Assembly: GCA_030532895.1 (NCBI GenBank)
Contig: JAUNKF010000002.1
Span: 186,001-250,000 of the forward strand
From: Lautropia sp.
GTDB taxonomy: Bacteria > Pseudomonadota > Gammaproteobacteria > Burkholderiales > Burkholderiaceae_E
Length of the DNA stretch: 64,000 nucleotides
Direction of reading: 5' to 3'
Shown: piece by piece, positions 1-64,000 of the stretch
Position numbering within the stretch: position 1 is the first letter of the stretch
How the letters are laid out: each line of letters starts with the position of its first letter
Position numbers and translations under genes: made by a program
The notes under the pieces: model-generated
Told to the model about the DNA's origin: nothing
Seen by the model: only the letters and a program-made list of their open reading frames with translations
Databases searched by the model: none

Positions 1-1
1 C

Positions 2-385
2 GAAGGCCGTCGTCAGGGCGTGCTGATCTCGCAGGATGATGGGGGAGCCGTGGCCTATGCGCTGTGGAAGCTTCAGGATCGGGGCCGGATGTTCGTCAAG
101 CCCAATGACGCGCTCTATGAGGGCATGATCATCGGCATCCACACCCGTGACAACGATCTGGTCGTCAACCCGATCCGCGAGAAGAAACTCACCAACGTCC
201 GGGCGTCTGGCAAGGATGAGGCCATCAACCTGACGCCACCGATCGACCTGACGCTGGAGAAGGCTGTCGAGTTCATCGCTGATGACGAGCTGGTCGAGAT
301 CACGCCGAAGAGCATCCGGCTGCGCAAGCGCTTCCTGAAGGAGCACGAGCGCCGCCGCGCACAGCGTGAGGCTGAGGGTGCCTGA
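2..385 (+). CDS. typA: TypA/BipA translational GTPase, C-terminal part (5' truncated by window edge)
   Basis: Only the last 127 codons are present; the frame is open to the first base of the window, so the start lies upstream. The residues match the C-terminal domain of TypA/BipA: the stretch [18 protein letters not shown] and the following [16 protein letters not shown] are highly conserved in this family, as is the basic tail ([13 protein letters not shown]). TypA is a ribosome-binding GTPase related to EF-G that assists 50S assembly and growth at low temperature or under stress. The GTPase domain is outside the window, so its integrity cannot be judged. No terminator is obvious directly after the stop. 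Confidence 0.93.
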
Positions 386-621
386 TCCGCTCAGATGGAT
401 GGAGGCAGCAGATCCTGATGCATCCATGATGCCGATGGCGCCTGCAGGACGGGCGTCGTCGTGCAGGAAGAAAGGGCGTGCGAGGTGACGGCGCGCCCAT
501 CATGCCGGCCATGCGCATGTCAGTCTTGCTGACCGACAGGCGTGTGGCTAGGCCGAGCAGGGACCATGGGCGGTGAGTCTGCCGCCTGACCCATCAACCG
601 ATTCAATAACAAGGAAAATCG

Positions 622-936
622 ATGACGAACACCACCAAGTCGGCTGCATCCGACCAGGCGGACAAAAAGCCGGCTGCCAAACGCGCACCCAGCGCCGCGT
701 TCATGAAGGCGTTGAAGCCCAGCGAGGCGCTGGCAGCCGTCGTGGGCGCTGACGCCTTGCCCCGCACGGAAGTGACGAAAAAGATCTGGGCATACATCAA
801 GCAGCACGACCTGCAGAACCCGCAGAACAAGCGGATGATCCGTGCTGATGACAAGCTTCGCGCCGTATTCGGCAAGGATGAGGTCTCGATGTTCGAGATG
901 ACGAAGCTGGTCAATCAGCATCTGTCGGCTGTTTGA
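622..936 (+). CDS. SWIB/MDM2 domain protein
   Basis: A 104-residue protein with a lysine/alanine-rich N-terminus (residues 1-25) followed by a complete SWIB fold. Family-typical residues are LPRTEVTKKIWAYIKQHDLQ, then NPQNKRMIRADDKL and a C-terminal VFGKDEVSMFEMTKLVNQHL. SWIB domains occur in eukaryotic chromatin remodellers, and stand-alone versions occur in chlamydiae and many proteobacteria, often with a basic histone-like tail; the bacterial role (possibly nucleoid binding) is not established. The gene is monocistronic, with a 236-bp non-coding gap before it and a strong terminator after it. Confidence 0.88.
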   Translation: MTNTTKSAASDQADKKPAAKRAPSAAFMKALKPSEALAAVVGADALPRTEVTKKIWAYIKQHDLQNPQNKRMIRADDKLRAVFGKDEVSMFEMTKLVNQHLSAV

Positions 937-983
937 ACGGGTTTGTCCCGGTTTTGCCACCTGGTTTGATGAACCCTTACAAG

Positions 984-1019
984 AAAGCCCCTGATCGTCC
1001 ACGGACGACAGGGGCTTTT
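984..1019 (+). terminator. Rho-independent terminator after the SWIB gene
   Basis: Inverted repeat AAAGCCCCTG...CAGGGGCTTTT; an inner CGTCC/GGACG pairing extends the stem, followed by Ts. It lies 47 bases after the SWIB stop and just outside the stop of the convergent cytochrome-like gene. Confidence 0.85.
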
Positions 1020-1034
1020 GGCCACTTCAGTGGC

Positions 1035-3206
1035 TTATTCGCCGTTGCCCACTTCCCGAACGTAAGCGCTCAGTTGCTTCACTTCGTCATCACTCAGCGT
1101 GATGTCCTTGTGGGCCTTGATGGCGTCAGACAGGGTGAGTGCCGAGCCGTCATGGAAATACGGGCCGGTGTACCAGGCGTCACGCAATCCGGGGGTGGTG
1201 ATGCCCGTGAGCGTTTCACCCAGCACCTTGCCGCTCACGCCAGGGTCGGCTTTGAGGGTGCCGATGTCATCGAGCTTCGTGCCATCGCCGCCCAGATCAG
1301 GACTGCTGTGGCAGGTGGCACAGGTCTTGGTGGTGAACAGGGCTTCTCCGGCCTTGGCGTCTGCGCTGAAGCTGCGATCCGGCGCGCGCCAAGGGCTGGG
1401 CGCGTAGGTGCTGAGGCTGTTCACATAGGCGGCCAGCGCATCAAGGTCTTCCGAGAGGCCAGCCTTGGCCGCGCCCAGTGGCGAGCGCCGTCTGCCCTGG
1501 AACTGCGCGTCGTCCATCAGCCCCGAACCGCCCGAGAGGATGCGGATCTGCTGCTCGAAGTCCTGCACCTCGTCGAAATTGCCGCTCCAGTGCAGGCGTT
1601 CCTTCTTGCCGCCGTGGCCACGCAGCGAGATCGTCTTGCGTAAACCCTCACCAAAGCCGCTCATGTCCCAGACCCGGCCGTCACCATAGCCATCGTTGTG
1701 GCAGGCGGCACAGCTCATGTAGCGGTCTCGGGCCAGACGGATGTCGAAGGCATCGTAGAAGAGCTGTTTGCCCTTGAAGATCTGGGCGGGAAGTTTTTCC
1801 GGGGTGGTGAGGGTGCTCACGCGCACATGGGCCGGAATGCCGTAGACATCGGGTTCAGCGCCGGTGAGTGCGCTCAGATCGAAGAACGTGACATCGCGGC
1901 TCATGAAGTTGGCGATGGCGGCCTGCTTGCCATCGGCCGAAATGGCGACGCCCTGCGGGGCGAAACCGGCGCCCATGATGATGCGCCGAATCTCTCGGCC
2001 GGTGCTTGCATCGAGAAAGGCCAGCTCGCGTGAGGTTTCCAGTGCCACCAGCATGAACCTGCCGTCCGGCGTGTAAGCCATGGCGCTGGCCAGACTGGTG
2101 TTGTCAAGGTCGAAACGGGCATCGAGGTTTTCGGTGGGCTGCTGGCCGCCCAGCTCGACTTTCGAGACGATGGCCCGAACCGTGTTCTGGAATTCGAGCG
2201 GCTTGCGATCACGCTTGCGGCCGCGCAGGATGTTGTCCTGCTTGGACGGCACCCAGGCCGTGCTGCCATCTGGTGAAATGGCTGGTGCACCCAGGTAGTT
2301 GGGCAGCCCGCGGCCAGTGATGGCACTGTCGGGCACTTCGCTGACGGCCAGCGGCACGATGGTCTGCAGTTTGGCAGCCGTGCCATCGAGCTTCACGACC
2401 ATGACCTCGCCCCCGCGTACGCCTTCGCCCTTGATGCGTGGCTGGAAGGTGTTTTCGTCGGGCAGCGGGGGGGAGATGAAGCGTGTGGCCAGCAGTGTCT
2501 TGCTGTCGGGGGCGATGGACAGATGGCGCACCTCCGGGCCGACGGCAACCCGCTGGCGCAGCGTGCGTGAGACAGGATCGAATTGCAGGATTTCCTGCTG
2601 GCCGATCAGGCTCACCCAGACGCCACTGCCATTGGGGGCGTTGACCACCCCATAGGGTTGGGCCGAGGGGGCCAGATTGATGGTGGTGACGACGTCCAGC
2701 GAGTCGGGATGGATGATGCTGATGCTGCCGCTACCCCGGTTGCTGACCCAGGCATAGCCAGCATTGTCGATGGCCACGGTACGGGGTGCGGTGCCGACGG
2801 GAATTTCCTTCACCACCGTCTGCGTGCTGCTGTCGAGCACCGAGACGCTGTCCTGGTCAGGGTTGACGACCCAGACCCGTTGGGGGCTGCGCTGATCATA
2901 GGCCACTGGTGAGGAGGCCTGTGGACGCGGTGTGGCGGCGGGTTGAGCTGCAGCAGCCTGGCCTGTGGCCTCGCCCTCGACACGGGGCGTGATCGATGGG
3001 GGCAACTCGAACTTGATGTCGAGGCCGGGCTGGCTACCGGGTGGCGTGCTACTACCGCTGCCTGAGCTGCCACCGCCACCGCCGCAGGCGGCGAGTGCGG
3101 TGCCCAGCAGCACGGCCAAGGCAGTGCGCCGAAACGTCGGTGAACATCGACCCTTCAGGCCGCCGGTGTGGATTGTTGGCTGGGGCGCCGTTTGGGATGC
3201 AGACAC
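1035..3206 (-). CDS. Lipoprotein with YVTN-type beta-propeller and two haem c motifs
   Basis: About 723 residues. A basic n-region is followed by a hydrophobic stretch and lipobox (LGTALAAC), then a poly-Gly/Ser linker, so it should be an envelope lipoprotein. Residues ~110-440 carry repeats of the YVTN/surface-layer propeller type (VWVVNPDQDSVSVLD, YAWVSNRGSGSISIIHPDSL, TPDGRFMLVALETS). The C-terminal ~230 residues contain two CxxCH haem motifs (CAACHNDG and CATCHSSPD) and the GPYFHDGSA signature shared with MauG/di-haem peroxidases. I place the start at a GTG with GGAGG five bases upstream; an in-frame TTG lies 30 bases further upstream. Known relatives are periplasmic electron carriers or oxidases of unknown substrate. 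The gene is alone, convergent to the SWIB gene. Confidence 0.85.
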   Translation of the reverse strand: MSASQTAPQPTIHTGGLKGRCSPTFRRTALAVLLGTALAACGGGGGSSGSGSSTPPGSQPGLDIKFELPPSITPRVEGEATGQAAAAQPAATPRPQASSPVAYDQRSPQRVWVVNPDQDSVSVLDSSTQTVVKEIPVGTAPRTVAIDNAGYAWVSNRGSGSISIIHPDSLDVVTTINLAPSAQPYGVVNAPNGSGVWVSLIGQQEILQFDPVSRTLRQRVAVGPEVRHLSIAPDSKTLLATRFISPPLPDENTFQPRIKGEGVRGGEVMVVKLDGTAAKLQTIVPLAVSEVPDSAITGRGLPNYLGAPAISPDGSTAWVPSKQDNILRGRKRDRKPLEFQNTVRAIVSKVELGGQQPTENLDARFDLDNTSLASAMAYTPDGRFMLVALETSRELAFLDASTGREIRRIIMGAGFAPQGVAISADGKQAAIANFMSRDVTFFDLSALTGAEPDVYGIPAHVRVSTLTTPEKLPAQIFKGKQLFYDAFDIRLARDRYMSCAACHNDGYGDGRVWDMSGFGEGLRKTISLRGHGGKKERLHWSGNFDEVQDFEQQIRILSGGSGLMDDAQFQGRRRSPLGAAKAGLSEDLDALAAYVNSLSTYAPSPWRAPDRSFSADAKAGEALFTTKTCATCHSSPDLGGDGTKLDDIGTLKADPGVSGKVLGETLTGITTPGLRDAWYTGPYFHDGSALTLSDAIKAHKDITLSDDEVKQLSAYVREVGNGE

Positions 3207-3358
3207 GAGAACCTCCACACGAAACCGTTTAAACAAATCTTGCTAATTCGTGGTGTAAAAAACAATGGTCTGTTCTTTTTATGACACAGCCCGGCAGATG
3301 GTGCCATGCACAAATGCCGCTTGGATGAGCATACGCGTCCGTGGGGCTGCCAAGCGGT

Positions 3359-4201
3359 CTATACCTGACGTAAACGGATGGCTGTTTGATCGATCAGTGC
3401 CCGAGAGATGCTGATGCCGGCGTCGGGCAGGTCGGGCAGCGCCGCCGGGTCGAACCAGCGGGCATCGGCAATTTCCTGTCCATCCGGGACGATGTCGCCC
3501 GACAGCCATTCCGCCGTGAAGGCGATCATCAGCGAGTGAGGAAAAGCCCAGCTCTGACTGCCAAAGTATCGCAATCGGTGTACTTTCAGGCCCACTTCTT
3601 CCAGCACTTCACGATGAATGGCGGCCTCGATCGTCTCACCGGCTTCCAGAAAGCCGGCCAGGGCGCTGTAGCGACCTGGGGGAAACTGGACGTTGTGGGC
3701 CAGCAGCATCTGCCGGCCGCGGGTGATCAGCACCATCATGGCCGGTGAGATGCGCGGGTAGCTCGTGTGGCTGCAGCGCGGGCAGCGGACGGCGCGTTCA
3801 TGGCCGATGCGTACCGTAGGGGTACCGCAGGCGCCACAGAAGCGGTGGGTGCGCGCCCAGTCGAGCAGCTGACTGCCTTGCAGGGCGATGGCGGTGTGCG
3901 TGTCGGGCAGCTGGCCGAGCCATTGTCTGAGGCCGCTGGCTTGCCAACCTTCGGGCAGGCTTGGCAGGGGTTGTGTGGCAGGCAGCGCCACGGCCAGGTG
4001 CAGCCGGTTCTCGTAGTGGCCGATGATTTCCCAGTGGCTGTGGGCGTCGATCAGCCCGCCGTAGTCCTGCCTCTCCAAGGCCAGTGGGCCGCTGATTCGC
4101 TGAATCAGCCGATGGCCATGAAACAGGTGAATGATGTGGGCGGTGTCCGGGCCGATGGCATCCGCGCCGCCCTGGATGAAGCCCTCGGGCAGTTGGATCA
4201 T
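3359..4201 (-). CDS. nudC: NAD(+) diphosphatase / NADH pyrophosphatase (NudC family)
   Basis: 280 residues in the NudC layout: an N-terminal domain, a zinc ribbon with cysteines at 122, 125, 140 and 143 (CGAC...CPRC), then a full Nudix box at ~183-205 (GFLEAGETIEAAIHREVLEE). NudC hydrolyses NADH to NMNH and AMP and removes NAD caps from RNA 5' ends. The family-specific motif after the Nudix box, usually SQPWPFPxS, reads SQSWAFPHS here (residues 215-223), with both prolines replaced. The overall match is nevertheless unambiguous. The gene stands alone between the cytochrome-like lipoprotein gene and the KTSC gene, all on the minus strand. Confidence 0.9.
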   Translation of the reverse strand: MIQLPEGFIQGGADAIGPDTAHIIHLFHGHRLIQRISGPLALERQDYGGLIDAHSHWEIIGHYENRLHLAVALPATQPLPSLPEGWQASGLRQWLGQLPDTHTAIALQGSQLLDWARTHRFCGACGTPTVRIGHERAVRCPRCSHTSYPRISPAMMVLITRGRQMLLAHNVQFPPGRYSALAGFLEAGETIEAAIHREVLEEVGLKVHRLRYFGSQSWAFPHSLMIAFTAEWLSGDIVPDGQEIADARWFDPAALPDLPDAGISISRALIDQTAIRLRQV

Positions 4202-4335
4202 GGTCGATCGGTTTGATGGGAACGAGCCTCATCAGGTCGCGTGGCGCCGGGCTGGCGCTGATGGGGGCGAACGCTGGCGCCGGCCTGTTGGGACTGGGCT
4301 GTCGTGACTGCGCGCATGATCCGCTTGGCCGTTGC

Positions 4336-4647
4336 TTAGCCGTTGTCAGGGCGCTGGAAAAGGGCGTTGAGCTTTTCCAGCGCGGCCGTGCCCGGATCTC
4401 CCATCACAGGCGGCGGTGTGCTGATGCGGGTCTGTGTCATCGGATATTCTTCGGCGATCCGATCTTCCCAGAAGGTGGCCGGGTTGGGGGCGGCAAAAAA
4501 GCGTTGGGCCACTTCGGGAGGCAGGTTGCGATAGTTGCGCAACAGACCTTCATGAAAGGCGATCTCCAGCGTCTGCCGGCTTTCGTCATAGACGGCCGAA
4601 CGGATCTTGCCGGTGTTCAGGGCGCGATGAGGCGGCTGGTTTTTCAT
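4336..4647 (-). CDS. KTSC domain-containing protein
   Basis: 103 residues starting MKNQPPHRAL. The central part (IRSAVYDESRQTLEIAFHEG ... YRNLPPEVAQRFFAAPNPATFW) matches the KTSC domain, a short beta-rich module also found at the C-terminus of some lysyl-tRNA synthetases; its function is unknown. The tail (residues ~75-103) is proline-rich and probably disordered. An upstream in-frame ATG at 4677 would add ten residues; I prefer the 4647 start because conserved residues begin shortly after it. No operon partner is visible. Confidence 0.75.
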   Translation of the reverse strand: MKNQPPHRALNTGKIRSAVYDESRQTLEIAFHEGLLRNYRNLPPEVAQRFFAAPNPATFWEDRIAEEYPMTQTRISTPPPVMGDPGTAALEKLNALFQRPDNG

Positions 4648-4928
4648 CGATCGGCATCCTATAAAGGGTATTCTCATGATAGCGCTGTTGATACGGCGCG
4701 TGTTCTGCGTGTCCAGTGGGTTTTCACGGGGATGGAACAACGCATCTCTCGCCACAGCCTTGCCTGAGGCACGGGGCTCTCCGGTGCTCGGCACAGGTCG
4801 ACAGCACAGCCACGGCGCACTTGCCGCAGAACCTCGGCGCGTGTTACGAATCCGTCGATGGCGCGTGTCGAGCGTACATGACCGCTTTCTTCGATACACA
4901 AGGGTTCCCTACCTGGAGATTGGTGCAT

Positions 4929-6314
4929 ATGTCAGATCCAATGCCTATGTCGCTGCCTGTCCAAGAACAGCGTCGTTCGTTACTCGATGGCCGACGTTGC
5001 CTGCTGGATGAAGTGACGCAGCTCGAAGCACGGGCGGCCGAGGTACAGCACCTGAACCCCCTGGCATGGGTGGATTGGACACGCGCACGCGATGCGGCGC
5101 AAGCCTTGACCTCCACATTGCGTCGGGCCGATGCCGCGCTTGAGGCGAAGCCCTTGCTGGGCACCTGGGTGAGCATCAAGGACTTGTTCCAGTGGACGGG
5201 CACGCCCACGCGGGCCGGCACCGAGGCGCGTCTGCCCGAGCTGCCCTCGGGATCGGCGGTCGTGGTCAAACGGCTGGAAGCGGCGGGTGCGCTTGTCTTT
5301 GCCAAAACCAACATGCACGAGATCGCGCTGGGCGCCACCGGTGAAAACCGCTGGACGGGCGATGTCTGCAATCCCTTTGATCCGGCAAGACAGTCGGGCG
5401 GCTCGTCGAGCGGGTCGGGGGTGGCTGTGGCCACGGGCCTCGGGAGCGTGTCGATCGGCAGCGACACGGGCGGCTCGATCCGCATTCCTGCGGCGTTCTG
5501 CGGGGTGGTGGGCTTCAAGCCCACCTATGGACATGTGCCACTCGATGGCGCGTTGCCGTTGTCGTGGAGCTGTGATCATGGTGGGCCGCTGGCTCATTCG
5601 GTGGCCGATGCGGCGCTGGTTTATCAGGTGTTGTCCGGGCATGGGCTCGCGCATGGCCGGTTGGCGCGCAAACCGCGCCTGGGTGTTCCCCGCCAGTGGT
5701 TGGCAGGTCGGCTCGATGCGGGCATGCGCGAGCACTTCGACCGGCTGCTTGCTCAGCTGGCTGCCCAGGTGACACTCGTCGACGCCGAACCGGAGGACAT
5801 GGATCTCTCATGGCGTTTTTATACGCCCATCGTTCGCGCAGAAGCGGCCTGGGTTCATCGGCAGGCGCTGGCAGCGGGGGGGGAAGGTTTCTCTGCCGCA
5901 GTGCTTGGGCCTCTGCAGGCGGGTCAGTCGCTGCCGGCGCAGGATTACATCTCGGCCATGCAGGCGAAGGCGGCCTTTACGGCAGACCTCGATGCCGTCC
6001 TGCGCGGCGTGGATGCGATGCTGCTGCCGACAACGGCTATCGTGACGCCGTTGCGCGGCCAGGAAGAGGCACAGACGCTCGCTGGCGTGATGAGCGTGCG
6101 TCAGGCGGTGCTGGGGCAGACCTTGCCCTTTTCTTTTGCCGGTGTGCCGGCCATCAGCCTGCCGGCCGGGCAGGTGAGCGTGCCGCGTGCCGAAGGCAGT
6201 GCTTCGGTGGCCATGCCGGTTGGCCTGCAGCTGGTGGGGCGCCGGCACGGCGATGCGAACCTGCTGGTCTTGGCCGCCTGGCTGGAGGCGAGGCTGGCCG
6301 AATTTTGTCGCTAA
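4929..6314 (+). CDS. Amidase signature family protein (GatA-like)
   Basis: 461 residues with the complete amidase signature core: catalytic Lys in TWVSIKDLFQWTG, the Gly/Ser loop QSGGSSSGSGVAVA, and SIGSDTGGSIRIPAAFCGVV with the cis-Ser and nucleophilic Ser, followed by GFKPTYG. Such enzymes hydrolyse amide bonds through a Ser-cisSer-Lys triad. No gatB or gatC lies beside it, the tRNA-amidating subunit usually sits with them, and the N-terminus is longer, so a stand-alone amidase of unknown substrate is more likely than true GatA. The frame is open further upstream, but the extra residues look non-coding; I chose the ATG at 4929. Confidence 0.85.
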   Translation: MSDPMPMSLPVQEQRRSLLDGRRCLLDEVTQLEARAAEVQHLNPLAWVDWTRARDAAQALTSTLRRADAALEAKPLLGTWVSIKDLFQWTGTPTRAGTEARLPELPSGSAVVVKRLEAAGALVFAKTNMHEIALGATGENRWTGDVCNPFDPARQSGGSSSGSGVAVATGLGSVSIGSDTGGSIRIPAAFCGVVGFKPTYGHVPLDGALPLSWSCDHGGPLAHSVADAALVYQVLSGHGLAHGRLARKPRLGVPRQWLAGRLDAGMREHFDRLLAQLAAQVTLVDAEPEDMDLSWRFYTPIVRAEAAWVHRQALAAGGEGFSAAVLGPLQAGQSLPAQDYISAMQAKAAFTADLDAVLRGVDAMLLPTTAIVTPLRGQEEAQTLAGVMSVRQAVLGQTLPFSFAGVPAISLPAGQVSVPRAEGSASVAMPVGLQLVGRRHGDANLLVLAAWLEARLAEFCR

Positions 6315-6542
6315 ATCATCGAAAACACCTGGTTTTTGTTGCTTTCGTGCGTTGAGACGCGGTGTGGCCCATGTTTCGAGTTACATTTTTTAAAAATGTG
6401 CTCGTCATGGGCCTGATGATGGACGCCACCGTCGATTGGCATCGATGGATTGGGGGAGACGGCTGTTGCAGACCCACATCTGACAAGGTGTTTCAGGACG
6501 AGCGCTGACCATTCGCTCGTCTTGATTCGATGGAGGTCTGTC

Positions 6543-8030
6543 ATGGGTTCATGTCCTCGGCGTATGTTGCCGTTCAGTGTGTCATGTATTGCTTTGGCCT
6601 TGTTGGCCGCGTGTGGGCAGGGCGATACCGAGCGCGTTCCCGGTGAAACTCCGGGTGAAACGCATTCGGGTTTGTCATCCGTGCTCGATGAGGTGGGGCG
6701 TATCGACATGGTGACCCATGCCGAAGGGGTGATTCTCACGGATGCGGTGCTTGAGCGTATGGTGCAGGGCGCTCATCAAGAGCAGGAAGAATCGCTGGTG
6801 ACCGCTCTGCAGACCAAAGCACCTGCCAATCGTGTGCTGAAGCCTACAGCCAAAGGTTTTGCGCTGACCTCGCGAGAATTTGCGCGCTTGTATGGCCCTG
6901 GCGTGTTCAACATGAATGCGTTGGCCAATACAGTGGTTGGGGTCAAGAGTAATCTTTACCATATCGTGTCCAACCGCTTCAGGGCCACCGGTAGTGGGCA
7001 CCTGGTCTATGTGCGTTTGATGTTTCCTCAAGGGCCAGGCTATTCGAAAGGCCATGGCGGCACCATCCGACTTCGCCTGTATCCGGATGATCGGAGCGCA
7101 GCCCATTTGCCGAATCTGCGGCAGACGATGGCCACGGCCGTTTTCAAGCCGAGGTTGGCCATGGACGTAAAAGGGGAAAACAAGAAGGGCGGAATCTTTC
7201 AGGAGATTCGCTTCAAGAGCACACAGCCCGTGGAAGCCGGAAAACTCTATCATCTGTTGCTCGACAATATCGATCCCTCACCGGCCTCAAACTTCATCAG
7301 CACGGACAATATCGTCACGACTGAGGGAAACGGTCGGCCGGCGCGTTGGTTGAATACCTGGGATTGGAGTGTGTTGATGGCAACCCGTCCGACTGCCGCC
7401 TCACCTCGTAATCATTGGGTCAACCTGACCGAAAAGGGATCGAGTGCGAACTTCTTTTCTCCGATCATGGAGGTTGGCTTGTCGAGCGGGCATGTGCAGG
7501 GCAATGCGGACATGCAAACCGGGGCGGTGGATCCAGACCGGGTTTATACCGCCACGGCTGCCAAGCCGGTTCGGGAACGTTTCACCCCATCGAAGGACAA
7601 ACGTGTCTCAGGCTTGTCGGTGGCCACTGCGGCTTCGGTGGGTGGTGCCTTGCAATGGCGGATCATGGATGGCAACACCCCCTTGGTGAGTGGTGTATTG
7701 CGTCAGCCCCAAGCAAACTACAAACCGCTCAAAATGAACACCGGTTTGATGGTGGCCAACATGGTGTGGTACGACGTGGCTTTGCCGAAGGATGTGGTGT
7801 TGAAAGCAGGCAAAAGCTATGACGTGGAGTTTCGGCCACTCGGAGCCAGCCAGTGGAAATTTGCCGCTCATCACAATGGGATGAACTATGGTTTCAAATG
7901 GCCAGCGGCCTTTACCGAATCTCAGGCACAGCATCTGCATCAAGGGCGCTGGATTGGTACTTCATACTGGCGATATGACGTGAACGCGAGTGGCGCCAAC
8001 TGGCCGGTCGTTCTGCATTTGGCACCGTAA
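6543..8030 (+). CDS. Predicted lipoprotein of unknown family with two related halves
   Basis: 495 residues from the ATG at 6543. A typical lipoprotein signal peptide (hydrophobic SVSCIALALLAAC, cysteine at ~25) predicts anchoring in the envelope. I do not recognise a known domain. The rest is rich in beta-forming residues and two regions resemble each other: QEIRFKSTQPVEAGKLYHLL near residue 225 and YDVALPKDVVLKAGKSYDVE near residue 420, each after a Gly-rich sheet region, suggesting two copies of a beta-sandwich. Base composition looks less GC-rich than the neighbours. The gene is preceded by 228 bp of non-coding DNA with an AT-rich stretch around 6380 and is monocistronic. It could be a carbohydrate-binding or surface protein, but that is a guess. 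Confidence 0.75.
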   Translation: MGSCPRRMLPFSVSCIALALLAACGQGDTERVPGETPGETHSGLSSVLDEVGRIDMVTHAEGVILTDAVLERMVQGAHQEQEESLVTALQTKAPANRVLKPTAKGFALTSREFARLYGPGVFNMNALANTVVGVKSNLYHIVSNRFRATGSGHLVYVRLMFPQGPGYSKGHGGTIRLRLYPDDRSAAHLPNLRQTMATAVFKPRLAMDVKGENKKGGIFQEIRFKSTQPVEAGKLYHLLLDNIDPSPASNFISTDNIVTTEGNGRPARWLNTWDWSVLMATRPTAASPRNHWVNLTEKGSSANFFSPIMEVGLSSGHVQGNADMQTGAVDPDRVYTATAAKPVRERFTPSKDKRVSGLSVATAASVGGALQWRIMDGNTPLVSGVLRQPQANYKPLKMNTGLMVANMVWYDVALPKDVVLKAGKSYDVEFRPLGASQWKFAAHHNGMNYGFKWPAAFTESQAQHLHQGRWIGTSYWRYDVNASGANWPVVLHLAP

Positions 8031-8093
8031 AGAGGATGCACCAAGGGAGCACGGGCAGCCCTTCGGATCTGGTTGCCTCTGCTTGACAATGAC

Positions 8094-8131
8094 AATGGCA
8101 GCATGTCGGGCGTCACCGACACGCTGCCATT
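8094..8131. terminator. Hairpin between convergent genes
   Basis: AATGGCAGC-A-TGTCGG pairs with CCGACA-C-GCTGCCATT around a six-base loop: a 16-base-pair stem with one mismatch. It sits between the stops of the lipoprotein gene and adk. There is no clear T-tract on either side, so termination is inferred from position and symmetry. Confidence 0.5.
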
Positions 8132-8219
8132 GATGGTTGCGACAAGTCAACAGGTGCCATGCCGCTGGTTGGCTGGCTTGTCAAGCCGTGTTCCAGCAGC
8201 ACGTGCATGGCAGGGCCAA

Positions 8220-8876
8220 TCAGCCGGCCAGCACCTTGAAGATGTTGTCGCGGATGTCGTCCACCGAGCCGACGCCTTCCAGGCTGTGATAGGCCGGGGC
8301 GACCGGGTCACCGGTGGCGGCCCATTGCTGGTAGTAATCGACCAGCGGGCGGGTCTGGCTCTGATAAACCTCCAGGCGCTTGCGCACGACTTCTTCGCGG
8401 TCGTCGTCACGCTGGGTGAGCGGCTCGCCGGTTACGTCGTCCTTGCCATCGACCTTGGGGGGATTGAAGCGGACGTGATAGCTGCGGCCACTGGGTTGGT
8501 GAACGCGACGGCCGCTCATGCGGTCGATGATGTCCTCATCGGGCACCTTCAGCTCCACCACATGCTCCAGACGCACGCCGGCGCTACGCAGGGCTTCGGC
8601 CTGAGGGATGGTGCGCGGGAAGCCATCGAACAGATAGCCGTTCTGGCAATCCGGCTCTTCGAGGCGGGCCTTGACCAGGCCGATGATGATGTCATCGGAG
8701 ACCAGCTTGCCTTCGTCCATCACTTTCTTGGCTGCCAGGCCCAGTTCGGTGCCGGCCTTGACGGCGGCACGCAGCATGTCACCGGTGGAAATCTGGGGAA
8801 TGCCGAAACGTTCCTTGATGTAGTTGGCCTGGGTGCCCTTGCCTGCGCCCGGCGGGCCAAGAAGTATCAATCTCAT
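8220..8876 (-). CDS. adk: Adenylate kinase
   Basis: 218 residues, the usual length of long-form bacterial adenylate kinase. P-loop GPPGAGKGT at residues 7-15, the AMP-site segment [25 protein letters not shown], and a LID domain (residues ~120-160) starting [20 protein letters not shown] without the zinc-binding cysteines. It interconverts 2 ADP with ATP and AMP in the cytosol and is essential. It follows kdsB on the same strand, but 350 bases and a repeat element (9095-9214) separate them, so it probably has its own promoter. Confidence 0.98.
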
Positions 8877-9094
8877 GGGGTTTCCTGTTTAAAAACGATC
8901 GTCAGCGGATGGCAGGGTGATGATGGCCGTGCCGGCTGATGCGGCCTATGGCCCGTGTCCAGGTCTGAACCGTCCCGAGCCGACTGGGCAGACCGTATCG
9001 ACCCTGTCTTGAAGCCACTGGCTTTGCCAAGGTCGAAGGACACCCATTTTAGCCGTTGTTGGCAGTGCTTTAGCCGCCCGACAGGAAAAACCCT

Positions 9095-9214
9095 TAGAGC
9101 GTGTGATGCACACGCGGTCGTCCCCGCGGTGGCCCCAAAACCGTCGGCTGACAAGGCGCCAGGCGCCGTCACGGCTCGATGCGCTGGCAAGCGTGGCAGT
9201 CCTGTCAGCGTGCG
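9095..9214 (+). repeat. Dispersed intergenic repeat, copy A
   Basis: Begins TAGAGCGTGTGATGCAC, continues through CGTCCCCGCGGTGGCCCC and GGCTGACAAGGCGCC, and ends near CTGTCAGCGTGCGG, which is roughly the inverse of the CCG-CGGCTGACAG segment. It aligns along most of its length with copy B on the other strand at 26701-26845 and more briefly with copies C-H. It occupies the adk-kdsB gap. Confidence 0.7.
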
Positions 9215-9228
9215 GCAGACGTTGTCAT

Positions 9229-10032
9229 TCAGACGCCGAAGCGTTCACGCACGGCGGCCAGGTCTTCAGGGGTGTCGACGCCGGCCGGTGGCGCCTGATC
9301 GGTGATCAGCAGTTTGATCGTATAGCCATGAAAGAGCACCCGCAACTGTTCGAGCGCTTCAACCTGTTCCAGCCGGCAAGGACTGAGGGTGGCATAGTGG
9401 GCAAGGAAACCGGCACGATAGGCGTAGATGCCGATGTGGCGCAAGGGGCGGGCATCGGCAAAGGCGGCATCGAGCGACTCGGGGTCGGCCGTGCCGGCCA
9501 GCCCCTGGACGAAATGGGTGCGGTGCCAGGGGATGGGCGCGCGCGAGAAGAGCAGTGCCCGGTTGTCATGGTCGGCCACGACCTTGACGACATTGGGATT
9601 GAGCCAGTCGGCTGCGCTCTGTACCGGGTGGGCGGCCGTGGCCATCGGGTAGAAGGCATCGGCCGCCAGCCGTTCGGCCACGGCGTTGATCAGCGTGGGG
9701 GGGATTTCCGGCTCATCGCCCTGCACGTTGACCACGATGCTGTCGTCGGGCAGCTGCAGCTGTTGAACGGCCTCGGCCAGTCGTTCAGTGCCCGAGGCAT
9801 GGTCGTTGCAGGTCATCACGACGGCATGACCGTGTTCTCTGGCTGCATCGGCGATCTCCAGGCTGTCGGTGGCAATGGCCACATGGCCAGCAGCCGACTG
9901 CCTGGCCTGATTGGCCACCCTCACCACCATCGGCACGCCACCGATGTCGGCCAGTGCCTTGCCCGGCAGGCGGGAAGAATCCATGCGGGCCGGAATCAGA
10001 ACGACGAAGGGGGAGGGATTGATGTCTGCCAT
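9229..10032 (-). CDS. kdsB: 3-deoxy-manno-octulosonate cytidylyltransferase
   Basis: 267 residues. The N-terminal nucleotidyltransferase motif VVLIPARMDSSRLPGKAL, then CNDHASGTERLAEA and VVNVQGDEPEI, identify KdsB, which makes CMP-Kdo from CTP and Kdo for lipopolysaccharide inner-core synthesis in the cytosol. The APIPWHR segment of the family is also present. It lies downstream of lpxK and the Trm112 gene on the same strand, an order common in betaproteobacteria; a 260-bp gap without a recognisable feature separates it from the Trm112 gene. Confidence 0.97.
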   Translation of the reverse strand: MADINPSPFVVLIPARMDSSRLPGKALADIGGVPMVVRVANQARQSAAGHVAIATDSLEIADAAREHGHAVVMTCNDHASGTERLAEAVQQLQLPDDSIVVNVQGDEPEIPPTLINAVAERLAADAFYPMATAAHPVQSAADWLNPNVVKVVADHDNRALLFSRAPIPWHRTHFVQGLAGTADPESLDAAFADARPLRHIGIYAYRAGFLAHYATLSPCRLEQVEALEQLRVLFHGYTIKLLITDQAPPAGVDTPEDLAAVRERFGV

Positions 10033-10292
10033 CTTGGTAAGCGGGGAAAATGCTGGGGAAAGCGTAAAAGCAGGGGCGAGAAGACCGGGTCAGGCCAGCA
10101 GGGCACATGGCGCTGCGGGATAGGGACTGCATGCTGCTGGCACATCGTGCCGGCGGTTGCCTGTGCAAGCCTGACCCGGTCGGCGTACCTGATCGTGGTG
10201 CGTGCGAGGAGCCAGGGACGGGGCTGGCGCCGACAGCGGCGAGGCGAGTTTCTGGTGATGGGCAAGGCGAGGCCGCCCGGTGGACGACCTGC

Positions 10293-10526
10293 TCAGGCTT
10301 TTGCCGTGCCGCCGTTCGGGCTGACGGGGGGTTCCTTGGCGGCTGGCGAAGCGCCCTCGCCGGTGCCATCACCGATCGGCTTGGCCTCGTCTTCGATCAT
10401 GACGGGCACGCCATCGCGGATGGGGAAGGCCAGACGATCGGCCTGGCAGCTCAGCGTTTGCTGCTGCCGGTCGTAGGTGAGAGGGCCTTTGCACAGCGGG
10501 CAGACGAGAATGTCGAGAGCCATCAT
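10293..10526 (-). CDS. Trm112 family (UPF0434) small zinc-ribbon-like protein
   Basis: 77 residues. The N-terminal 55 match the Trm112/YcaR family: [13 protein letters not shown] at the start and the tail [17 protein letters not shown]. Only the first CxxC pair remains (CPLC), with a single later cysteine (LSCQ), as in many bacterial members. The C-terminal ~25 residues are Gly/Pro/Ala-rich and probably disordered. In eukaryotes and archaea Trm112 activates methyltransferases; the bacterial role is unclear. Its ATG overlaps the lpxK stop, which implies translational coupling. Confidence 0.88.
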
Positions 10527-11593
10527 GATGATCGGGGCGGGGCGAGTTCAGCAATCAGCCATTCTACCAGTGCGTGTTCGGGCACGGCCTCGATCTCCAA
10601 CACCAGGCAGCGTTCGTGCAGGGCAGGCGTCAGGTCATCGAGCTTGACGGCATCCTTGGCTGTCATGATGATCCAGTGCCCGGGCAGATCGGCCAGCCAT
10701 CGGGCATCGAGTTGGGCGTGGTCGGGCAAGGGGTAGGGATGGATCTTCAGGCCCAGGCCGAGCAATGTCTCGAAAAAGCGCTCGGGCCGGGCGATGCCGG
10801 CCACGGCGGCGAGGCTTTCCTCACCCACGTGCTGCCTGAAGGCTTCGGGTGCCCAGTGCCGCGTGCCATCCAGCGTGCGGATGCCTGCAACACGGACATG
10901 GGTCTGAAAGCAACGGGGGGTGCCCGCCGGGCAATCGACTGCGCCGAGGGGCGCCGGCAGCAGGACGGCATCGACGCTTGTCAACCGGTCGGGTGGTTCC
11001 CGCAGCGGGCCGGCCGGCAGGCAGCGGCCGTTGCCCAAACCCTTGGCGTGCATCACGACGAGCTCTAGCCGGCGAGGTAGTGCCACGTGTTGCAGCCCAT
11101 CGTCCGAGAGCACCACATCCAGATCCGGCACCTGCTGCAACAACAGCGCCAGTGCCTCGGCACGACGGGCGCCCACTGCCACGGGGCGGCCCGTGCTGCG
11201 GGCGAGCAACAGGGCTTCGTCGCCGGCGTCGTGCGCGGTCGTGGTGGGGGAGACCAGCAAGGCAGCGTCGCTCTCACGACGGTAGCCACGGGCCAACAGG
11301 CCAACCTTCAGGCCGTGCTGGCTCAGGGCTTTGCACAAGGCAATGACGAGGGGGGTTTTGCCGGAGCCACCGGCAACGAGATTGCCGACGATGACGACGG
11401 CTGGGCGGGTATGGGGGCCGGTGCGGTTCAGGCGCCGGCGTTTCTGGCGTGCCAAGGTGGCCACGAGCCAGGAGAGCGGGCGTAACAGGGGGGCCAGCAG
11501 GCTCTCCAGCAGGCGGTCGGTGCTGGAGGCCGGCCCGAACCAGATGCGGAGCAGCCAGCCTTCCAGTCGTTGGCGCAGCCGCTCGCCGATCAA
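10523..11593 (-). CDS. lpxK: Tetraacyldisaccharide 4'-kinase
   Basis: 356 residues. The P-loop [20 protein letters not shown] near residue 80, the LARGYRRES motif, [21 protein letters not shown], and [13 protein letters not shown] are diagnostic for LpxK, the inner-membrane kinase that phosphorylates the lipid A precursor at the 4' position. The N-terminal ~60 residues contain the amphipathic/membrane segment. No ATG precedes the P-loop in this frame; the apparent start is a TTG overlapping the exbD stop (TTGA). The order exbB-exbD-lpxK-Trm112-kdsB is conserved in Burkholderiales. Confidence 0.95.
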
Positions 11594-12012
11594 GGTGCCT
11601 CTTTGGTCTGCGTGGCGAAGCTCACTCGGGGCAGGCCGGCGACCCGCGCGCTTTCCAGCACGTTGACCACGGCCTGGTGCGAGGCCGCCGCATCGGCATA
11701 GATCACGATCACGGGGTTGGCCTTGTCGGCTGCCACCCGTCCCAGCTCGGCTGCCAGCGTGGCGATGTCGGCCGGGCCAACGGACTGCTGATCGATACGG
11801 TAGTGGCCCTCGGCCGTGACGGCCACGAGGATCTGCAACGGCTGTTCCGGGGTGGGCTTGCCGCTGGCCGAGGGCAGATCCACGGCCAGCTCCCGGAAGC
11901 GGTTGTAGGTGGTGGTGACCATCAGGAAGATCAGGATCACCAGCAACAGATCGATGAGCGGGATGAAGTTGATTTCCGGTTCATCGCGCCGGATCGCTCG
12001 CCGGAAGTTCAA
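11590..12012 (-). CDS. exbD: ExbD/TolR family biopolymer transport protein
   Basis: 140 residues with one N-terminal membrane segment containing the essential aspartate (EINFIPLIDLLLVILIFLMV) and a periplasmic domain (LPSASGKPTPEQPLQILVAV ... NPVIVIYADAAASHQAVV). ExbD/TolR work with ExbB/TolQ to convert the proton gradient into work at the outer membrane. Only exbB and exbD are here, without tonB or tolA. The start appears to be a TTG overlapping the exbB stop (TTGA). A remote alternative is the second, lipid-linked ExbBD type that accompanies lpxK in many betaproteobacteria. Confidence 0.93.
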   Translation of the reverse strand: MNFRRAIRRDEPEINFIPLIDLLLVILIFLMVTTTYNRFRELAVDLPSASGKPTPEQPLQILVAVTAEGHYRIDQQSVGPADIATLAAELGRVAADKANPVIVIYADAAASHQAVVNVLESARVAGLPRVSFATQTKEAP

Positions 12013-12620
12013 TGCCGTGCCCCTATGCCTTTGACCACGTCCACCAGGCGCAGCGACTGCTGCTCCATCTCGACGAGGAAATCGTCCACCCGTGCCCGGT
12101 AGGCACGATAGGCGAGCAGGGCCGGAATGGCCACGCCGATACCGAAGGCGGTGTTGTAGAGCGCCACGGAGATGCCGTAGGCCAGTTTGGCCGGGTCATT
12201 GCCGGTGGGCGATTGCGAGCCGAAGATCTCGATCATGCCGATCACGGTACCGAAGAGGCCCAGAAGCGGGGCCACCGTGGCCAGCGTGCCCAGGGTGGGC
12301 AGGAAGCGTTCGAGGTCGTGGGCCACCGCGCGGCCGCTTTCCTCCATCGCGTCCTTGATCATGTCGCGCGATTCGAACTCGTGGCGCAGGCCGTTGGCCA
12401 GCACGCGGCCCAGCGCTGAGGAGCGCTCGACGCGGCCCAGCATCTCGGCATTGATCTGCCGGTTGCGGTAGAGCGTGACGACTTCCTCCAAGAGTCCAGG
12501 AGGAATGATCTTGCGACGTTGCAAGGTGATGGCTCGCTCGACGATCAGGGCGACCGTGGCGATGGAAGCGATGATCAGAAACCAGATGGGCCAGCCAGCG
12601 GCCTGGATAATGGAGAACAA
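12009..12620 (-). CDS. exbB: ExbB/TolQ/MotA family proton channel protein
   Basis: 203 residues with three membrane segments (starting GWPIWFLIIASIATVALIVE; then LGTLATVAPLLGLFGTVIGM; then ALYNTAFGIGVAIPALLAY) in the ExbB/TolQ order. It forms the pentameric inner-membrane channel with ExbD. First gene of the exbB-exbD-lpxK-Trm112 cluster. The N-terminus MFSIIQAAGWPIW is typical for the family, but its first codon is TTG at 12620, with GGAG eight to eleven bases upstream; no better ATG is seen. Confidence 0.94.
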   Translation of the reverse strand: MFSIIQAAGWPIWFLIIASIATVALIVERAITLQRRKIIPPGLLEEVVTLYRNRQINAEMLGRVERSSALGRVLANGLRHEFESRDMIKDAMEESGRAVAHDLERFLPTLGTLATVAPLLGLFGTVIGMIEIFGSQSPTGNDPAKLAYGISVALYNTAFGIGVAIPALLAYRAYRARVDDFLVEMEQQSLRLVDVVKGIGARH

Positions 12621-12735
12621 GGGACAACTCCGAAATCAGTGTCTTTTCCGCAGAGGCGCGGATCGCTCGGATTGTCGGTTTTTTTGACCGGGATGGGCAA
12701 GTGTGAGCGTTGTCGGTGCCGGGTGTGTGCAAATC

Positions 12736-12932
12736 TGTGGATAACTTTGTGGGCATCATCGCCTGATGCCTGTAATTACAGTCTGCATCCGTGTTGCAGT
12801 GCCTTGCGGGCATTCTGAATGACAGCCGAAAAAGCTTTATCATTCAATGACTTGTGATCTTGTCGATCAATGAGCGACCCGCTTTCATTCTTGTGGTGCT
12901 GATACAGAAAGTGTCAGCTTTTGTGTGGATAA
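12736..12932. promoter_or_regulatory. Two perfect DnaA-box 9-mers between exbB and xseA
   Basis: TGTGGATAA (the complement of TTATCCACA) occurs at 12736-12744 and again at 12924-12932, same orientation, in the 320-bp divergent gap between exbB and xseA. The second lies nine bases before the xseA ATG. No AT-rich unwinding element or dnaA/dnaN neighbour is seen, so this is not an origin; at most it may bind DnaA. Confidence 0.4.
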
Positions 12933-12940
12933 AAGTACCG

Positions 12941-14305
12941 ATGAAACAACAGCAGCGGCTTGACACAGTCTGGATGGATCGTGATGCGCTTCCGGACGTG
13001 CTGACGGTCGGCCAGTTGAACCGGATAGCCGGCAGGTTGTTGCAGGCCCATTTTGGTGTGCTTTGCGTCACTGGCGAGCTGTCGAACCTGACGAGAGCGG
13101 CCAGCGGGCATTGGTATTTCACGTTGAAGGAGGCCGAGGCCAGCGTGCGCGCGGTCATGTTCCGTTCGGCGGCCCAGCGGGTCGATTTCGTGCCGAAGGA
13201 AGGGGATCGGGTCGAAGTGTGGGCCCGGGTTGGCATCTACGAGGCCAGGGGCGATTTTCAGCTGGGCGTGGAGCGGATGCAGCGGGCCGGCCTCGGTGAT
13301 GTCTGGCAGCGCTTTGCCCGGCTGAAAGCCTTGCTGGAGCAGGAAGGGCTGTTCGATCCGGGTTTGAAGCAACTGATTCCGCCCACGGTGAGTACCGTCG
13401 GCATCATCAGCTCACTGAAGGCCGCGGCCTTGCAGGACGTGCTGACGACGCTGGCACGGCGGGCACCGCAGATCCGGGTGATCATCTATCCGGCCGCGGT
13501 GCAGGGGCGACAGGCGCCCGCCGAGCTGATCGCGGCGCTCGATGCGGCCGAGCGCCGGCAGGAGTGCGATGTGTTGCTGCTGGTGCGGGGGGGCGGCTCT
13601 TTCGAGGATCTGGATGCCTTCAATGACGAGCGTCTGGCCCGCCGGGTGGCAGCCTGTGTGTTGCCGGTGGTGAGTGGGGTGGGGCATGAATCGGATGTCA
13701 CGATCTGTGATTTCGTGGCCGATGTGAGGGCGCCCACACCGACCGCGGCGGCCGAACTGGTCAGTCCTGATCGGGCTGCGCGTCTGGTGGCGCTAAGTCG
13801 GTTGGGTATCCGGTTGCAGCAGGGGATGCAGCGCCACCTCGATCACTTGGGGCAGCGTCTTGACATGAGCGAGCGGCTGCTGCGATCACCTGCCCAGCAG
13901 ATGGCATCGCAGCAGATGCGGCTCTCACGCCTGGCCGAACGGCTCCAGCAGCAGGGGCGCTGGATACTGCAACAGCAACACCAACGCTGGGCGCGGGCGC
14001 AGCAGGCGTTGACGCCGCCTGATACGGGGGCGGCCGCGGCGCGGCTTGCCCTCATGGCCCAGCGCTTGGGCCAAGGCATGCGTGAGCGACGACAGCAGGC
14101 GCAAAACCGGCTGGCGATGGCCGACAACAGCCTGGAACTCATCAGTCCGCTGGCCGTGCTGGCACGTGGCTATGCCATCGTGCGCGATGCCGAAGGTCGG
14201 GTGTTGCGTTCGGCCGAGGCGGTGCCCGCGGGCGAGTTGCTCGACATCCGGCTGAAGGCGGGAGCCTTGGCTGCCAGGGTGGAGAAGGTGCGAACGAAGG
14301 CTTAG
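12941..14305 (+). CDS. xseA: Exodeoxyribonuclease VII large subunit
   Basis: 454 residues. N-terminal OB fold (DVLTVGQLNRIAGRLLQAHF, VTGELSNLTRAASGHWYFTL), catalytic core (TVGIISSLKAAALQDVLTTL, VRGGGSFEDLDAFNDE, VVSGVGHESDVTICDFVAD with the invariant histidine, RAPTPTAAAEL), then a long glutamine-rich coiled coil (~residues 290-400). With XseB it degrades single-stranded DNA to oligonucleotides in repair. An ATG 33 bases downstream (12974) is an alternative start. xseB is not adjacent. Confidence 0.96.
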   Translation: MKQQQRLDTVWMDRDALPDVLTVGQLNRIAGRLLQAHFGVLCVTGELSNLTRAASGHWYFTLKEAEASVRAVMFRSAAQRVDFVPKEGDRVEVWARVGIYEARGDFQLGVERMQRAGLGDVWQRFARLKALLEQEGLFDPGLKQLIPPTVSTVGIISSLKAAALQDVLTTLARRAPQIRVIIYPAAVQGRQAPAELIAALDAAERRQECDVLLLVRGGGSFEDLDAFNDERLARRVAACVLPVVSGVGHESDVTICDFVADVRAPTPTAAAELVSPDRAARLVALSRLGIRLQQGMQRHLDHLGQRLDMSERLLRSPAQQMASQQMRLSRLAERLQQQGRWILQQQHQRWARAQQALTPPDTGAAAARLALMAQRLGQGMRERRQQAQNRLAMADNSLELISPLAVLARGYAIVRDAEGRVLRSAEAVPAGELLDIRLKAGALAARVEKVRTKA

Positions 14306-14727
14306 CGCACTGATTTCGGGTGGATGGCGCTTGAGATGTCGGGTAGCAGGATGGGTGGTGTTGCTGGAAAGCAACAACCCGAATGGCTTGCATGGCGACA
14401 GGCAATCCGCCAGTCATCCGTGGTTGATCAGGGTAAATCCCAGAGGGAAAGCTCAGGCATCACTTTAAAAAGTCACGGGCCTGATCGCTGGGCCTGCGTA
14501 CAAAAAACCGTGGATGGGCTGGCTGTATAACCGGGGTTGACACAAGAACTGTGGGATGATCGCCACGTCCAGGGCCGGTCAAGTACCCGTTTCACAGGGT
14601 GTCTGGCTGGCCTGGCGGTCGGGTGTTTCGATGCCCCGGATAGGGTTCCTGTGGCGCTTTGCCGGTTTGCATGGGCTGGCGCGCAGGGATTGTCTGTTTT
14701 TGTTTTTGAATCAAGGAGCACGACACG
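14306..14727. other. 422-bp non-coding stretch
   Basis: No ORF with coding character. It carries a TTGACA hexamer at 14537 but no good -10 at normal spacing, and an SD-like AAGGAG at 14715-14720 that serves the next gene. Confidence 0.4.
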
Positions 14728-14976
14728 ATGATTGCTTTCGTTCAAATGCTGGTGGTTGGTTTCATCGTGGGTCTTCTGGCCCGCGCCATCATGCCCGGCA
14801 CCCAGGCACATGGCTGGATCATGACGATCATTCTGGGCATTGCCGGTTCGGCGGTGGCCAATTTCCTGGGCGGTGCCTTTGGTCTGTATCAGCCGGGCGA
14901 AACCGCTGGCTGGATTGCCTCGGTGCTCGGCGCGATTCTGGTGCTGTTCATCTACGGCAAGCTCCGTAAAGGCTGA
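14728..14976 (+). CDS. GlsB/YeaQ/YmgE family stress-associated membrane protein
   Basis: 82 residues, three hydrophobic segments with glycine motifs typical of the 'transglycosylase-associated' family: FIVGLLARAIMPGTQAHGW, TIILGIAGSAVANFLGGAFG and AGWIASVLGAILVLFIYGKL. These are small inner-membrane proteins induced by general stress in many bacteria; despite the family name no enzymatic activity is established. A good AAGGAG lies upstream of the ATG. Monocistronic. Confidence 0.92.
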   Translation: MIAFVQMLVVGFIVGLLARAIMPGTQAHGWIMTIILGIAGSAVANFLGGAFGLYQPGETAGWIASVLGAILVLFIYGKLRKG

Positions 14977-15291
14977 GTCATGAACCGGGTGGGCAGATGC
15001 CCGCCAGCATGCAGCGCCTGATGAACGTGCGATGAATGTCATCGATACCGCGCTGCTGTCGACACGATGCGTTGACCACAGGTCAGCGCCTGACTCAGGC
15101 CACCGGGGTGTGCGGTGGCTGATCCATGCCGGCCCTGGTGGCCGGCTTTTCCGTTCAAGGACGAGTATCGGGCGCTGTCCGTGGCACACTGCCCGTTGCC
15201 GACGATGGGCTGCTGCCGTGATTGCCGGTGGCTGTCAATGTGTCCGAGGCGGCACGGGGGACGGCTTTTGCCATGCGCTTTGCCGGGGGCT

Positions 15292-15762
15292 TCATTCCGC
15301 CTGCGCTGGCAGCCCTTCGAGGGTGTCGCCCACCTTCACCCCTTGTTGGCCGAACCAGCCCTGGTTCACTTCCAGCGCATAGCGGATGGCCTTGGTTGGG
15401 CAGTGGCTGCGCTCGTCCTGGGGGGCCATGTCGGCCAGATCGGTGATGGTGCCGCGCTCGTTGATGAAGGCGATCGACAGCGGGATCAGCGTGTTCTTCA
15501 TCCAGAAGCAGTATTGGCCGGGTGAATCAAACACGAAGAGCATGCCCCGACCTTCGTCCAGACTGTGTCGGTACATCAAGCCTTGTGAGCGCTGCGCCTC
15601 GGTGCTGGCCACTTCCGCTTCGATCGTCTGCTGGCCGAGTTTCAGTTCGACGAGTGGCAGCTTGAACGGTGTCTGTGCCTGAATGGGCAGGGCGGCTGCC
15701 ATCAGGAGGCTGAGGCCGGCGAGGGCATGTGCGGGTTTGAGGGTCTTGGATTTCATCATCAT
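15292..15762 (-). CDS. DUF192 family secreted protein
   Basis: About 156 residues: a signal peptide (LKPAHALAGLSLLMAAALPI, cleavage probably after AQA) and a complete DUF192 domain (VEVAS-like EVASTEAQRSQGLMYRHSLD, GMLFVFDSPGQYCFWMKNTL, PLSIAFINERGTITDLADMA, YALEVNQGWFGQQGVKVGD). The fold is a small beta-barrel of unknown function, presumably periplasmic here. Three consecutive ATGs at 15762, 15759 and 15756 are possible starts; the AAGG just upstream fits the second or third best. Divergent from icd. Confidence 0.9.
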   Translation of the reverse strand: MMMKSKTLKPAHALAGLSLLMAAALPIQAQTPFKLPLVELKLGQQTIEAEVASTEAQRSQGLMYRHSLDEGRGMLFVFDSPGQYCFWMKNTLIPLSIAFINERGTITDLADMAPQDERSHCPTKAIRYALEVNQGWFGQQGVKVGDTLEGLPAQAE

Positions 15763-16050
15763 CTGCCTTGGGTCGTGCGTTGCCCTGGGGCGTGCGGTTC
15801 TGAGGGCTTTCCCTGATCCGAGGGGATCGATGCGGGGGTGAAGAGTTTCCCCTCTGTAACTGGCATAATTTACCCTTTCCGTTGCGCAATCGTTGCCTTT
15901 GGGGCTTTCCAACCTGAACGGCGTCATCGGCCTGCCGCCTGTCCGGCATGGCCAAGGCTGGCATGCTGGGCGTCGTTCAATGCATGTCCGGGGAAACGGT
16001 TGCGTGCCCAACAGCTATCGGTTTCGTGCCGTACAACCTGGACATCGTTC

Positions 16051-17304
16051 ATGTACAAACATATCAAGGTCCCCAGCGAAGGTCAGAAGATCACCGTCAA
16101 CGCGGATTTCTCCCTGAATGTGCCGGACAATCCGATCGTGCCTTACATCGAGGGTGATGGCACGGGCATGGACATCACGCCGGTGATGCTGAAGGTGGTT
16201 GATGCGGCTGTCGAGAAAGCCTATGGCGGCAAGCGCAAGATCCACTGGATGGAAATCTACGCCGGTGAAAAATCCACCCAGGTGTACGGCCCCGATGTGT
16301 GGCTGCCCGATGAGACGCTGGACGTGCTGCGCGACTACGTCGTCTCCATCAAGGGGCCGCTCACCACACCGGTGGGCGGCGGCATCCGTTCGCTCAACGT
16401 GGCGCTGCGCCAGCAGCTCGACCTCTACGTCTGCCTGCGCCCGGTGCAGTACTTCGACGGCGTGCCTTCGCCCGTGAAGGAGCCACAGAAGACCGACATG
16501 GTGATCTTCCGCGAGAACTCCGAAGACATTTACGCCGGTATCGAGTACGAAGCCGAGACGCCCAACGCCAAGAAGCTGATCGACTTCCTGCAAAAGGAGC
16601 TGGGCGTGGACAAGATCCGCTTCCCCGGCACCTCGGGCATCGGTGTGAAGCCGGTCTCGAAGGAAGGCACGGAGCGTCTGGTGCGCAAAGCCATCCAGTA
16701 CGCCATCGACAACGACAAGCCGTCCGTCACGCTGGTGCACAAGGGCAACATCATGAAGTTCACCGAAGGTGGCTTCCGTGACTGGGGTTATGCGCTGGCC
16801 AAGAACGAGTTCGGCGCCGAGCTGCTGGACGGCGGCCCGTGGATGAAGCTGAAGAACCCGAAGACCGGCAAGGACATCATCATCAAGGATTCGATCGCCG
16901 ATGCCTTCCTGCAGCAGATCCTGCTGCGTCCGGCCGAATACTCGGTGATTGCCACGCTGAACCTGAACGGCGACTACATCTCCGACGCGCTGGCAGCCCA
17001 GGTGGGCGGCATCGGCATCGCACCGGGTGCCAACCTCTCGGATTCGGTGGCCATGTTCGAGGCCACCCACGGCACGGCACCCAAGTACGCTGGCAAGGAC
17101 TACGTGAACCCCGGTTCCGAGATCCTGTCGGCCGAAATGATGCTGCGTCACATGGGCTGGACGGAAGCGGCCGACCTGATCATCTCGTCGATGAAGAAGG
17201 CCATCGCGTCGAAGAAAGTTACCTATGACTTCGCCCGTCTGATGGAAGGCGCCGAGCAGGTTTCGTGCTCGGGCTTCGGTCAGGTGATGATCGACAACAT
17301 GTAA
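16051..17304 (+). CDS. icd: NADP-dependent isocitrate dehydrogenase
   Basis: 417 residues, as in E. coli Icd (416). IPYIEGDG-like segment [16 protein letters not shown], substrate loop [20 protein letters not shown] with the regulatory serine, [17 protein letters not shown], and the cofactor region [20 protein letters not shown] / [19 protein letters not shown] with Lys-Tyr determinants of NADP use. It oxidises isocitrate to 2-oxoglutarate in the TCA cycle. The long in-frame upstream extension is not conserved; MYKHIKVP is the normal N-terminus. Confidence 0.97.
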
Positions 17305-17440
17305 TCACCAGACAGGGGCGCTCCGCTCAAACGGCGTAGCGCCGTGTTTGGGCGGGCTTCTCCTGAGTTGCCCGGCTGTGGCGGCCCTCCATGTGGTGTG
17401 CCGGCCGGGTACTACGGTTTTGCGGGCTACCAGCCTGCTT

Positions 17441-17476
17441 AAAGGCGCTGCCATCGGTGGATGGGGCGCCTTTTTT
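17441..17476 (+). terminator. Rho-independent terminator after icd
   Basis: AAAGGCGC and GCGCCTTT with a 17-base loop, followed by a run of six Ts. It lies 137 bases past the icd stop; a second smaller hairpin (CAAACGGCG/CGCCGTGTTTG) sits at 17332-17352. Confidence 0.7.
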
Positions 17477-17593
17477 CCGTATTTGTAGGGCGCTCACCGG
17501 AATCTTGGGCATGTGGTAACTGTGCGTCTGGCATTTCTGTTTGAGGAAGCGCTGGCCGTTCATCATGTGAACAGCCGTGCTTTAATGACGATA

Positions 17594-17621
17594 TTGACGA
17601 CAACCGGTAAAATGTCGTCAA
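17594..17621. promoter_or_regulatory. Palindromic operator upstream of the RES toxin-antitoxin-like operon
   Basis: Perfect 9-base inverted repeat TTGACGACA ... TGTCGTCAA with half-site centres 19 bases apart (about two helical turns), 21 bases before the ATG. The spacer contains TAAAAT, a plausible -10, so a bound protein would block transcription. An extra TGACGA half-site lies at 17586-17591. Confidence 0.6.
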
Positions 17622-17642
17622 AGTCGCAAGCAGAGGGCAAGG

Positions 17643-18278
17643 ATGAGTATCGAACTTCTCGAACAGCCCGGTACGACCTCGCCGGGCACCCGTTATGTGC
17701 CGGTAGGTGTGCCGGCCGATGTTGATCCTGCCGTGGTGGCTTCTGCCATTCAGGCGGTGGAAAAGGCATTGGTAATGTTGGTGGCCGCCGGGCAGGAGCA
17801 GTTGATCAGCAGAGCCGATCATCTGGCTGAAATGGCCACTGGTTTGCTGGAGCCTGGCAGCGAGCTGCTGGAAGACCGGGTCAGGCGCATGCAGACCTTG
17901 CGTCAGGTCTTTGCCGAGGGCGATTGGCTGAGTGCTGAGCAGATCAATGCGTTGCAGGTGCAGCCGCCGCGTAGCAAGTCCCAACCTGCCAGTGACTGGA
18001 AGCGGCGTGGCCGTATTTATGGTGTCTCTTATGGTGGGCGGGAGTTCTTTGCCCGTTACCAGTTTGATGCCATGTACCAGCCGCTGCCGATCATGCGGGA
18101 TGTGCTGGCCGCCTGGGGAGAGGTGCCAGATCCCTGGGTGCTGGCCGCCTGGTTCCATTATCCCAACAGTTGGCTGGCCGATGAGCAGGGCAGACCGGTG
18201 GCTCCCAAGGATGCGCTGGATCGCAAGCAGACGTTGTTGCACGCGGCCAAGGCGCGCCAGAGTAGCTACGTGGCTTGA
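17643..18278 (+). CDS. ParS/MbcA-like antitoxin of a RES-type toxin-antitoxin system
   Basis: 211 residues. The N-terminal ~90 are helical and unassigned. Residues ~94-142 (GDWLSAEQINAL ... SDWKRRGRIYGVSYGGREFF) resemble a MerR/excisionase-like helix-turn-helix with wing, and ~140-192 (ARYQFDAMYQPLPIMRDVLA, DPWVLAAWFHYPNSWLAD) match the C-terminal toxin-binding domain of Xre/ParS/MbcA antitoxins. In characterised systems this partner neutralises the RES toxin and represses the operon. It starts 21 bases after a perfect palindrome and ends 17 bases before the toxin ATG. The long N-terminal helical region makes it larger than typical Xre antitoxins. Confidence 0.7.
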   Translation: MSIELLEQPGTTSPGTRYVPVGVPADVDPAVVASAIQAVEKALVMLVAAGQEQLISRADHLAEMATGLLEPGSELLEDRVRRMQTLRQVFAEGDWLSAEQINALQVQPPRSKSQPASDWKRRGRIYGVSYGGREFFARYQFDAMYQPLPIMRDVLAAWGEVPDPWVLAAWFHYPNSWLADEQGRPVAPKDALDRKQTLLHAAKARQSSYVA

Positions 18279-18295
18279 TCTGATTGGACTGTGCC

Positions 18296-18997
18296 ATGGC
18301 GATCGAGGAGCAGTCAGGTGCTGAGCGGGGGCTGGTTCAGGCAGATGGCGTACAGAATCAGCTTATCCCACAGCCTGGGCCAGCTGAGGATTTTGCCGTT
18401 CGGACGTTGACCCATGATGATGTGCCGGTGTGGTACCACGTCTTCTGCACACGTCATTACCCGCAGACGCGGGCCGAAACCTTTTCAGAAGGCTGGGGAG
18501 ATACCCGTTTTGCACCGATCTTGAACGACCGGGGCGTGCCAGTCCACACCTATTACCTTGCCAGTACGGCCGAGGCAGCCTTCATGGAGTCGATCCTGCA
18601 TGATGTGTGTCTGTCGCCACCCGGCTTGTTCGAGCAGGCTTCATTGAAGCACTTTCATTTGGCGCAGATCCGGCTGCCAGTGGCGCTGCGCTACGTGAGT
18701 TTTCATTCACCATTTCTGCCCAGGCTGGGCCTGGAGCGCGGCCAGCTGATCGACACCACAGCTGCCTGCTATCCGCAAACCCGGCGCTGGTCTGAGGCAG
18801 CTTATCGCCAGTGCCTTGATGCCCAGGCCATTGGATATGGTTCACGTCGTGACGATGCTGCCCGGTGCCTGATGCTGTTTCGAGACCGTTTACTTGATCC
18901 GCCCTTGGCGGTGTTGGCGGTTGAACCTCTTGCTTCAGGCCCGCGCCGCACTCAGTTGCTGGCCTTGGTGAGGGCGCTCAAACTGCATGAGGTTTGA
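18296..18997 (+). CDS. RES domain protein, probable NAD+-consuming toxin
   Basis: 233 residues from the ATG at 18296 (a TTG at 18284 is in frame). The RES domain spans ~40-230: GWGDTRFAPI with the conserved arginine (71), TYYLASTAEAAFMESILHDV with the conserved tyrosine and Glu98, and AIGYGSRRDDAARCLMLF with the family serine near 183. RES toxins such as MbcT, ParT and NatT degrade or phosphorolyse NAD+ or modify targets with ADP-ribose. Gene order (antitoxin then toxin, 17-bp gap) is the standard one. Which reaction this one catalyses cannot be read from sequence. Confidence 0.82.
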   Translation: MAIEEQSGAERGLVQADGVQNQLIPQPGPAEDFAVRTLTHDDVPVWYHVFCTRHYPQTRAETFSEGWGDTRFAPILNDRGVPVHTYYLASTAEAAFMESILHDVCLSPPGLFEQASLKHFHLAQIRLPVALRYVSFHSPFLPRLGLERGQLIDTTAACYPQTRRWSEAAYRQCLDAQAIGYGSRRDDAARCLMLFRDRLLDPPLAVLAVEPLASGPRRTQLLALVRALKLHEV

Positions 18998-19025
18998 AAG
19001 ACTTTCTGTTGTTCCACCGTCAGGG

Positions 19026-19325
19026 TCATCGCCGACTTTTCAGTCGCTGATGAATCAGCAGCCCAACGAAGACGAGGCCGGCCGCCATCGAGAGCTGGCC
19101 GAACCAGCTCACGAGGCCCATGCCCAGGCCGAGCGATTGCACGGATAGCAGCAGTGCCAGCATCAGGAGCGCCCAGCCCGAGCATCGCATGATGAGGGTT
19201 GGTCGAGGGGCCAACAGTCGGCGCCAGACATCTTCCTGATGCCGGGCCATCGAGAGCGCCAACAGGCTGAAGCCCGTGCATGACAGCAGTAACGGCAGCA
19301 GGTGGCTCAGGTGCGGGGTGTTCAT
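19026..19325 (-). CDS. DUF3325 family membrane protein
   Basis: 99 residues from an ATG that overlaps the PepSY-gene stop (ATGA). Three hydrophobic segments: HLLPLLLSCTGFSLLALSMA, SGWALLMLALLLSVQSLGLG, and MAAGLVFVGLLIHQRLK. The family DUF3325 is found at the end of DUF3649-PepSY clusters next to siderophore receptors in many proteobacteria. Its molecular function is unknown. Last gene of the three-gene minus-strand operon, convergent to the RES toxin gene 28 bases away. Confidence 0.78.
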   Translation of the reverse strand: MNTPHLSHLLPLLLSCTGFSLLALSMARHQEDVWRRLLAPRPTLIMRCSGWALLMLALLLSVQSLGLGMGLVSWFGQLSMAAGLVFVGLLIHQRLKSRR

Positions 19326-21295
19326 GGCTGGATGTTGGCGGTGGCGGGCTGCTGGCAAGCAGCGGCGGCTGTATGTGCTGCCTGTTGATCTTGCCTGCCA
19401 AGCAGGCGTGTGTTGGCAGATGGCGCCTGAGGGGACTGGGCGGTGGGCGTCTTGATGGGCTGTGTCGTGGTGCTTGAAGGCGCCACCGATCTCGATGTCA
19501 GCTCGGTGCGCCCTTTGTCCCCGTTGTTCCCTTTGGCCGCTTTCGCCGCTTTCGCACCTTTTGTGTTTCTGGCCGCCGGCAAACGCGGCTGGTGCCGGGC
19601 GGTGCGCCAGGCCAGGCTGGCCGTGAGGGCGGCCAGCAGCAGCATGGCCAGATCGAAACCGGCAAAGACCCAGTTGCCGGCCAGCAGGCTGGCGGGCAGG
19701 CCGTGGTCGCTGGTGAGTGCATTGAGCACCGGCATCAGGGCCAGCAGCAGCGCAGCCAGCGCCCATTGCTCGACCCAGGCGCGCTTGGGCGGCCGCAGGC
19801 AGGCATGGATCGCCATCAGCGCCCAGATGAAAAAGAACAGATCCACTTCGCGGCCAGCTCGGCCTGCCATGTCGATGGGCAACAAGCGGGTGCCCCACAG
19901 GAAGGCGGCCATTGCCACCGGCAGCCCGGCGATGGTGGCGATGTTGAGCCGTTCCACCAGCCGGAAGCCGAGGTAAGGTTGGGCAGGATCGGGGAGCTTG
20001 GCCCGGCGCTTCACCGTCCAGAGCACCAGACCGGTGCCGATCATCGCGGTGCCGCCGAGGCCGAGGATCAGGTAGAACCAGCGGATCCAGTCATCGGCGA
20101 AGCGGCCGGTGTGCAGGGCAAGCAGCACCCCGCGGGTTTCGGCGGCCTGACCGACCGTGTCTTTCTCGGCCAGCAGTTGGCCGCTCACGCCATCAAAGAC
20201 CAGATAACGCGGGCTTTCCGACACCCGTTCGCCATCGCCGCGCCGCAGGGTGATGGTGGCATTGGCACGGCCGGGGTTGTCGATGGTGATCCGTTCCACA
20301 TGAGCCTCGCCCCAGCGGGCCTGAGCCTGTCTGACCAGATCGGCCACCGGCGTGAGGGGCGCCTGCTCGGCCGATGGGGGTGCGGGCGGGCGGAAGCTGC
20401 TCAGCTCTGCACGGAGCGCGGTCTGCTGCGGTGGCGTGGGGAAAGCGGTCTCGGCGCCCCAGGGCATGTACATCAGCATCATCGTGACCAGACCGGTATA
20501 GGTGATCATCAGATGAAAGGGCAGGCCAAGCACGGCCAGTCCGTTGTGGGCATCGAGCCATGAGCGTTGCCCCTTGCCCCAGCGGAAGGTGAAGAAATCG
20601 GCAAAGATCTTCTTGTGGGTGATGATGCCGCTGATGATCGCCACCAGCATGAACATGGCGCAGAAGCCCACGACCCACCGTGCCCAGAGCACGGGCAGAT
20701 AGTGCAGGTTGTAGTGAAAGCGGTAGAAGAAGTCGCCGCCGCTGCTGTCCCGCACCTTGATTGGCTCGGCGCGCTGAGGGTCGAGCGTGGCGCGTTGCTG
20801 CCGGCGTTGCGGGCGCTCACCGGGCTTGACGGGCGGGCGCCAACTGACGGTGACGTTCGGATGGCGCGTGGCGGGCAGCGTGATCGCCCAGCTGCCAGCC
20901 GTGGGGGCAAGCCGCGTCTGCAATGCATCCACCGTGCGCTGGGCGATGGCTGGCATGTCGTCCCAGTGGGGCTGCCAGCGGGAGCCGGCATCCCCGGCTG
21001 TGCCCTGGGTCTGGGCTGCTTCCGTGTTGGAGGGGGGCGTGGGGCGGGTAGTGTCGGGGGCTTCACGGGCTGGCACGATGGCTGTTTCCGGCTGCGCCCA
21101 TTGGGAGATTTCGTCCTTGAAGTAGCTCACGCTGCCTGTCAGAAAGATGGCGTAGAGCAGCCAGCCGACCAGCAGGCCCGTCCAGATGTGCAGATCGGAC
21201 ATCGTTTGCCGGATGCCGCGCGCTTTGGGAGCCGGTTTGCGGATGGTGGTTGCGCCGTGCCCCGAGGCAGCAGTCTGGCTGGGGCTTTGCTTCAT
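19322..21295 (-). CDS. PepSY-associated transmembrane protein (iron-uptake-associated, FpvG-like family)
   Basis: 657 residues starting MKQSPSQTAAS. The N-terminal segment SDLHIWTGLLVGWLLYAIFL and FKDEISQW are typical of PepSY-TM proteins, followed by a large periplasmic part, FHYNLHYLPVLWARWVVGFC, the signature DAHNGLAVLGLPFHLMITYT, and several C-terminal membrane helices (five or more). Relatives take part in reductive iron release from siderophores in the periplasm. The C-terminal ~90 residues are low-complexity (Lys/Ala/Gly repeats, then Ser/Thr/Pro). Coupled by ATGA overlaps to the genes before and after it. No TonB-dependent receptor lies in the adjoining sequence. Confidence 0.87.
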   Translation of the reverse strand: MKQSPSQTAASGHGATTIRKPAPKARGIRQTMSDLHIWTGLLVGWLLYAIFLTGSVSYFKDEISQWAQPETAIVPAREAPDTTRPTPPSNTEAAQTQGTAGDAGSRWQPHWDDMPAIAQRTVDALQTRLAPTAGSWAITLPATRHPNVTVSWRPPVKPGERPQRRQQRATLDPQRAEPIKVRDSSGGDFFYRFHYNLHYLPVLWARWVVGFCAMFMLVAIISGIITHKKIFADFFTFRWGKGQRSWLDAHNGLAVLGLPFHLMITYTGLVTMMLMYMPWGAETAFPTPPQQTALRAELSSFRPPAPPSAEQAPLTPVADLVRQAQARWGEAHVERITIDNPGRANATITLRRGDGERVSESPRYLVFDGVSGQLLAEKDTVGQAAETRGVLLALHTGRFADDWIRWFYLILGLGGTAMIGTGLVLWTVKRRAKLPDPAQPYLGFRLVERLNIATIAGLPVAMAAFLWGTRLLPIDMAGRAGREVDLFFFIWALMAIHACLRPPKRAWVEQWALAALLLALMPVLNALTSDHGLPASLLAGNWVFAGFDLAMLLLAALTASLAWRTARHQPRLPAARNTKGAKAAKAAKGNNGDKGRTELTSRSVAPSSTTTQPIKTPTAQSPQAPSANTRLLGRQDQQAAHTAAAACQQPATANIQP

Positions 21296-21765
21296 ACGGC
21301 ACCTGCCCCCCACCAGACGGTGCCCGCTGCGATCAACAGGGGCAGGGCGGCCGCCGAGAGACCGGCCCAGGCGCGGGTGGCCGAGGCCACTGCAAAGACC
21401 CAGATCACGGCACCGGCGTAGATCAGGAAGCTCAGTAATGCCCCCGAAATGACGGCTTCGGTGCGACTGATCGGCAAGGCCAGCGTGGCCACCGACCCGA
21501 GGGCTGCCAGGGCATAGCCACCGAAGATGGCGGCCACGATGCGCGAGAGCAGTGGCCCGTGCCGACGGACGGCCTGGATCAGGGCGATGCGATGGCTGGC
21601 AGGGCGGGTGTGGCGGGTCTCGGATGCAGCGCGTGTGGCCGCCGCATCCGTGGCTGCAAGGCACTCGGGCAGGGGAGGGGATGGTGAGATTCCCTCCGCC
21701 TGAGGTGCGGCTGCTTGAGTGGCCGATCGTAGCGGGAAGCGCGAGCGTTCAGGCAGGGTGGACAT
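21292..21765 (-). CDS. DUF3649 family membrane protein
   Basis: 157 residues from the ATG at 21765 (the frame is open further up, but the upstream residues look non-coding). A Ser/Ala/Pro-rich N-terminal ~60 residues is followed by three membrane helices: LLSRIVAAIFGGYALAALGS, EAVISGALLSFLIYAGAVIW and WAGLSAAALPLLIAAGTVWW. This matches DUF3649, the usual first partner of PepSY and DUF3325 in iron-acquisition operons. A TATAAT hexamer on the minus strand at 21802-21807 could be its -10 element; I cannot discern a clear Fur box. Confidence 0.78.
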   Translation of the reverse strand: MSTLPERSRFPLRSATQAAAPQAEGISPSPPLPECLAATDAAATRAASETRHTRPASHRIALIQAVRRHGPLLSRIVAAIFGGYALAALGSVATLALPISRTEAVISGALLSFLIYAGAVIWVFAVASATRAWAGLSAAALPLLIAAGTVWWGAGAV

Positions 21766-22086
21766 GGGTGCAGTGAGGGCGGAACATCGGATGAGCGGCT
21801 CATTATATAAAGATGGTGTTTTTGAGACTGATTCCGATATGGCTTCACCATGAATGGGCCATGTCGGTGGGTACATGGACAGGTGTGCGGGCGATGAGCG
21901 GGCGGCGAAGGCCGTGCTGGGCGTACCCGCCCCGGTGTCGGGATCTGTCGGGCAAGCCGATGCCGTGCATCGTGTGCCTGAGCCAAGGGCGCTGTTCGAC
22001 CGAGGTTGCGGGCTTGCCCGGTACCGTTCGTGAATACCAGCGTGCCGAACAGCAACTATTCATGCAATGAAGTGTGTATGGTGATA

Positions 22087-22122
22087 TTCTTATAAATAAA
22101 CAAGAAATAGCCCGTTTTCTTG
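22087..22122 (+). promoter_or_regulatory. AT-rich leader with inverted repeats upstream of pflB
   Basis: TTCTT (22087-22091), CAAGAAA (22101-22107) and TTTCTTG (22116-22122): the last two form a perfect 7-base inverted repeat with an eight-base loop, and the first can pair alternatively with AAGAA. It lies just before the AGGAG of pflB, so it may be an operator or a leader hairpin. No full FNR box (TTGAT-N4-ATCAA) is present. Confidence 0.35.
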
Positions 22123-22146
22123 ATACAAAACATTCAGGAGTCGAAT

Positions 22147-24429
22147 ATGTTGGCCCCCACTAAGGCTCGTCCCCACGCTTGGATCGGTTTCACGTCCGGT
22201 GACTGGGAGAACACGATCGACGTGCGTGACTTCATCCAGAAGAACTACACGCCGTACGAGGGGGAGGGCGATTTTCTCGCGTCGGCCACCGAGGCCACGA
22301 AGCAGCTCTGGGCCGAGGTGATGGAAGGCATCAAGGTCGAGAACCGCACCCATGCGCCGTACAAGATCGATTCGCAGACGGTCTCCACCATCACGAGCCA
22401 TGCGCCCGGTTATATCGATCGTGAGCTGGAAAAGGTCGTGGGCCTTCAGACCGATGAGCCGCTCAAGCGGGCGATCATGCCCTTTGGTGGGCTGAAGATG
22501 GTGCAGGATGCCTGCAAGATCTACAACACGCCGCTGAACCCGGCCGTGGTCGAGACTTTCAGCCAATATCGCAAGACGCATAACCAGGGCGTTTTCGATG
22601 TGTACACGCCGGACATTCGCCGTTGCCGGAAGTCCGGTGTGCTCACGGGGCTGCCCGATGCCTATGGGCGTGGTCGCATCATTGGTGACTATCGCCGTGT
22701 GGCACTTTACGGTATCGACCGCCTGATGGCCGACAAGACCGAGCAGTACCACTCGCTGCAGGCCGATCTGGAGGCCGGGCGCAACCTGGAAGCCGTCATT
22801 CGTCGCCGCGAAGAAATCAACGACGAGCACAAGGCGCTGGCCGACATGAAGACGATGGCGGCCAGCTATGGCTTCGACATCTCCGAGCCGGCCGAGAATG
22901 CCCGGGAAGCGGTGCAGTGGATCTATTTCGCCTACCTGGCTGCCGTCAAGTCGCAAAACGGCGCGGCCATGTCCTTCGGGCGCGTGGCGAGCTTTCTCGA
23001 CATTTACATCGAGCGGGATCTGGCCGCCGGCACGCTGACCGAAACCGAGGCCCAGGAGCTGATCGATCACCTGGTGATGAAGCTCAGGATGGTGCGCTTT
23101 CTGCGCACGCCGGAATATGATCAGCTCTTCTCGGGCGATCCGATCTGGGCGACCGAGTCGATCGGTGGCATGGGGCTGGATGGCCGCACGCTGGTCACGA
23201 AGAACAGTTTCCGCTTCCTGAACACCCTCTACACGATGGGCGCCTCGCCCGAGCCGAACCTCACGGTGCTGTGGTCGGAGCAGCTGCCCGAGGGCTTCAA
23301 GCGCTTCTGCTCGAAAGTGTCGATCGACACCTCGTCGATCCAGTATGAAAACGACGACCTGATGCGGCCCGATTTCAACAGCGATGATTACGCCATCGCC
23401 TGCTGCGTGAGTCCGATGATCGTCGGCAAGCAGATGCAGTTTTTCGGCGCCCGTGCCAACCTGGCCAAGACGCTGCTCTACGCGATCAACGGCGGGCGGG
23501 ACGAAGGTACGAAGGAGCAGGTAGGCCCCGTCACCGAGCCGATCCTCGACGAGGTGCTCGACTACGACACGGTGATGGCGCGGATGGACAGCTTCATGGA
23601 CTGGCTGGCCACCCAGTACGTGACGGCCCTCAACCTCATCCACTACATGCACGACAAGTATTCGTATGAGGCCGCGCTGATGGCCTTGCACGATCGGGAT
23701 GTGGGCCGGACGATGGCTTGCGGCATCGCGGGCCTGTCGGTGGCGGCTGATTCGCTGTCGGCCATCAAGTATGCGCAGGTGCGCCCGATCCGCGATCAGG
23801 ACAATGTAGCCATCGACTTTCATATCGAGGGCGACTATCCGCAGTTTGGCAACAACGATGACCGGGTGGACAGCATCGCCTGCGATCTGGTGGAGCGCTT
23901 CATGAAGAAGGTGGCGAGCCATCCCACCTACCGGGATGCGGTGCCCACCCAGTCGGTGCTCACGATCACCTCAAACGTCGTCTATGGCAAGAAGACGGGC
24001 AACACCCCATGCGGGCGTCGGGCCGGTGCGCCGTTTGGCCCAGGGGCCAATCCGATGCACGGCCGGGATGTCTGCGGGGCCGTGGCCTCGCTCAGTTCGG
24101 TGGCGAAGCTCCCCTTCGAGTTTGCCAAGGACGGCATCTCCTACACCTTCTCGATCGTGCCGGGCGCACTTGGCAAGGACGAGGCGAGCCGTGAGCGCAA
24201 CCTTGCGGGGCTGATGGATGGGTATTTCCACCATGAGGCCGGCGTCGAAGGGGGGCAACACCTGAACGTGAACGTGCTCAATCGTGAGATGCTGCTGGAG
24301 GCGATGAACGACCCCGAGAAATACCCGCAGCTCACGATCCGGGTCTCCGGTTACGCCGTGCGCTTCAATTCGCTCACGAAGGAGCAGCAGCAGGACGTGA
24401 TCACCCGTACCTTCACGTCGAGCATCTGA
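22147..24429 (+). CDS. pflB: Formate acetyltransferase (pyruvate formate-lyase)
   Basis: 760 residues, identical in length to E. coli PflB. Active-site cysteine pair at 419-420 ([20 protein letters not shown]) and the glycyl-radical site RVSGYAVRF with Gly735. It converts pyruvate and CoA to acetyl-CoA and formate under anoxia. AGGAG lies seven bases upstream of the ATG. The activase gene pflA follows after ten bases; the formate channel gene focA, often upstream, is absent here. The enzyme needs strict protection from oxygen, so the organism must be at least facultatively anaerobic. Confidence 0.98.
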
Positions 24430-24439
24430 GCGTTGGCAG

Positions 24440-25219
24440 ATGCCGGACGATCTTCATCTGCACCGCCGCCATTACCACGGCACGGGCCTCGTCCATTCGG
24501 TCGAGTCGTGTGGGGCGGTGGACGGGCCAGGGCTGCGCTTCGTGCTGTTCCTTCAGGGCTGCCTGATGCGCTGCCTTTACTGCCACAACCGTGACACCTG
24601 GGACATGCACCCGGACACGGCCGAGGAGATGAGCGTACCGGCATTGATGAAGCAGGTGCTGTCCTATCGGCATTATCTGAAAGCCACCGGTGGCGGCGTG
24701 ACGGCCAGCGGTGGCGAGCCGCTGTTGCAGGACGAGTTCGTGCGCGACTGGTTCATCGCCTGTCGTGAGCACGACATCCACACCTGTCTGGACACGAATG
24801 GCTACGCCCGTCATTACGATGCCATCCTCGATGGCTTGCTCGATCACACCAGTCTGGTGATGCTCGACCTGAAGCAGATCGACCCCGAGATCCACAAGCG
24901 GCTCACGGGCATCCCGAACACGAAAGCGCTGCGCTTTGCCCACCACCTGGCCGAGCGCGGGCAGCCCACGCGCGTGCGCTATGTGATCGTACCGGGCTAT
25001 ACCGACGATGAGCACTCGGCTCATCAGTTGGGCGAGTTCATCGGCCCGATGAGCAATGTGCAGGAAGTGGAGCTGCTGCCCTACCACGCGCTGGGTGCGC
25101 ACAAGTGGGCTTATTTTGGCGACGCGTATCCGCTCGCGGGCGTGCAGCCGCCGCCCAAGGAGACGGTGCAGGGCATTGCCCGGATCCTGCTGGGTTACGG
25201 CAAGCAGATCATCGTTTGA
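24440..25219 (+). CDS. pflA: Pyruvate formate-lyase activating enzyme (radical SAM)
   Basis: 259 residues. The radical-SAM cluster motif [15 protein letters not shown] (CxxxCxxC) is in its usual position near residue 43, preceded by [20 protein letters not shown] as in PflA, followed by the Gly-rich [19 protein letters not shown]. It generates the glycyl radical on PflB using S-adenosylmethionine. Spacing of ten bases from pflB shows one operon. Confidence 0.97.
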
Positions 25220-25406
25220 TGCTGGCTGCTCGTGGGACGTGTCATCTCCCGTCCGACCGTGCGGCAGCGCCTCCGGGCCTGCAGAACAAGGCCAACGCGG
25301 GGACGAGCACGTGCAGGACACGCTTCAAAGGCATGGCAGAATCCCTGACTCGCTCAGCGTAGAATCAGCCGGTCTTCGCCTGACTTTTTATGGACAATCG
25401 TCAACG

Positions 25407-25823
25407 ATGAGAATCCTCCACACCATGCTTCGCGTCGGCGATCTCGATCGCTCGATTCATTTCTACACCGAGGTGCTGGGCATGACGCTGCTGCGTCGCT
25501 CGGAAAACCCCGAATACCAGTACACCCTGGCTTTCCTCGGTTATGAGGGCGGCAATCCCGCTCAGGCCGAGCTGGAGCTGACCTACAACTGGGGCACCAC
25601 CGAATACGAACTCGGCACGGCTTATGGCCACATTGCCATCGGCGTGCCTGATGCCTATGCTGCGGTCGAAAAAATCAAGGCAGCCGGCGGCAACGTCACG
25701 CGCGAGGCAGGCCCTGTGAAGGGGGGAACCACCGTCATCGCTTTCGTCACGGATCCTGATGGCTACAAGGTCGAACTGATCCAGCGCCCGGATGATGATG
25801 GCGCAGGCCAGGGTTTGCGCTGA
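25407..25823 (+). CDS. gloA: Lactoylglutathione lyase (glyoxalase I)
   Basis: 138 residues. [20 protein letters not shown], then [40 protein letters not shown] and [15 protein letters not shown] include the metal ligands His5, Glu56-like, His74-like and the C-terminal Glu of glyoxalase I. It converts the methylglyoxal-glutathione adduct to S-lactoylglutathione. The open frame extends 350 bases upstream, but those residues are a shadow of pflA; MRILHTML is the family N-terminus. The HAD gene follows 41 bases later. Confidence 0.96.
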
Positions 25824-25864
25824 GGGCTGGGCTTGAACAGCTTTGAACAGGTGATGAGCCAAGC

Positions 25865-26689
25865 ATGAGTGCAGCACTGAGAGAGCAGATCAAGATCGTT
25901 TTCTTCGACATCGACGACACGATCTACAGCCGATTCGAGGATCGGGTGGCCGATGGCATCGAGTGGGCCTTTCAGAGCCTGAAGGCGCGCGGCATCATCC
26001 CGGCCATTGCCACGGGCCGGGCACGCTACATCTTTCCCGGCAAGCTGACGGCGATGCTCGACCGCGTCGGGGTCGAATACCTCGTGACCATCAATGGCCA
26101 GTTCAACTGGCGGGGCCGGGATCAGGTGTCGGCCTATCCGGTCGACCCGGCCGCGGTGGCGCGGATGACGGACTATTTCGATGCCAAAGGCATTGCCGTA
26201 GGCTATGCGGGGGCCGACTACATGGCGGTCACGCGGCTGACGCCGGCGCTCCACCGCTCACTCGATCCGATCACGCTCAACTATCGGGTGGAGCCGGCTT
26301 TTCCGCGGCAAAACCCGGTGTATCAGCTGATCGTCTTTTACGGTGACGAGGAAAACCGGCTGGTGGAACGCTCGGGCATCCTCGAAGACGGCCGCTACAA
26401 GTCCGTGCGCTGGGCGCCGGAAGGTACCGACATTCTCGATACCCAAGGCTCGAAGATCCGCGGCATTCATGACGTGGTGACATCGCTGGGCCTGTCGCTC
26501 GACAATGTGATGGCCTTTGGTGACGGCCTGAATGATGTCGAGATGTTGGCCCAGGCAGGCTTTGGCGTGGCCATGGGCGACGGGCATCCCGACCTCCAAC
26601 GGCATGCCGACCATGTGAGCGGCCCGGCGATGACGGGCGGGGTCTATCAGAGCTTGCTTGATCTGGGCCTGATCGAGCCTCGGCCCTGA
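25865..26689 (+). CDS. Cof-type HAD superfamily phosphatase (IIB subfamily)
   Basis: 274 residues with all HAD motifs: I, VFFDIDDTIYS near residue 15; II, PAIATGRARYI; III, the lysine in QGSKIRGIHDV; IV, NVMAFGDGLNDVEMLAQAG. The large middle insertion (~residues 85-190) is a type IIB cap. Relatives dephosphorylate sugar phosphates, FMN or other small metabolites. The unusual point is Tyr-Ser (TIYS) in place of the usual TLL/TLxN after the motif I aspartates, a known variation in this subfamily. Possibly co-transcribed with gloA. Confidence 0.9.
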   Translation: MSAALREQIKIVFFDIDDTIYSRFEDRVADGIEWAFQSLKARGIIPAIATGRARYIFPGKLTAMLDRVGVEYLVTINGQFNWRGRDQVSAYPVDPAAVARMTDYFDAKGIAVGYAGADYMAVTRLTPALHRSLDPITLNYRVEPAFPRQNPVYQLIVFYGDEENRLVERSGILEDGRYKSVRWAPEGTDILDTQGSKIRGIHDVVTSLGLSLDNVMAFGDGLNDVEMLAQAGFGVAMGDGHPDLQRHADHVSGPAMTGGVYQSLLDLGLIEPRP

Positions 26690-26700
26690 TCGTGCTGGCC

Positions 26701-26845
26701 GCCGGTGGGAAGCCCCTCCGGGCTGGCCCCAAAGCCGCGCGCTGACGGCGTTGCCACGCTTGCAGCCAGCCTTGGCGGTGCGCGGTGCCTGTCAGCCCAC
26801 GGTCTTGGGGCCAGCGCGGGACGGAGAAGGTCATCACACGTTCTA
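26701..26845 (-). repeat. Dispersed intergenic repeat, copy B (fullest copy, long palindrome)
   Basis: Read on the minus strand it begins TAGAACGTGTGATGACC and runs through CGTCCCGCGCTGGCCCC. The section 26723-26814 is an imperfect 92-base palindrome: CTGGCCCCAAAGCCGCGCGC at one end and GCCCACGGTCTTGGGGCCAG at the other. It fills the gap between the HAD gene and the DUF2325 gene. Confidence 0.75.
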
Positions 26846-27120
26846 TATGTCGGAGCACGGCTGATCCCTTGAGGTCATTGAAAATTCTTGTGGGGCGGTG
26901 TTCCGGCATGCGCAGGGACACGGGGCACGCTCAGAGACAGTGTTCGTGGGGATGAATCCGTGCATCACAGGGGCATGGCAGGGGCTTTGGAAATTGTATA
27001 AAGTGACATTTTTGCCGACAATAGGAAATAGGAATTAAAATCGCTAGCTTTAGCGCTGACTTGCTTCCGTTCTTGGCAGGGGCGCTGCAATCGTGGTGAA
27101 CCAGAGGGGAGGCCGATCGG

Positions 27121-27996
27121 ATGAGAAGCACGAGCATCAGCCGCCAGTCGAGCATGGTGGCGGAGCTGAAGGCATTGCGCCGTGAGTATGCAGCTGCCCA
27201 GCAGCGTTGTAGCGTCACGATTGGCGCCCTCCATGCACGCAATGCCGAGCTGGAGGCAGAGGTTCTCCGCTTGCGTGCTGCGGTGGCGGCTCGGGACTCG
27301 GCCTTGCAGTGGGCCAAAGATGATCGTGTCCGTTTGCTGGCCACTTTGCCAGGGCTGCCGGCCCGCTTGACGCTGTTGGGGCGCATGGAGGCACTGGCCG
27401 ATAAGGTTCAGCACGTGCTGCGGCAGTTGCTCAGGCTGCAGGCTCAGGTTCGGGGGCAGACCCGAGAGCAGGCACAGTCGGCATCCCTTCAGGGTGGGGG
27501 GGCCCCGGCGAAGGCGGTGGATCAGGCGGGCTTTGAGTGGGCCTCGGGCGAGGTGTCCGCCGGTGCACATGCCGCGCCGGCCCACACGCCGCCGGTGGCC
27601 TCGGCCGGGCGCCATGCCTGGCGGGCCGAGGCAGATTGGGACGACGATGGCGCAGCCCTTGAAGAACGGCTGGATGAGGCCGATCTGGTGATATGTCAGA
27701 CGGGGTGTCTGAGCCACGCGGCGTACTGGCGGATGCAGGATCATTGCCGCCGGCACAACAAGCCTTGCGTGCTGGTTGAACAGCCTGATGCCGTGCGGGT
27801 CATCCGGATTCACCAGCGGGGCGAATCCGTGGTACCCGACACAATGCCTGGGCCGTCCTGCTCGGACACCGATGCAGAAGCGGGCAGAATGCTGGATACT
27901 ACAATGTCGACGATCACGATAGAAAATGTTGATGCAAGCGGTGCCGATGGGGCACCTGTCGTGCGACCGCCGATTTTTCGGCCGGATGAACATTGA
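27121..27996 (+). CDS. DUF2325 domain protein with coiled-coil N-terminus
   Basis: 291 residues. Residues ~10-115 form a predicted coiled coil (MVAELKALRREYAAAQQRCS, ELEAEVLRLRAAVAARDSAL). A Gly/Ala-rich linker follows. Residues ~185-225 match DUF2325: DEADLVICQTGCLSHAAYWR, then HNKPCVLVEQPDAVRVI. The cysteines in CQTGC and KPC are family-conserved and might bind metal or be redox-active. Function unknown. The stop codon overlaps an FNR-type palindrome, and fur starts 124 bases later in the same direction. Confidence 0.83.
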   Translation: MRSTSISRQSSMVAELKALRREYAAAQQRCSVTIGALHARNAELEAEVLRLRAAVAARDSALQWAKDDRVRLLATLPGLPARLTLLGRMEALADKVQHVLRQLLRLQAQVRGQTREQAQSASLQGGGAPAKAVDQAGFEWASGEVSAGAHAAPAHTPPVASAGRHAWRAEADWDDDGAALEERLDEADLVICQTGCLSHAAYWRMQDHCRRHNKPCVLVEQPDAVRVIRIHQRGESVVPDTMPGPSCSDTDAEAGRMLDTTMSTITIENVDASGADGAPVVRPPIFRPDEH

Positions 27997-28006
27997 TCGT
28001 GATCAA
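27993..28006. promoter_or_regulatory. Perfect FNR/CRP-FNR-type site upstream of fur
   Basis: TTGATCGTGATCAA equals the FNR consensus TTGAT-N4-ATCAA with no mismatch, 114 bases before the fur ATG. A partial copy (CGTGATCAA, 28028-28036) follows exactly 30 bases downstream, in helical phase. Confidence 0.6.
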
Positions 28007-28120
28007 AGTCAAAACATCGGTCTTCTGCGTGATCAAGAATGCTCGGAAGACAAGTCCTGCCATCGGCGGGCCTGTTTGCTCTCCCCAAGCGGGCAAGCAG
28101 CTTTCATCTCAGGAAGGTAA

Positions 28121-28558
28121 ATGAATACGCAGGATCAGGAGTTGCGCAGTGTGGGCCTGAAGGCCACGCTGCCTCGTATCAAAGTGCTCGAAATCATTCG
28201 CGGCAGTGATGAGCGTCACCTGTCGGCCGAGGATGTGTTCAGGCGGTTGCTTGAGCAGGGGCATGATGTGGGCCTGGCCACGGTTTATCGTGTGTTGTCG
28301 CAGCTTGAGGGCGCGGGGCTGTTGAGCCGCAACGTGTTCGACGGCGGCAAGGCCGTGTTTGAAATCAACGAAGGTGATGAGCACGACCACCTCATCTGCG
28401 TCAGTTGTGGCCGCGTCGATGAGTTCACCAATCCGGTCATCGAGAAGGTGCAGTACGAAGTGGCCGACGAGCATGGTTATGAGCTGGCCGAGCGCCGCTT
28501 GGCGCTCTATGGCATCTGCCCGGCATGCCGCAAGGGCGGCGGACGCGGCAGGAGCTGA
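28121..28558 (+). CDS. fur: Ferric uptake regulator
   Basis: 145 residues. Winged-helix DNA-binding part (LKATLPRIKVLEIIRGSDER, HDVGLATVYRVLSQLEGAGL) and metal-binding dimerisation part (HDHLICVSCGRVDEF with the CxxC, then ICPACRKGG with the second CxxC). Length, HLSAEDVF and the short C-terminal tail fit Fur rather than Zur or PerR. It represses iron-uptake genes when Fe2+ is abundant. AGGAAGG precedes the ATG. A perfect FNR-type box lies upstream, so expression may respond to oxygen. Confidence 0.95.
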   Translation: MNTQDQELRSVGLKATLPRIKVLEIIRGSDERHLSAEDVFRRLLEQGHDVGLATVYRVLSQLEGAGLLSRNVFDGGKAVFEINEGDEHDHLICVSCGRVDEFTNPVIEKVQYEVADEHGYELAERRLALYGICPACRKGGGRGRS

Positions 28559-28561
28559 CCG

Positions 28562-29143
28562 ATGGCAGGGCTTGCGCATTCTCCGCAGCAGGGGCAGGCC
28601 GCTGTCGAGGCGCTGTTGGGGCGGCATTCCGCCTGGCCGCTCGTCGGGCCGGCGCCGTCCGCTGACGAATTGGGCCGCCTCTTCGATCTGGCCCTTCGGG
28701 CACCGGATCATGGTGGGCTGAAGCCCTGGCGTTTCGTCACGGTCGAGGGGGCGGCACGGGAAAAGCTCGGCGACATCCTCGTGTCGGCTGCCGAGGCCCG
28801 TGGTGAGGAGAATGCGGAACGTTTTCGGGCCAAGCCGCTGTCGGCTCCGCTCGTGATCGTGCCGGCTGTCCGGTTGGTGCCGGTGGCCAAGGTGCCCGAG
28901 ATCGAGCAATGGATGTCGGGTGCAGCAGCCGTCATGAACATTCTCAATGGACTGTACCTGATGGGCTATGGCGGTTTCTGGGCAACAGGCGGTAATGCCT
29001 TCGACCCGGCCGTGCGTGACGCGCTCGGCTTCGAGGCGGATGAGCACCTACTGGGCTTTCTCTACGTGGGAACGCCCGGCCCCAAGGTTGAACCGAAGAA
29101 GCGTCCTGCCCGTGAGGCTTTCATCCGGGCCTGGCAGGGCTGA
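28562..29143 (+). CDS. Nitroreductase family protein (YdjA-like)
   Basis: 193 residues. DELGRLFDLALRAPDHGGLK, PWRFVTVEG, MSGAAAVMNILNGLYLMGYG and FWATGGNAFDPAVRDALGF match the small YdjA-type FMN-dependent nitroreductases, lacking the larger dimer-spanning insert of NfsB. They reduce nitro compounds or quinones with NAD(P)H; the natural substrate is unknown. It starts three bases after the fur stop, so the two are co-transcribed. Confidence 0.92.
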   Translation: MAGLAHSPQQGQAAVEALLGRHSAWPLVGPAPSADELGRLFDLALRAPDHGGLKPWRFVTVEGAAREKLGDILVSAAEARGEENAERFRAKPLSAPLVIVPAVRLVPVAKVPEIEQWMSGAAAVMNILNGLYLMGYGGFWATGGNAFDPAVRDALGFEADEHLLGFLYVGTPGPKVEPKKRPAREAFIRAWQG

Positions 29144-29302
29144 TGGCGTCAGACGGCCATTTGCGCCTGAGGGCGCCGCTTCTGGCTCGTGCATGATGAG
29201 GCCACCCAGCGAATTCCCGGCCGTTGTGCCAAGTTATCGCCGGCTGCGTTCGCAGCGCTGTTAGGCTGTTGTTTTCTTGATGATTCGATGAGGTTAGTCT
29301 CG

Positions 29303-29893
29303 ATGAGAAACAATCACCGGGTATCGAAGCTGATGGCGGCCGGCGTCATCAGTTGCTTCGCGCTGAGTGGTGTCGTGGCCCACGCCCAGCATGAAGGGCA
29401 TCGGCATGAAGCACATCAGCATGATGCCCAGACCAAGGCGCCGGATGCTGCCATCATCGTCCAGCAAGCCTATGCCTTTCCTTCCCGCCCGGGTGTGCCC
29501 AATGCGGCTGTTTACTTCGAGGTGGTGAAGAATGCGGGCACAGCGCCGGATGCATTGCTGTCGGTGTCGGGCAAGGTGGCCAAGCGCATCGAGTTGCACC
29601 AGATGGTGATCCAGGCACAGGTGATGCGGATGCGGCAACTGCCGAAGATCGATCTGCCGCCGGGGCAGCCTGTCGACATGGCCAAGGGCAGTGCCTATCA
29701 TGTGATGCTGCTGGGCCTGCATGAGCCGTTGAAGGCTGGTCAGCGTTTCCCGCTCACGTTGCACTTCAAGGCGGCAGGGGAGCAGACCGTCATGGTCGAG
29801 GTGCAGGAAAGCGGCAAGGCGGGTAAAGCTGGCAAGGGGCATGGTGGCCATGAGCATGGTGGTCATGATCATGCCAAGGGCCATCAGCATTGA
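29303..29893 (+). CDS. Copper chaperone PCuAC family protein with histidine-rich ends
   Basis: 196 residues. A signal peptide (MAAGVISCFALSGVVAHA) is followed by a His-rich segment (HEGHRHEAHQHD) and a PCuAC domain with the ligand pattern His99...Met110...His133-Val-Met135 (LHQMV, RMRQL, YHVML). The C-terminus is a second His/Gly-rich tail (GHGGHEHGGHDHAKGHQH). PCuAC proteins carry Cu(I) in the periplasm to cytochrome oxidase. An ATG at 29288 would add five residues; I chose 29303. Confidence 0.9.
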   Translation: MRNNHRVSKLMAAGVISCFALSGVVAHAQHEGHRHEAHQHDAQTKAPDAAIIVQQAYAFPSRPGVPNAAVYFEVVKNAGTAPDALLSVSGKVAKRIELHQMVIQAQVMRMRQLPKIDLPPGQPVDMAKGSAYHVMLLGLHEPLKAGQRFPLTLHFKAAGEQTVMVEVQESGKAGKAGKGHGGHEHGGHDHAKGHQH

Positions 29894-30125
29894 TCAGCTC
29901 GGTGCGTGCCGCCGCTGCGTTGGCGGTGCTGCGGTCATGCCTTCATGCGACGATGATCCTGCATCCGTTGCCCTCGACCGTGTCATGACGAGTTCGTCGC
30001 ACCTTTGACACGCGTGTCTGGCGGGGGCTTGTGCTGGTGGGCTGCCGATCGATGGCCCAGCCCAGGCAGGGCGGGGAACAACAGGCAGTCGGAGGGCAAC
30101 AGGCAGTCACAGAGCAACAGGCATC

Positions 30126-30160
30126 AAAAAAGGCTGGCTCCTTGCGGAACCAGCCTTTTT
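30126..30160. terminator. Bidirectional Rho-independent terminator downstream of cold-shock gene
   Basis: AAAAAGGCTGG ... CCAGCCTTTTT with a 13-base loop; runs of A on one side and T on the other allow termination on either strand. It ends 28 bases beyond the stop of the minus-strand cold-shock gene. Confidence 0.9.
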
Positions 30161-30187
30161 CATTCACCCTTGATGGGCCAAAGCGAA

Positions 30188-30394
30188 TCAGGCTTCGGGG
30201 CGAATGTTGGAGGCTTGCTTGCCTTTTGGCCCTTGAACAACGTCAAAAGACACTTTTTGGCCTTCTTTCAGGGTTTTGAAACCCTGGGTTTGCACCGAGC
30301 TGAAGTGAGCGAACAGATCTTCGCCGCCTTCGTCTGGCGTGATGAAGCCAAAGCCTTTTGCGTCGTTAAACCACTTGACGGTCCCCGTTGCCAT
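30188..30394 (-). CDS. Cold-shock protein (CspA family)
   Basis: 68 residues with both RNA-binding motifs of the CspA fold: [20 protein letters not shown] and [13 protein letters not shown]. These small OB-fold proteins melt RNA secondary structure. The C-terminus [16 protein letters not shown] is typical of betaproteobacterial members. AGGAAT precedes the ATG. The upstream AT-rich leader and a possible promoter are noted separately. Whether it is cold-induced cannot be told from sequence. Confidence 0.96.
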
Positions 30395-30494
30395 ACTTGA
30401 GAGATTCCTGCTTTAAAACTTTGAGGCCATGCGTAACGACTTTGAGTGTTTCGGGGGCGCGGGCCATGATTACCCCGAAAACTATGGGAACGCT

Positions 30495-30524
30495 ATTCTT
30501 GGTTAAAGCGCTCATTCAAGTCAA
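30495..30524 (-). promoter_or_regulatory. Possible sigma-70 promoter of the cold-shock gene
   Basis: On the minus strand TTGACT and AAGAAT are separated by 18 bases; the start would give a leader of about 90 bases before the ATG at 30394, a length consistent with cold-shock mRNAs. Confidence 0.35.
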
Positions 30525-31200
30525 GCCAAACGATGCTGTGGGTCGTTTTTTCAGTGAAAAAAGCCCAGTTTTTTATGACGGTTTATGTGTCGCAACCTGT
30601 CGGGATACCTGTGGAGTACAGCTTAAGTGAGCGTTTATTATCAGGAAAAAAATACGGAGACAGTATTTCACATTTATATTATATTGGTAAATGAGCAAAC
30701 ATCTGTGCGCAGCGACGCGGTGGCGTCTGTAGAAGCGGCCTCGGTATGCTGCCGGTGCGCGTGATGTCGTGCTTCGGCTGCAGCGCCTGTGAGGGGCACA
30801 TGAGCGTTGAACCCACCGGGTAGGCATGCGCCTGGTTGTCCCGTCGTGATCCGTGGGGGGCGTGGGGGACGTGCCGGTGTGCTGAACGGGGGGCTTGGAC
30901 GCCATGCCCGGAGAGCCGGCTGGCCCGACCGAAAGGGCTGCCTGAACGGCGGTCGTCAGACGGTCGGTGGCGGGGCACGAGCGGCCTCACGGATGGTCGT
31001 ATTGCTGTTACGCTCTTGGTTTTCCTGCGGTCGACCGCATAGTAAGATGAATCGTTACCGCTGGCAGTTTTTCTGACAACTGGTGAGAGCAACCTGATGG
31101 CCACCGGGACGGCAAACAGATGCTCAGACCGGCCCATGCCGGCCGATCTGGGGCGATTCGCCCCCTTGTCCGTCCTGGCCCAATCGATAGAATCGACAAG
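30525..31200. other. Long non-coding stretch between cold-shock gene and clpS
   Basis: About 675 bases without a supported gene. It includes a markedly AT-rich island (about 30605-30700) unlike its surroundings, then GC-rich sequence with reading frames of non-coding character, and a small GGGGCG-ATT-CGCCCC hairpin at 31150-31164 in the clpS leader. I see no RNA gene I can name. Confidence 0.4.
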
Positions 31201-31509
31201 ATGACGACATCCGCTGATCCTTCGATCGTTCTGGAGCGGCAGCAGCACGTTGCCAAGCCGCCGCCCATGTACAAGGTGCTCTTGTTGAACGATGACTTCA
31301 CCCCGATGGACTTCGTGGTCATGGTGCTTCAGCGCTTCTTCGGCATGAGCCGTGAGAAGGCCATGGAGACCATGCTGGAAGTCCACCATAGTGGACGGGG
31401 GGTTTGTGGTTTGTTTTCGCGGGACATCGCGTTGACGAAGGTTGAACAGGTCAGTGGATTTGCCCGTCAGCATCAGCATCCGCTTCAGTGCGTGATGGAG
31501 GAAGCATGA
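31201..31509 (+). CDS. clpS: ATP-dependent Clp protease adaptor ClpS
   Basis: 102 residues. [20 protein letters not shown] with the N-degron pocket residues (NDD...TPM), [20 protein letters not shown], and [18 protein letters not shown]. ClpS delivers N-end-rule substrates to ClpAP. The frame is open upstream, but the ATG at 31201 gives the usual length. Its stop overlaps the clpA start (ATGA). Confidence 0.97.
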
Positions 31510-33821
31510 TTGCTCAAGAGTTGGAAGTCAGTTTGCACATGGCCTTCGTCGAGGCCCGACAGCAACGGCACGAGTTCATCACGGTCGAACACCTGTTGCT
31601 GTCGCTGCTCGACAATCCTTCGGCTGCCGAGGTGCTGCGGGCCTGCGTGGCCAACATCGATGAGCTGCGCAAGAACCTGACGGGTTTCATCAAGGAAAAC
31701 ACGCCGGTGGTGCCGGGCACCGAGGAGATCGACACGCAGCCCACGCTGGGCTTTCAGCGTGTGATCCAGCGCGCCATCATGCACGTGCAGTCCACCTCCA
31801 ATGGCAAGAAGGAGGTGACGGGTGCCAACGTGCTGGTCGCCATCTTTGGCGAGAAGGACTCGCATGCCGTCTACTACCTGCATCAGCAGGGCATCACGCG
31901 GCTGGACGTGGTGAACTACATCTCGCATGGCATCTCCAAGACGCCCCAGCCAAGGGAAACGGTCAAGGAAGATGGCTCGGAAGGCGAGGCCGAACAAGGC
32001 AACGCCCAGCAGGGGGCGCTGGAGCAATACACGTCCAACTTGAACGCGGCTGCCAAGGAAGGGCGGATCGACCCGTTGATCGGTCGCGACAGCGAGCTGG
32101 AGCGGGTGATTCAGGTGCTGGTGCGCCGTCGCAAGAACAATCCCCTGCTGGTAGGCGAGGCGGGTGTGGGCAAGACGGCCATTGCCGAGGGGCTGGCCTG
32201 GCGGATCGTGCAGGGCGATGCACCCGAGGTGCTGAAAAACGCAACGGTCTATTCGCTCGACATGGGGTCGTTGCTGGCCGGCACCAAATACCGGGGCGAC
32301 TTTGAGCAGCGGCTCAAGGCCGTGCTGAAACAGTTGCGGGCCGATCGCCATGCCATCCTGTTCATCGACGAGATCCACACGCTGATCGGCGCGGGTTCGG
32401 CTTCGGGGGGTACGCTCGATGCCTCGAACCTGTTGAAGCCGGCGCTGTCTTCGGGCGAGCTGAAGTGCATCGGCGCCACCACCTTCACCGAGTATCGCGG
32501 CATTTTCGAGAAGGATCATGCGCTCTCGCGCCGTTTCCAGAAGATCGACATCAATGAGCCGACCGTCGAACAGACGGTGCAGATCCTGCGCGGGCTGAAG
32601 ACGCGCTTCGAGGAACATCATGGCATCCGCTATACGGGGGCGGCCCTGACGGCAGCGGCTGAGCTGTCGGCCAAGTACATCACCGATCGGCACCTGCCCG
32701 ACAAGGCCATCGACGTGATCGATGAGGCGGGGGCCGCGCAGCGCGTGTTGCCGGCCGAGCAGGCGAAGAAGACGGTGGGCAAGGCCGAGATCGAGGCCAT
32801 CATTTCGAAGATTGCCCGCATCCCGCCCACTTCGGTGTCGAGCGATGATCGCAGCAAGCTCCAGTATCTGGAGCGTGATCTGAAGAACGTCGTGTTCGGT
32901 CAGGATCCGGCCATCGAAGCGCTGGCGGCTGCCATCAAGATGGCACGCTCGGGCTTGGCACGGCCTGAAAAGCCGATTGGCTCTTTCCTGTTTTCGGGGC
33001 CGACCGGGGTGGGCAAGACCGAGGTGGCACGGCAGCTGGCCTTCACGCTGGGCATCGAGCTGGTGCGCTTCGACATGTCGGAGTACATGGAGCGGCATGC
33101 GGTCTCGCGCCTGATCGGCGCACCCCCCGGCTATGTGGGTTTTGACCAGGGCGGGCTGTTGACCGAGGCGATCACGAAGAAGCCCCATGCGGTGCTGCTG
33201 CTTGATGAAATCGAGAAGGCGCATCCGGACATCTTCAACATCCTGTTGCAGGTGATGGATCATGGCAGCCTGACGGACAACAACGGCCGCAAGGCTGATT
33301 TCCGTAACGTGGTGCTGGTGATGACCACCAACGCCGGGGCGGCTGATCTGCAGAAGCGCTCGATCGGTTTTGCCGACAGCCGTCAGCCGGGTGATGAAAT
33401 GGTCGAGATCAAGCGGCTGTTCTCACCTGAATTCCGTAACCGTCTCGATGCGATCATCAACTTCCGGCCGCTGGATGAGGAGATCATCCTGCGCGTGGTC
33501 GACAAGTTCCTGATCCAGCTGGAAGACACGCTGCACGAGAAGCGGGTGGAGGTGATCTTCACCGATGCCTTCCGCAAGTATCTGGCCAAGACCGGTTTCG
33601 ACCCGCTGATGGGGGCACGGCCGATGCAGCGGCTGATCCAGGACACGGTGCGCAAGGCGCTGGCCGACGAGTTGCTCTTTGGCCGTCTGCAGCATGGTGG
33701 CCGCGTGACGGTCGACATGGATGCCGAAGACAAGGTGCAGCTCGAATACAACGAGTCCTTCGATCCGCCCCCGCCCGAGCCGGAAGAGGGCGAGGAAGAG
33801 GTCGAGACCATCGAAAGCTGA
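31506..33821 (+). CDS. clpA: ATP-dependent Clp protease ATP-binding subunit ClpA
   Basis: 771 residues. N-terminal Clp_N repeats ([20 protein letters not shown]), first AAA+ module with Walker [20 protein letters not shown] and Walker [14 protein letters not shown], second module with [20 protein letters not shown] and [20 protein letters not shown]. The middle ClpB-type coiled coil is absent, as expected for ClpA. It unfolds substrates for ClpP. The C-terminus is acidic ([13 protein letters not shown]). Translationally coupled to clpS. Confidence 0.98.
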
Positions 33822-33931
33822 TCGACGTCGGGTCTGGCGCCTGTCATGCGCGAATCCTCCGCGAGACCGTGGCCGTTGGTGGCGCCTGATCGAGTCAGGC
33901 GCGTGGGCGGCAGGTAGCCCCCCGCTGATCG

Positions 33932-33980
33932 AAAAGGCCGTTCCCTTGGCGCTTCTTTGCGTCTCGGGGCGGCCTTTTTT
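33932..33980 (+). terminator. Rho-independent terminator after clpA
   Basis: AAAAGGCCG and CGGCCTTTT, with a 29-base intervening segment and a T-run. Repeat copy C begins about 15 bases beyond it. Confidence 0.65.
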
Positions 33981-33995
33981 GCGTGGTGGGCAGGC

Positions 33996-34073
33996 TAGCG
34001 CGTGTTATGCATTTATTCGTTCCCGCGCTGGCCCCGAAACCGCGGGCTGACAAGGCGCCACGCGCCGCTAAGG
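33996..34073 (+). repeat. Dispersed intergenic repeat, copy C
   Basis: TAGCGCGTGTTATGCATTTA, then TTCGTTCCCGCGCTGGCCCC and GGCTGACAAGGCGCC, matching copies A and B. It stops after CGCCGCTAAGG without the second palindrome arm. The remaining 220 bases to the next gene hold nothing recognisable. Confidence 0.7.
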
Positions 34074-34294
34074 CTTAAGGGGGTTTTCACATCGCCGGGC
34101 TAGCGAAGCTGTCAGAAACGGTCTCGACGGCTGTTTGCTGACGCCTTCTGTTGCAGCGCATTCACGGCTTTCGGTTTTATGCAACGGGCGCTTCACCGCT
34201 GATCCGCAGGCGTTGTCCACGCATCCCCGGGGGCAAAAGCTCGGGCGCCGCTCGACCGATCATGAGGGCTACTGGTCGAAACGAGGTTTGCTCG

Positions 34295-35044
34295 ATGTCG
34301 AGATACACCATTACTCAAGCCGCCGCCGAGCGCATGCTTCTGGATCTGGAGGTTGCGGCTGTCAAAACGATGAGCCGCGTCGTGGCTGATGCGCGTGATC
34401 ACCTGTGGTTGCTGGATCATATCGAGACGGCAGATGTCGTCCATGATGCAGACTTTCAGCGTCGGCTGTGTCGGCATGTGGGGATGCGTGGCAAGCTGCG
34501 GATGCGTCGTGATGAGCTGTTCCTGATTCTGGACGGTATCCGTCGTGTGCCACAGCGCAATTATCCCGATGTGCTGATGCAGATCAGTGAGTTGACGGGG
34601 CAGGTCGAAAAATCGGTGGCTTCTGAAGTGTTGGCCCTGCTGGAGCCGGATCAGCCCACGATCGACCGCGAGGTGCGCGAGCTGATGCCCCGTTACGGTT
34701 TTTATCCGTTGCCCGAGTCACCGGTATTCGATGAGTGTGTGGCCTATCACAGCTCATTGCGACAGACGATGATGCAGGTGCTGGACATGCCGGCTTTCCG
34801 CGCACTGTCGGCGCGACTGGATCAGGCCATCGGCGAGGGGGCAGAGCGCCTGTCGGCATTGCGCAAGCTGAATCTGCTCCTGTCCGGATCCTATCGCACG
34901 GTGGCCTTGCTGCCCAATCTGGACGCCGTTCGGCGTGCCATTCCTCGTGCGCACATGGTTGCGCAGGAGCCTGTGAATTCGCTCGCGAACAATCCGGCCG
35001 TCATCAGCACGCGCCCCGGCGTTCGGCTGCATCTGTGCCGATAA
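34295..35044 (+). CDS. Hypothetical protein, no recognised domain
   Basis: 249 residues from the ATG at 34295, with GAGG ten bases before it. It is mostly helical, without signal peptide or membrane segment: MSRYTITQAAAERMLLDLEV, RRDELFLILDGIRRVPQRNY, ISELTGQVEKSVASEVLALL. I cannot assign a family. Upstream sequence in the same frame is open for 144 bases but looks non-coding. It is convergent to argF and monocistronic. It might be a cytosolic regulator or a remnant of a lineage-specific gene; neither can be supported further. Confidence 0.65.
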   Translation: MSRYTITQAAAERMLLDLEVAAVKTMSRVVADARDHLWLLDHIETADVVHDADFQRRLCRHVGMRGKLRMRRDELFLILDGIRRVPQRNYPDVLMQISELTGQVEKSVASEVLALLEPDQPTIDREVRELMPRYGFYPLPESPVFDECVAYHSSLRQTMMQVLDMPAFRALSARLDQAIGEGAERLSALRKLNLLLSGSYRTVALLPNLDAVRRAIPRAHMVAQEPVNSLANNPAVISTRPGVRLHLCR

Positions 35045-35101
35045 GGGCGGGTTTTGCCCCACCTGGCATGTTCATCGTGCCTGGCGCCATGGGGATGGCC
35101 A

Positions 35102-36025
35102 TCAGGTTGGCAACTCGCCGATCACCAGGTACTCCAGCAGCGCTTTTTGCACATGCAGGCGGTTCTCGGCCTCGTCCCACACGACGGACTGCGGCCCGTC
35201 GATGACCTCGGCCGTGACCTCCTCGCCGCGGTGGGCGGGCAGGCAGTGCATGAAGAGGGCCTCAGGGTTGGCGCCCGCCATCATCCGGCCGTCCACACAG
35301 AAATTGGCAAAGGCTTTGAGGCGTGCCTCGTTCTCGGCCTCGAAGCCCATGCTCGTCCAGACATCGGTGGTGACGAGGTCGGCATGGCGGCAGGCTTCGT
35401 TCGGGTCTTCAAAATAGCTGAGATGCTTCTGCTCGGCCGGCGAGATCAGGCTCGTGTCCAGTGCGTAGCCAGCCGGGGTCGAGACATGCACCTTGAAGTC
35501 CAGCAGGCGAGCCGCTTGCACCCAGGTGTAGCTCATGTTGTTCGCATCGCCCACCCAGGCCACCGTCTTGCCTTGTATCGAGCCACGATGCTCGATGTAG
35601 GTGAAGATGTCGGCCAGTACCTGACAGGGGTGATATTCATTCGTCAGCCCATTGATGACCGGTACCCGTGAGGCAGCGGCAAAGCGCTCGACGATGCTCT
35701 GCTCGAACGTGCGCATCATGATGATGTCGCACATGCGCGAGATCACTTTGGCTGCGTCGTCCACCGGCTCGCCACGGCCCAGTTGAGAGTCGCGCGTGTT
35801 CAGGTAAATGGCCGAGCCGCCCAGCTGATGCATGCCGGCCTCGAAGGACAGGCGGGTGCGGGTGGATGCCTTCTCGAAGATCATCACCAGGGTGCGATCC
35901 TGCAGCGGGTGATAGGGCTGATAGGTCTTGAAACGCTTCTTGATGTCGCGGGCCCGTTTCAGGACATAGGCGATTTCCTCGCGTGAGAAATCATCGAATT
36001 TCAGAAAATGCTTGATGGCTGTCAT
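35102..36025 (-). CDS. argF: Ornithine carbamoyltransferase
   Basis: 307 residues. Carbamoyl-phosphate motif EKASTRTRLSFEAGMHQLGG, the HPCQVLADIFTYIEH substrate loop, and MHCLPAHRGEEVTAEV with the catalytic cysteine. It makes citrulline in arginine biosynthesis. Start at MTAIKHFLKF; an upstream extension is possible but not conserved. argD lies 49 bases upstream on the same strand, and DUF3579 beyond it diverges. Confidence 0.97.
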   Translation of the reverse strand: MTAIKHFLKFDDFSREEIAYVLKRARDIKKRFKTYQPYHPLQDRTLVMIFEKASTRTRLSFEAGMHQLGGSAIYLNTRDSQLGRGEPVDDAAKVISRMCDIIMMRTFEQSIVERFAAASRVPVINGLTNEYHPCQVLADIFTYIEHRGSIQGKTVAWVGDANNMSYTWVQAARLLDFKVHVSTPAGYALDTSLISPAEQKHLSYFEDPNEACRHADLVTTDVWTSMGFEAENEARLKAFANFCVDGRMMAGANPEALFMHCLPAHRGEEVTAEVIDGPQSVVWDEAENRLHVQKALLEYLVIGELPT

Positions 36026-36074
36026 ATGGGAAGCTTCCGGGGCCAAAGGGCCAGATCTGTGCGGGGCTTTTTTC

Positions 36075-37265
36075 TCAGGTGCCGGATTGACCCAGAAAAT
36101 CCCGGATCAGTGGCAGCAGCTTGTCGGTCAGTTCGGCTGCATCGTCTTCGGTGAAGATGAGCGGGGGAAGCAGCCGGATCACGCTGTCGGCGGTCACGTT
36201 CAGCACCAGGCCGGCATCCAGTGCACGACCCACCAGCTCACCACAGGGGCGGTCAAGTGCGATACCGAGCATCAATCCCTTGCCGCGCAGCTCGACGAAG
36301 CCGTTGGTGTCTTGCAGCTCGCGCTGGAAGGTCTCACGCAGCAGGTTGCCGATGCGGGTGGCATTGTCCACCAGGCCATCGGCCTGCATCACGTCGATCG
36401 TGGTCTGTGCAGCTCGCATCGCGAGCGGGTTGCCACCGAAGGTGGTGCCGTGGTGGCCGGGCTGGAACAGCTCGGCGGCCGCGCCGTGCGCGACGACCGC
36501 GCCCACCGGCACGCCCGAACCTAGCCCCTTGGCCAGGGGCATCACATCCGGGACGATGCCGGCCCATTGGTGTGCGAACCATCGGCCCGTGCGCCCCATG
36601 CCGCATTGCACCTCGTCGATCATCAGCAGCCAGCCGCGTTCATCACAGAGCTGGCGTAGCTGCTGCAGGAACGTGATGCTGGCGGCGGTGATGCCGCCTT
36701 CGCCCTGAATGGCTTCGAGAAAGACGGCACTGATGTTGGGGTTCTGCTCGGCCAGTGTGGTCAGCGCGTCGATGTCGTTGAGCGGCAGCCGGGGAAAACC
36801 CGGCACTAACGGTTCAAAGCCTTTTTGCACTTTAGGATTGCCGGTGGCCGATAATGTGGCTATCGAGCGGCCGTGAAAGGCTTTGTCGAAGACCACGACG
36901 TGTGGCTCGGCAATGCCCTTGCGGTGGCCGTGCAGCCGCGCAAGCTTCAGCGCGGCCTCGTTTGCTTCCAGACCTGAATTGCAAAAGAATACGTTGCTCA
37001 TGCCCGAGAGGCGTACCAGCCGGTCGGCCACCGCTTCCTGAAGCGGAATCTCGAAGAGGTTCGAGCAGTGGATCAGCTTGCCGACTTGGTCGGACAGCGC
37101 GGCCACCAGAGCCGGATGGGCATGACCGAGTGTATTGACGGCGATACCGCTCAGACAGTCGAGGTATCGTCGTCCCCTGGTATCGAACAGAATGGAACCT
37201 TCGCCCCGTTCAAAGGCGACAGGTTGTCTCAGATAGGTCGACATCAGGGGGGCTGGCTTGGTCAT
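36075..37265 (-). CDS. argD: Acetylornithine transaminase (class III PLP aminotransferase)
   Basis: 396 residues. DTRGRRYLDCLSGIAVNTLG, FCNSGLEANEAALKLAR, DKAFHGRSIATLSATG, the PLP aspartate in MIDEVQCGMGRTGRWFAHQW, and the Schiff-base lysine in PLAKGLGSGVPVGAVV. It catalyses a step of ornithine formation. First gene of an argD-argF unit. A 61-bp gap separates it from the divergent DUF3579 gene. Confidence 0.96.
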   Translation of the reverse strand: MTKPAPLMSTYLRQPVAFERGEGSILFDTRGRRYLDCLSGIAVNTLGHAHPALVAALSDQVGKLIHCSNLFEIPLQEAVADRLVRLSGMSNVFFCNSGLEANEAALKLARLHGHRKGIAEPHVVVFDKAFHGRSIATLSATGNPKVQKGFEPLVPGFPRLPLNDIDALTTLAEQNPNISAVFLEAIQGEGGITAASITFLQQLRQLCDERGWLLMIDEVQCGMGRTGRWFAHQWAGIVPDVMPLAKGLGSGVPVGAVVAHGAAAELFQPGHHGTTFGGNPLAMRAAQTTIDVMQADGLVDNATRIGNLLRETFQRELQDTNGFVELRGKGLMLGIALDRPCGELVGRALDAGLVLNVTADSVIRLLPPLIFTEDDAAELTDKLLPLIRDFLGQSGT

Positions 37266-37326
37266 GAGGGTACGCTCGTTCTAAACGAAAGGCTGAGCCA
37301 TTGTAGGGGATTGTGAACATTATTCC

Positions 37327-37773
37327 ATGCAGCACGAACCATTGAATCCTTCTTCCCCGTCGGAAGCGGCGCGCCCGAGCACGGAGGCCGGCGATACAGG
37401 CGCTCAGCCACCCGCCGTCAACCCGCCAGGCATGGTGTTGCCATCGCAGGCCGATCCGCTCGCGCATGTGCGCCATGCGAAGCGTTTCGTCATCATTGGC
37501 CAAACGGCCGAAGGGCGGGCTTTCCGGCCCAGTGATTGGGCTGAGCGGTTGGCGGGGGTGATGGCCGGTTTCCGGCCAGGCCGTGCGGCGGCAGGGCGAT
37601 CAGCGCACGCGCAGGCCCATCTGAGCTATTCGCCTTATGTGCTGCCTTCCACGCACGAGGGCTTCAAATGCGTGATCGTCGATGCACGCCTGCGTGACAT
37701 CGAACCGCTGGCCCACCACTTCGTGCTGAATTTTGCGCTCGACAACCGCTTGAAGCTGCTCAGCCTGGACTGA
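37327..37773 (+). CDS. DUF3579 family protein
   Basis: 148 residues. An N-terminal ~45-residue Pro/Ser/Ala-rich tail is followed by the DUF3579 core: KRFVIIGQTAEGRAFRPSDW, AERLAGVMAGFRPG, LSYSPYVLPSTHEGFKCVIV, and NFALDNRLKLLSLD. The family is almost restricted to betaproteobacteria and commonly lies beside argD/argF, as here. Function unknown. Transcribed divergently from argD. Confidence 0.9.
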   Translation: MQHEPLNPSSPSEAARPSTEAGDTGAQPPAVNPPGMVLPSQADPLAHVRHAKRFVIIGQTAEGRAFRPSDWAERLAGVMAGFRPGRAAAGRSAHAQAHLSYSPYVLPSTHEGFKCVIVDARLRDIEPLAHHFVLNFALDNRLKLLSLD

Positions 37774-37965
37774 GATCGGTCTTGGGTGTGCGCATGGCAC
37801 GCGCCTGGCTGTCTCAGGCGGCTGCCCGGGACGCATCGGGTTGGCCTGTTTCAACGCCGTGCTCAGACCGTCTTCATGGTTTTTACTGACTTTGTTACCT
37901 GCCTGATGCTCAAAAAGCTACAGTTTTGTTGCAGCGTAGTCAGCTAAGTCCATGAATCTATGAAA

Positions 37966-37977
37966 GTTTTGCAAAAC
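37966..37977. promoter_or_regulatory. 12-bp perfect palindrome upstream of the REC-domain gene
   Basis: GTTTTGCAAAAC, 42 bases before the ATG at 38020, in an AT-rich intergenic region (37774-38019). Could be an operator or a chance palindrome. Confidence 0.3.
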
Positions 37978-38019
37978 CTATTTGCCTGATAACAGCTTTT
38001 TCTGATTACATAGCGTCGT

Positions 38020-39396
38020 ATGTGGACGACGCAATTCAATCCCGTCGGGGCGACAGACCCGACCCCCATGCAGGAGGCACCGCCGGCGGTTTCCCGTCGG
38101 GTGTTCCGCGTGGCTGCGTTCGGCCTCAGTCAGCGCTTTTTGCGCATGCTGGACATGATCCTCGATCATGATCATCAGCCGGGTGGGCATCGGTATCAAC
38201 TGGCCGACACCCGCACACCGGGCGAGTTCGACATCGCACTCGTGAACCTGACCGCACCGGGGGGTGTCGACTTGGCCCGACGGCTTCGGAGCCTGCCCCG
38301 TGCGCTGCCCGTCATCGGTGTCGGTCGTCGGGCCAATCGTCGCCGCGGTGCCGATGATGTGCTCTTTTCCTCCTTCGCCCAGGATATTCTGGGTGTGTTG
38401 AACCGGGCGGCCGATACGCTGACTGTCCGTGCGCAGCAGCAGGCGGCTTTTTCGAGAAACCTGCTCTCGCCATTGGCTTCCGGTGCCTTGCGCCCGGCAT
38501 GGGATGAAATGCTGAGTCGTGCCCAGTTGCGCGTGCTGATCATCGACCCAAGTCCCTCCAGTCGCAGCCATGTGGCCGTCGGCTTGCGTCAGCTGGGCAT
38601 CGATGCGGAAGGGGTCGGCAATCTGGTGCAGGCCGCCGATGTGCTGTCGATGCGCAGCTATGACCTGATCATCATCGATCCCCGTCAACCTGATGGGGAT
38701 GGGCTGGAGATGTTGCGGCGTTTCAAACGGGCCACCGGTTCAGCGGTGCCCGTCGTCGTGCTGAGTGAGCAATCCACCCTGTCCGAGATGTTCCGCTCGG
38801 CCCTCGCCGGCTGCAGCGGTTATCTGGTCAAACCGCTGTCGGTGCCAGCCCTGCATGCCACGGCACGTCGCATCTTGTTGCGTCATCTCCACCGTCGGCA
38901 GCGCCAGGCCATTGGTGCGATCCCGATGGCAACCAGCATGGCAGGCAGGGTGCTGATGCCGCGCCTGTCCTGGCGGATGCTGGTGGCGTCGATGCGAACC
39001 CGTTGTGTGGCAGGCTTGGCGGCTGTTTATGGCAAATGTTTGCTGAAACCCAGGCAGCGTGAGCTGGGGCCGGCTGCGCGCGTGTCGATGAAGTCGGCCT
39101 CCTTGGGCGGCACCATGCCCATGCAGGCCGACTCGCGGCGCAACAGTGGCGAAGGAGCCACCATCGACTCATTGCAGCTCAGTCCGGCTGCCGTGCCGGT
39201 CTGGCGCCCAGGCAGTCCGCACACTGCGCTGGATTTGCCCCTTTCAGAGGCCATGTTGATGCCTGTCTCGAAGGCAGGGGCATCCGTCAAGCCCGTGCCT
39301 GTATCCGTCAGCCACCCTGTCTCTCCGGTGGTGGCCCCGGCCGTTCGCGCCGTCACGGCACCACGTCGTGCTGAAGCGCTGGCCTTGATCGACTGA
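38020..39396 (+). CDS. Response-regulator-like protein with degenerate and intact receiver domains
   Basis: 458 residues. Residues ~28-135 look like a degraded receiver fold (VFRVAAFGLSQRFLRMLDMI, EFDIALVNLTAPGGVDLARR) lacking the phospho-acceptor. Residues ~170-290 form a good receiver: LRVLIIDPSPSSRSHVAVGL with Asp176, phospho-acceptor Asp220 in DLIIIDPRQPDGDG, switch Ser249, Lys271 in YLVKPL. The last ~165 residues are Pro/Ala/Val-rich with no DNA-binding domain I can recognise. No histidine kinase is adjacent. No clear Shine-Dalgarno precedes the ATG. Confidence 0.75.
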   Translation: MWTTQFNPVGATDPTPMQEAPPAVSRRVFRVAAFGLSQRFLRMLDMILDHDHQPGGHRYQLADTRTPGEFDIALVNLTAPGGVDLARRLRSLPRALPVIGVGRRANRRRGADDVLFSSFAQDILGVLNRAADTLTVRAQQQAAFSRNLLSPLASGALRPAWDEMLSRAQLRVLIIDPSPSSRSHVAVGLRQLGIDAEGVGNLVQAADVLSMRSYDLIIIDPRQPDGDGLEMLRRFKRATGSAVPVVVLSEQSTLSEMFRSALAGCSGYLVKPLSVPALHATARRILLRHLHRRQRQAIGAIPMATSMAGRVLMPRLSWRMLVASMRTRCVAGLAAVYGKCLLKPRQRELGPAARVSMKSASLGGTMPMQADSRRNSGEGATIDSLQLSPAAVPVWRPGSPHTALDLPLSEAMLMPVSKAGASVKPVPVSVSHPVSPVVAPAVRAVTAPRRAEALALID

Positions 39397-39568
39397 AGAC
39401 ACACGGCCGTGATGGGCGCTTGCCCGTGACCAGGGCAGATCCGAAAGAGGTGTCAAGCGGGGCCGGTCGATGCCTGCAGGCAGCTCGTGTGCCTGCCCTC
39501 AGCACGTCATGCCCGGACTCGCCTTTTGGGCTGCGGCGGGGGCACGCAGAACCTGGTGCCCCGGATGA

Positions 39569-40132
39569 TCAGCCCTTCACGCGGCTACGATATTCGCCGG
39601 TTCGGGTGTCGATCTCGATCTTGTCGCCGGTGTCGACGAAGGCGGGTACCTGCACTTCAAAGCCCGTGGGCTTGATGCGGGCCGGTTTCAGCACCTTGCC
39701 CGAGGTGTCGCCACGCACGGCTGGCTCGGTGTATTCCACTTCACGCACCAACGTGGTGGGGAGTTCCACCGAGATGGCGCTGCCGTTGTACATCACCACT
39801 TCACAGGGCATGCCTTCTTCGAGGTAGTTGAGTGCATCGCCCATGTTCTCGCCATCGACCTCGTACTGGTTGTACTCGGCGTCCATGAACACATAGGCCG
39901 GGTCGGAGAAGTACGAGTAGGTGACTTCGGTGCGCTCCAGCACCTGCACCTCGAACTTCTCGTCTGCGCGGTAGACGCTCTCGCTGCCGGAACCCGTCAG
40001 CAGGTTCTTCATCTTCAGCTTGACGACCGCTGCGTTACGGCCAGACTTGTTGTATTCGGCTTTGACCACCACCATCGGGTCATTGCCGATCATGATCACG
40101 TTGCCAACGCGCAGTTCCTGTGCGGTTTTCAT
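39569..40132 (-). CDS. efp: Translation elongation factor P (Arg32 type)
   Basis: 187 residues with three beta-barrel domains: [40 protein letters not shown], and [23 protein letters not shown] relieves ribosome stalling at polyproline. The tip loop is NKSGRNAAV, with arginine at position 32 instead of lysine, the substrate for EarP rhamnosylation. The earP gene lies just upstream, 147 bases away, supporting this. Repeat copy D is in the gap. Confidence 0.98.
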
Positions 40133-40192
40133 GGGTACTGTGTATTTGGGAAATGGGATTAAACCCCTGATTGTAACCCGTTGGGCGGGCTA

Positions 40193-40250
40193 TAGCGTGT
40201 GTCATGCACTGATTCGTGATCGCGAAAGCCCCTCCGGGCGTGGCGGTGCA
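40193..40250 (+). repeat. Dispersed intergenic repeat, copy D
   Basis: TAGCGTGTGTCATGCACTGA, ATTCG and then AAGCCCCTCCGGGC, a segment also found at the outer edge of copy B (26710-26723). It lies between efp and earP. Confidence 0.55.
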
Positions 40251-40279
40251 TCGCGGAATTCACCTTTTGGCAAAGCGGA

Positions 40280-41524
40280 TCAATCTTTGGCAAAGCGGAT
40301 CAGTCGTCCGGCCAGATCGCTACTGTCAGCCGCGGTGTGTTGGCATAGCTGCTGCGCGAGTTGGCCGGCCATCGCCAGGTCGTTCATCCACGAAACGATA
40401 TCGGTCATGGGGGTTGATGGCACCCCGTTCCAGGCACGCATGGCCTGTTGCCAGCGAAGCAGGGCGCCCGGATCGTGTGGGCCGGGTCGTGGGGCCGCGA
40501 TCATCGCCGAGGCCCGTGTCAGAAAAGCGTCAAGCTTGTCCAGGTGGGCGGCCTCGGCTTGTGGATAGGCTTGCCAGAGCCAGGGCTTGCCGGCCCAGAG
40601 TGCGCGAATCCAGGAGTCTTCGCCGCGCACGAGGTTCAGGTCACCGCTCCAGAGCAGGTGGTCGAACTCGGTTTGCGGCAGAAAGGGCAGGCGGGTGAGC
40701 CGGATGCGACAGGTCGGCGCTGATGCTTGCCGGATCCAGGCATCCAGCTCATCCAGATGCCGTTGGGTGTTGGTGCCGGGCGCCAGCAGGTGCAGGTGGG
40801 GTTTGCCGTGTGTCCCGGCCTGCGCGAGCCAGGTGCTCAGCAGCGCCGTCAGGGGCGCCTGCGGGTAGCAGAGCAGGCTCAGGAGCAGCTCGTCCGGACG
40901 GGTCTGGACGCCGTGTGCGCTCAGCCATCGGAGTCGGTTGGCCGGGTCGGCCAGAAAGTGATCACGCCTGGCGAACAGGTCGTGCTCCAGCAGCAGGCCC
41001 CCTGTCCTGGGGCCGAAACCGGGGTAGAAAAAGCGCTCCTGCAAGCCGTCAGGGGCGAGGCTTGTTTGTCCATGCACGTCGGCGACCCAGTCTTCGGCAC
41101 TCAGGTAGTCGAGCTGGATCAGCCGGGGCCGCCGAGTTGTCGGGGTTTGCAGCCAAGCCCGCCGGGAGGCAGGGGGCAGCCGAACCTGAAAGCCCAGCAC
41201 CACCACATCGGCTCCGTCGCCGATGGGGGCATCCTGCGTCAACGGGCGGATCTCGATGGACGCCGGGGGAGGGGCTCGGCGTGTCGGGCAGGTCGACGCG
41301 TCGGCTGTTGCTTCTGGCGCAAGCGCCTCTGGGGCAAGCATCGCCAGCGCATCGGCATCGTCGATGAAAAACCGAACTGGCACGCCGTGCTCATCTCGCA
41401 ATTGCCGGGCCAGTCGCCATAGCACGCCCACGTCACCGAAATTGTCGATGACCTGGCAGACGAGGTGCCAGCAAGGGGGGCGAAGGGTTTTGCCGGAGGG
41501 GGCGGCTGGATCGGAAGCGGGCAT
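40280..41524 (-). CDS. earP: EF-P arginine rhamnosyltransferase EarP
   Basis: 414 residues. Conserved EarP elements: CQVIDNFGDVGVLWRLARQL (active-site aspartate near 27-31), IQLDYLSAEDWVADVHG, ERFFYPGFGPRTGGLLLE, and NLVRGEDSWIRALWAGKPWL (residues ~298-316) in the dTDP-rhamnose site. It transfers rhamnose from dTDP-rhamnose to Arg32 of EF-P. A run of ~30 residues (65-95), rich in Ala/Pro/Thr, looks like a lineage insertion. Confidence 0.95.
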   Translation of the reverse strand: MPASDPAAPSGKTLRPPCWHLVCQVIDNFGDVGVLWRLARQLRDEHGVPVRFFIDDADALAMLAPEALAPEATADASTCPTRRAPPPASIEIRPLTQDAPIGDGADVVVLGFQVRLPPASRRAWLQTPTTRRPRLIQLDYLSAEDWVADVHGQTSLAPDGLQERFFYPGFGPRTGGLLLEHDLFARRDHFLADPANRLRWLSAHGVQTRPDELLLSLLCYPQAPLTALLSTWLAQAGTHGKPHLHLLAPGTNTQRHLDELDAWIRQASAPTCRIRLTRLPFLPQTEFDHLLWSGDLNLVRGEDSWIRALWAGKPWLWQAYPQAEAAHLDKLDAFLTRASAMIAAPRPGPHDPGALLRWQQAMRAWNGVPSTPMTDIVSWMNDLAMAGQLAQQLCQHTAADSSDLAGRLIRFAKD

Positions 41525-41560
41525 GCAGTGGACGGCGAAGCGGTTGAGAGGGGGGAGGGT

Positions 41561-41998
41561 TCAGGTGTTGTGCTCAGGCGCGGGGTGCTGTTTGAGCAGA
41601 TCGTCGAGCCGGCCGATCTTCAGTCCGAAGCGGCGGTCGGCAAACTTCCGGGCGGCCAGCAGCGCCTTGTCTTTGGAGAGCAACCAGTCCACCCGGTGGG
41701 CCACGGCCAAATCCAGAAACTTGCGGTCATCCGGATCGCGGCAGCTGAGGTTGCAGCCGGGCGCCACGGCCTGCCGCTGGGTGAGGGCATCCCAGCGGGC
41801 AAGTGCCTGTTGCTGTTGGGCCTCGTCCTGTCGAAACTGTGAGCGGCGTAGCACGGCGGCTAGCTCGTCGCGCATGTCCTCGGTGCCGAGTGCCTGCCAG
41901 CGCCCCGTATTGAGCGCGTCACGCAAGGGGTGGGCGCGCGGGTCGTCGAAGACGAGCAGGTCAAGCCAGATATTGGTGTCGATGACAAGGCGAAGCAT
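41561..41998 (-). CDS. PIN domain ribonuclease (COG1569-like)
   Basis: 145 residues from MLRLVIDTNIWLDL. Acidic residues expected for PIN nucleases are present: Asp in VIDTNIW, Glu in ALGTEDMRDE, Asp in CRDPDDRKFLDLAVAHRVDW and in LLSKDKAL. PIN proteins are often VapC-like toxins, but no antitoxin gene is beside it: earP is downstream and yaaA is divergent. It may be an orphan toxin or a housekeeping nuclease. An upstream extension to 42058 is possible but overlaps yaaA. Confidence 0.83.
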   Translation of the reverse strand: MLRLVIDTNIWLDLLVFDDPRAHPLRDALNTGRWQALGTEDMRDELAAVLRRSQFRQDEAQQQQALARWDALTQRQAVAPGCNLSCRDPDDRKFLDLAVAHRVDWLLSKDKALLAARKFADRRFGLKIGRLDDLLKQHPAPEHNT

Positions 41999-42032
41999 GA
42001 GCGTGGCAAGGGAGCTATCTATAATGATCGGC

Positions 42033-42836
42033 ATGAAGATCGTGTTATCCCCTGCCAAATCCCTTGATTACACCACGCCTGCCGTGGATGTGCCCGCCAG
42101 CCTGCCGATGTTCGCACGCGAGACACAAAGCCTTGTCGACATCATGCGGGGTCATGATGAACAGTCGCTGCAACGGCTGATGTCGATCAGCGAAGCGCTT
42201 GCTGCCGAGAACGTGGCCCGGTATCAGCGTTTTTCCGACGACTACACCGACGAGAACAGCCGTCCGGCCATTTTTGCCTTCAATGGCGATGTTTATGATG
42301 GTCTGGATGCGCGCCGCTTGACGGCGGCCGAGGCCGAGCGGGCCAACCGGCTGATCCTGATGCTGTCGGGTCTGTATGGCGTACTGCGTCCTTTCGACAG
42401 GATGCAGCCTTATCGGTTGGAAATGGGCATCAAACTGCCCAACCCGGCCGGCAAGGATCTGTATGCGTTCTGGCGTGAGCGCATCACCAATCATCTGAAT
42501 GAACAGCTTGACGATGACCCCTATCCGGTATTGGTCAATCTTGCGTCGGATGAGTATTTCAAGGCGGTCGATCTGAAGCGTTTGCGCCACCCGGTACTGA
42601 AAATCCGTTTTGAAGAGTGGCGCGACGATGCCAAGCTGCCTGAAGGCGGCAAGTGGAAAATCATCAGTTTCAATGCCAAGCGCGCCCGTGGCGAAATGGC
42701 CCGTTACGCAATTGATAAGGCAGCAAATGATCCGGCGCTGCTCAGAGGCTTCGATCGTGAAGGCTACCGGCTGGATGAGGCCGCCTCCAGCGAATGGCAC
42801 TGGGTGTTTCGCCGCAAGGATTGGCCGCCGGCCTGA
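42033..42836 (+). CDS. yaaA: Peroxide stress protein YaaA
   Basis: 267 residues. MKIVLSPAKSLDYTTPA, then AIFAFNGDVYDGLDARRL, LSGLYGVLRPFDRMQPYRLE, MGIKLPNPAGKDLYAFWRER, VLVNLASDEYFKAVD and IISFNAKRARGEMARY define YaaA (UPF0246), a DNA-binding protein that limits iron-driven damage under H2O2. A perfect TATAAT at 42020-42025 lies only eight bases before this ATG, so the mRNA may be almost leaderless. The glycerate kinase gene follows 33 bases later. Confidence 0.96.
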   Translation: MKIVLSPAKSLDYTTPAVDVPASLPMFARETQSLVDIMRGHDEQSLQRLMSISEALAAENVARYQRFSDDYTDENSRPAIFAFNGDVYDGLDARRLTAAEAERANRLILMLSGLYGVLRPFDRMQPYRLEMGIKLPNPAGKDLYAFWRERITNHLNEQLDDDPYPVLVNLASDEYFKAVDLKRLRHPVLKIRFEEWRDDAKLPEGGKWKIISFNAKRARGEMARYAIDKAANDPALLRGFDREGYRLDEAASSEWHWVFRRKDWPPA

Positions 42837-42869
42837 GAGGGGTACCCTTTTGTGTTTGAGGATACGCCG

Positions 42870-44156
42870 ATGAACGCTTGGAACGATGTCGAGGCCCGTG
42901 ATCTGCTGCGGCGCCTCTTCGAGGCTGCGGTAGCGAGCGCCGATCCTGGTGAAGCGGTGTTGCGTCATCTGCCGCCCAAGCCGCAAGGCCGCTGTGTGGT
43001 GGTGGGGGCCGGCAAGGCGTCGGCCCTGATGGCGGCAGCGCTGGATGCTGCCTGGCCGGATGTGGATGTGTCGGGCGTGGTCGTCACGCGTCACGGGCAA
43101 AAACGATCGGCCGGTCGTATCGAGGTGCTGACGGCTGCGCATCCGGTGCCGGACGAACAGAGCGTGGTGGCCGCCCACCGCATGCTGGAAGCCGTCAAAG
43201 GGCTGGGGTCAGCCGATCTGGTGATCGCGCTGATCTCGGGGGGCGGTTCGTCGCTGATGGCGTTGCCGGCCGGCCAGATGACCTTGGCCGACAAACAGGC
43301 GGTGAATCGGGTGTTGCTCGCCAGCGGTGCCACCATCCACGAGATGAACGTGGTGCGCCGCCAGCTCTCGGCCATCAAGGGTGGCAAGCTGGGGGAGGCC
43401 GTCGGGCCGGCTCGGCTCCTCACGTTGATCGTCTCCGACGTGCCGGGCGATGATCCGGCCGCCGTCGCGTCAGGGCCAACGATGCCCGATCCATCCACCC
43501 GGGCCGAGGCGTGCGAGATCGTCGCCCGTTATGGGATGGTGTTGCCGCCGGCGGCCCAGGCGGTGCTGGCGGCGCCCGAGCACTCGGCCTGCCCGGCTTC
43601 GGCGCAGGACAGGACGGGTGAACGGCAGGTGAAGATCATCGCCGCGCCGATGATGGCCTTGCAGGCTGCGGCCGAAGCGGCACGGGCGGCGGGCCTCACC
43701 TCCATCATTCTGGGCGATGCGCTTGAAGCTGAGGCGCGTCAGATGGGCTTGTTGTTGGCCGGCATGGCTCGCTCGGCCAAACGCTTCGGCCATCCGGTGG
43801 CGGGGCCGGCCGTGTTGCTGTCCGGCGGCGAAGGCACCGTGACGATTGGCCCCGAAGGGGCCGGCCGTGGGGGGCGCAATACCGAATGCCTGTTGTCGAT
43901 GGCGCTGGCCTTGTCGGCCGAGCAGGGCATCTGGGCGCTGGCCTGCGACAGCGATGGCATCGATGGTGTGCAGGCGGCCGCGGGGGCCATCATCACGCCC
44001 GACACGCTGGCCCGTGCCCATCAGGCGGGGCTGAATGCGAGAAGTCTGCTGCAACGGCATGACAGCTTTTCGCTGTTCGACCGGCTCGGCGATCTGGTGA
44101 TCACCGGGCCGACCGGCACGAATGTCAATGACATCCGCGCGATCCTCGTGGCCTGA
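42870..44156 (+). CDS. Glycerate 2-kinase (GckA/TtuD, MOFRL family)
   Basis: 428 residues. VVVGAGKASALMAAALDAAW, RIEVLTAAHPVPDEQS, LVIALISGGGSSLMALPAGQ, NVVRRQLSAIKGGKLGEAV, and the C-terminal MOFRL motif GRGGRNTECLLSMALALSAE. Such proteins phosphorylate D-glycerate at C2; old annotations call them hydroxypyruvate reductase. GAGG eight bases before the ATG supports this start over an upstream GTG at 42852. Follows yaaA. Confidence 0.93.
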   Translation: MNAWNDVEARDLLRRLFEAAVASADPGEAVLRHLPPKPQGRCVVVGAGKASALMAAALDAAWPDVDVSGVVVTRHGQKRSAGRIEVLTAAHPVPDEQSVVAAHRMLEAVKGLGSADLVIALISGGGSSLMALPAGQMTLADKQAVNRVLLASGATIHEMNVVRRQLSAIKGGKLGEAVGPARLLTLIVSDVPGDDPAAVASGPTMPDPSTRAEACEIVARYGMVLPPAAQAVLAAPEHSACPASAQDRTGERQVKIIAAPMMALQAAAEAARAAGLTSIILGDALEAEARQMGLLLAGMARSAKRFGHPVAGPAVLLSGGEGTVTIGPEGAGRGGRNTECLLSMALALSAEQGIWALACDSDGIDGVQAAAGAIITPDTLARAHQAGLNARSLLQRHDSFSLFDRLGDLVITGPTGTNVNDIRAILVA

Positions 44157-44312
44157 TCGCTGAGGCTGGCATCGTGCCCAGAAGAGGGCCAAACCTTCGG
44201 CTCGACCCCTAGGGCATGCAGCTTCGTGCGCCTGACAGACTGGCGCACCGGTGCCAGCTCATTGAAACCGCCCGGGATGTGAGGTGTCTGGCGCCCCCTG
44301 GTTCAGTCTGGA

Positions 44313-45056
44313 TCATTGGAGGGCCAGATAGGCCCAGGCGGCCAGCGCACCACCCACCATCGGCCCGAGGCCGGGCACGATCGCATAGCCCCAGTCCGGG
44401 TTCACCTTCATGGGCAGCAGCGTCAGCACGAGCCGGGGCGGCAGATCGCGTGCCGGGTTGATGGCATAGCCGGTGGTGCTGCCCAGACTCAGGCCGATCA
44501 CCCACACCAGAAAGGCCACTGGCAGTGCGCCGATTGAACCAAGGCCGATCGGGGTTTCCTCCGGCTGGCCGGGCAACTGAATACTGCCATTGCCGATGAT
44601 GTGGAAGATGACGAACACCAGCACGAAGGTGCCCAGCACTTCACAAAAGAAGTTGTTGGGCAGGTTTCTGATGGCCGGCCCCGTGCAGAAGCAGGCCCGC
44701 TTGGCGCCTTCGTCTTCCGTGGCATGGAACTGGTCACGAAAATACAGCCACACCAGAAAAGCGCCCAAGGCGCCGCCCAGCATTTCACCGGCAAAATAGG
44801 TGGGCACATCGGCCCAGGCTGTTTTGCCAGCGATGGCCAGCGCAAGCGTCACGGCCGGGTTCAGGTGGGCGCCACTGTAGGGGCCGGCCACGGTCACACC
44901 GATGAAGACGGCCAGGCCCCAGGCGGTGGTGATCACGATCCAGCCGATGCCCACACCGGTGGCATGCGTGTGTTTGAGCGAGCAGCTGGCCACCACCCCG
45001 TTCCCGAAGAGGATCAGCAGCGCGGTGCCGATGATTTCTGCGGTCAGAATGCTCAT
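44313..45056 (-). CDS. glpF: Glycerol uptake facilitator (aquaglyceroporin)
   Basis: 247 residues, six membrane helices and two half-helices with NPA motifs: GAHLNPAVT at 66-68 and GYAINPARDLPPR at 200-202. The aspartate after the second NPA is typical of glycerol-transporting members. AGGAGG precedes the ATG. glpK lies 143 bases upstream on the same strand, so imported glycerol is phosphorylated by its neighbour. Confidence 0.95.
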   Translation of the reverse strand: MSILTAEIIGTALLILFGNGVVASCSLKHTHATGVGIGWIVITTAWGLAVFIGVTVAGPYSGAHLNPAVTLALAIAGKTAWADVPTYFAGEMLGGALGAFLVWLYFRDQFHATEDEGAKRACFCTGPAIRNLPNNFFCEVLGTFVLVFVIFHIIGNGSIQLPGQPEETPIGLGSIGALPVAFLVWVIGLSLGSTTGYAINPARDLPPRLVLTLLPMKVNPDWGYAIVPGLGPMVGGALAAWAYLALQ

Positions 45057-45199
45057 GGCCGGCTCCTCCTGTCACTGTGTGTCAGGCGTGCTCGGACGGG
45101 GTTTTTCGGGGAGGCGTCAGCGAATGACACCCGCGGGGTGTGCTCGGATGACATGGGTGGCACGTGGTTCAGAATGAGGGCATTCATGGGTATCCCCCC

Positions 45200-46702
45200 T
45201 CATTCTTCGATCCAGTGCCGGGCCGCGCGTACGGCCTTGTGCCAATAGTGCAGCATGGTCTTCACCCGTTCGGGGTCGAGCTGTGGCTTGAAGACCTTTT
45301 CCACCTGCCACTGATCATGGAGCGTCTCCAGGTTGGGCCAGTAGCCGACGGCCAGCCCGGCCAGATAGGCCGCGCCCAGCGCCGTTGTCTCGATGGTTTG
45401 TGGCCGAATGATGTCGAAGGCGAACAGATCAGCCTGTGTCTGCATCAGATAATCGCTCTTGGCCGCACCGCCATCCACCCGCAATGCCGTGGGGGCATGC
45501 CCGGCATCGGCCTCCATTGCCTTCACGATGTCATACACCTGAAAGGCGATGCCTTCGAGCGTGGCGCGCGCAATATGCCCATCGGTGGTGCCACGGGTGA
45601 TGCCGAGCAGTGCGCCGCGCGCATACTGATCCCAGTAGGGGGCGCCCAGGCCCGTGAGCGCCGGCACAAAATAGACGCCGCCGTTATCTTCCACCGTGTT
45701 GGCCAGGTTGTTGATGTCGGCCGAGGTGCGAATCAGCCGTGCCCCGTCACGCAGCCACTGGATGGCTGCGCCGCCCACGAACACGCCACCTTCCAGCGCA
45801 TAGGTGGTTTTGCTGTTGCGCTGCCACGCAATGGTGGTGAGGAGGTTGTGTTGTGAATGGACCGGGGTTTCACCCGTGTTCATCAGCAGGAAGCAGCCCG
45901 TGCCATAGGTGTTTTTCAGCATGCCTTTTTCGGTGCAGAGTTGGCCGAAAAGGGCTGCCTGCTGGTCGCCAGCGATGCCGGCAATGGGAATGCTGCATTC
46001 CGTGTAGCGGGTGGCGGTTTCGCCATAGATTTCGCTGGAGCTGCGCACCTCGGGCAGCATCGCGCGTGGAATGCCGAAGCGCTTCAGCAGCTCGTCATCC
46101 CAGTCGAGCGTGTGGATGTTGTAGATCATCGTGCGGCTGGCGTTGCTCACATCCGTCACATGCACCTTGCCGCGCGTGAAGTTCCAGATCAGCCAGGTGT
46201 CGATCGTGCCGAAGCACAGCTCGCCCCGCTCGGCCCGTTCGCGTGCGCCGGGCACGTTGTCGAGCAGCCATTTCAGCTTGGTCGCCGAAAAATAGGCGTC
46301 CACGACAAGGCCGGTTTTTTCGCGGATCATCGCCCCGTGCTCGTCACGGATCTCATCGCAGTAGCGGGCCGTGCGCCGATCTTGCCAGACGATGGCGTGA
46401 TGGATGGGCTCGCCCGTTTTTTTGTCCCAGACGATTGTCGTTTCGCGCTGATTGGTGACGCCGATGGCGGCAATGTCGGCTGCATCGAGGCGGGATTGGG
46501 CCAGCACTTCGGTCAGTACCGCCACTTGCGAGGCCCAGATTTCCTTGCCGTCGTGCTCAACCCAGCCCGGCTGCGGAAAATGCTGGTTGAAGGGGCGTTG
46601 GGCCACGGCCACCGTCTGGCCCTGCGCATCGAAAATGATGGCGCGCGATGAGGTGGTGCCCTGGTCGAGCGCCATGATGTAACGTGCTTTCTTCGCCGTC
46701 AT
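45200..46702 (-). CDS. glpK: Glycerol kinase
   Basis: 500 residues. FGGY family motifs: [72 protein letters not shown], and [20 protein letters not shown]. It makes glycerol-3-phosphate from glycerol and ATP. AAAGGAG precedes this ATG; the frame extends 11 codons further upstream but lacks support. No glpD or glpR neighbour is visible. Confidence 0.97.
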
Positions 46703-46772
46703 GAAGGTCTCCTTTCTTCTTGGTGCACAGAGCATTCATTGTCGGCGAGGGGTAAGGCTTGAACCTTATGAC

Positions 46773-46964
46773 TCAGCGGCGTCCGTGGGCCTTTTCGTGC
46801 AGCGCGGGCTGGCTTGTGGCAGTGGTGTGAGGGGAATCCCGCTGGCGCCAGCCCAGGATGGCTGCCATCCCCAGGCTGACCGTGCTGATGGCCGCGCTCA
46901 CTGGTCGACTACTGGCATGGCGCTTTTTCAGATGAGACAGATAGGGTTGGCGGAAACAGAACAC
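46773..46964 (-). CDS. Possible small membrane protein (doubtful)
   Basis: A 63-residue frame with a GTG start immediately after the murB stop. It contains one mildly hydrophobic segment (AAISTVSLGMAAILGW) flanked by basic residues. No family is recognised and no Shine-Dalgarno is clear. Its position directly after murB is the only support; it may be chance. Confidence 0.2.
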   Translation of the reverse strand: MFCFRQPYLSHLKKRHASSRPVSAAISTVSLGMAAILGWRQRDSPHTTATSQPALHEKAHGRR

Positions 46965-46965
46965 A

Positions 46966-48075
46966 TCAGCGGATGATCACCGGCTCCGGGTGGAGACTCA
47001 CGCCGAAGCGCTCGAAGACGCTTTGCTGGATGCGGTTGGCCAGTGCCAGTATTTGCTGGCCGGTGGCGTTGCCGTGGTTGACGAGCACCAGGGCGTGGTT
47101 CGGCGAGACGCCGGCGTCACCCTCGCGGTGGCCCTTCCAACCGCATTGGTCGATCAGCCAGCCGGCCGAGAGTTTGAAAGACGTGTCGTTGGGGGCGGCA
47201 CGCTTGCTGTCTGGCGTCGTGGGATGGGCACGCATGCCAGGATATTGCTCGCGCAGCCGCTCGACCACCTCGGCGGACACCACCGGGTTGTGGAAGAAGC
47301 TGCCGGCGTTGCCCAGCACGGCAGGATCGGGCAGCTTGCGCCGGCGGATCACCTCCACGGTATCGGCCACTTGAGCAGCCGTAAGCCGGCCGCACGGCAG
47401 GGCGCTGGCCAGCTCGGCATAGCCAAGCCGAGGCTCGAAGCGGGTCGATAGCCTTAGCCGTACCGAGATGATCAGCCACTGCCGGCCTTCGGGTGTCTTG
47501 AAGAAGCTCTGCCGATAACCGAAGGCACAGTCAGCCGCAGAAAACCGCCGTCGCTCACCCGTGATCAGGTGGATGGCGGCCACCGACTCGATGCAATCCC
47601 CCACTTCGACCCCATAGGCGCCGATGTTCTGCCAGGGGGCGGCGCCAGCCCGGCCCGGAATCAGTGCGAGGTTCTCCAGCCCGCCATAGCCTTGGGCAAT
47701 CGTCCAGCGCACGATGTCGTGCCAGATTTCACCGGCGGCGATGTCGAGCAGCACCGTGTCACCTTGTCGGTCGACAAGGTGTCGCCCTTGGGTGCGCACG
47801 AGCAGCACGGGTTCGATCAAGTCTCGGGCCAGCAGCAGGTTGCTGCCGCCGGACAGGATCAGTGGGGGGGATGCATCCCGTATCGCCCCCAGCACCTCGT
47901 CCACCTGGGCCAGCTCATCCAGCGTGTAGACCGCTCGTGCGGTGGCGGCAATGCCGAAGGTGTTGTAGGGCTTCAGGTTCAACTGCCGTTGTGGCTGGCG
48001 GCACCGTCGGGCGTTCTCCGGATTGGTGTCAGCGTCATGGTTGGCAGAGGCTGAGGGGCATTGATGGTCGGACAT
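46966..48075 (-). CDS. murB: UDP-N-acetylenolpyruvoylglucosamine reductase
   Basis: 369 residues. NTFGIAATARAVYTLDEL, LILSGGSNLLLARDL, GYGGLENLALIPGRAGAAPW and GAYGVEVGDCIESV, NAGSFFHNPVVSAEVVERL, SAGWLIDQCGWKGHREGDAG define type I MurB, which uses FAD and NADPH to make UDP-MurNAc for peptidoglycan. The first ~35 residues before LNLKPYNTFG are polar and not conserved. I used the ATG at 48075; a TTG at 48093 is also in frame. Confidence 0.95.
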   Translation of the reverse strand: MSDHQCPSASANHDADTNPENARRCRQPQRQLNLKPYNTFGIAATARAVYTLDELAQVDEVLGAIRDASPPLILSGGSNLLLARDLIEPVLLVRTQGRHLVDRQGDTVLLDIAAGEIWHDIVRWTIAQGYGGLENLALIPGRAGAAPWQNIGAYGVEVGDCIESVAAIHLITGERRRFSAADCAFGYRQSFFKTPEGRQWLIISVRLRLSTRFEPRLGYAELASALPCGRLTAAQVADTVEVIRRRKLPDPAVLGNAGSFFHNPVVSAEVVERLREQYPGMRAHPTTPDSKRAAPNDTSFKLSAGWLIDQCGWKGHREGDAGVSPNHALVLVNHGNATGQQILALANRIQQSVFERFGVSLHPEPVIIR

Positions 48076-48188
48076 GGACGGGCTGGGATCCAAAGGAAGC
48101 TGAGCCGGCCCCAGGCGCTTGAGTGGCGCCTGGGCAAGAAGCCTGTTGGGCGCGAAGCACGGCGTGGTCGATTCGCTGACCCGAAGAA

Positions 48189-49157
48189 TCAGCTCGGCAA
48201 ATACGACAGGCGCACGTAGATCGGTGCGAAGGCTTCGGCCTGGGTGATCTGCAACAGGCTTTCGCGGGCCAGCTCCAGCATGGCCACGAAGGTGACGACG
48301 ACGACGGCCGGCCCTTGCTCCGGGTCGAACAGCTCATGAAACTCGGCAAAGCGGCGGGTTTGCAGCTTGCGCAGGATGACGGACATGTGCTCGCGCACCG
48401 AGAGGGATTCACGCTGTACCTGATGGTGCTGCACGAGCCGCGCACGGCGCAACACCTCGGCCCAGGCGGCCCGAAGATCATCGGCCGACACATCGGGCAG
48501 CCGAATCTCGGCCGTGTGATCCAGGTGCGCCTTGGCGGGCACGAAATCCCGGCCCACCACCGGCAGCGCATCGATCTGTGCGGCGCCATATTTGATGCGC
48601 TCGTATTCGAGCAGCCGGCGAGCCAGCTCGGCACGGGGGTCTTCCACCTCCTCGTCGCTGTCGGCCTTCTTCACCGGCAGCAGCATTCTCGACTTGATGT
48701 CGATCAGCATGGCGGCCATCAGCAGGTATTCGGCGGCCAGCTCCAGGTTACGGCTGCGGATCTCGTCCACATAGGCCAGGTACTGGGCCGTCACCTTCGC
48801 CATCGGAATGTCGAGAATGTCGAAGTTCTGCTTGCGGATCAGGTAGAGCAGCAGATCGAGCGGCCCCTCGAAGGTATCGAGCAGCACCTCCAGCGCATCG
48901 GGCGGGATGTACAGATCATTGGGCAGCCGTCGCAGCGGCTCGCCATGAATCAGCGCGATGACGGGCAGGTCAGCGTTCGGATCGACACCCTCGGTCGTTC
49001 TGGCCTCGGCCTTGTCCTTGCCTGGTTTGGTGGTGTCATCGGTTGTTGGTGCCACCGCTGGCGTGCCCTGGGCGGGCATTGGCCCGGTGGCTTCGGCAGG
49101 CGATGGGGCCGACACGGTGGCTGCCGGCTCGTTGGCGGCCGGAGGAGGCAGACTCAT
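48189..49157 (-). CDS. scpA: Segregation and condensation protein A
   Basis: 322 residues. After a ~65-residue Pro/Ala/Thr-rich N-terminus, the kleisin core begins: VLLDTFEGPLDLLLYLIRKQ, NFDILDIPMAKVTAQYLAYV, LAAEYLLMAAMLIDIKSRML, and the C-terminal winged helix (VVVVTFVAMLELARESLLQI). ScpA links SMC heads with ScpB in chromosome segregation. scpB is not adjacent. It begins just downstream of the DUF3460 gene on the same strand. Confidence 0.95.
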   Translation of the reverse strand: MSLPPPAANEPAATVSAPSPAEATGPMPAQGTPAVAPTTDDTTKPGKDKAEARTTEGVDPNADLPVIALIHGEPLRRLPNDLYIPPDALEVLLDTFEGPLDLLLYLIRKQNFDILDIPMAKVTAQYLAYVDEIRSRNLELAAEYLLMAAMLIDIKSRMLLPVKKADSDEEVEDPRAELARRLLEYERIKYGAAQIDALPVVGRDFVPAKAHLDHTAEIRLPDVSADDLRAAWAEVLRRARLVQHHQVQRESLSVREHMSVILRKLQTRRFAEFHELFDPEQGPAVVVVTFVAMLELARESLLQITQAEAFAPIYVRLSYLPS

Positions 49158-49167
49158 GCGGTGGTGC

Positions 49168-49383
49168 TCAGGCAGCGTCGTGCGGCTGAGGGTCGATATT
49201 GGTCTGATAGGGATAGGGCTTTTGCATCACCCGCGATTCATTCTCTTCCCGGCGGCGATCCAGATCGATCGGGGCCTTGTCCCACCAGATGGCGCGACCG
49301 CGCTGCTGCTCGGCTTCGAGGTGGGGGCGCTGGGTCTTGAGCTGCTTCAGGAACTGGGTGGCTTCCGACTCGTAGAGGGCCAT
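49168..49383 (-). CDS. DUF3460 family protein
   Basis: 71 residues: MALYESEATQFLKQLKTQRP, then LEAEQQRGRAIWWDKAPIDL and DRRREENESRVMQKPYPYQT. The family occurs in betaproteobacteria, usually directly before scpA, as here (gap of ten bases to scpA). Function unknown. The start is MALYESE, since the upstream residues are not conserved. Confidence 0.88.
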   Translation of the reverse strand: MALYESEATQFLKQLKTQRPHLEAEQQRGRAIWWDKAPIDLDRRREENESRVMQKPYPYQTNIDPQPHDAA

Positions 49384-49531
49384 GGCTGCGATCCGTCGAG
49401 GGGCATTGATGAACCCGGTCATTGTAATGGAGCACTTGCCGCTTGCCGATGGGCATCTGGCGCCTGGGCGGCCGGAGCAGGCCGCTCGTGGCATGCCTGC
49501 AACCGCCGCTGCGCGTTCGTATCTGTGGGGT

Positions 49532-50008
49532 TCATGATGCCGGGTTCTGACCGATGAAGCGATCGCCGAACATGAAGATGACCAGACCCACCAGCATCAC
49601 GCCCATGCCCGCCAGCTTCCACCACGGCACGGGGCGTACCGGCATCTGGATCAGCCCGAAATGGTCGATCAGCATCCCGGTGCAGAGCTGCCCGATGATG
49701 ATCAGGAACATCATGTTGACGATGCCGATCTTGGGGGCCATGAAGACCGTGGCCGTGACGAAGCCGGCACCGAGTAGTCCGCCCAGCCAGCGCCACCACG
49801 GCTGCTGCCCGATGTTGGCGGCCACCGGCTGCCAGTCGCTCAGGAAAAAGGCGGCGACCGCCAGAAAGATGGTGCCCACGGAAAACGAGATCAGCGAGGC
49901 CACGAGCGGCTGATAGCCCAGACCCGCGCTGAGCCGGGCATTGATGGCGGCTTGCATGGCCATGCCGATGCCGGTGGCCAGTGCGATCAGCCCATAGGTG
50001 AGGTTCAT
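49532..50008 (-). CDS. DMT family transporter (YdcZ/DUF606 type)
   Basis: 158 residues with five hydrophobic segments: LTYGLIALATGIGMAMQAAI, LVASLISFSVGTIFLAVAAF, WLGGLLGAGFVTATVFMAPK, IGIVNMMFLIIIGQLCTGML and LAGMGVMLVGLVIFMFGDRF. This five-helix unit is the single-domain form of the drug/metabolite transporter superfamily and should work as a dimer. The substrate is unknown. AAAGGAG lies upstream of the ATG at 50008. Confidence 0.9.
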   Translation of the reverse strand: MNLTYGLIALATGIGMAMQAAINARLSAGLGYQPLVASLISFSVGTIFLAVAAFFLSDWQPVAANIGQQPWWRWLGGLLGAGFVTATVFMAPKIGIVNMMFLIIIGQLCTGMLIDHFGLIQMPVRPVPWWKLAGMGVMLVGLVIFMFGDRFIGQNPAS

Positions 50009-50270
50009 CCTGTGTCTCCTTTCAAGTGCGCGCATGCACGCATTTAGCCTGGTGAGGGCGCCGACGGGTGCAGATGACAGGCGCCACGGGCAGGCATGAG
50101 GTGTTCTGGCCCGACAGGGGTGAATATAAAACGTCCGCGTGCGTGCTTTGGTTCATGCAACAACATGTTGCCCCTGGCGGGCGTTGTGGGCCGGGCCGAT
50201 CATCCAGTATGCTCGGCGTTTTCTGGTGGCTTCCTCTGTGCCATCACGGGCTTTATACGGTTTCTTTGTC

Positions 50271-50903
50271 ATGACAGCTTTCAACAGGTTTTCGGCTTCT
50301 GCATCGCCATCGGGTACGGCTGATCCTCGGCACGATCAGGCACAGTCTGTTGAGACCCCCGCCCGTCGCCCGCTGGGCAAGGGCGCCAAGGTGCCGCCAC
50401 GCGGTGCGCGTACCCCGCTTGCCTGGTGGTGGGCTGCATTGCTCGCGGTGGCGCCGCTGGCGGCTTGCGACGGCATTGCCGAGCACAAGCTGGTGGCAGG
50501 CCAGCACACCGAGGCGGATGTGCGCCGCTGGATGGGTCAGCCCGAGATGATCTGGGAAGAGGAGGATGGCACGCGGGTGCTCGAATACCCGCGAGGCCCG
50601 GCCGGCCTGCAAACCTACCTGGTGACGATCGGCCCGGATGGGCGTTATCGGGAGATGAAACACGCGCTCACGGAAGAAAATTTTGCGCGTGTGAAACCGG
50701 GCATGGATCGGGATCAGGTGCGTCAGATCCTTGGCAAGCCGAGCACCGTCGAGCGTTTTGCCCTATCGAAGGAAGAGGTCTGGAGCTGGCGCCATGAGGG
50801 GCAGGACACCCGAAAGATGTTCTTCAACGCCCATTTCGATCAGCACAGCGGCCTACTGAAGAAGGTCTCCACCGTGCAAGACTGGCGCGAAGGCAATCGC
50901 TAG
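50271..50903 (+). CDS. Outer-membrane lipoprotein with two BamE/SmpA-like modules
   Basis: 210 residues from the ATG at 50271. The lipobox LAVAPLAAC lies about 66 residues in, which is too far for a signal peptide. A GTG at 50391 with GCAAGGG upstream would give a normal 27-residue signal and a 170-residue protein, and I consider it the likelier start. Two related modules follow: LVAGQHTEADVRRWMGQPEM (module one) and VKPGMDRDQVRQILGKPSTV (module two), each with the GxPxxV-type strand of SmpA/OmlA (BamE) domains. It is not BamE itself, which has a single module. Confidence 0.75.
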   Translation: MTAFNRFSASASPSGTADPRHDQAQSVETPARRPLGKGAKVPPRGARTPLAWWWAALLAVAPLAACDGIAEHKLVAGQHTEADVRRWMGQPEMIWEEEDGTRVLEYPRGPAGLQTYLVTIGPDGRYREMKHALTEENFARVKPGMDRDQVRQILGKPSTVERFALSKEEVWSWRHEGQDTRKMFFNAHFDQHSGLLKKVSTVQDWREGNR

Positions 50904-50912
50904 CCATGTCCA

Positions 50913-52661
50913 TCAAGGCTGCCTGTTCCTGGCCGGCTGAAGCTCGCGGTAAACATCCGACAGCGTGGTGAACAGGTTTTTCGTCCCCAGCTCATCCAGA
51001 AAACCCGAGCGGCGGAACAGGGACAGGGGTTGCTGGTTGGGGGCAACGATGATCAGCCGCCCGCCATCTTCGGTGATGACGCGGTTCAGCGCCTGCAAGG
51101 CATCCAGCCCCGTCGTGTCGAGGTTGATCAGCTGGTGCATTTCCAGCACCACCACATCCGGCAGCGGCTGCGGGCTGGCCGTCATCGCTTCGATCTTGCC
51201 GATGCTGCCAAAAAAGAGCGAACCGAATACCTGCCAGACGCCCACGCGTCGGCCATCGGGCAGTGTGGCGATCTCGTCCGGCACGGCCTGCCGCGCCACG
51301 CGCGTGAGCGACGACACCCGATAGATGAAGAAGAGGCTGGCGAGCAACAGCCCCACCTCGACAGCCACCGTCAGGTCGAAGATGACGGTCAAGAGGAAGG
51401 TGCTGACCAGAATGGTGCGGTAATTGAAGCTGAAGAGCTTCAGGCGGGCAAAGGCGCGCCAGTCGCCCATGTTGAAGCCCACCGACATCAGGATGCCGGC
51501 CAGCACGGCCATCGGGATGTGAACGGCCAGCGGCGCCAGCACCAGCATGAAGATGAGCAGGGTGGCGGCATGGATGATGCCGGCCACGGGCGTGCGCCCG
51601 CCGCTCCGGATGTTGGTGACGGTGCGGGCGATGGTGCCGGTCACGGCGATGCCGCCAAAGAGCGGGGTGGCAAAGTTGGCGATGCCCTGAGCCATCAGCT
51701 CCTGGTTGGCGTCGTGCTTGTCGTGGGTCATGCTGTCGGCCACGCGGGCGCAGAGCAGCGATTCGATGGCGCCGAGCAGGGCGATGGCCAGGGTCGGCAT
51801 CAGCAGCATCCGGGCCGATTGCCAGTCGAAACTGGGCAGGACTGGCGTGGGCAGGGTTTGGGGGATGCCGCCGAAGCGGCTGCCGATCGTCTCCACCGGC
51901 ATCTGCATCAGAAAGGCGGCGAGCGTGCCGGCCACCAGCACGACGAGTGGTGCCGGGATGCGGGCCAAGGTGCTGGCAAGGCGGGTGCCTCCGTCGTCGG
52001 CGGGCGTGTCGGGCGGGGCTTGATCATGCAACACCTTGCGGCGCTGATGGGCAAGCTTCGAGGATTTGGGCCAGACGGCCAGTCCGATGAAGGTGGCCAC
52101 GCCAAGACCCAGGGCGTAGGGGTTGATGCCCTCGCGGTAATGCGCGAGCGTGTCGAGCATCGAGAAGAAATCGGCCGGCATGCTGTCGATCTTCAGCCCC
52201 AGAAAGTCCTTCAGCTGCGACAGCATGATGACGACGGCGATGCCGTTCGTGAACCCGATGACGATCGAGATCGGCACATAGCGGATGATCTGCCCCATCC
52301 GCAGCGCCCCCATCAGAAAGAGCAGCACGCCCGCCATCATCGTGGCGAGCAGCATGTTGGCCAGCCCGTATTGCAGGCTGATGCCATAGAGCATGGCGAC
52401 GAAGGCACCTGCCGGCCCGCCGATCTGCACCTTGGAGCCGCCAAAGATCGAGACGAGCGCGCCGCCGATGATCGCGGTGATCAAACCTTGCTCGGGCTTG
52501 ACGCCACTGGCGATGCCAAAAGCCATCGCCAGTGGCAGCGCCACGCAGGCTACCGTCAGCCCCGCCCCCAGATCCGCCGTGACATGGTGCCGTCGATAGC
52601 CCCGCAAGGCGTCCAGCAGGGCGGGGCGGAAATGAAAGCCTTTGAAGAGATTGAGTTGCAT
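50913..52661 (-). CDS. SulP family inorganic anion transporter with STAS domain
   Basis: 582 residues. The N-terminal membrane part has the SulP signatures (ADLGAGLTVACVALPLAMAF, SVFGGSKVQIGGPAGAFVAM-like, IVIGFTNGIAVVIMLSQLKD, NQELMAQGIANFATPLFGGI) and the cytosolic STAS domain occupies ~residues 450-570 (DVVVLEMHQLINLDTTGLDA). The family carries sulfate, bicarbonate or dicarboxylates; the substrate cannot be deduced. No carbonic anhydrase is fused or adjacent. It is convergent to the BamE-like lipoprotein gene. Confidence 0.93.
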   Translation of the reverse strand: MQLNLFKGFHFRPALLDALRGYRRHHVTADLGAGLTVACVALPLAMAFGIASGVKPEQGLITAIIGGALVSIFGGSKVQIGGPAGAFVAMLYGISLQYGLANMLLATMMAGVLLFLMGALRMGQIIRYVPISIVIGFTNGIAVVIMLSQLKDFLGLKIDSMPADFFSMLDTLAHYREGINPYALGLGVATFIGLAVWPKSSKLAHQRRKVLHDQAPPDTPADDGGTRLASTLARIPAPLVVLVAGTLAAFLMQMPVETIGSRFGGIPQTLPTPVLPSFDWQSARMLLMPTLAIALLGAIESLLCARVADSMTHDKHDANQELMAQGIANFATPLFGGIAVTGTIARTVTNIRSGGRTPVAGIIHAATLLIFMLVLAPLAVHIPMAVLAGILMSVGFNMGDWRAFARLKLFSFNYRTILVSTFLLTVIFDLTVAVEVGLLLASLFFIYRVSSLTRVARQAVPDEIATLPDGRRVGVWQVFGSLFFGSIGKIEAMTASPQPLPDVVVLEMHQLINLDTTGLDALQALNRVITEDGGRLIIVAPNQQPLSLFRRSGFLDELGTKNLFTTLSDVYRELQPARNRQP

Positions 52662-52757
52662 GGGGATCAGGCAGTCTGAATTTGGCGCACCAAAAGTCTA
52701 GCGGATTCGTGTCTGATCCGTACCACGATCAGCCCTTTGGCACCGCGCTTGCGGGTT

Positions 52758-52801
52758 TGTCCCAGTTGGCGCGGGGACGAATAAGTTCATAACACGCTCT
52801 A
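52758..52801 (-). repeat. Dispersed intergenic repeat, copy E
   Basis: Minus strand: TAGAGCGTGTTATGAACTTA then TTCGTCCCCGCGCCAACTGG, aligning with the first 45 bases of copies A and C. It lies between the SulP gene and the AEC gene. Confidence 0.65.
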
Positions 52802-52860
52802 TGCATTCGTGGCGGCGCGGCGGGCCTTGGCATCGTTCATCCAGACATGATGGCACTGCC

Positions 52861-53766
52861 TCAGCTCAGCCAACTGAGGCACAGTGGCACGGTAAGGGCT
52901 GCCAGCAGGGTTTGAACGGTGATCAGCGCGGCCATCAGTGGCGCGTCTCCCCCCATCTGGCGAGCCATGATATAGGCGTTGGGGGCCGTGGGCAGTGCGC
53001 CATAGAAACAGGCCACGGTAGCCACCTCGGGCGGCAGGTGCAGCAGGCGGGCCACCAGCACGGCGATGGCCGGCATCAGCAGCAGTTTGAGGCTGGCGGT
53101 GATCAGCAGCGTCATCGGGCGCGCCTGCTCGCGGCGGAAGCTCAGCCCGGCGCCCACGCAGAGCAGGCCCAGGCACAGGGCGGCGCGGCCCAGGATGTCG
53201 AGTGTGCCGGCCACGGCCGTGGGCAACGGCAAGCCGAGCCTGCCCCAGAGCAGGCCGGCCAGCGTCGCCACGATGATCGGGTTGCGGAGGATGGCGAGCA
53301 CTACCGTGCCAATGGCCGGACGGCGACCGCTCCACCACGACAGGGCCACCACGGCCACCAGGTTGACCACGGGCAGGCACAGAGCCAGGGCCAGGGCGAG
53401 CAGGCTGGTGAGTTGCGCCGGAAAGAGCAGGCTGCCCACGGCGATGCCGAAATAGGAGTTTGGCCGCAGCGCACCCTGAAGCACCGAGGAGCGGGCAGGC
53501 CCTGGGAGCGATGTGTTCAGCAGCAAACCCAGGAGCGTGATCAGCACGATGGCGGCGCTGGGCAGCAGCGTGCCCAGTGCAAGTTGCGCGGCCGTCGTGC
53601 CCTCGATGTCGAGCTTGGCGGTGGCCGAGAACAGCAGGGCCGGAAAGGCGATGTGAAAGGAAAACTTCTCCGCACCGGCAAAAAAGCCATCCGACAACCA
53701 GCCGCCGTAGCGGGTGAGGATGCCGAGCAGGATGATCAGGAAGACCGGGAGGATGGCGGAGAGCAT
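52861..53766 (-). CDS. AEC family (auxin efflux carrier-like) transporter
   Basis: 301 residues, about ten membrane helices in two halves. AILPVFLIILLGILTRYGG, LQGALRPNSYFGIAVGSLLF, and CFYGALPTAPNAYIMARQMG match AEC permeases, which move organic acids such as malonate or malate in bacteria. The ATG at 53766 lies 15 bases beyond the stop of the XRE antitoxin remnant on the same strand. The substrate is not determinable. Confidence 0.9.
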   Translation of the reverse strand: MLSAILPVFLIILLGILTRYGGWLSDGFFAGAEKFSFHIAFPALLFSATAKLDIEGTTAAQLALGTLLPSAAIVLITLLGLLLNTSLPGPARSSVLQGALRPNSYFGIAVGSLLFPAQLTSLLALALALCLPVVNLVAVVALSWWSGRRPAIGTVVLAILRNPIIVATLAGLLWGRLGLPLPTAVAGTLDILGRAALCLGLLCVGAGLSFRREQARPMTLLITASLKLLLMPAIAVLVARLLHLPPEVATVACFYGALPTAPNAYIMARQMGGDAPLMAALITVQTLLAALTVPLCLSWLS

Positions 53767-53781
53767 GGCTGGGGTGGTGGT

Positions 53782-53937
53782 TTATGGCGCTTCGAGCACT
53801 CGCATGTCGACGGGTAGCCCGATTGAGGCCACCATGATGATGAGGGTGTCGACCGAAAAGCGGTTGATTTTTCCCCTTGATAGATCAGAGACCCGTGGTT
53901 GTGTTACCCCCAGTGGCCGAGCGGCTTCTGTTTGTGA
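53782..53937 (-). pseudogene. C-terminal remnant of an XRE-family antitoxin-like regulator
   Basis: 51 codons starting directly after the TGA of the TauD-type gene and in the same frame. The residues SQTEAARPLGVTQPRVSDLS, RGKINRFSVDTLIIMVASIG and LPVDMRVLEAP match the C-terminal half of HigA-type helix-turn-helix proteins (normally ~90-100 residues). There is no start codon and no N-terminal half upstream, so the gene is truncated. It is too short for any long-ORF search to report. Confidence 0.7.
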
Positions 53938-54942
53938 TCAGCCGGTGGTGTGCCCGCAAAGGCCCGAACGAGAGGCATTGGGTTGCTGTGCGATCCTGAT
54001 GCGAATCAGATGACGATCCGGGTCGGTGAAATGGGTTCTGCCGTGCAGCATGTGGTGATTGTCCACCCAGAGCAAGCTGTCGTCTTCAAGCAACTGCTTG
54101 AAGCAGGGCACATTGTTCTCGATCAGATCATGTATCAGGGACAGGGCGGCCAGTCGTTGTGGGGTGGCCAGTTCAGGATAGGCTGCCAGTCCCTTGAGGA
54201 TGGCATCATACCGCCACCGGATGTTGAGGGCAGAATCCACCTTGGTGGAGCGAGAGAAAATCGGGTAGTGGCCGATGGGTGATTCATTGTCATTGGCCTG
54301 GGGGTTGGCGAAAGCGCTTGGCACTTCGAAGGGCCATGCCTGGGTCAGTTCGACCTGCGCTGCGCGACCGGCGCGAGTGTCCATCAGGGCGGTCACGATA
54401 TCGTTCACGTCGATGAGGCAGGATGCACCGCCGCCGCATCGCGCAGATCGGACGGTGTAGAGCAGGAAATGCTCTTCCGGCATGGAGATGAATGACGAGT
54501 CGGTATGCATGTCCGCTCGCCCGGTTCTCTCCGAGAAAGTGAGCGGACGGTTTGCATCCGGGCGGGATGGGCGGCTTTTGACATCCCAGAAAATCCGGTG
54601 GTGTTGCTGTTCGGTAGGTGTGGGAAAACCGATGGCCAATGACAGCGCGAACAGGAGCAGGTTTCTGTCATGGGCAGAAAACGCCGACAAGCCCAGTGCT
54701 TGGACGATGATGGCTTTCAGTTCCGTGGCAGCAAACTGTTCGGCGAAGGCGCGTAAGGATGGCATCTCCAGCAGCATGGCTTGAATGCGTGCTTCTTCAG
54801 GGTGAGGGAAGAAGCCTGTGTGAACATCATTTTCCGAGAAGAAAGTGCGGAGAATGTGGGTAATGCGTGGCAAGTCTGCCTGCCAGTCATGATGGCAAGT
54901 GGCCAGACCAATACTGTCTTGGATCTCGCTAAGATTCAGCAT
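53938..54942 (-). CDS. TauD/TfdA-like Fe(II)/2-oxoglutarate dioxygenase
   Basis: 334 residues from the ATG at 54942, which has AAGGAG seven bases upstream. The facial triad is visible: His146 and Asp148 in GRADMHTDSSFISMPEEHF, and His300 in DNHHMLHGRTHF, with Arg310/Arg314 in the 2-oxoglutarate region. It resembles clavaminate-synthase-like members acting on amino acids or peptides; the substrate is unknown. Divergent from a LysR regulator. Base composition looks lower in GC than neighbours, consistent with acquisition. Confidence 0.83.
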   Translation of the reverse strand: MLNLSEIQDSIGLATCHHDWQADLPRITHILRTFFSENDVHTGFFPHPEEARIQAMLLEMPSLRAFAEQFAATELKAIIVQALGLSAFSAHDRNLLLFALSLAIGFPTPTEQQHHRIFWDVKSRPSRPDANRPLTFSERTGRADMHTDSSFISMPEEHFLLYTVRSARCGGGASCLIDVNDIVTALMDTRAGRAAQVELTQAWPFEVPSAFANPQANDNESPIGHYPIFSRSTKVDSALNIRWRYDAILKGLAAYPELATPQRLAALSLIHDLIENNVPCFKQLLEDDSLLWVDNHHMLHGRTHFTDPDRHLIRIRIAQQPNASRSGLCGHTTG

Positions 54943-54980
54943 GTCTGTCTCCTTGTGATCAATGTCGCTCAGAAGGGCAT

Positions 54981-55011
54981 TCGTGGGGGCGAGTTTGTGC
55001 ATGACACGTTT
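54981..55011 (-). repeat. Weak copy of dispersed repeat
   Basis: Minus strand: ACGTGTCATGCACAAACTCG followed by CCCCCACG; similar to the first part of copies D and E. Lies upstream of the TauD-type gene. Confidence 0.35.
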
Positions 55012-55045
55012 CCCGGATCATGTTCCGATTTGGTTTGGCACGGAA

Positions 55046-55082
55046 ATATCGTTTTCGTCTCACGGTGATAGCCAACGAATAT
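55046..55082. promoter_or_regulatory. Possible LysR-type operator
   Basis: Imperfect inverted repeat ATATCGTT ... AACGAATAT in the divergent gap between the dioxygenase and LysR genes, about 90 bases before the lysR ATG. The spacing is long (20 bases), so this is tentative. Confidence 0.3.
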
Positions 55083-55172
55083 CGGGGGGCGGCATGTTGC
55101 ATGCTATGTTCTGCCGGCATGGCATCGGGCAGCAGGAAGCAGCAGGAGTAGGAGAGAGATGGGAGCGTTTGA

Positions 55173-56087
55173 ATGACCCGACAGGATCTGAGACGACTGC
55201 GTTATTTCGTGGCGGTGGCCGAGGAGCTGAATTTTGGCAAGGCGGCCAGGCGGCTGCATGTGTCACAGCCGCCGCTCAGCCAGCAGATTCGGGCGCTGGA
55301 ATCGGATCTGGGCGTGCCGCTTTTCGAGCGAGATCGGCACCGGGTCAGCCTGACGCCGGCCGGGCAGGTCTATTTGAAGCACGCTTATTCTCTGTTGAGC
55401 GCGGCAGATGCTGCCGTGCAGGCGGCTCAGCGAGCCGCAGCGGGTGAGGTGGGCGAGTTGCGTCTGGGTTATTCGGCCTCGGTGATGTATTCGGATCTGG
55501 TGCTGTCGGCCATTGGCGGCTTTCGGCGGGTTTGTCCGGATGTGTCGCTGGTCCTGGTGGAAGGACGCACGCATGAGCATGCCGAGCGCTTGGCGCGCGG
55601 GGACATTGATCTGGCCATCGTCCGGGCGCCGCTGCCGGCTTTCGTCGATGATTGGCCTGCTTCGCAGCGGGGGTTGGTGTGTACCGAGCGGTTGGTGCTG
55701 GCCCTGCCGGCCGAGCATCCGTTGTCAGCCCACGAGACGGTGCCGTGGTTGGCACTGGCGGGCGAATCTTTCGTGTCTGTGTCTCGCTCGCAGAAAACCG
55801 CGCTCAACCGTGTGATCGATGGCCTGTTGGCCGCGCAGGGGATGCAACCGGTGGTGGCTGTTGAAACCTGGGACATGGCCTCATTGCTCGGCCTCGTCAG
55901 CGTTGGTGCAGGTATTGCGATCGTGCCCGAGACTTTGTCGAAAAAATATCAGGGGGCTATCGAGTTTCGACCGTTGGCCGATGCAGCGGCATGCAGTGAG
56001 CTGTGGTGGCTGGCTGGCAGGCAGTCGCCGGCATCGGTAGAGAGGCTGGTGACGATGATGGTCGTGCCGCAGCATAACACGCTCTAG
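55173..56087 (+). CDS. LysR family transcriptional regulator
   Basis: 304 residues. N-terminal helix-turn-helix LRRLRYFVAVAEELNFGKAA then RRLHVSQPPLSQQIRALESD; effector-binding domain from ~90 (ELRLGYSASVMYSDLVLSAI). The arrangement, divergent from the dioxygenase gene, suggests it controls that gene with an unknown ligand. The C-terminus runs into repeat copy F, whose TAG provides the stop codon; the last few residues (QHNTL) are therefore encoded by the repeat. Confidence 0.95.
   Translation: MTRQDLRRLRYFVAVAEELNFGKAARRLHVSQPPLSQQIRALESDLGVPLFERDRHRVSLTPAGQVYLKHAYSLLSAADAAVQAAQRAAAGEVGELRLGYSASVMYSDLVLSAIGGFRRVCPDVSLVLVEGRTHEHAERLARGDIDLAIVRAPLPAFVDDWPASQRGLVCTERLVLALPAEHPLSAHETVPWLALAGESFVSVSRSQKTALNRVIDGLLAAQGMQPVVAVETWDMASLLGLVSVGAGIAIVPETLSKKYQGAIEFRPLADAAACSELWWLAGRQSPASVERLVTMMVVPQHNTL
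56073..56086 (-). repeat. Dispersed intergenic repeat, copy F (end only)
   Basis: CATAACACGCTCTA on the plus strand, i.e. TAGAGCGTGTTATG on the minus strand: only the repeat end. It overlaps the 3' end of the LysR gene and faces copy G across a 111-bp segment. Confidence 0.55.
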
Positions 56088-56203
56088 TCCTTGGCCAGCA
56101 CGCCGGCTTCGGCCAGTTTGGCCTTGCGAGCCTCGATGCTGGCCCGCTCACGGAAGGGCTGGATGGCATGCTGCATCCGAAGCGCATCGGGCCACGTTAG
56201 CGC
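56084..56203 (-). pseudogene. Coding fragment of unknown protein bracketed by two repeat ends
   Basis: A minus-strand frame reading LTWPDALRMQHAIQPFRERA then SIEARKAKLAEAGVLAKD and a stop. The residues look like a real C-terminus (charged helix, no frameshift), but the frame is closed upstream by a stop within repeat copy G. I cannot name the family. A mini-gene from the ATG at 56176 would encode 30 residues. Confidence 0.4.
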
Positions 56204-56220
56204 GTGTCATGCACGCGCCA
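56198..56220 (+). repeat. Dispersed intergenic repeat, copy G (end only)
   Basis: TAGCGCGTGTCATGCACGCG: the first ~20 bases of the repeat. With copy F in opposite orientation it flanks the orphan coding fragment. Confidence 0.55.
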
Positions 56221-56236
56221 CGCCGATGCGCCCCGT

Positions 56237-58531
56237 TCAGCTCACCCGCATGCCGGGTGTGGCGCCCGAGTCGGGCGAGAGCAGGAAGACACCGCCCTTG
56301 TCATCAGGGTGGGAGGCGGCCAGCACCATGCCCTCGGACACACCAAACTTCATCTTGCGTGGCTTGAGGTTGGCCACGACGATGGTGAGCCGATCCACCA
56401 GTTGGGCGGGGTCATAGTAGGCGGCGATGCCGGAGAATACTTGGCGGGGTTTGTCATCGCCCAGATCCAGCATCAGGCGCAGCAGTTTCGTCGACCCTTC
56501 CACGGCTTCGGCCGAGATGATGCGGGCGATCCGAAGCTCGGGTTTCAGGAAGTCGTCAATGGTGATGTAGGCGTCGTCCTCTGCGCCAGTGCCCGAACCG
56601 GTGGCCTGGGTGCCACCTGCTGGTTTGCCGGGGGTTGCGCCCTGGGCGGCCGCCGCGGCCTTGGTTCCAGCCTTGCCGCCATCCTGCCCTTTGCCCGAGC
56701 CTTTCTTGTCTGCGTCGGCAGAAGTCGCCTCATCCCGTCCGAACAAAGCGTCGAGCATCTTGGGATCCACACGCTGCATCAGGTGCTGATAGGGCTTGAT
56801 CGCGTGACCGGCCGGCAGCGGGGTGTCGAGCGCGTCCCAGCGATCGGCACGGGGCAGGTTCAGGAAGTCGGCCGCACGCGCGGCGGTGTCAGGCAGGACG
56901 GGGGTGAGCATCAGGATCAGCGTGGAGAAACCGCGCAGGGCGTCGGAGCAGACCTGATGCAGCCGCTCGACCTGATCCGGTTGCTTGGCCAGATCCCAGG
57001 GCTTTTCGGTGTCGACGAACTGGTTGATGCGGTCGGCCAGCCCCATCAGCGCGCGCATGGCTTTGGCGTATTCGCGCTGCTCATACAGCTCGGCGATGGC
57101 GGTGGCGCCTGGCCAACTCTCGGCAAAGGCGCGCATCGTCTCCGGGTTGGGGGCAGACAGTTTGCCTTCGAATCGCTTGACCAGAAAACCTGCTGAGCGG
57201 CTGGCGATGTTGACGAGCTTGCCGATGAGGTCGCTGTTGACGCGGGCGATGAAGTCCTCGGCGTTGAAATCTACGTCTTCCACCCGGTTGTTGAGCTTGG
57301 CTGCGAGGTAATAGCGCAGCCATTCGGGGTTCATGCCGAGTTCGAGGTATTTCTTCGGCGACAGACCCGTGCCACGGGATTTGGACATCTTTTCGCCCGA
57401 GACCGTCATGAAGCCGTGCACAAAAATGTTGTCGGGCACATGCAGGTCGGCAAAACGCAGCATGGCGGGCCAGAACAGCGTGTGGAAATAGATGATGTCC
57501 TTGCCGATGAAATGTACCTGCCGATAGGGGCGCGTGGGATCCTGGCCGGCCGTCGGCTCGATGAAGGTGTTGAAATCCAGTCCTTGCTTGTCGCACAAGG
57601 CTTTCAGCGAAGCCAGGTAGCCCACTGGCGCGTCCAGCCAGACATAGAAGTACTTGCCGGGCGCATCGGGGATCGGGATGCCGAAATAGGGTTCGTCCCG
57701 CGAGATGTCCCAGTCGGCGAGCGGGTTGCTTGTGCTGTCTTGCTGGGCGTTGGCACTTGCCTGGGCTGATGCATCAGGGGCTGTGGGCGATGAAGGGGCA
57801 GCATCGTCCGTGGCGTCGCCCAGCCATTCGCGGGCCTTGTTCGCCACTTCCGGTTGCAGTCGGCCATTGCCGATCCATTCGCGCAGGAAGGCACGACAGC
57901 GGGGGTCGGAGAGCTGGAAGAAATAGTGTTCGGAGGAGCGGATCACCGGGGTGCTGCCGGTGAGTGTGGAATAGGGGTTGATCAGCTCGGTGGGCGAGTA
58001 GACGGTGCTGCACACCTCGCAGGCATCGCCATACTGATCCTTGGCATGGCATTTGGGGCACTCGCCTTTGATGTAGCGATCCGGCAGGAACATTGCCTTC
58101 ACCGGGTCGAAGAACTGTTCGATGGTGCGCGTGGCGATCAGGCCGGCCGTTTTCAGTGCCCGATAGATGCTTTGGGACAGCTCGGTGTTCTCGGGCGAGT
58201 GGGTGGAGTGCCAGTGGTCGAAGCTGATGTGGTAGCCGTTCAGATAATAGGGGCGCTCGGCCGCGATGCGGGCCACCAGTGCCTCGGGCGTGATGCCTTC
58301 GGCCTCGGCCTTCAGCATGATCGGGGCGCCGTGGGCATCATCGGCGCCCACGAAGAAGACTTCCTTGCCCAGCATCCGCTGAAAGCGCACCCAGATGTCG
58401 GCCTGGATGTACTCCATGATGTGGCCGATGTGGAAGGAACCGTTGGCGTAGGGCAGGGCGGTGGTGATGAACAATCGCTCGGGGGCGGCGCTGGTGGCCG
58501 GTGCGACGGGGGAAACCTGGGAGGTGTTCAT
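56237..58531 (-). CDS. metG: Methionyl-tRNA synthetase
   Basis: 764 residues from [13 protein letters not shown]-type motif [15 protein letters not shown], the zinc knuckle with [22 protein letters not shown] in [17 protein letters not shown], and a C-terminal tRNA-binding domain ([20 protein letters not shown] ... [19 protein letters not shown]). It charges tRNA with methionine. Two low-complexity insertions stand out: residues ~237-270 within the catalytic domain (Ala/Ser/Asp/Gln-rich) and a ~45-residue Lys/Gly/Ala linker before the C-terminal domain. Confidence 0.97.
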
Positions 58532-58918
58532 GCGGAGGGTCTTTCTCGCTTTCTCGATAAGGGGGCAGGCGTGGTCAGAAGTGTAGCAAGGCAGGCACGG
58601 AATGCCAGCCGGTGTGGGAGCGGCGGCACGACGGCAGGTACGTTTGAGCCGTGTGTCATCACCTGCCGTGTGATGGCCTGGCCTCGTCGGATGTTGGCCG
58701 GCTGCATGGTGGCCGAAGTTGGTTACGCCTTGCCCGTGGGCCAGGGGGGCAAGGCGCCGACGGGGGTAGTGGCGCCTTGCCGGGGAGGTTGCCTCTTGAA
58801 GTTTGGCGTTGTTTTTGGGCGCCTCATCCTCATCTACCAGGGATTGTTGACGGTGCGCATCTTTCGTCCGCCCGAAAGCGGGCAATAATCGCGACCTGAA
58901 CCTTTTTTCTTGTCAGCT
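58532..58918. other. 387-bp divergent gap with a strong hairpin
   Basis: No gene. At 58748-58781 GGCAAGGCGCC and GGCGCCTTGCC form a perfect 11-base stem with a 12-base loop; no T-run follows on either strand. The arm resembles the AAGGCGCC segment of the dispersed repeats, so it may be a decayed relative. Confidence 0.45.
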
Positions 58919-60007
58919 ATGAGTTTGAGCGTTGAAACCGTCACCCAGGCGCTGTCTGGCGTGATCGACCCGAATACCGGGCGAGACCTGATCAGCAGCC
59001 GTTCTGCCCGCAACATCCGGGTCGACGAGGGGCATGTGAGCCTGGACGTGGAATTGGGTTATCCGGCCTTGAGCCAGCTGGCGCCGATCCGCGAGGCTGT
59101 CACGAAGGCCATCGAGGCATTGCCTGGGGTGAAGGGGGTCAGCGCCCACGTTCACCAGAAGATCGTTGCGCATGCCGTGCAGCGCGGGGTGAAACTGTTG
59201 CCACAGGTGCGCAACATCATTGCCGTGGCCTCGGGCAAGGGCGGGGTCGGCAAGAGCACGCTCACGGCCAATCTGGCGCTGGCGCTGGCGGCCGAAGGGG
59301 CGACGGTGGGGGTGCTCGATGCCGACATCTATGGGCCGTCACAACCGCTGATGTTCGGGATCGAGGGCCGGCCGCAGACGACCGATGGCAAGTCGATGGA
59401 GCCGATGGAGGGGCATGGGGTGCAGGTCAGCTCGATCGGTTTCCTGATCGACATCGACACGCCGATGGTCTGGCGCGGCCCCCTTGTCACGCAGGCATTG
59501 GAGCAGCTGCTGCGTGAGACACGTTGGCGCGATCTGGACTACCTGCTGATCGACATGCCGCCCGGCACGGGAGACATCCATCTCACGCTCTCGCAGAAGG
59601 TGCCGGTGACGGGGGCCGTCATCGTGACGACGCCGCAGGACATCGCGCTGCTGGACGCGCGCAAGGGCTACAAGATGTTCGAGAAGGTCGGCATCCCGGT
59701 GATGGGTGTGGTGGAGAACATGGCGATGCACGTTTGCAGTGAATGCGGACATGTGGAGCACATCTTCGGCTCGGGCGGCGGGGAGCGGATGGCGGCCGAG
59801 TACGGGCTGGCATACCTGGGCGGCTTGCCGCTCGACATCCGAATCCGTGAGAACGCCGACGGGGGGCGCCCGACGGTGGTGGCCGACCCGGATGGGGAGC
59901 TGGCGGCACGATACAAGCAGATCGCTCGCCGCGTGGCGGTGCGGGTGGCCGAAAAGGCCAAGGACATGTCGTCGAAGTTCCCGACGATCGTCGTGCAGAA
60001 CACCTGA
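58919..60007 (+). CDS. apbC: Mrp/NBP35-type iron-sulfur cluster carrier ATPase (ApbC)
   Basis: 362 residues. An N-terminal MIP18/DUF59 domain (LSVETVTQALSGVIDPNTGR), then a deviant Walker A IIAVASGKGGVGKSTLTANL, Walker B-like LLIDMPPGTGDIHLTLSQ, and the cluster-binding CxxC in HVCSECGHVEHIFGSGG. It carries Fe-S clusters to target proteins. A TTG nine bases earlier is in frame; ATG at 58919 is preferred. Divergent from metG, as in many proteobacteria. Confidence 0.95.
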   Translation: MSLSVETVTQALSGVIDPNTGRDLISSRSARNIRVDEGHVSLDVELGYPALSQLAPIREAVTKAIEALPGVKGVSAHVHQKIVAHAVQRGVKLLPQVRNIIAVASGKGGVGKSTLTANLALALAAEGATVGVLDADIYGPSQPLMFGIEGRPQTTDGKSMEPMEGHGVQVSSIGFLIDIDTPMVWRGPLVTQALEQLLRETRWRDLDYLLIDMPPGTGDIHLTLSQKVPVTGAVIVTTPQDIALLDARKGYKMFEKVGIPVMGVVENMAMHVCSECGHVEHIFGSGGGERMAAEYGLAYLGGLPLDIRIRENADGGRPTVVADPDGELAARYKQIARRVAVRVAEKAKDMSSKFPTIVVQNT

Positions 60008-60180
60008 GTTTTCGGGGGCTGGCAGCAGACAGGGCTGGTGGGGGCTGATCTTCTGGCAATGCTTGGTGACCAGGACCGCCATCGTCGGGTGCTGCTCGTC
60101 AGCACGGAGGTGACGATGGCCAACCGCTTGGGTTGGCACGTCAGTCCTGATCGAATCGCCGGCTCAGGCACAATAGTGTC

Positions 60181-60241
60181 AGGCGTGCCATGCATGATTC
60201 GTCCCCGCCAAAGCCGTTTGGGGTTGCATGACACGGGCTAG
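60181..60241. repeat. Dispersed intergenic repeat, copy H (paired ends)
   Basis: GGCGTGCCATGCATGATTCG then TCCCCGCC on one side and TGCATGACACGGGCTAG on the other: two inward-facing repeat ends making a 61-base imperfect inverted repeat between mrp and dcd. Confidence 0.55.
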
Positions 60242-60310
60242 TGGCAAGTTTTCATCTGGCGTTCTGCCGGCAGATCGGGCAGGGCGCGCTTTCATGGCAC
60301 AAGGTAAACG

Positions 60311-60877
60311 ATGAGCATCAAATCAGACCGCTGGATTCGCGAGATGGCCGAGAAGCACGGCATGATCGAGCCTTTCGAGCCAGGTCAGGTTCGCGCGGTG
60401 GATGGCCGCCGGATCGTCTCTTACGGGACATCCAGCTATGGCTACGACATCCGTTGTGCGCCCGAGTTCAAGATCTTCACCAACATCAACAGCACGATCG
60501 TCGATCCGAAGAACTTCGACGAGAAGAACTTCGTCGATTTCGTGGGTGATGTCTGCATCATCCCGCCCAACTCTTTTGCGTTGGCCCGCACGGTGGAATA
60601 TTTCCGTATCCCGCGCAATGTGCTGACGATCTGCCTGGGCAAATCCACCTACGCCCGGTGCGGCATCATCGTCAACGTGACGCCTTTCGAGCCGGAGTGG
60701 GAGGGGTATGTGACGCTGGAATTCTCCAACACCACGCCGCTGCCGGCCAAGATCTACGCCGGTGAAGGCTGCGCGCAGGTGCTGTTCTTCGAGTCGGACG
60801 AGGTCTGTCAGGTGTCTTACCGTGACCGCGGGGGCAAGTACCAGGGCCAGCGGGGCGTGACGCTGCCCAAAGCCTGA
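60311..60877 (+). CDS. dcd: dCTP deaminase
   Basis: 188 residues. [60 protein letters not shown] with the catalytic region, [20 protein letters not shown], and the C-terminal [15 protein letters not shown] that closes over the nucleotide. It deaminates dCTP to dUTP to supply thymidylate synthesis. Preceded by a 303-bp gap containing repeat copy H; monocistronic. Confidence 0.97.
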
Positions 60878-61001
60878 CACACGCGGCGGCAGGTGGCGGC
60901 GAGCGTGGGCATGTGATGGCCGACGGTTGGTGCGAACGGTGCCTGGCAGGGGCCTCCCGCGTGCCCGGCTGCTTGCGGCCCAAGGCTATAGGGCGTGGGG
61001 G

Positions 61002-61029
61002 CAGACAGGGGGGCAAAGCCGGGTATAAT
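61002..61029 (+). promoter_or_regulatory. Possible promoter of rpsO
   Basis: TATAAT at 61024-61029 with CAGACA (4 of 6 matches to TTGACA) 16 bases upstream. The start would give an rpsO leader of about 115 bases, long enough for the S15 autoregulatory structure known in other bacteria. Confidence 0.45.
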
Positions 61030-61151
61030 CACCGCGATGGCTGGAAGACTCACCGCCCCACCTTTGTCGTGGCCGGTGCGGCCACCATCTTCTCACGGCC
61101 CGCTTGCCAGGCGGGATCGCAGGTTCAACCCATTCTTTTCAAAGGGAAATC

Positions 61152-61421
61152 ATGGCACTGGAAGCAGCCGCCAAGGCAAAAGTCGTCGCTGACTATCGTC
61201 GCGCCGAGAATGACACCGGTTCGCCGGAGGTTCAGATCGCTCTGCTCACCGCCCGCATCAACGGGCTGGCACAGCACTTTAAGGACAACGCCAAGGATCA
61301 CCACTCGCGCCGTGGTCTGCTGCGCATGGTGAGCCGTCGTCGCAAACTCCTCGACTATCTGAAGCGCACGAATCTCGATGCTTACCGGACGCTGATCGAG
61401 CGTCTTGGCCTGCGCAAGTAA
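61152..61421 (+). CDS. rpsO: 30S ribosomal protein S15
   Basis: 89 residues, the standard length. [60 protein letters not shown] and LIERLGLRK match S15, which binds the 16S central domain early in assembly. GGG-AAA-type Shine-Dalgarno (AAAGGGA) is upstream. Followed by pnp, the classical arrangement. Confidence 0.98.
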
Positions 61422-61441
61422 GCGCATTGCGCCACGGATGG

Positions 61442-61475
61442 ATGCCCGCCCTAGCGCGGGCATTCTGTTTTCTGT
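61442..61475 (+). terminator. rpsO-pnp intergenic terminator
   Basis: ATGCCCGC and GCGGGCAT with a six-base loop, followed by TCTGTTTTCT. It lies 20 bases after the rpsO stop, corresponding to the partial terminator between these genes in other proteobacteria. Confidence 0.65.
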
Positions 61476-61705
61476 GTCCGGGTGGGGCCACTGCTTGCAT
61501 GCCCGGCCGCGTATCAGGAGGACACCAGAAGCGTGCCTGAGCGCACACAGAATTTTCTGAACACGTCGTTGCGGCCCAGTACATGGTGGGCAAGACATCG
61601 GCGCGGGGCGTGTTCAGAACATTCTGCATGATGTTGAGGGCGGGCCGTGCCGCCGATCGATCGCACGGGTTGAGTCAGGCACCAGGGGTGCAAGGAAAAT
61701 TACCG

Positions 61706-63826
61706 ATGTTTGAAATCGCCAAGAAAACCTTCCAGTGGGGCAACCACACCGTCACGCTGGAAACGGGGGAAATCGCCCGCCAGTCCAGCGGCGCCGTGCT
61801 CGTCACGATGGACGACACGATGGTGCTGGCCACGGTCGTGGCCGCCAAGGAGCCCAAGCCGGGCCAGTCCTTCTTCCCGCTCACGGTCGATTACTTCGAG
61901 AAGTTCTATGCGGCCGGTCGCATCCCTGGCGGTTTCTTCAAGCGTGAGGGGCGCCCCACCGAGAAGGAAACGCTCACGGCCCGTCTGATCGACCGGCCGA
62001 TCCGTCCGCTCTTCCCCGAGGGCTTCATGAACGAAGTCCAGGTCGTGCTGACGGTGCTCTCCAGCAACCCGGAGGTCGATCCTGATATCCCCGCCATGAT
62101 CGGCGCCTCGGCTGCGCTGGCGATTTCGGGTGTGCCCTTTGCCGGCCCGGTTGGTGCCGCACGCGTCGGCTACATCGATGGGCAGTATGTGCTGAACCCG
62201 ACCATTTCCGAGCTGAAGAACTCGCAGCTCGACCTGGTGGTGGCCGGTACCGATCAGGCCGTGCTGATGGTCGAGTCCGAGGCCAGCGAGCTGTCGGAAG
62301 ACGTGATGCTGGGCGCCGTGGTCTTCGGTCACGAGCAGATGCAGGTGGCGATCCAGGCCATCGAGGAGCTGGTGGAAGCTGGTGGCAAGGAAGAGTGGGA
62401 TTGGACGGCGCCAGAAAAGAACACGGCGCTGATCGAGAAGGTGACGGGTCTGGCCGGCGACCGGCTACGCGAAGCCTATCAGTTGCGTGTGAAGCAGGAG
62501 CGTTCGCAGCGCATCAAGGCGATCGAGGCCGATGTGCAGGCCCAGCTGGCTGCCGAGGAAGCGGCGCCTTCGCCGGCTGATGTGTCCGACATCCTGTTCG
62601 ACCTGCAATCGGGCATCGTCCGCACGCAGATCCTGTCCGGCGAGCCGCGTATCGATGGCCGTGACACTCGCACCGTGCGCCCGATCTCGATTCGCACCGG
62701 TGTGCTGCCGCGTGCGCACGGCAGTGCGCTCTTCACCCGTGGCGAGACGCAGGCGCTGGTCGTGGCCACGCTGGGCACGGCCCGTGACGAGCAGATTATC
62801 GATGCGATCACTGGCGAGTATCGTGAGCGCTTCATGATGCAGTACAACATGCCGCCCTACGCCACTGGCGAAACCGGTCGTATCGGCACGCCCAAGCGTC
62901 GTGAAGTGGGACATGGCCGCCTGGCCAAGCGCGCCATCACGCCGTTGGTGCCCTCGGCCGACGATTTTGCCTATTCGATCCGCTTGGTCTCCGAGATCAC
63001 CGAGTCGAACGGCTCGTCCTCGATGGCTTCGGTTTGCGGTGGCTGCCTGGCGCTGATGGACGCGGGTGTGCCGGTCGAGCGCCATGTGGCGGGTATCGCG
63101 ATGGGCCTGATCAAGGAAGGCAACAAATTCGCGGTGCTGACCGACATTCTGGGTGACGAGGATCATTTGGGCGACATGGACTTCAAGGTGGCCGGTACCG
63201 AGGCCGGTGTGACCGCGCTGCAGATGGACATCAAGATTCAGGGCATCACCCGCGAGATCATGCAGGTGGCGCTGGCCCAGGCCAAGGAAGCGCGGATGCA
63301 TATCCTTGGCAAGATGCAGGAGGCGATCCCGGCCGCCCGTACCGAGCTGTCGGATTTTGCGCCGCGCATGTACCAGATGAAGATCAATCCGGAGCGTATC
63401 CGTGACGTGATCGGCAAGGGGGGCGCCACCATCCGCGCCATCACCGAGGAAACCGGCACGACGATCGACATCCAGGATGATGGCTCGATCACGATCGCCG
63501 CGGTCGATGCCGAGGCTGCCCGTCGCGCCCAACAGCGCATCGCCGACCTGACGGCTGAGGTCGAAATCGGCAAGATTTACAACGGCACCGTGCTGAAGAT
63601 CCTGGAGTTTGGGGCGATCGTGCAGGTACTGCCGGGCCGGGATGGTCTGCTGCACGTCTCGCAGATTGCCAATGAGCGCGTCAACAAGGTCGAAGACTAT
63701 GTGAAGGAAGGCCAGAGCGTGCGCGTGAAGGTGATCGAGGCCGATGACAAGGGCCGCCTGCGTCTGTCGATGAAGGCTGCTGCTGCTGAAGAGGTTCAGC
63801 CCCAGGCGCCGGCCGAGGGTGCCTGA
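61706..63826 (+). CDS. pnp: Polyribonucleotide nucleotidyltransferase
   Basis: 706 residues. Two RNase PH cores ([20 protein letters not shown] in the first; [20 protein letters not shown] and [20 protein letters not shown] in the second), then KH ([20 protein letters not shown]) and S1 ([20 protein letters not shown]) domains. PNPase degrades RNA 3' to 5' using phosphate. Start at [10 protein letters not shown], the family N-terminus; the upstream open frame is non-coding. The C-terminus is complete. Confidence 0.98.
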
Positions 63827-63860
63827 GCAGCCGGACTGCTGTCCGGGTGTGGGTAGCCAT

Positions 63861-63884
63861 CTCTCCGGCCTGCAAGCCGGAGAG
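63861..63884. terminator. Hairpin downstream of pnp
   Basis: Perfect CTCTCCGGC/GCCGGAGAG stem with a six-base loop, 35 bases after the pnp stop. No T-run follows, so it may act as an RNA 3' end stabiliser or a weak terminator. Confidence 0.45.
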
Positions 63885-64000
63885 GGGCCCACGTGGAGGG
63901 CCTGTGCTTGGTGGTGCTGTCCGTCGTCGGGGTGGCACCATGCACTCGTTGGTGGCCTTGGTGGGTGCCGAGCATGGCCGGGCCTGCCTGTCATCAGCGG

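Follow-up and report, generated by a model that had tools for sequence, protein, structure and literature searches.

The fur locus

The sequence studied is a window of 64 kb from a draft genome of 3.64 Mb (G000) belonging to Lautropia, a betaproteobacterial genus associated with the mouth. A gene for a DUF2325 protein is followed by fur, whose identity is also backed by the closest solved structures of its product, and then by a nitroreductase-family gene that, judging by the spacing, is possibly co-transcribed with fur (Table 1). The first-pass annotation had placed an exact FNR palindrome before fur, overlapping the DUF2325 stop codon, and the coordinates agree: TTGATCGTGATCAA matches TTGATNNNNATCAA fully, holds the stop codon (27994-27996) and is separated from the fur ATG (28121) by 114 bases. 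No other perfect TTGATNNNNATCAA lies in the window, and dinucleotide shuffles gave a mean of 0.02 perfect matches per window, with at least one in 2 of 100 shuffles. A control that allowed one mismatch counted 129 sites with the pattern as it stands and 7 with it reversed. We set it aside, since the reversed pattern contains TAG and coding sequence is where many such sites lie.

Table 1. Features around fur and at pflB, in positions of the window
Feature	Position	Strand	Remarks
pflB	22120..24429	+	ORF from TTG 22120; activase gene behind
DUF2325 gene	27121..27996	+	Pfam PF10087, 40.5 bits; stop codon within the box
Alternative candidate promoter GATACTACAAT	27895..27905	+	in the 3' end of the DUF2325 gene; GATACT common to G000, G006, G008 and G004
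Perfect FNR box TTGATCGTGATCAA	27993..28006		palindrome, 10/10 specified bases of TTGATNNNNATCAA; perfect also in G006
25-base block (box plus AGTCAAAACAT)	27993..28017	+	identical in G000 and G006
Half-copy CGTGATCAA	28028..28036	+	probably chance; absent from G006
Candidate fur -10, AAGAAT	28035..28040	+	conserved in G006; 35.5 bases from the box centre
fur, ferric uptake regulator	28121..28558	+	145 aa; NCBIfam NF006999, 164.1 bits (cut-off 146)
Nitroreductase-family gene	28562..29143	+	Pfam PF00881; 3 bases past fur

A half-copy of the box, CGTGATCAA, does recur 30 bases downstream, as had been reported, but the phasing ascribed to it did not hold up. The window contains exactly two copies (27998-28006 and 28028-28036) where 0.70 are expected, at least two copies were seen in 14 of 100 shuffles, and, being 30 bases apart, the two are only roughly in helical phase. 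In the sister species, G006, CCCAGTCAAGAAT stands where G000 has CGTGATCAAGAAT. We rejected a phased half-site since G006 lacks CGTGATCAA and yet has the adjoining TCAAGAAT, and for want of the half-copy in G006 we regard the one in G000 as probably a chance repeat.

The statement that pflB carries no FNR box was also correct, in that no match with 0-1 mismatches was found upstream of it; the closest FNR-like site has two mismatches and lies at 22120, at the ribosome-binding region. The true start of pflB looks likelier to be ATG 22147, after AGGAG, than the TTG at 22120.

FNR and its boxes in the genome and the genus

The first-pass annotation had left two things to be looked for in the genome, an fnr or anr gene and other boxes, and both are there. 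The fnr product (L001:826-1764) passes NCBIfam NF008365 with 229.7 bits (cut-off 228), and most of it aligns with the solved FNR 5cvr, the four cysteines and the ETxSR helix falling in register; we take the former to be the cluster ligands and the latter the recognition helix. By sequence, then, G000 encodes a true FNR with cluster cysteines. Two other Crp/Fnr proteins, one CRP-like and one DNR-like, score above the Pfam HTH_Crp_2 cut-off, and two further matches fall below it. The best solved relative of the DNR-like protein (G000:C46) is DNR 3dkw, at 75.8 bits.

Five perfect boxes occur in G000, between hemN and fnr and before nirK, feoAB, fur and suhB, where about 1.1 per genome are expected by chance. 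Relaxing the pattern to TTGAYNNNNRTCAA (C/T and A/G at the inner positions) gave 15 sites, eight of which precede hemN/fnr, fur, feoAB, nirK, ccoN, qNor, nosZ or hmp, the last four being newly brought in by boxes relaxed at one base; the other seven are the suhB site and six at which no anaerobic gene is evident. Across nine Lautropia genomes, G000 included, there are 35 perfect boxes. Fourteen have no clear assignment, and the 21 assigned ones stand at hemN/fnr (6), qNor (5), nirK (4), nosZ (2, in tandem in G001), fur (2), feoA (1) and ubiU (1). G006 has exactly three, at hemN/fnr, nirK and fur. Gene names at boxes were family-checked for the genes of G000 and for ubiU, and the qNor starts were checked; the remaining congener genes were named by similarity of protein starts. 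In G001 the tandem perfect boxes before the nosZ-like gene (L155:1485-1518) are 20 bases apart.

Because a true FNR is encoded and perfect or near-perfect boxes precede hemN/fnr, nirK, feoAB, ccoN, qNor, nosZ and hmp, and classic FNR-type targets have boxes in congeners also, the motif appears to mark a working anaerobic regulon in this genome, to which fur probably belongs. The regulator acting at the box could nevertheless be a different one. DNR-type proteins bind FNR-like boxes, G000 encodes such a Crp/Fnr protein, and nirK, qNor, nosZ and hmp all have boxes of this kind, so that fur might respond to nitric oxide through a putative NO sensor and not directly to oxygen. We consider this very unlikely, as the hemN/fnr and ccoN boxes are typical of FNR and nothing ties the DNR-like protein to fur.

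The feoAB box (L005:1501-1514; G000:C8:81809-81822) is perfect and lies 289 bases ahead of the genes, with CATGAT at class II distance. G006 has no feo box with two or fewer mismatches, and G003 and G007 have boxes with one mismatch; given these differences, FNR input to feo seems variable within the genus. No classical 19-base Fur box was found near feoAB with three mismatches allowed. The suhB box (L006:1501-1514; G000:C14:8014-8027) is likewise perfect, 35.5 bases from a perfect TATAAT, but is probably a chance match because the promoter is kept in the genus and the box is not (two mismatches in G006).

Conservation of the fur box

The Fur proteins of G000 and G006 are 97% identical. Upstream of the two genes, 25 of 25 bases agree at the box block, against 74 of 100 in the preceding flank and 58 of 86 in the following one. 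When match positions were shuffled, a run of at least 25 arose in 289 of 20,000 trials (about 1.4%), which makes this a test of modest strength. G000 and G006 each contain a single copy of the block, and the other seven of the nine genomes have none with three mismatches allowed; this copy number rules out a mobile or repeated element.

The DUF2325-fur order is found in eight Lautropia species, only two of which (G000 and G006) have the box. It is absent from the DUF2325-fur loci of G001, G002, G003, G004, G007 and G008; G003 and G008 have two-mismatch matches 481 and 1134 bases upstream. Because these six species lack it, the fur box appears lineage-specific, either gained in the branch of G000 and G006 or kept only there, and we think it was probably newly acquired. 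G005 was left out of the fur comparisons because its best Fur is 61% identical and no DUF2325 gene precedes it; that assembly also has no close FNR or FeoB match and is perhaps misplaced or mixed.

Wider comparisons excluded the box as a general feature of fur. A search of 61 genomes gave matches in 59, and among the 30 fur loci read from those listed, a box without mismatches within 1200 bases upstream was found in G000 and G006 only; G018 and G036 have one-mismatch boxes some 900 bases from fur. We also compared 80 named fur loci, mostly from beta- and gammaproteobacteria, including that of Lautropia sp. isolate S28M_Sa_6 (L075), whose Fur is 89% identical and whose record seems identical with that of G003. 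None of the 80 has a perfect box within 300 bases upstream of fur (144 bases were readable at L082), three Acinetobacter loci have one with a single mismatch, and 19 have one with two. Recurring TTGCTGGATATCGA-like matches near fur are presumably coding sequence of the neighbouring bamE.

These comparisons bear on an alternative in which the palindrome has no function at fur and is either a chance match or a fading one. About one perfect box per genome is expected, the suhB box is apparently such a case, and six congeners do without a box at fur. Set against this are the 25-base identity with G006 between drifting flanks and the position of the box, before a regulator gene and in a regulon that also holds feoAB, and we think a functionless match quite unlikely.

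Promoter geometry

In class II activation, FNR binds a box near -41.5, and the clear FNR promoters of Lautropia follow this layout, with the -10 at a set distance from the box. The distance from the box centre to the start of the -10 is 29.5 bases at qNor (five congeners and G000), nosZ of G001, feoA of G000 and ccoN, 28.5 or 29.5 bases at hemN in six genomes (CATGCT), and 30.5 bases at nirK of G000 and G006. The rule is imperfect because nirK of G001 and G002 and nosZ and hmp of G000 deviate from it, no clear -10 hexamer being found there at 29-30 bases. A gonococcal FNR site at 41.5 is given in the excerpts of PMC1802743.

At fur, AAGAAT is the sole -10-like hexamer present in both G000 and G006 at 22-48 bases from the centre of the box. 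Its distance to the fur ATG is 86 bases in one species and 89 in the other, and its alignment with CATAAT of G001, G002 and G007, at 83-87 bases, supports it as the fur -10. No class II layout, in which the -10 would begin 29-30 bases away from the centre of the box, was found there: the candidate -10 starts at 35.5, which would place the box near -47 and so half a turn away from where FNR activates. With 4 of 6 bases, AAGAAT makes a weak -10 and could be a chance match, in which case the spacing argument is void; the same offset of 35.5 is seen at suhB, where the box itself is probably chance. From the alternative candidate promoter, GATACTACAAT, transcription is predicted to start about 90 bases upstream of the fur box. 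At fnr itself, a TATAAT stands so near the box that the -35 region would fall partly within it, a placement that resembles autorepression.

Class II activation of fur by FNR, which is how we take the control implied by the first-pass annotation, is thus ill suited by the spacing to the one conserved -10-like hexamer. FNR could still activate fur in low oxygen from an unrecognised class II promoter. The box is perfect and kept in G006, and weak -10 and -35 elements near it would suit an activated promoter, but the hexamers at 28.5-30.5 bases (CGTGAT, GTGATC and TGATCA) show no -10 signature and are not kept in G006, and we regard activation as unlikely.

We favour interference over activation because of both placements, near -47 for one candidate promoter and downstream of the other. 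The palindrome would be a functional FNR site of the G000/G006 branch, and FNR most likely lowers or fine-tunes fur in low oxygen, being half a helical turn off the class II position and downstream of the second candidate promoter; we place about as much belief as doubt in this reading. FNR carrying its [4Fe-4S] cluster would, in low oxygen, bind the palindrome before fur and lower or tune fur transcription, either by promoter interference or as a roadblock to read-through. FNR binding, the position of the fur promoter and the sign of the effect are all things that we infer here, with repression by FNR slightly favoured. The original proposal that oxygen limitation directly controls fur is partly supported: it gains from the fnr gene, the regulon and the box in G006, but it is weakened by the absence of the box from six of eight species.

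Relation to known oxygen and iron circuits

Lautropia resembles the FNR regulons of the E. coli and Neisseria type in its consensus TTGATNNNNATCAA, in the type of regulator and in related targets. Excerpts of PMC3688515 report E. coli FNR peaks at Fur-repressed iron genes, including feoABC, and FNR joining Fur at several iron operons, and the part of PMC1802743 consulted gives the same consensus for gonococcal FNR, with the nitrite reductase gene aniA as a target. In the literature searched, which took in few subscription journals, no paper was found that places an FNR box at fur itself, and it is in this box that Lautropia differs. Most likely, fur is a new and lineage-specific addition to the targets of a well-known regulator.

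Two circuits come close. ArcA is a two-component response regulator with a different site, and it too is an anaerobic regulator acting on fur transcription, for which the candidate in Lautropia is FNR. A passage of PMC6828653, citing Liu and De Wulf 2004 and Boulette and Payne 2007, states that ArcA represses fur without oxygen in E. coli and Shigella, and the outcome that we propose for fur would be the same; on fur, the excerpts of PMC3212961 and PMC4601167 have nothing relevant beyond a citation of Boulette and Payne. Haemophilus influenzae also has direct wiring between Fur and FNR but in the reverse direction, with Fur repressing fnr (PMC12345214, in excerpt).

A more specific version of our preferred reading is possible but doubtful, namely that FNR represses fur without oxygen while activating feoAB, one lineage having been newly wired by a single new box. 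If FNR does both, the oxygen sensor would set the amount of the iron repressor as well as the import of ferrous iron. If the fur box works as we propose, it would be a clear case of the link from oxygen to iron being rewired among close species, since a single genus shows the same gene order in some species with the box and in others lacking it, and would offer a small natural experiment in how one global regulator comes under another.

The boxes also sketch an anaerobic regulon for this oral genus, on which no work on FNR control was found among the titles and abstract beginnings searched. Perfect boxes in G002 (L161:1548) and G007 (L057:1501) stand about 290 bases before what is apparently one and the same exported protein, which is unnamed and may be an as yet uncharacterised target of FNR. 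In G008, a perfect box (L054:1501-1514), with AAGAAT at 30.5 bases, lies 207 bases before the gene for an exported and apparently substrate-binding protein, which to our eye resembles siderophore-binding proteins.
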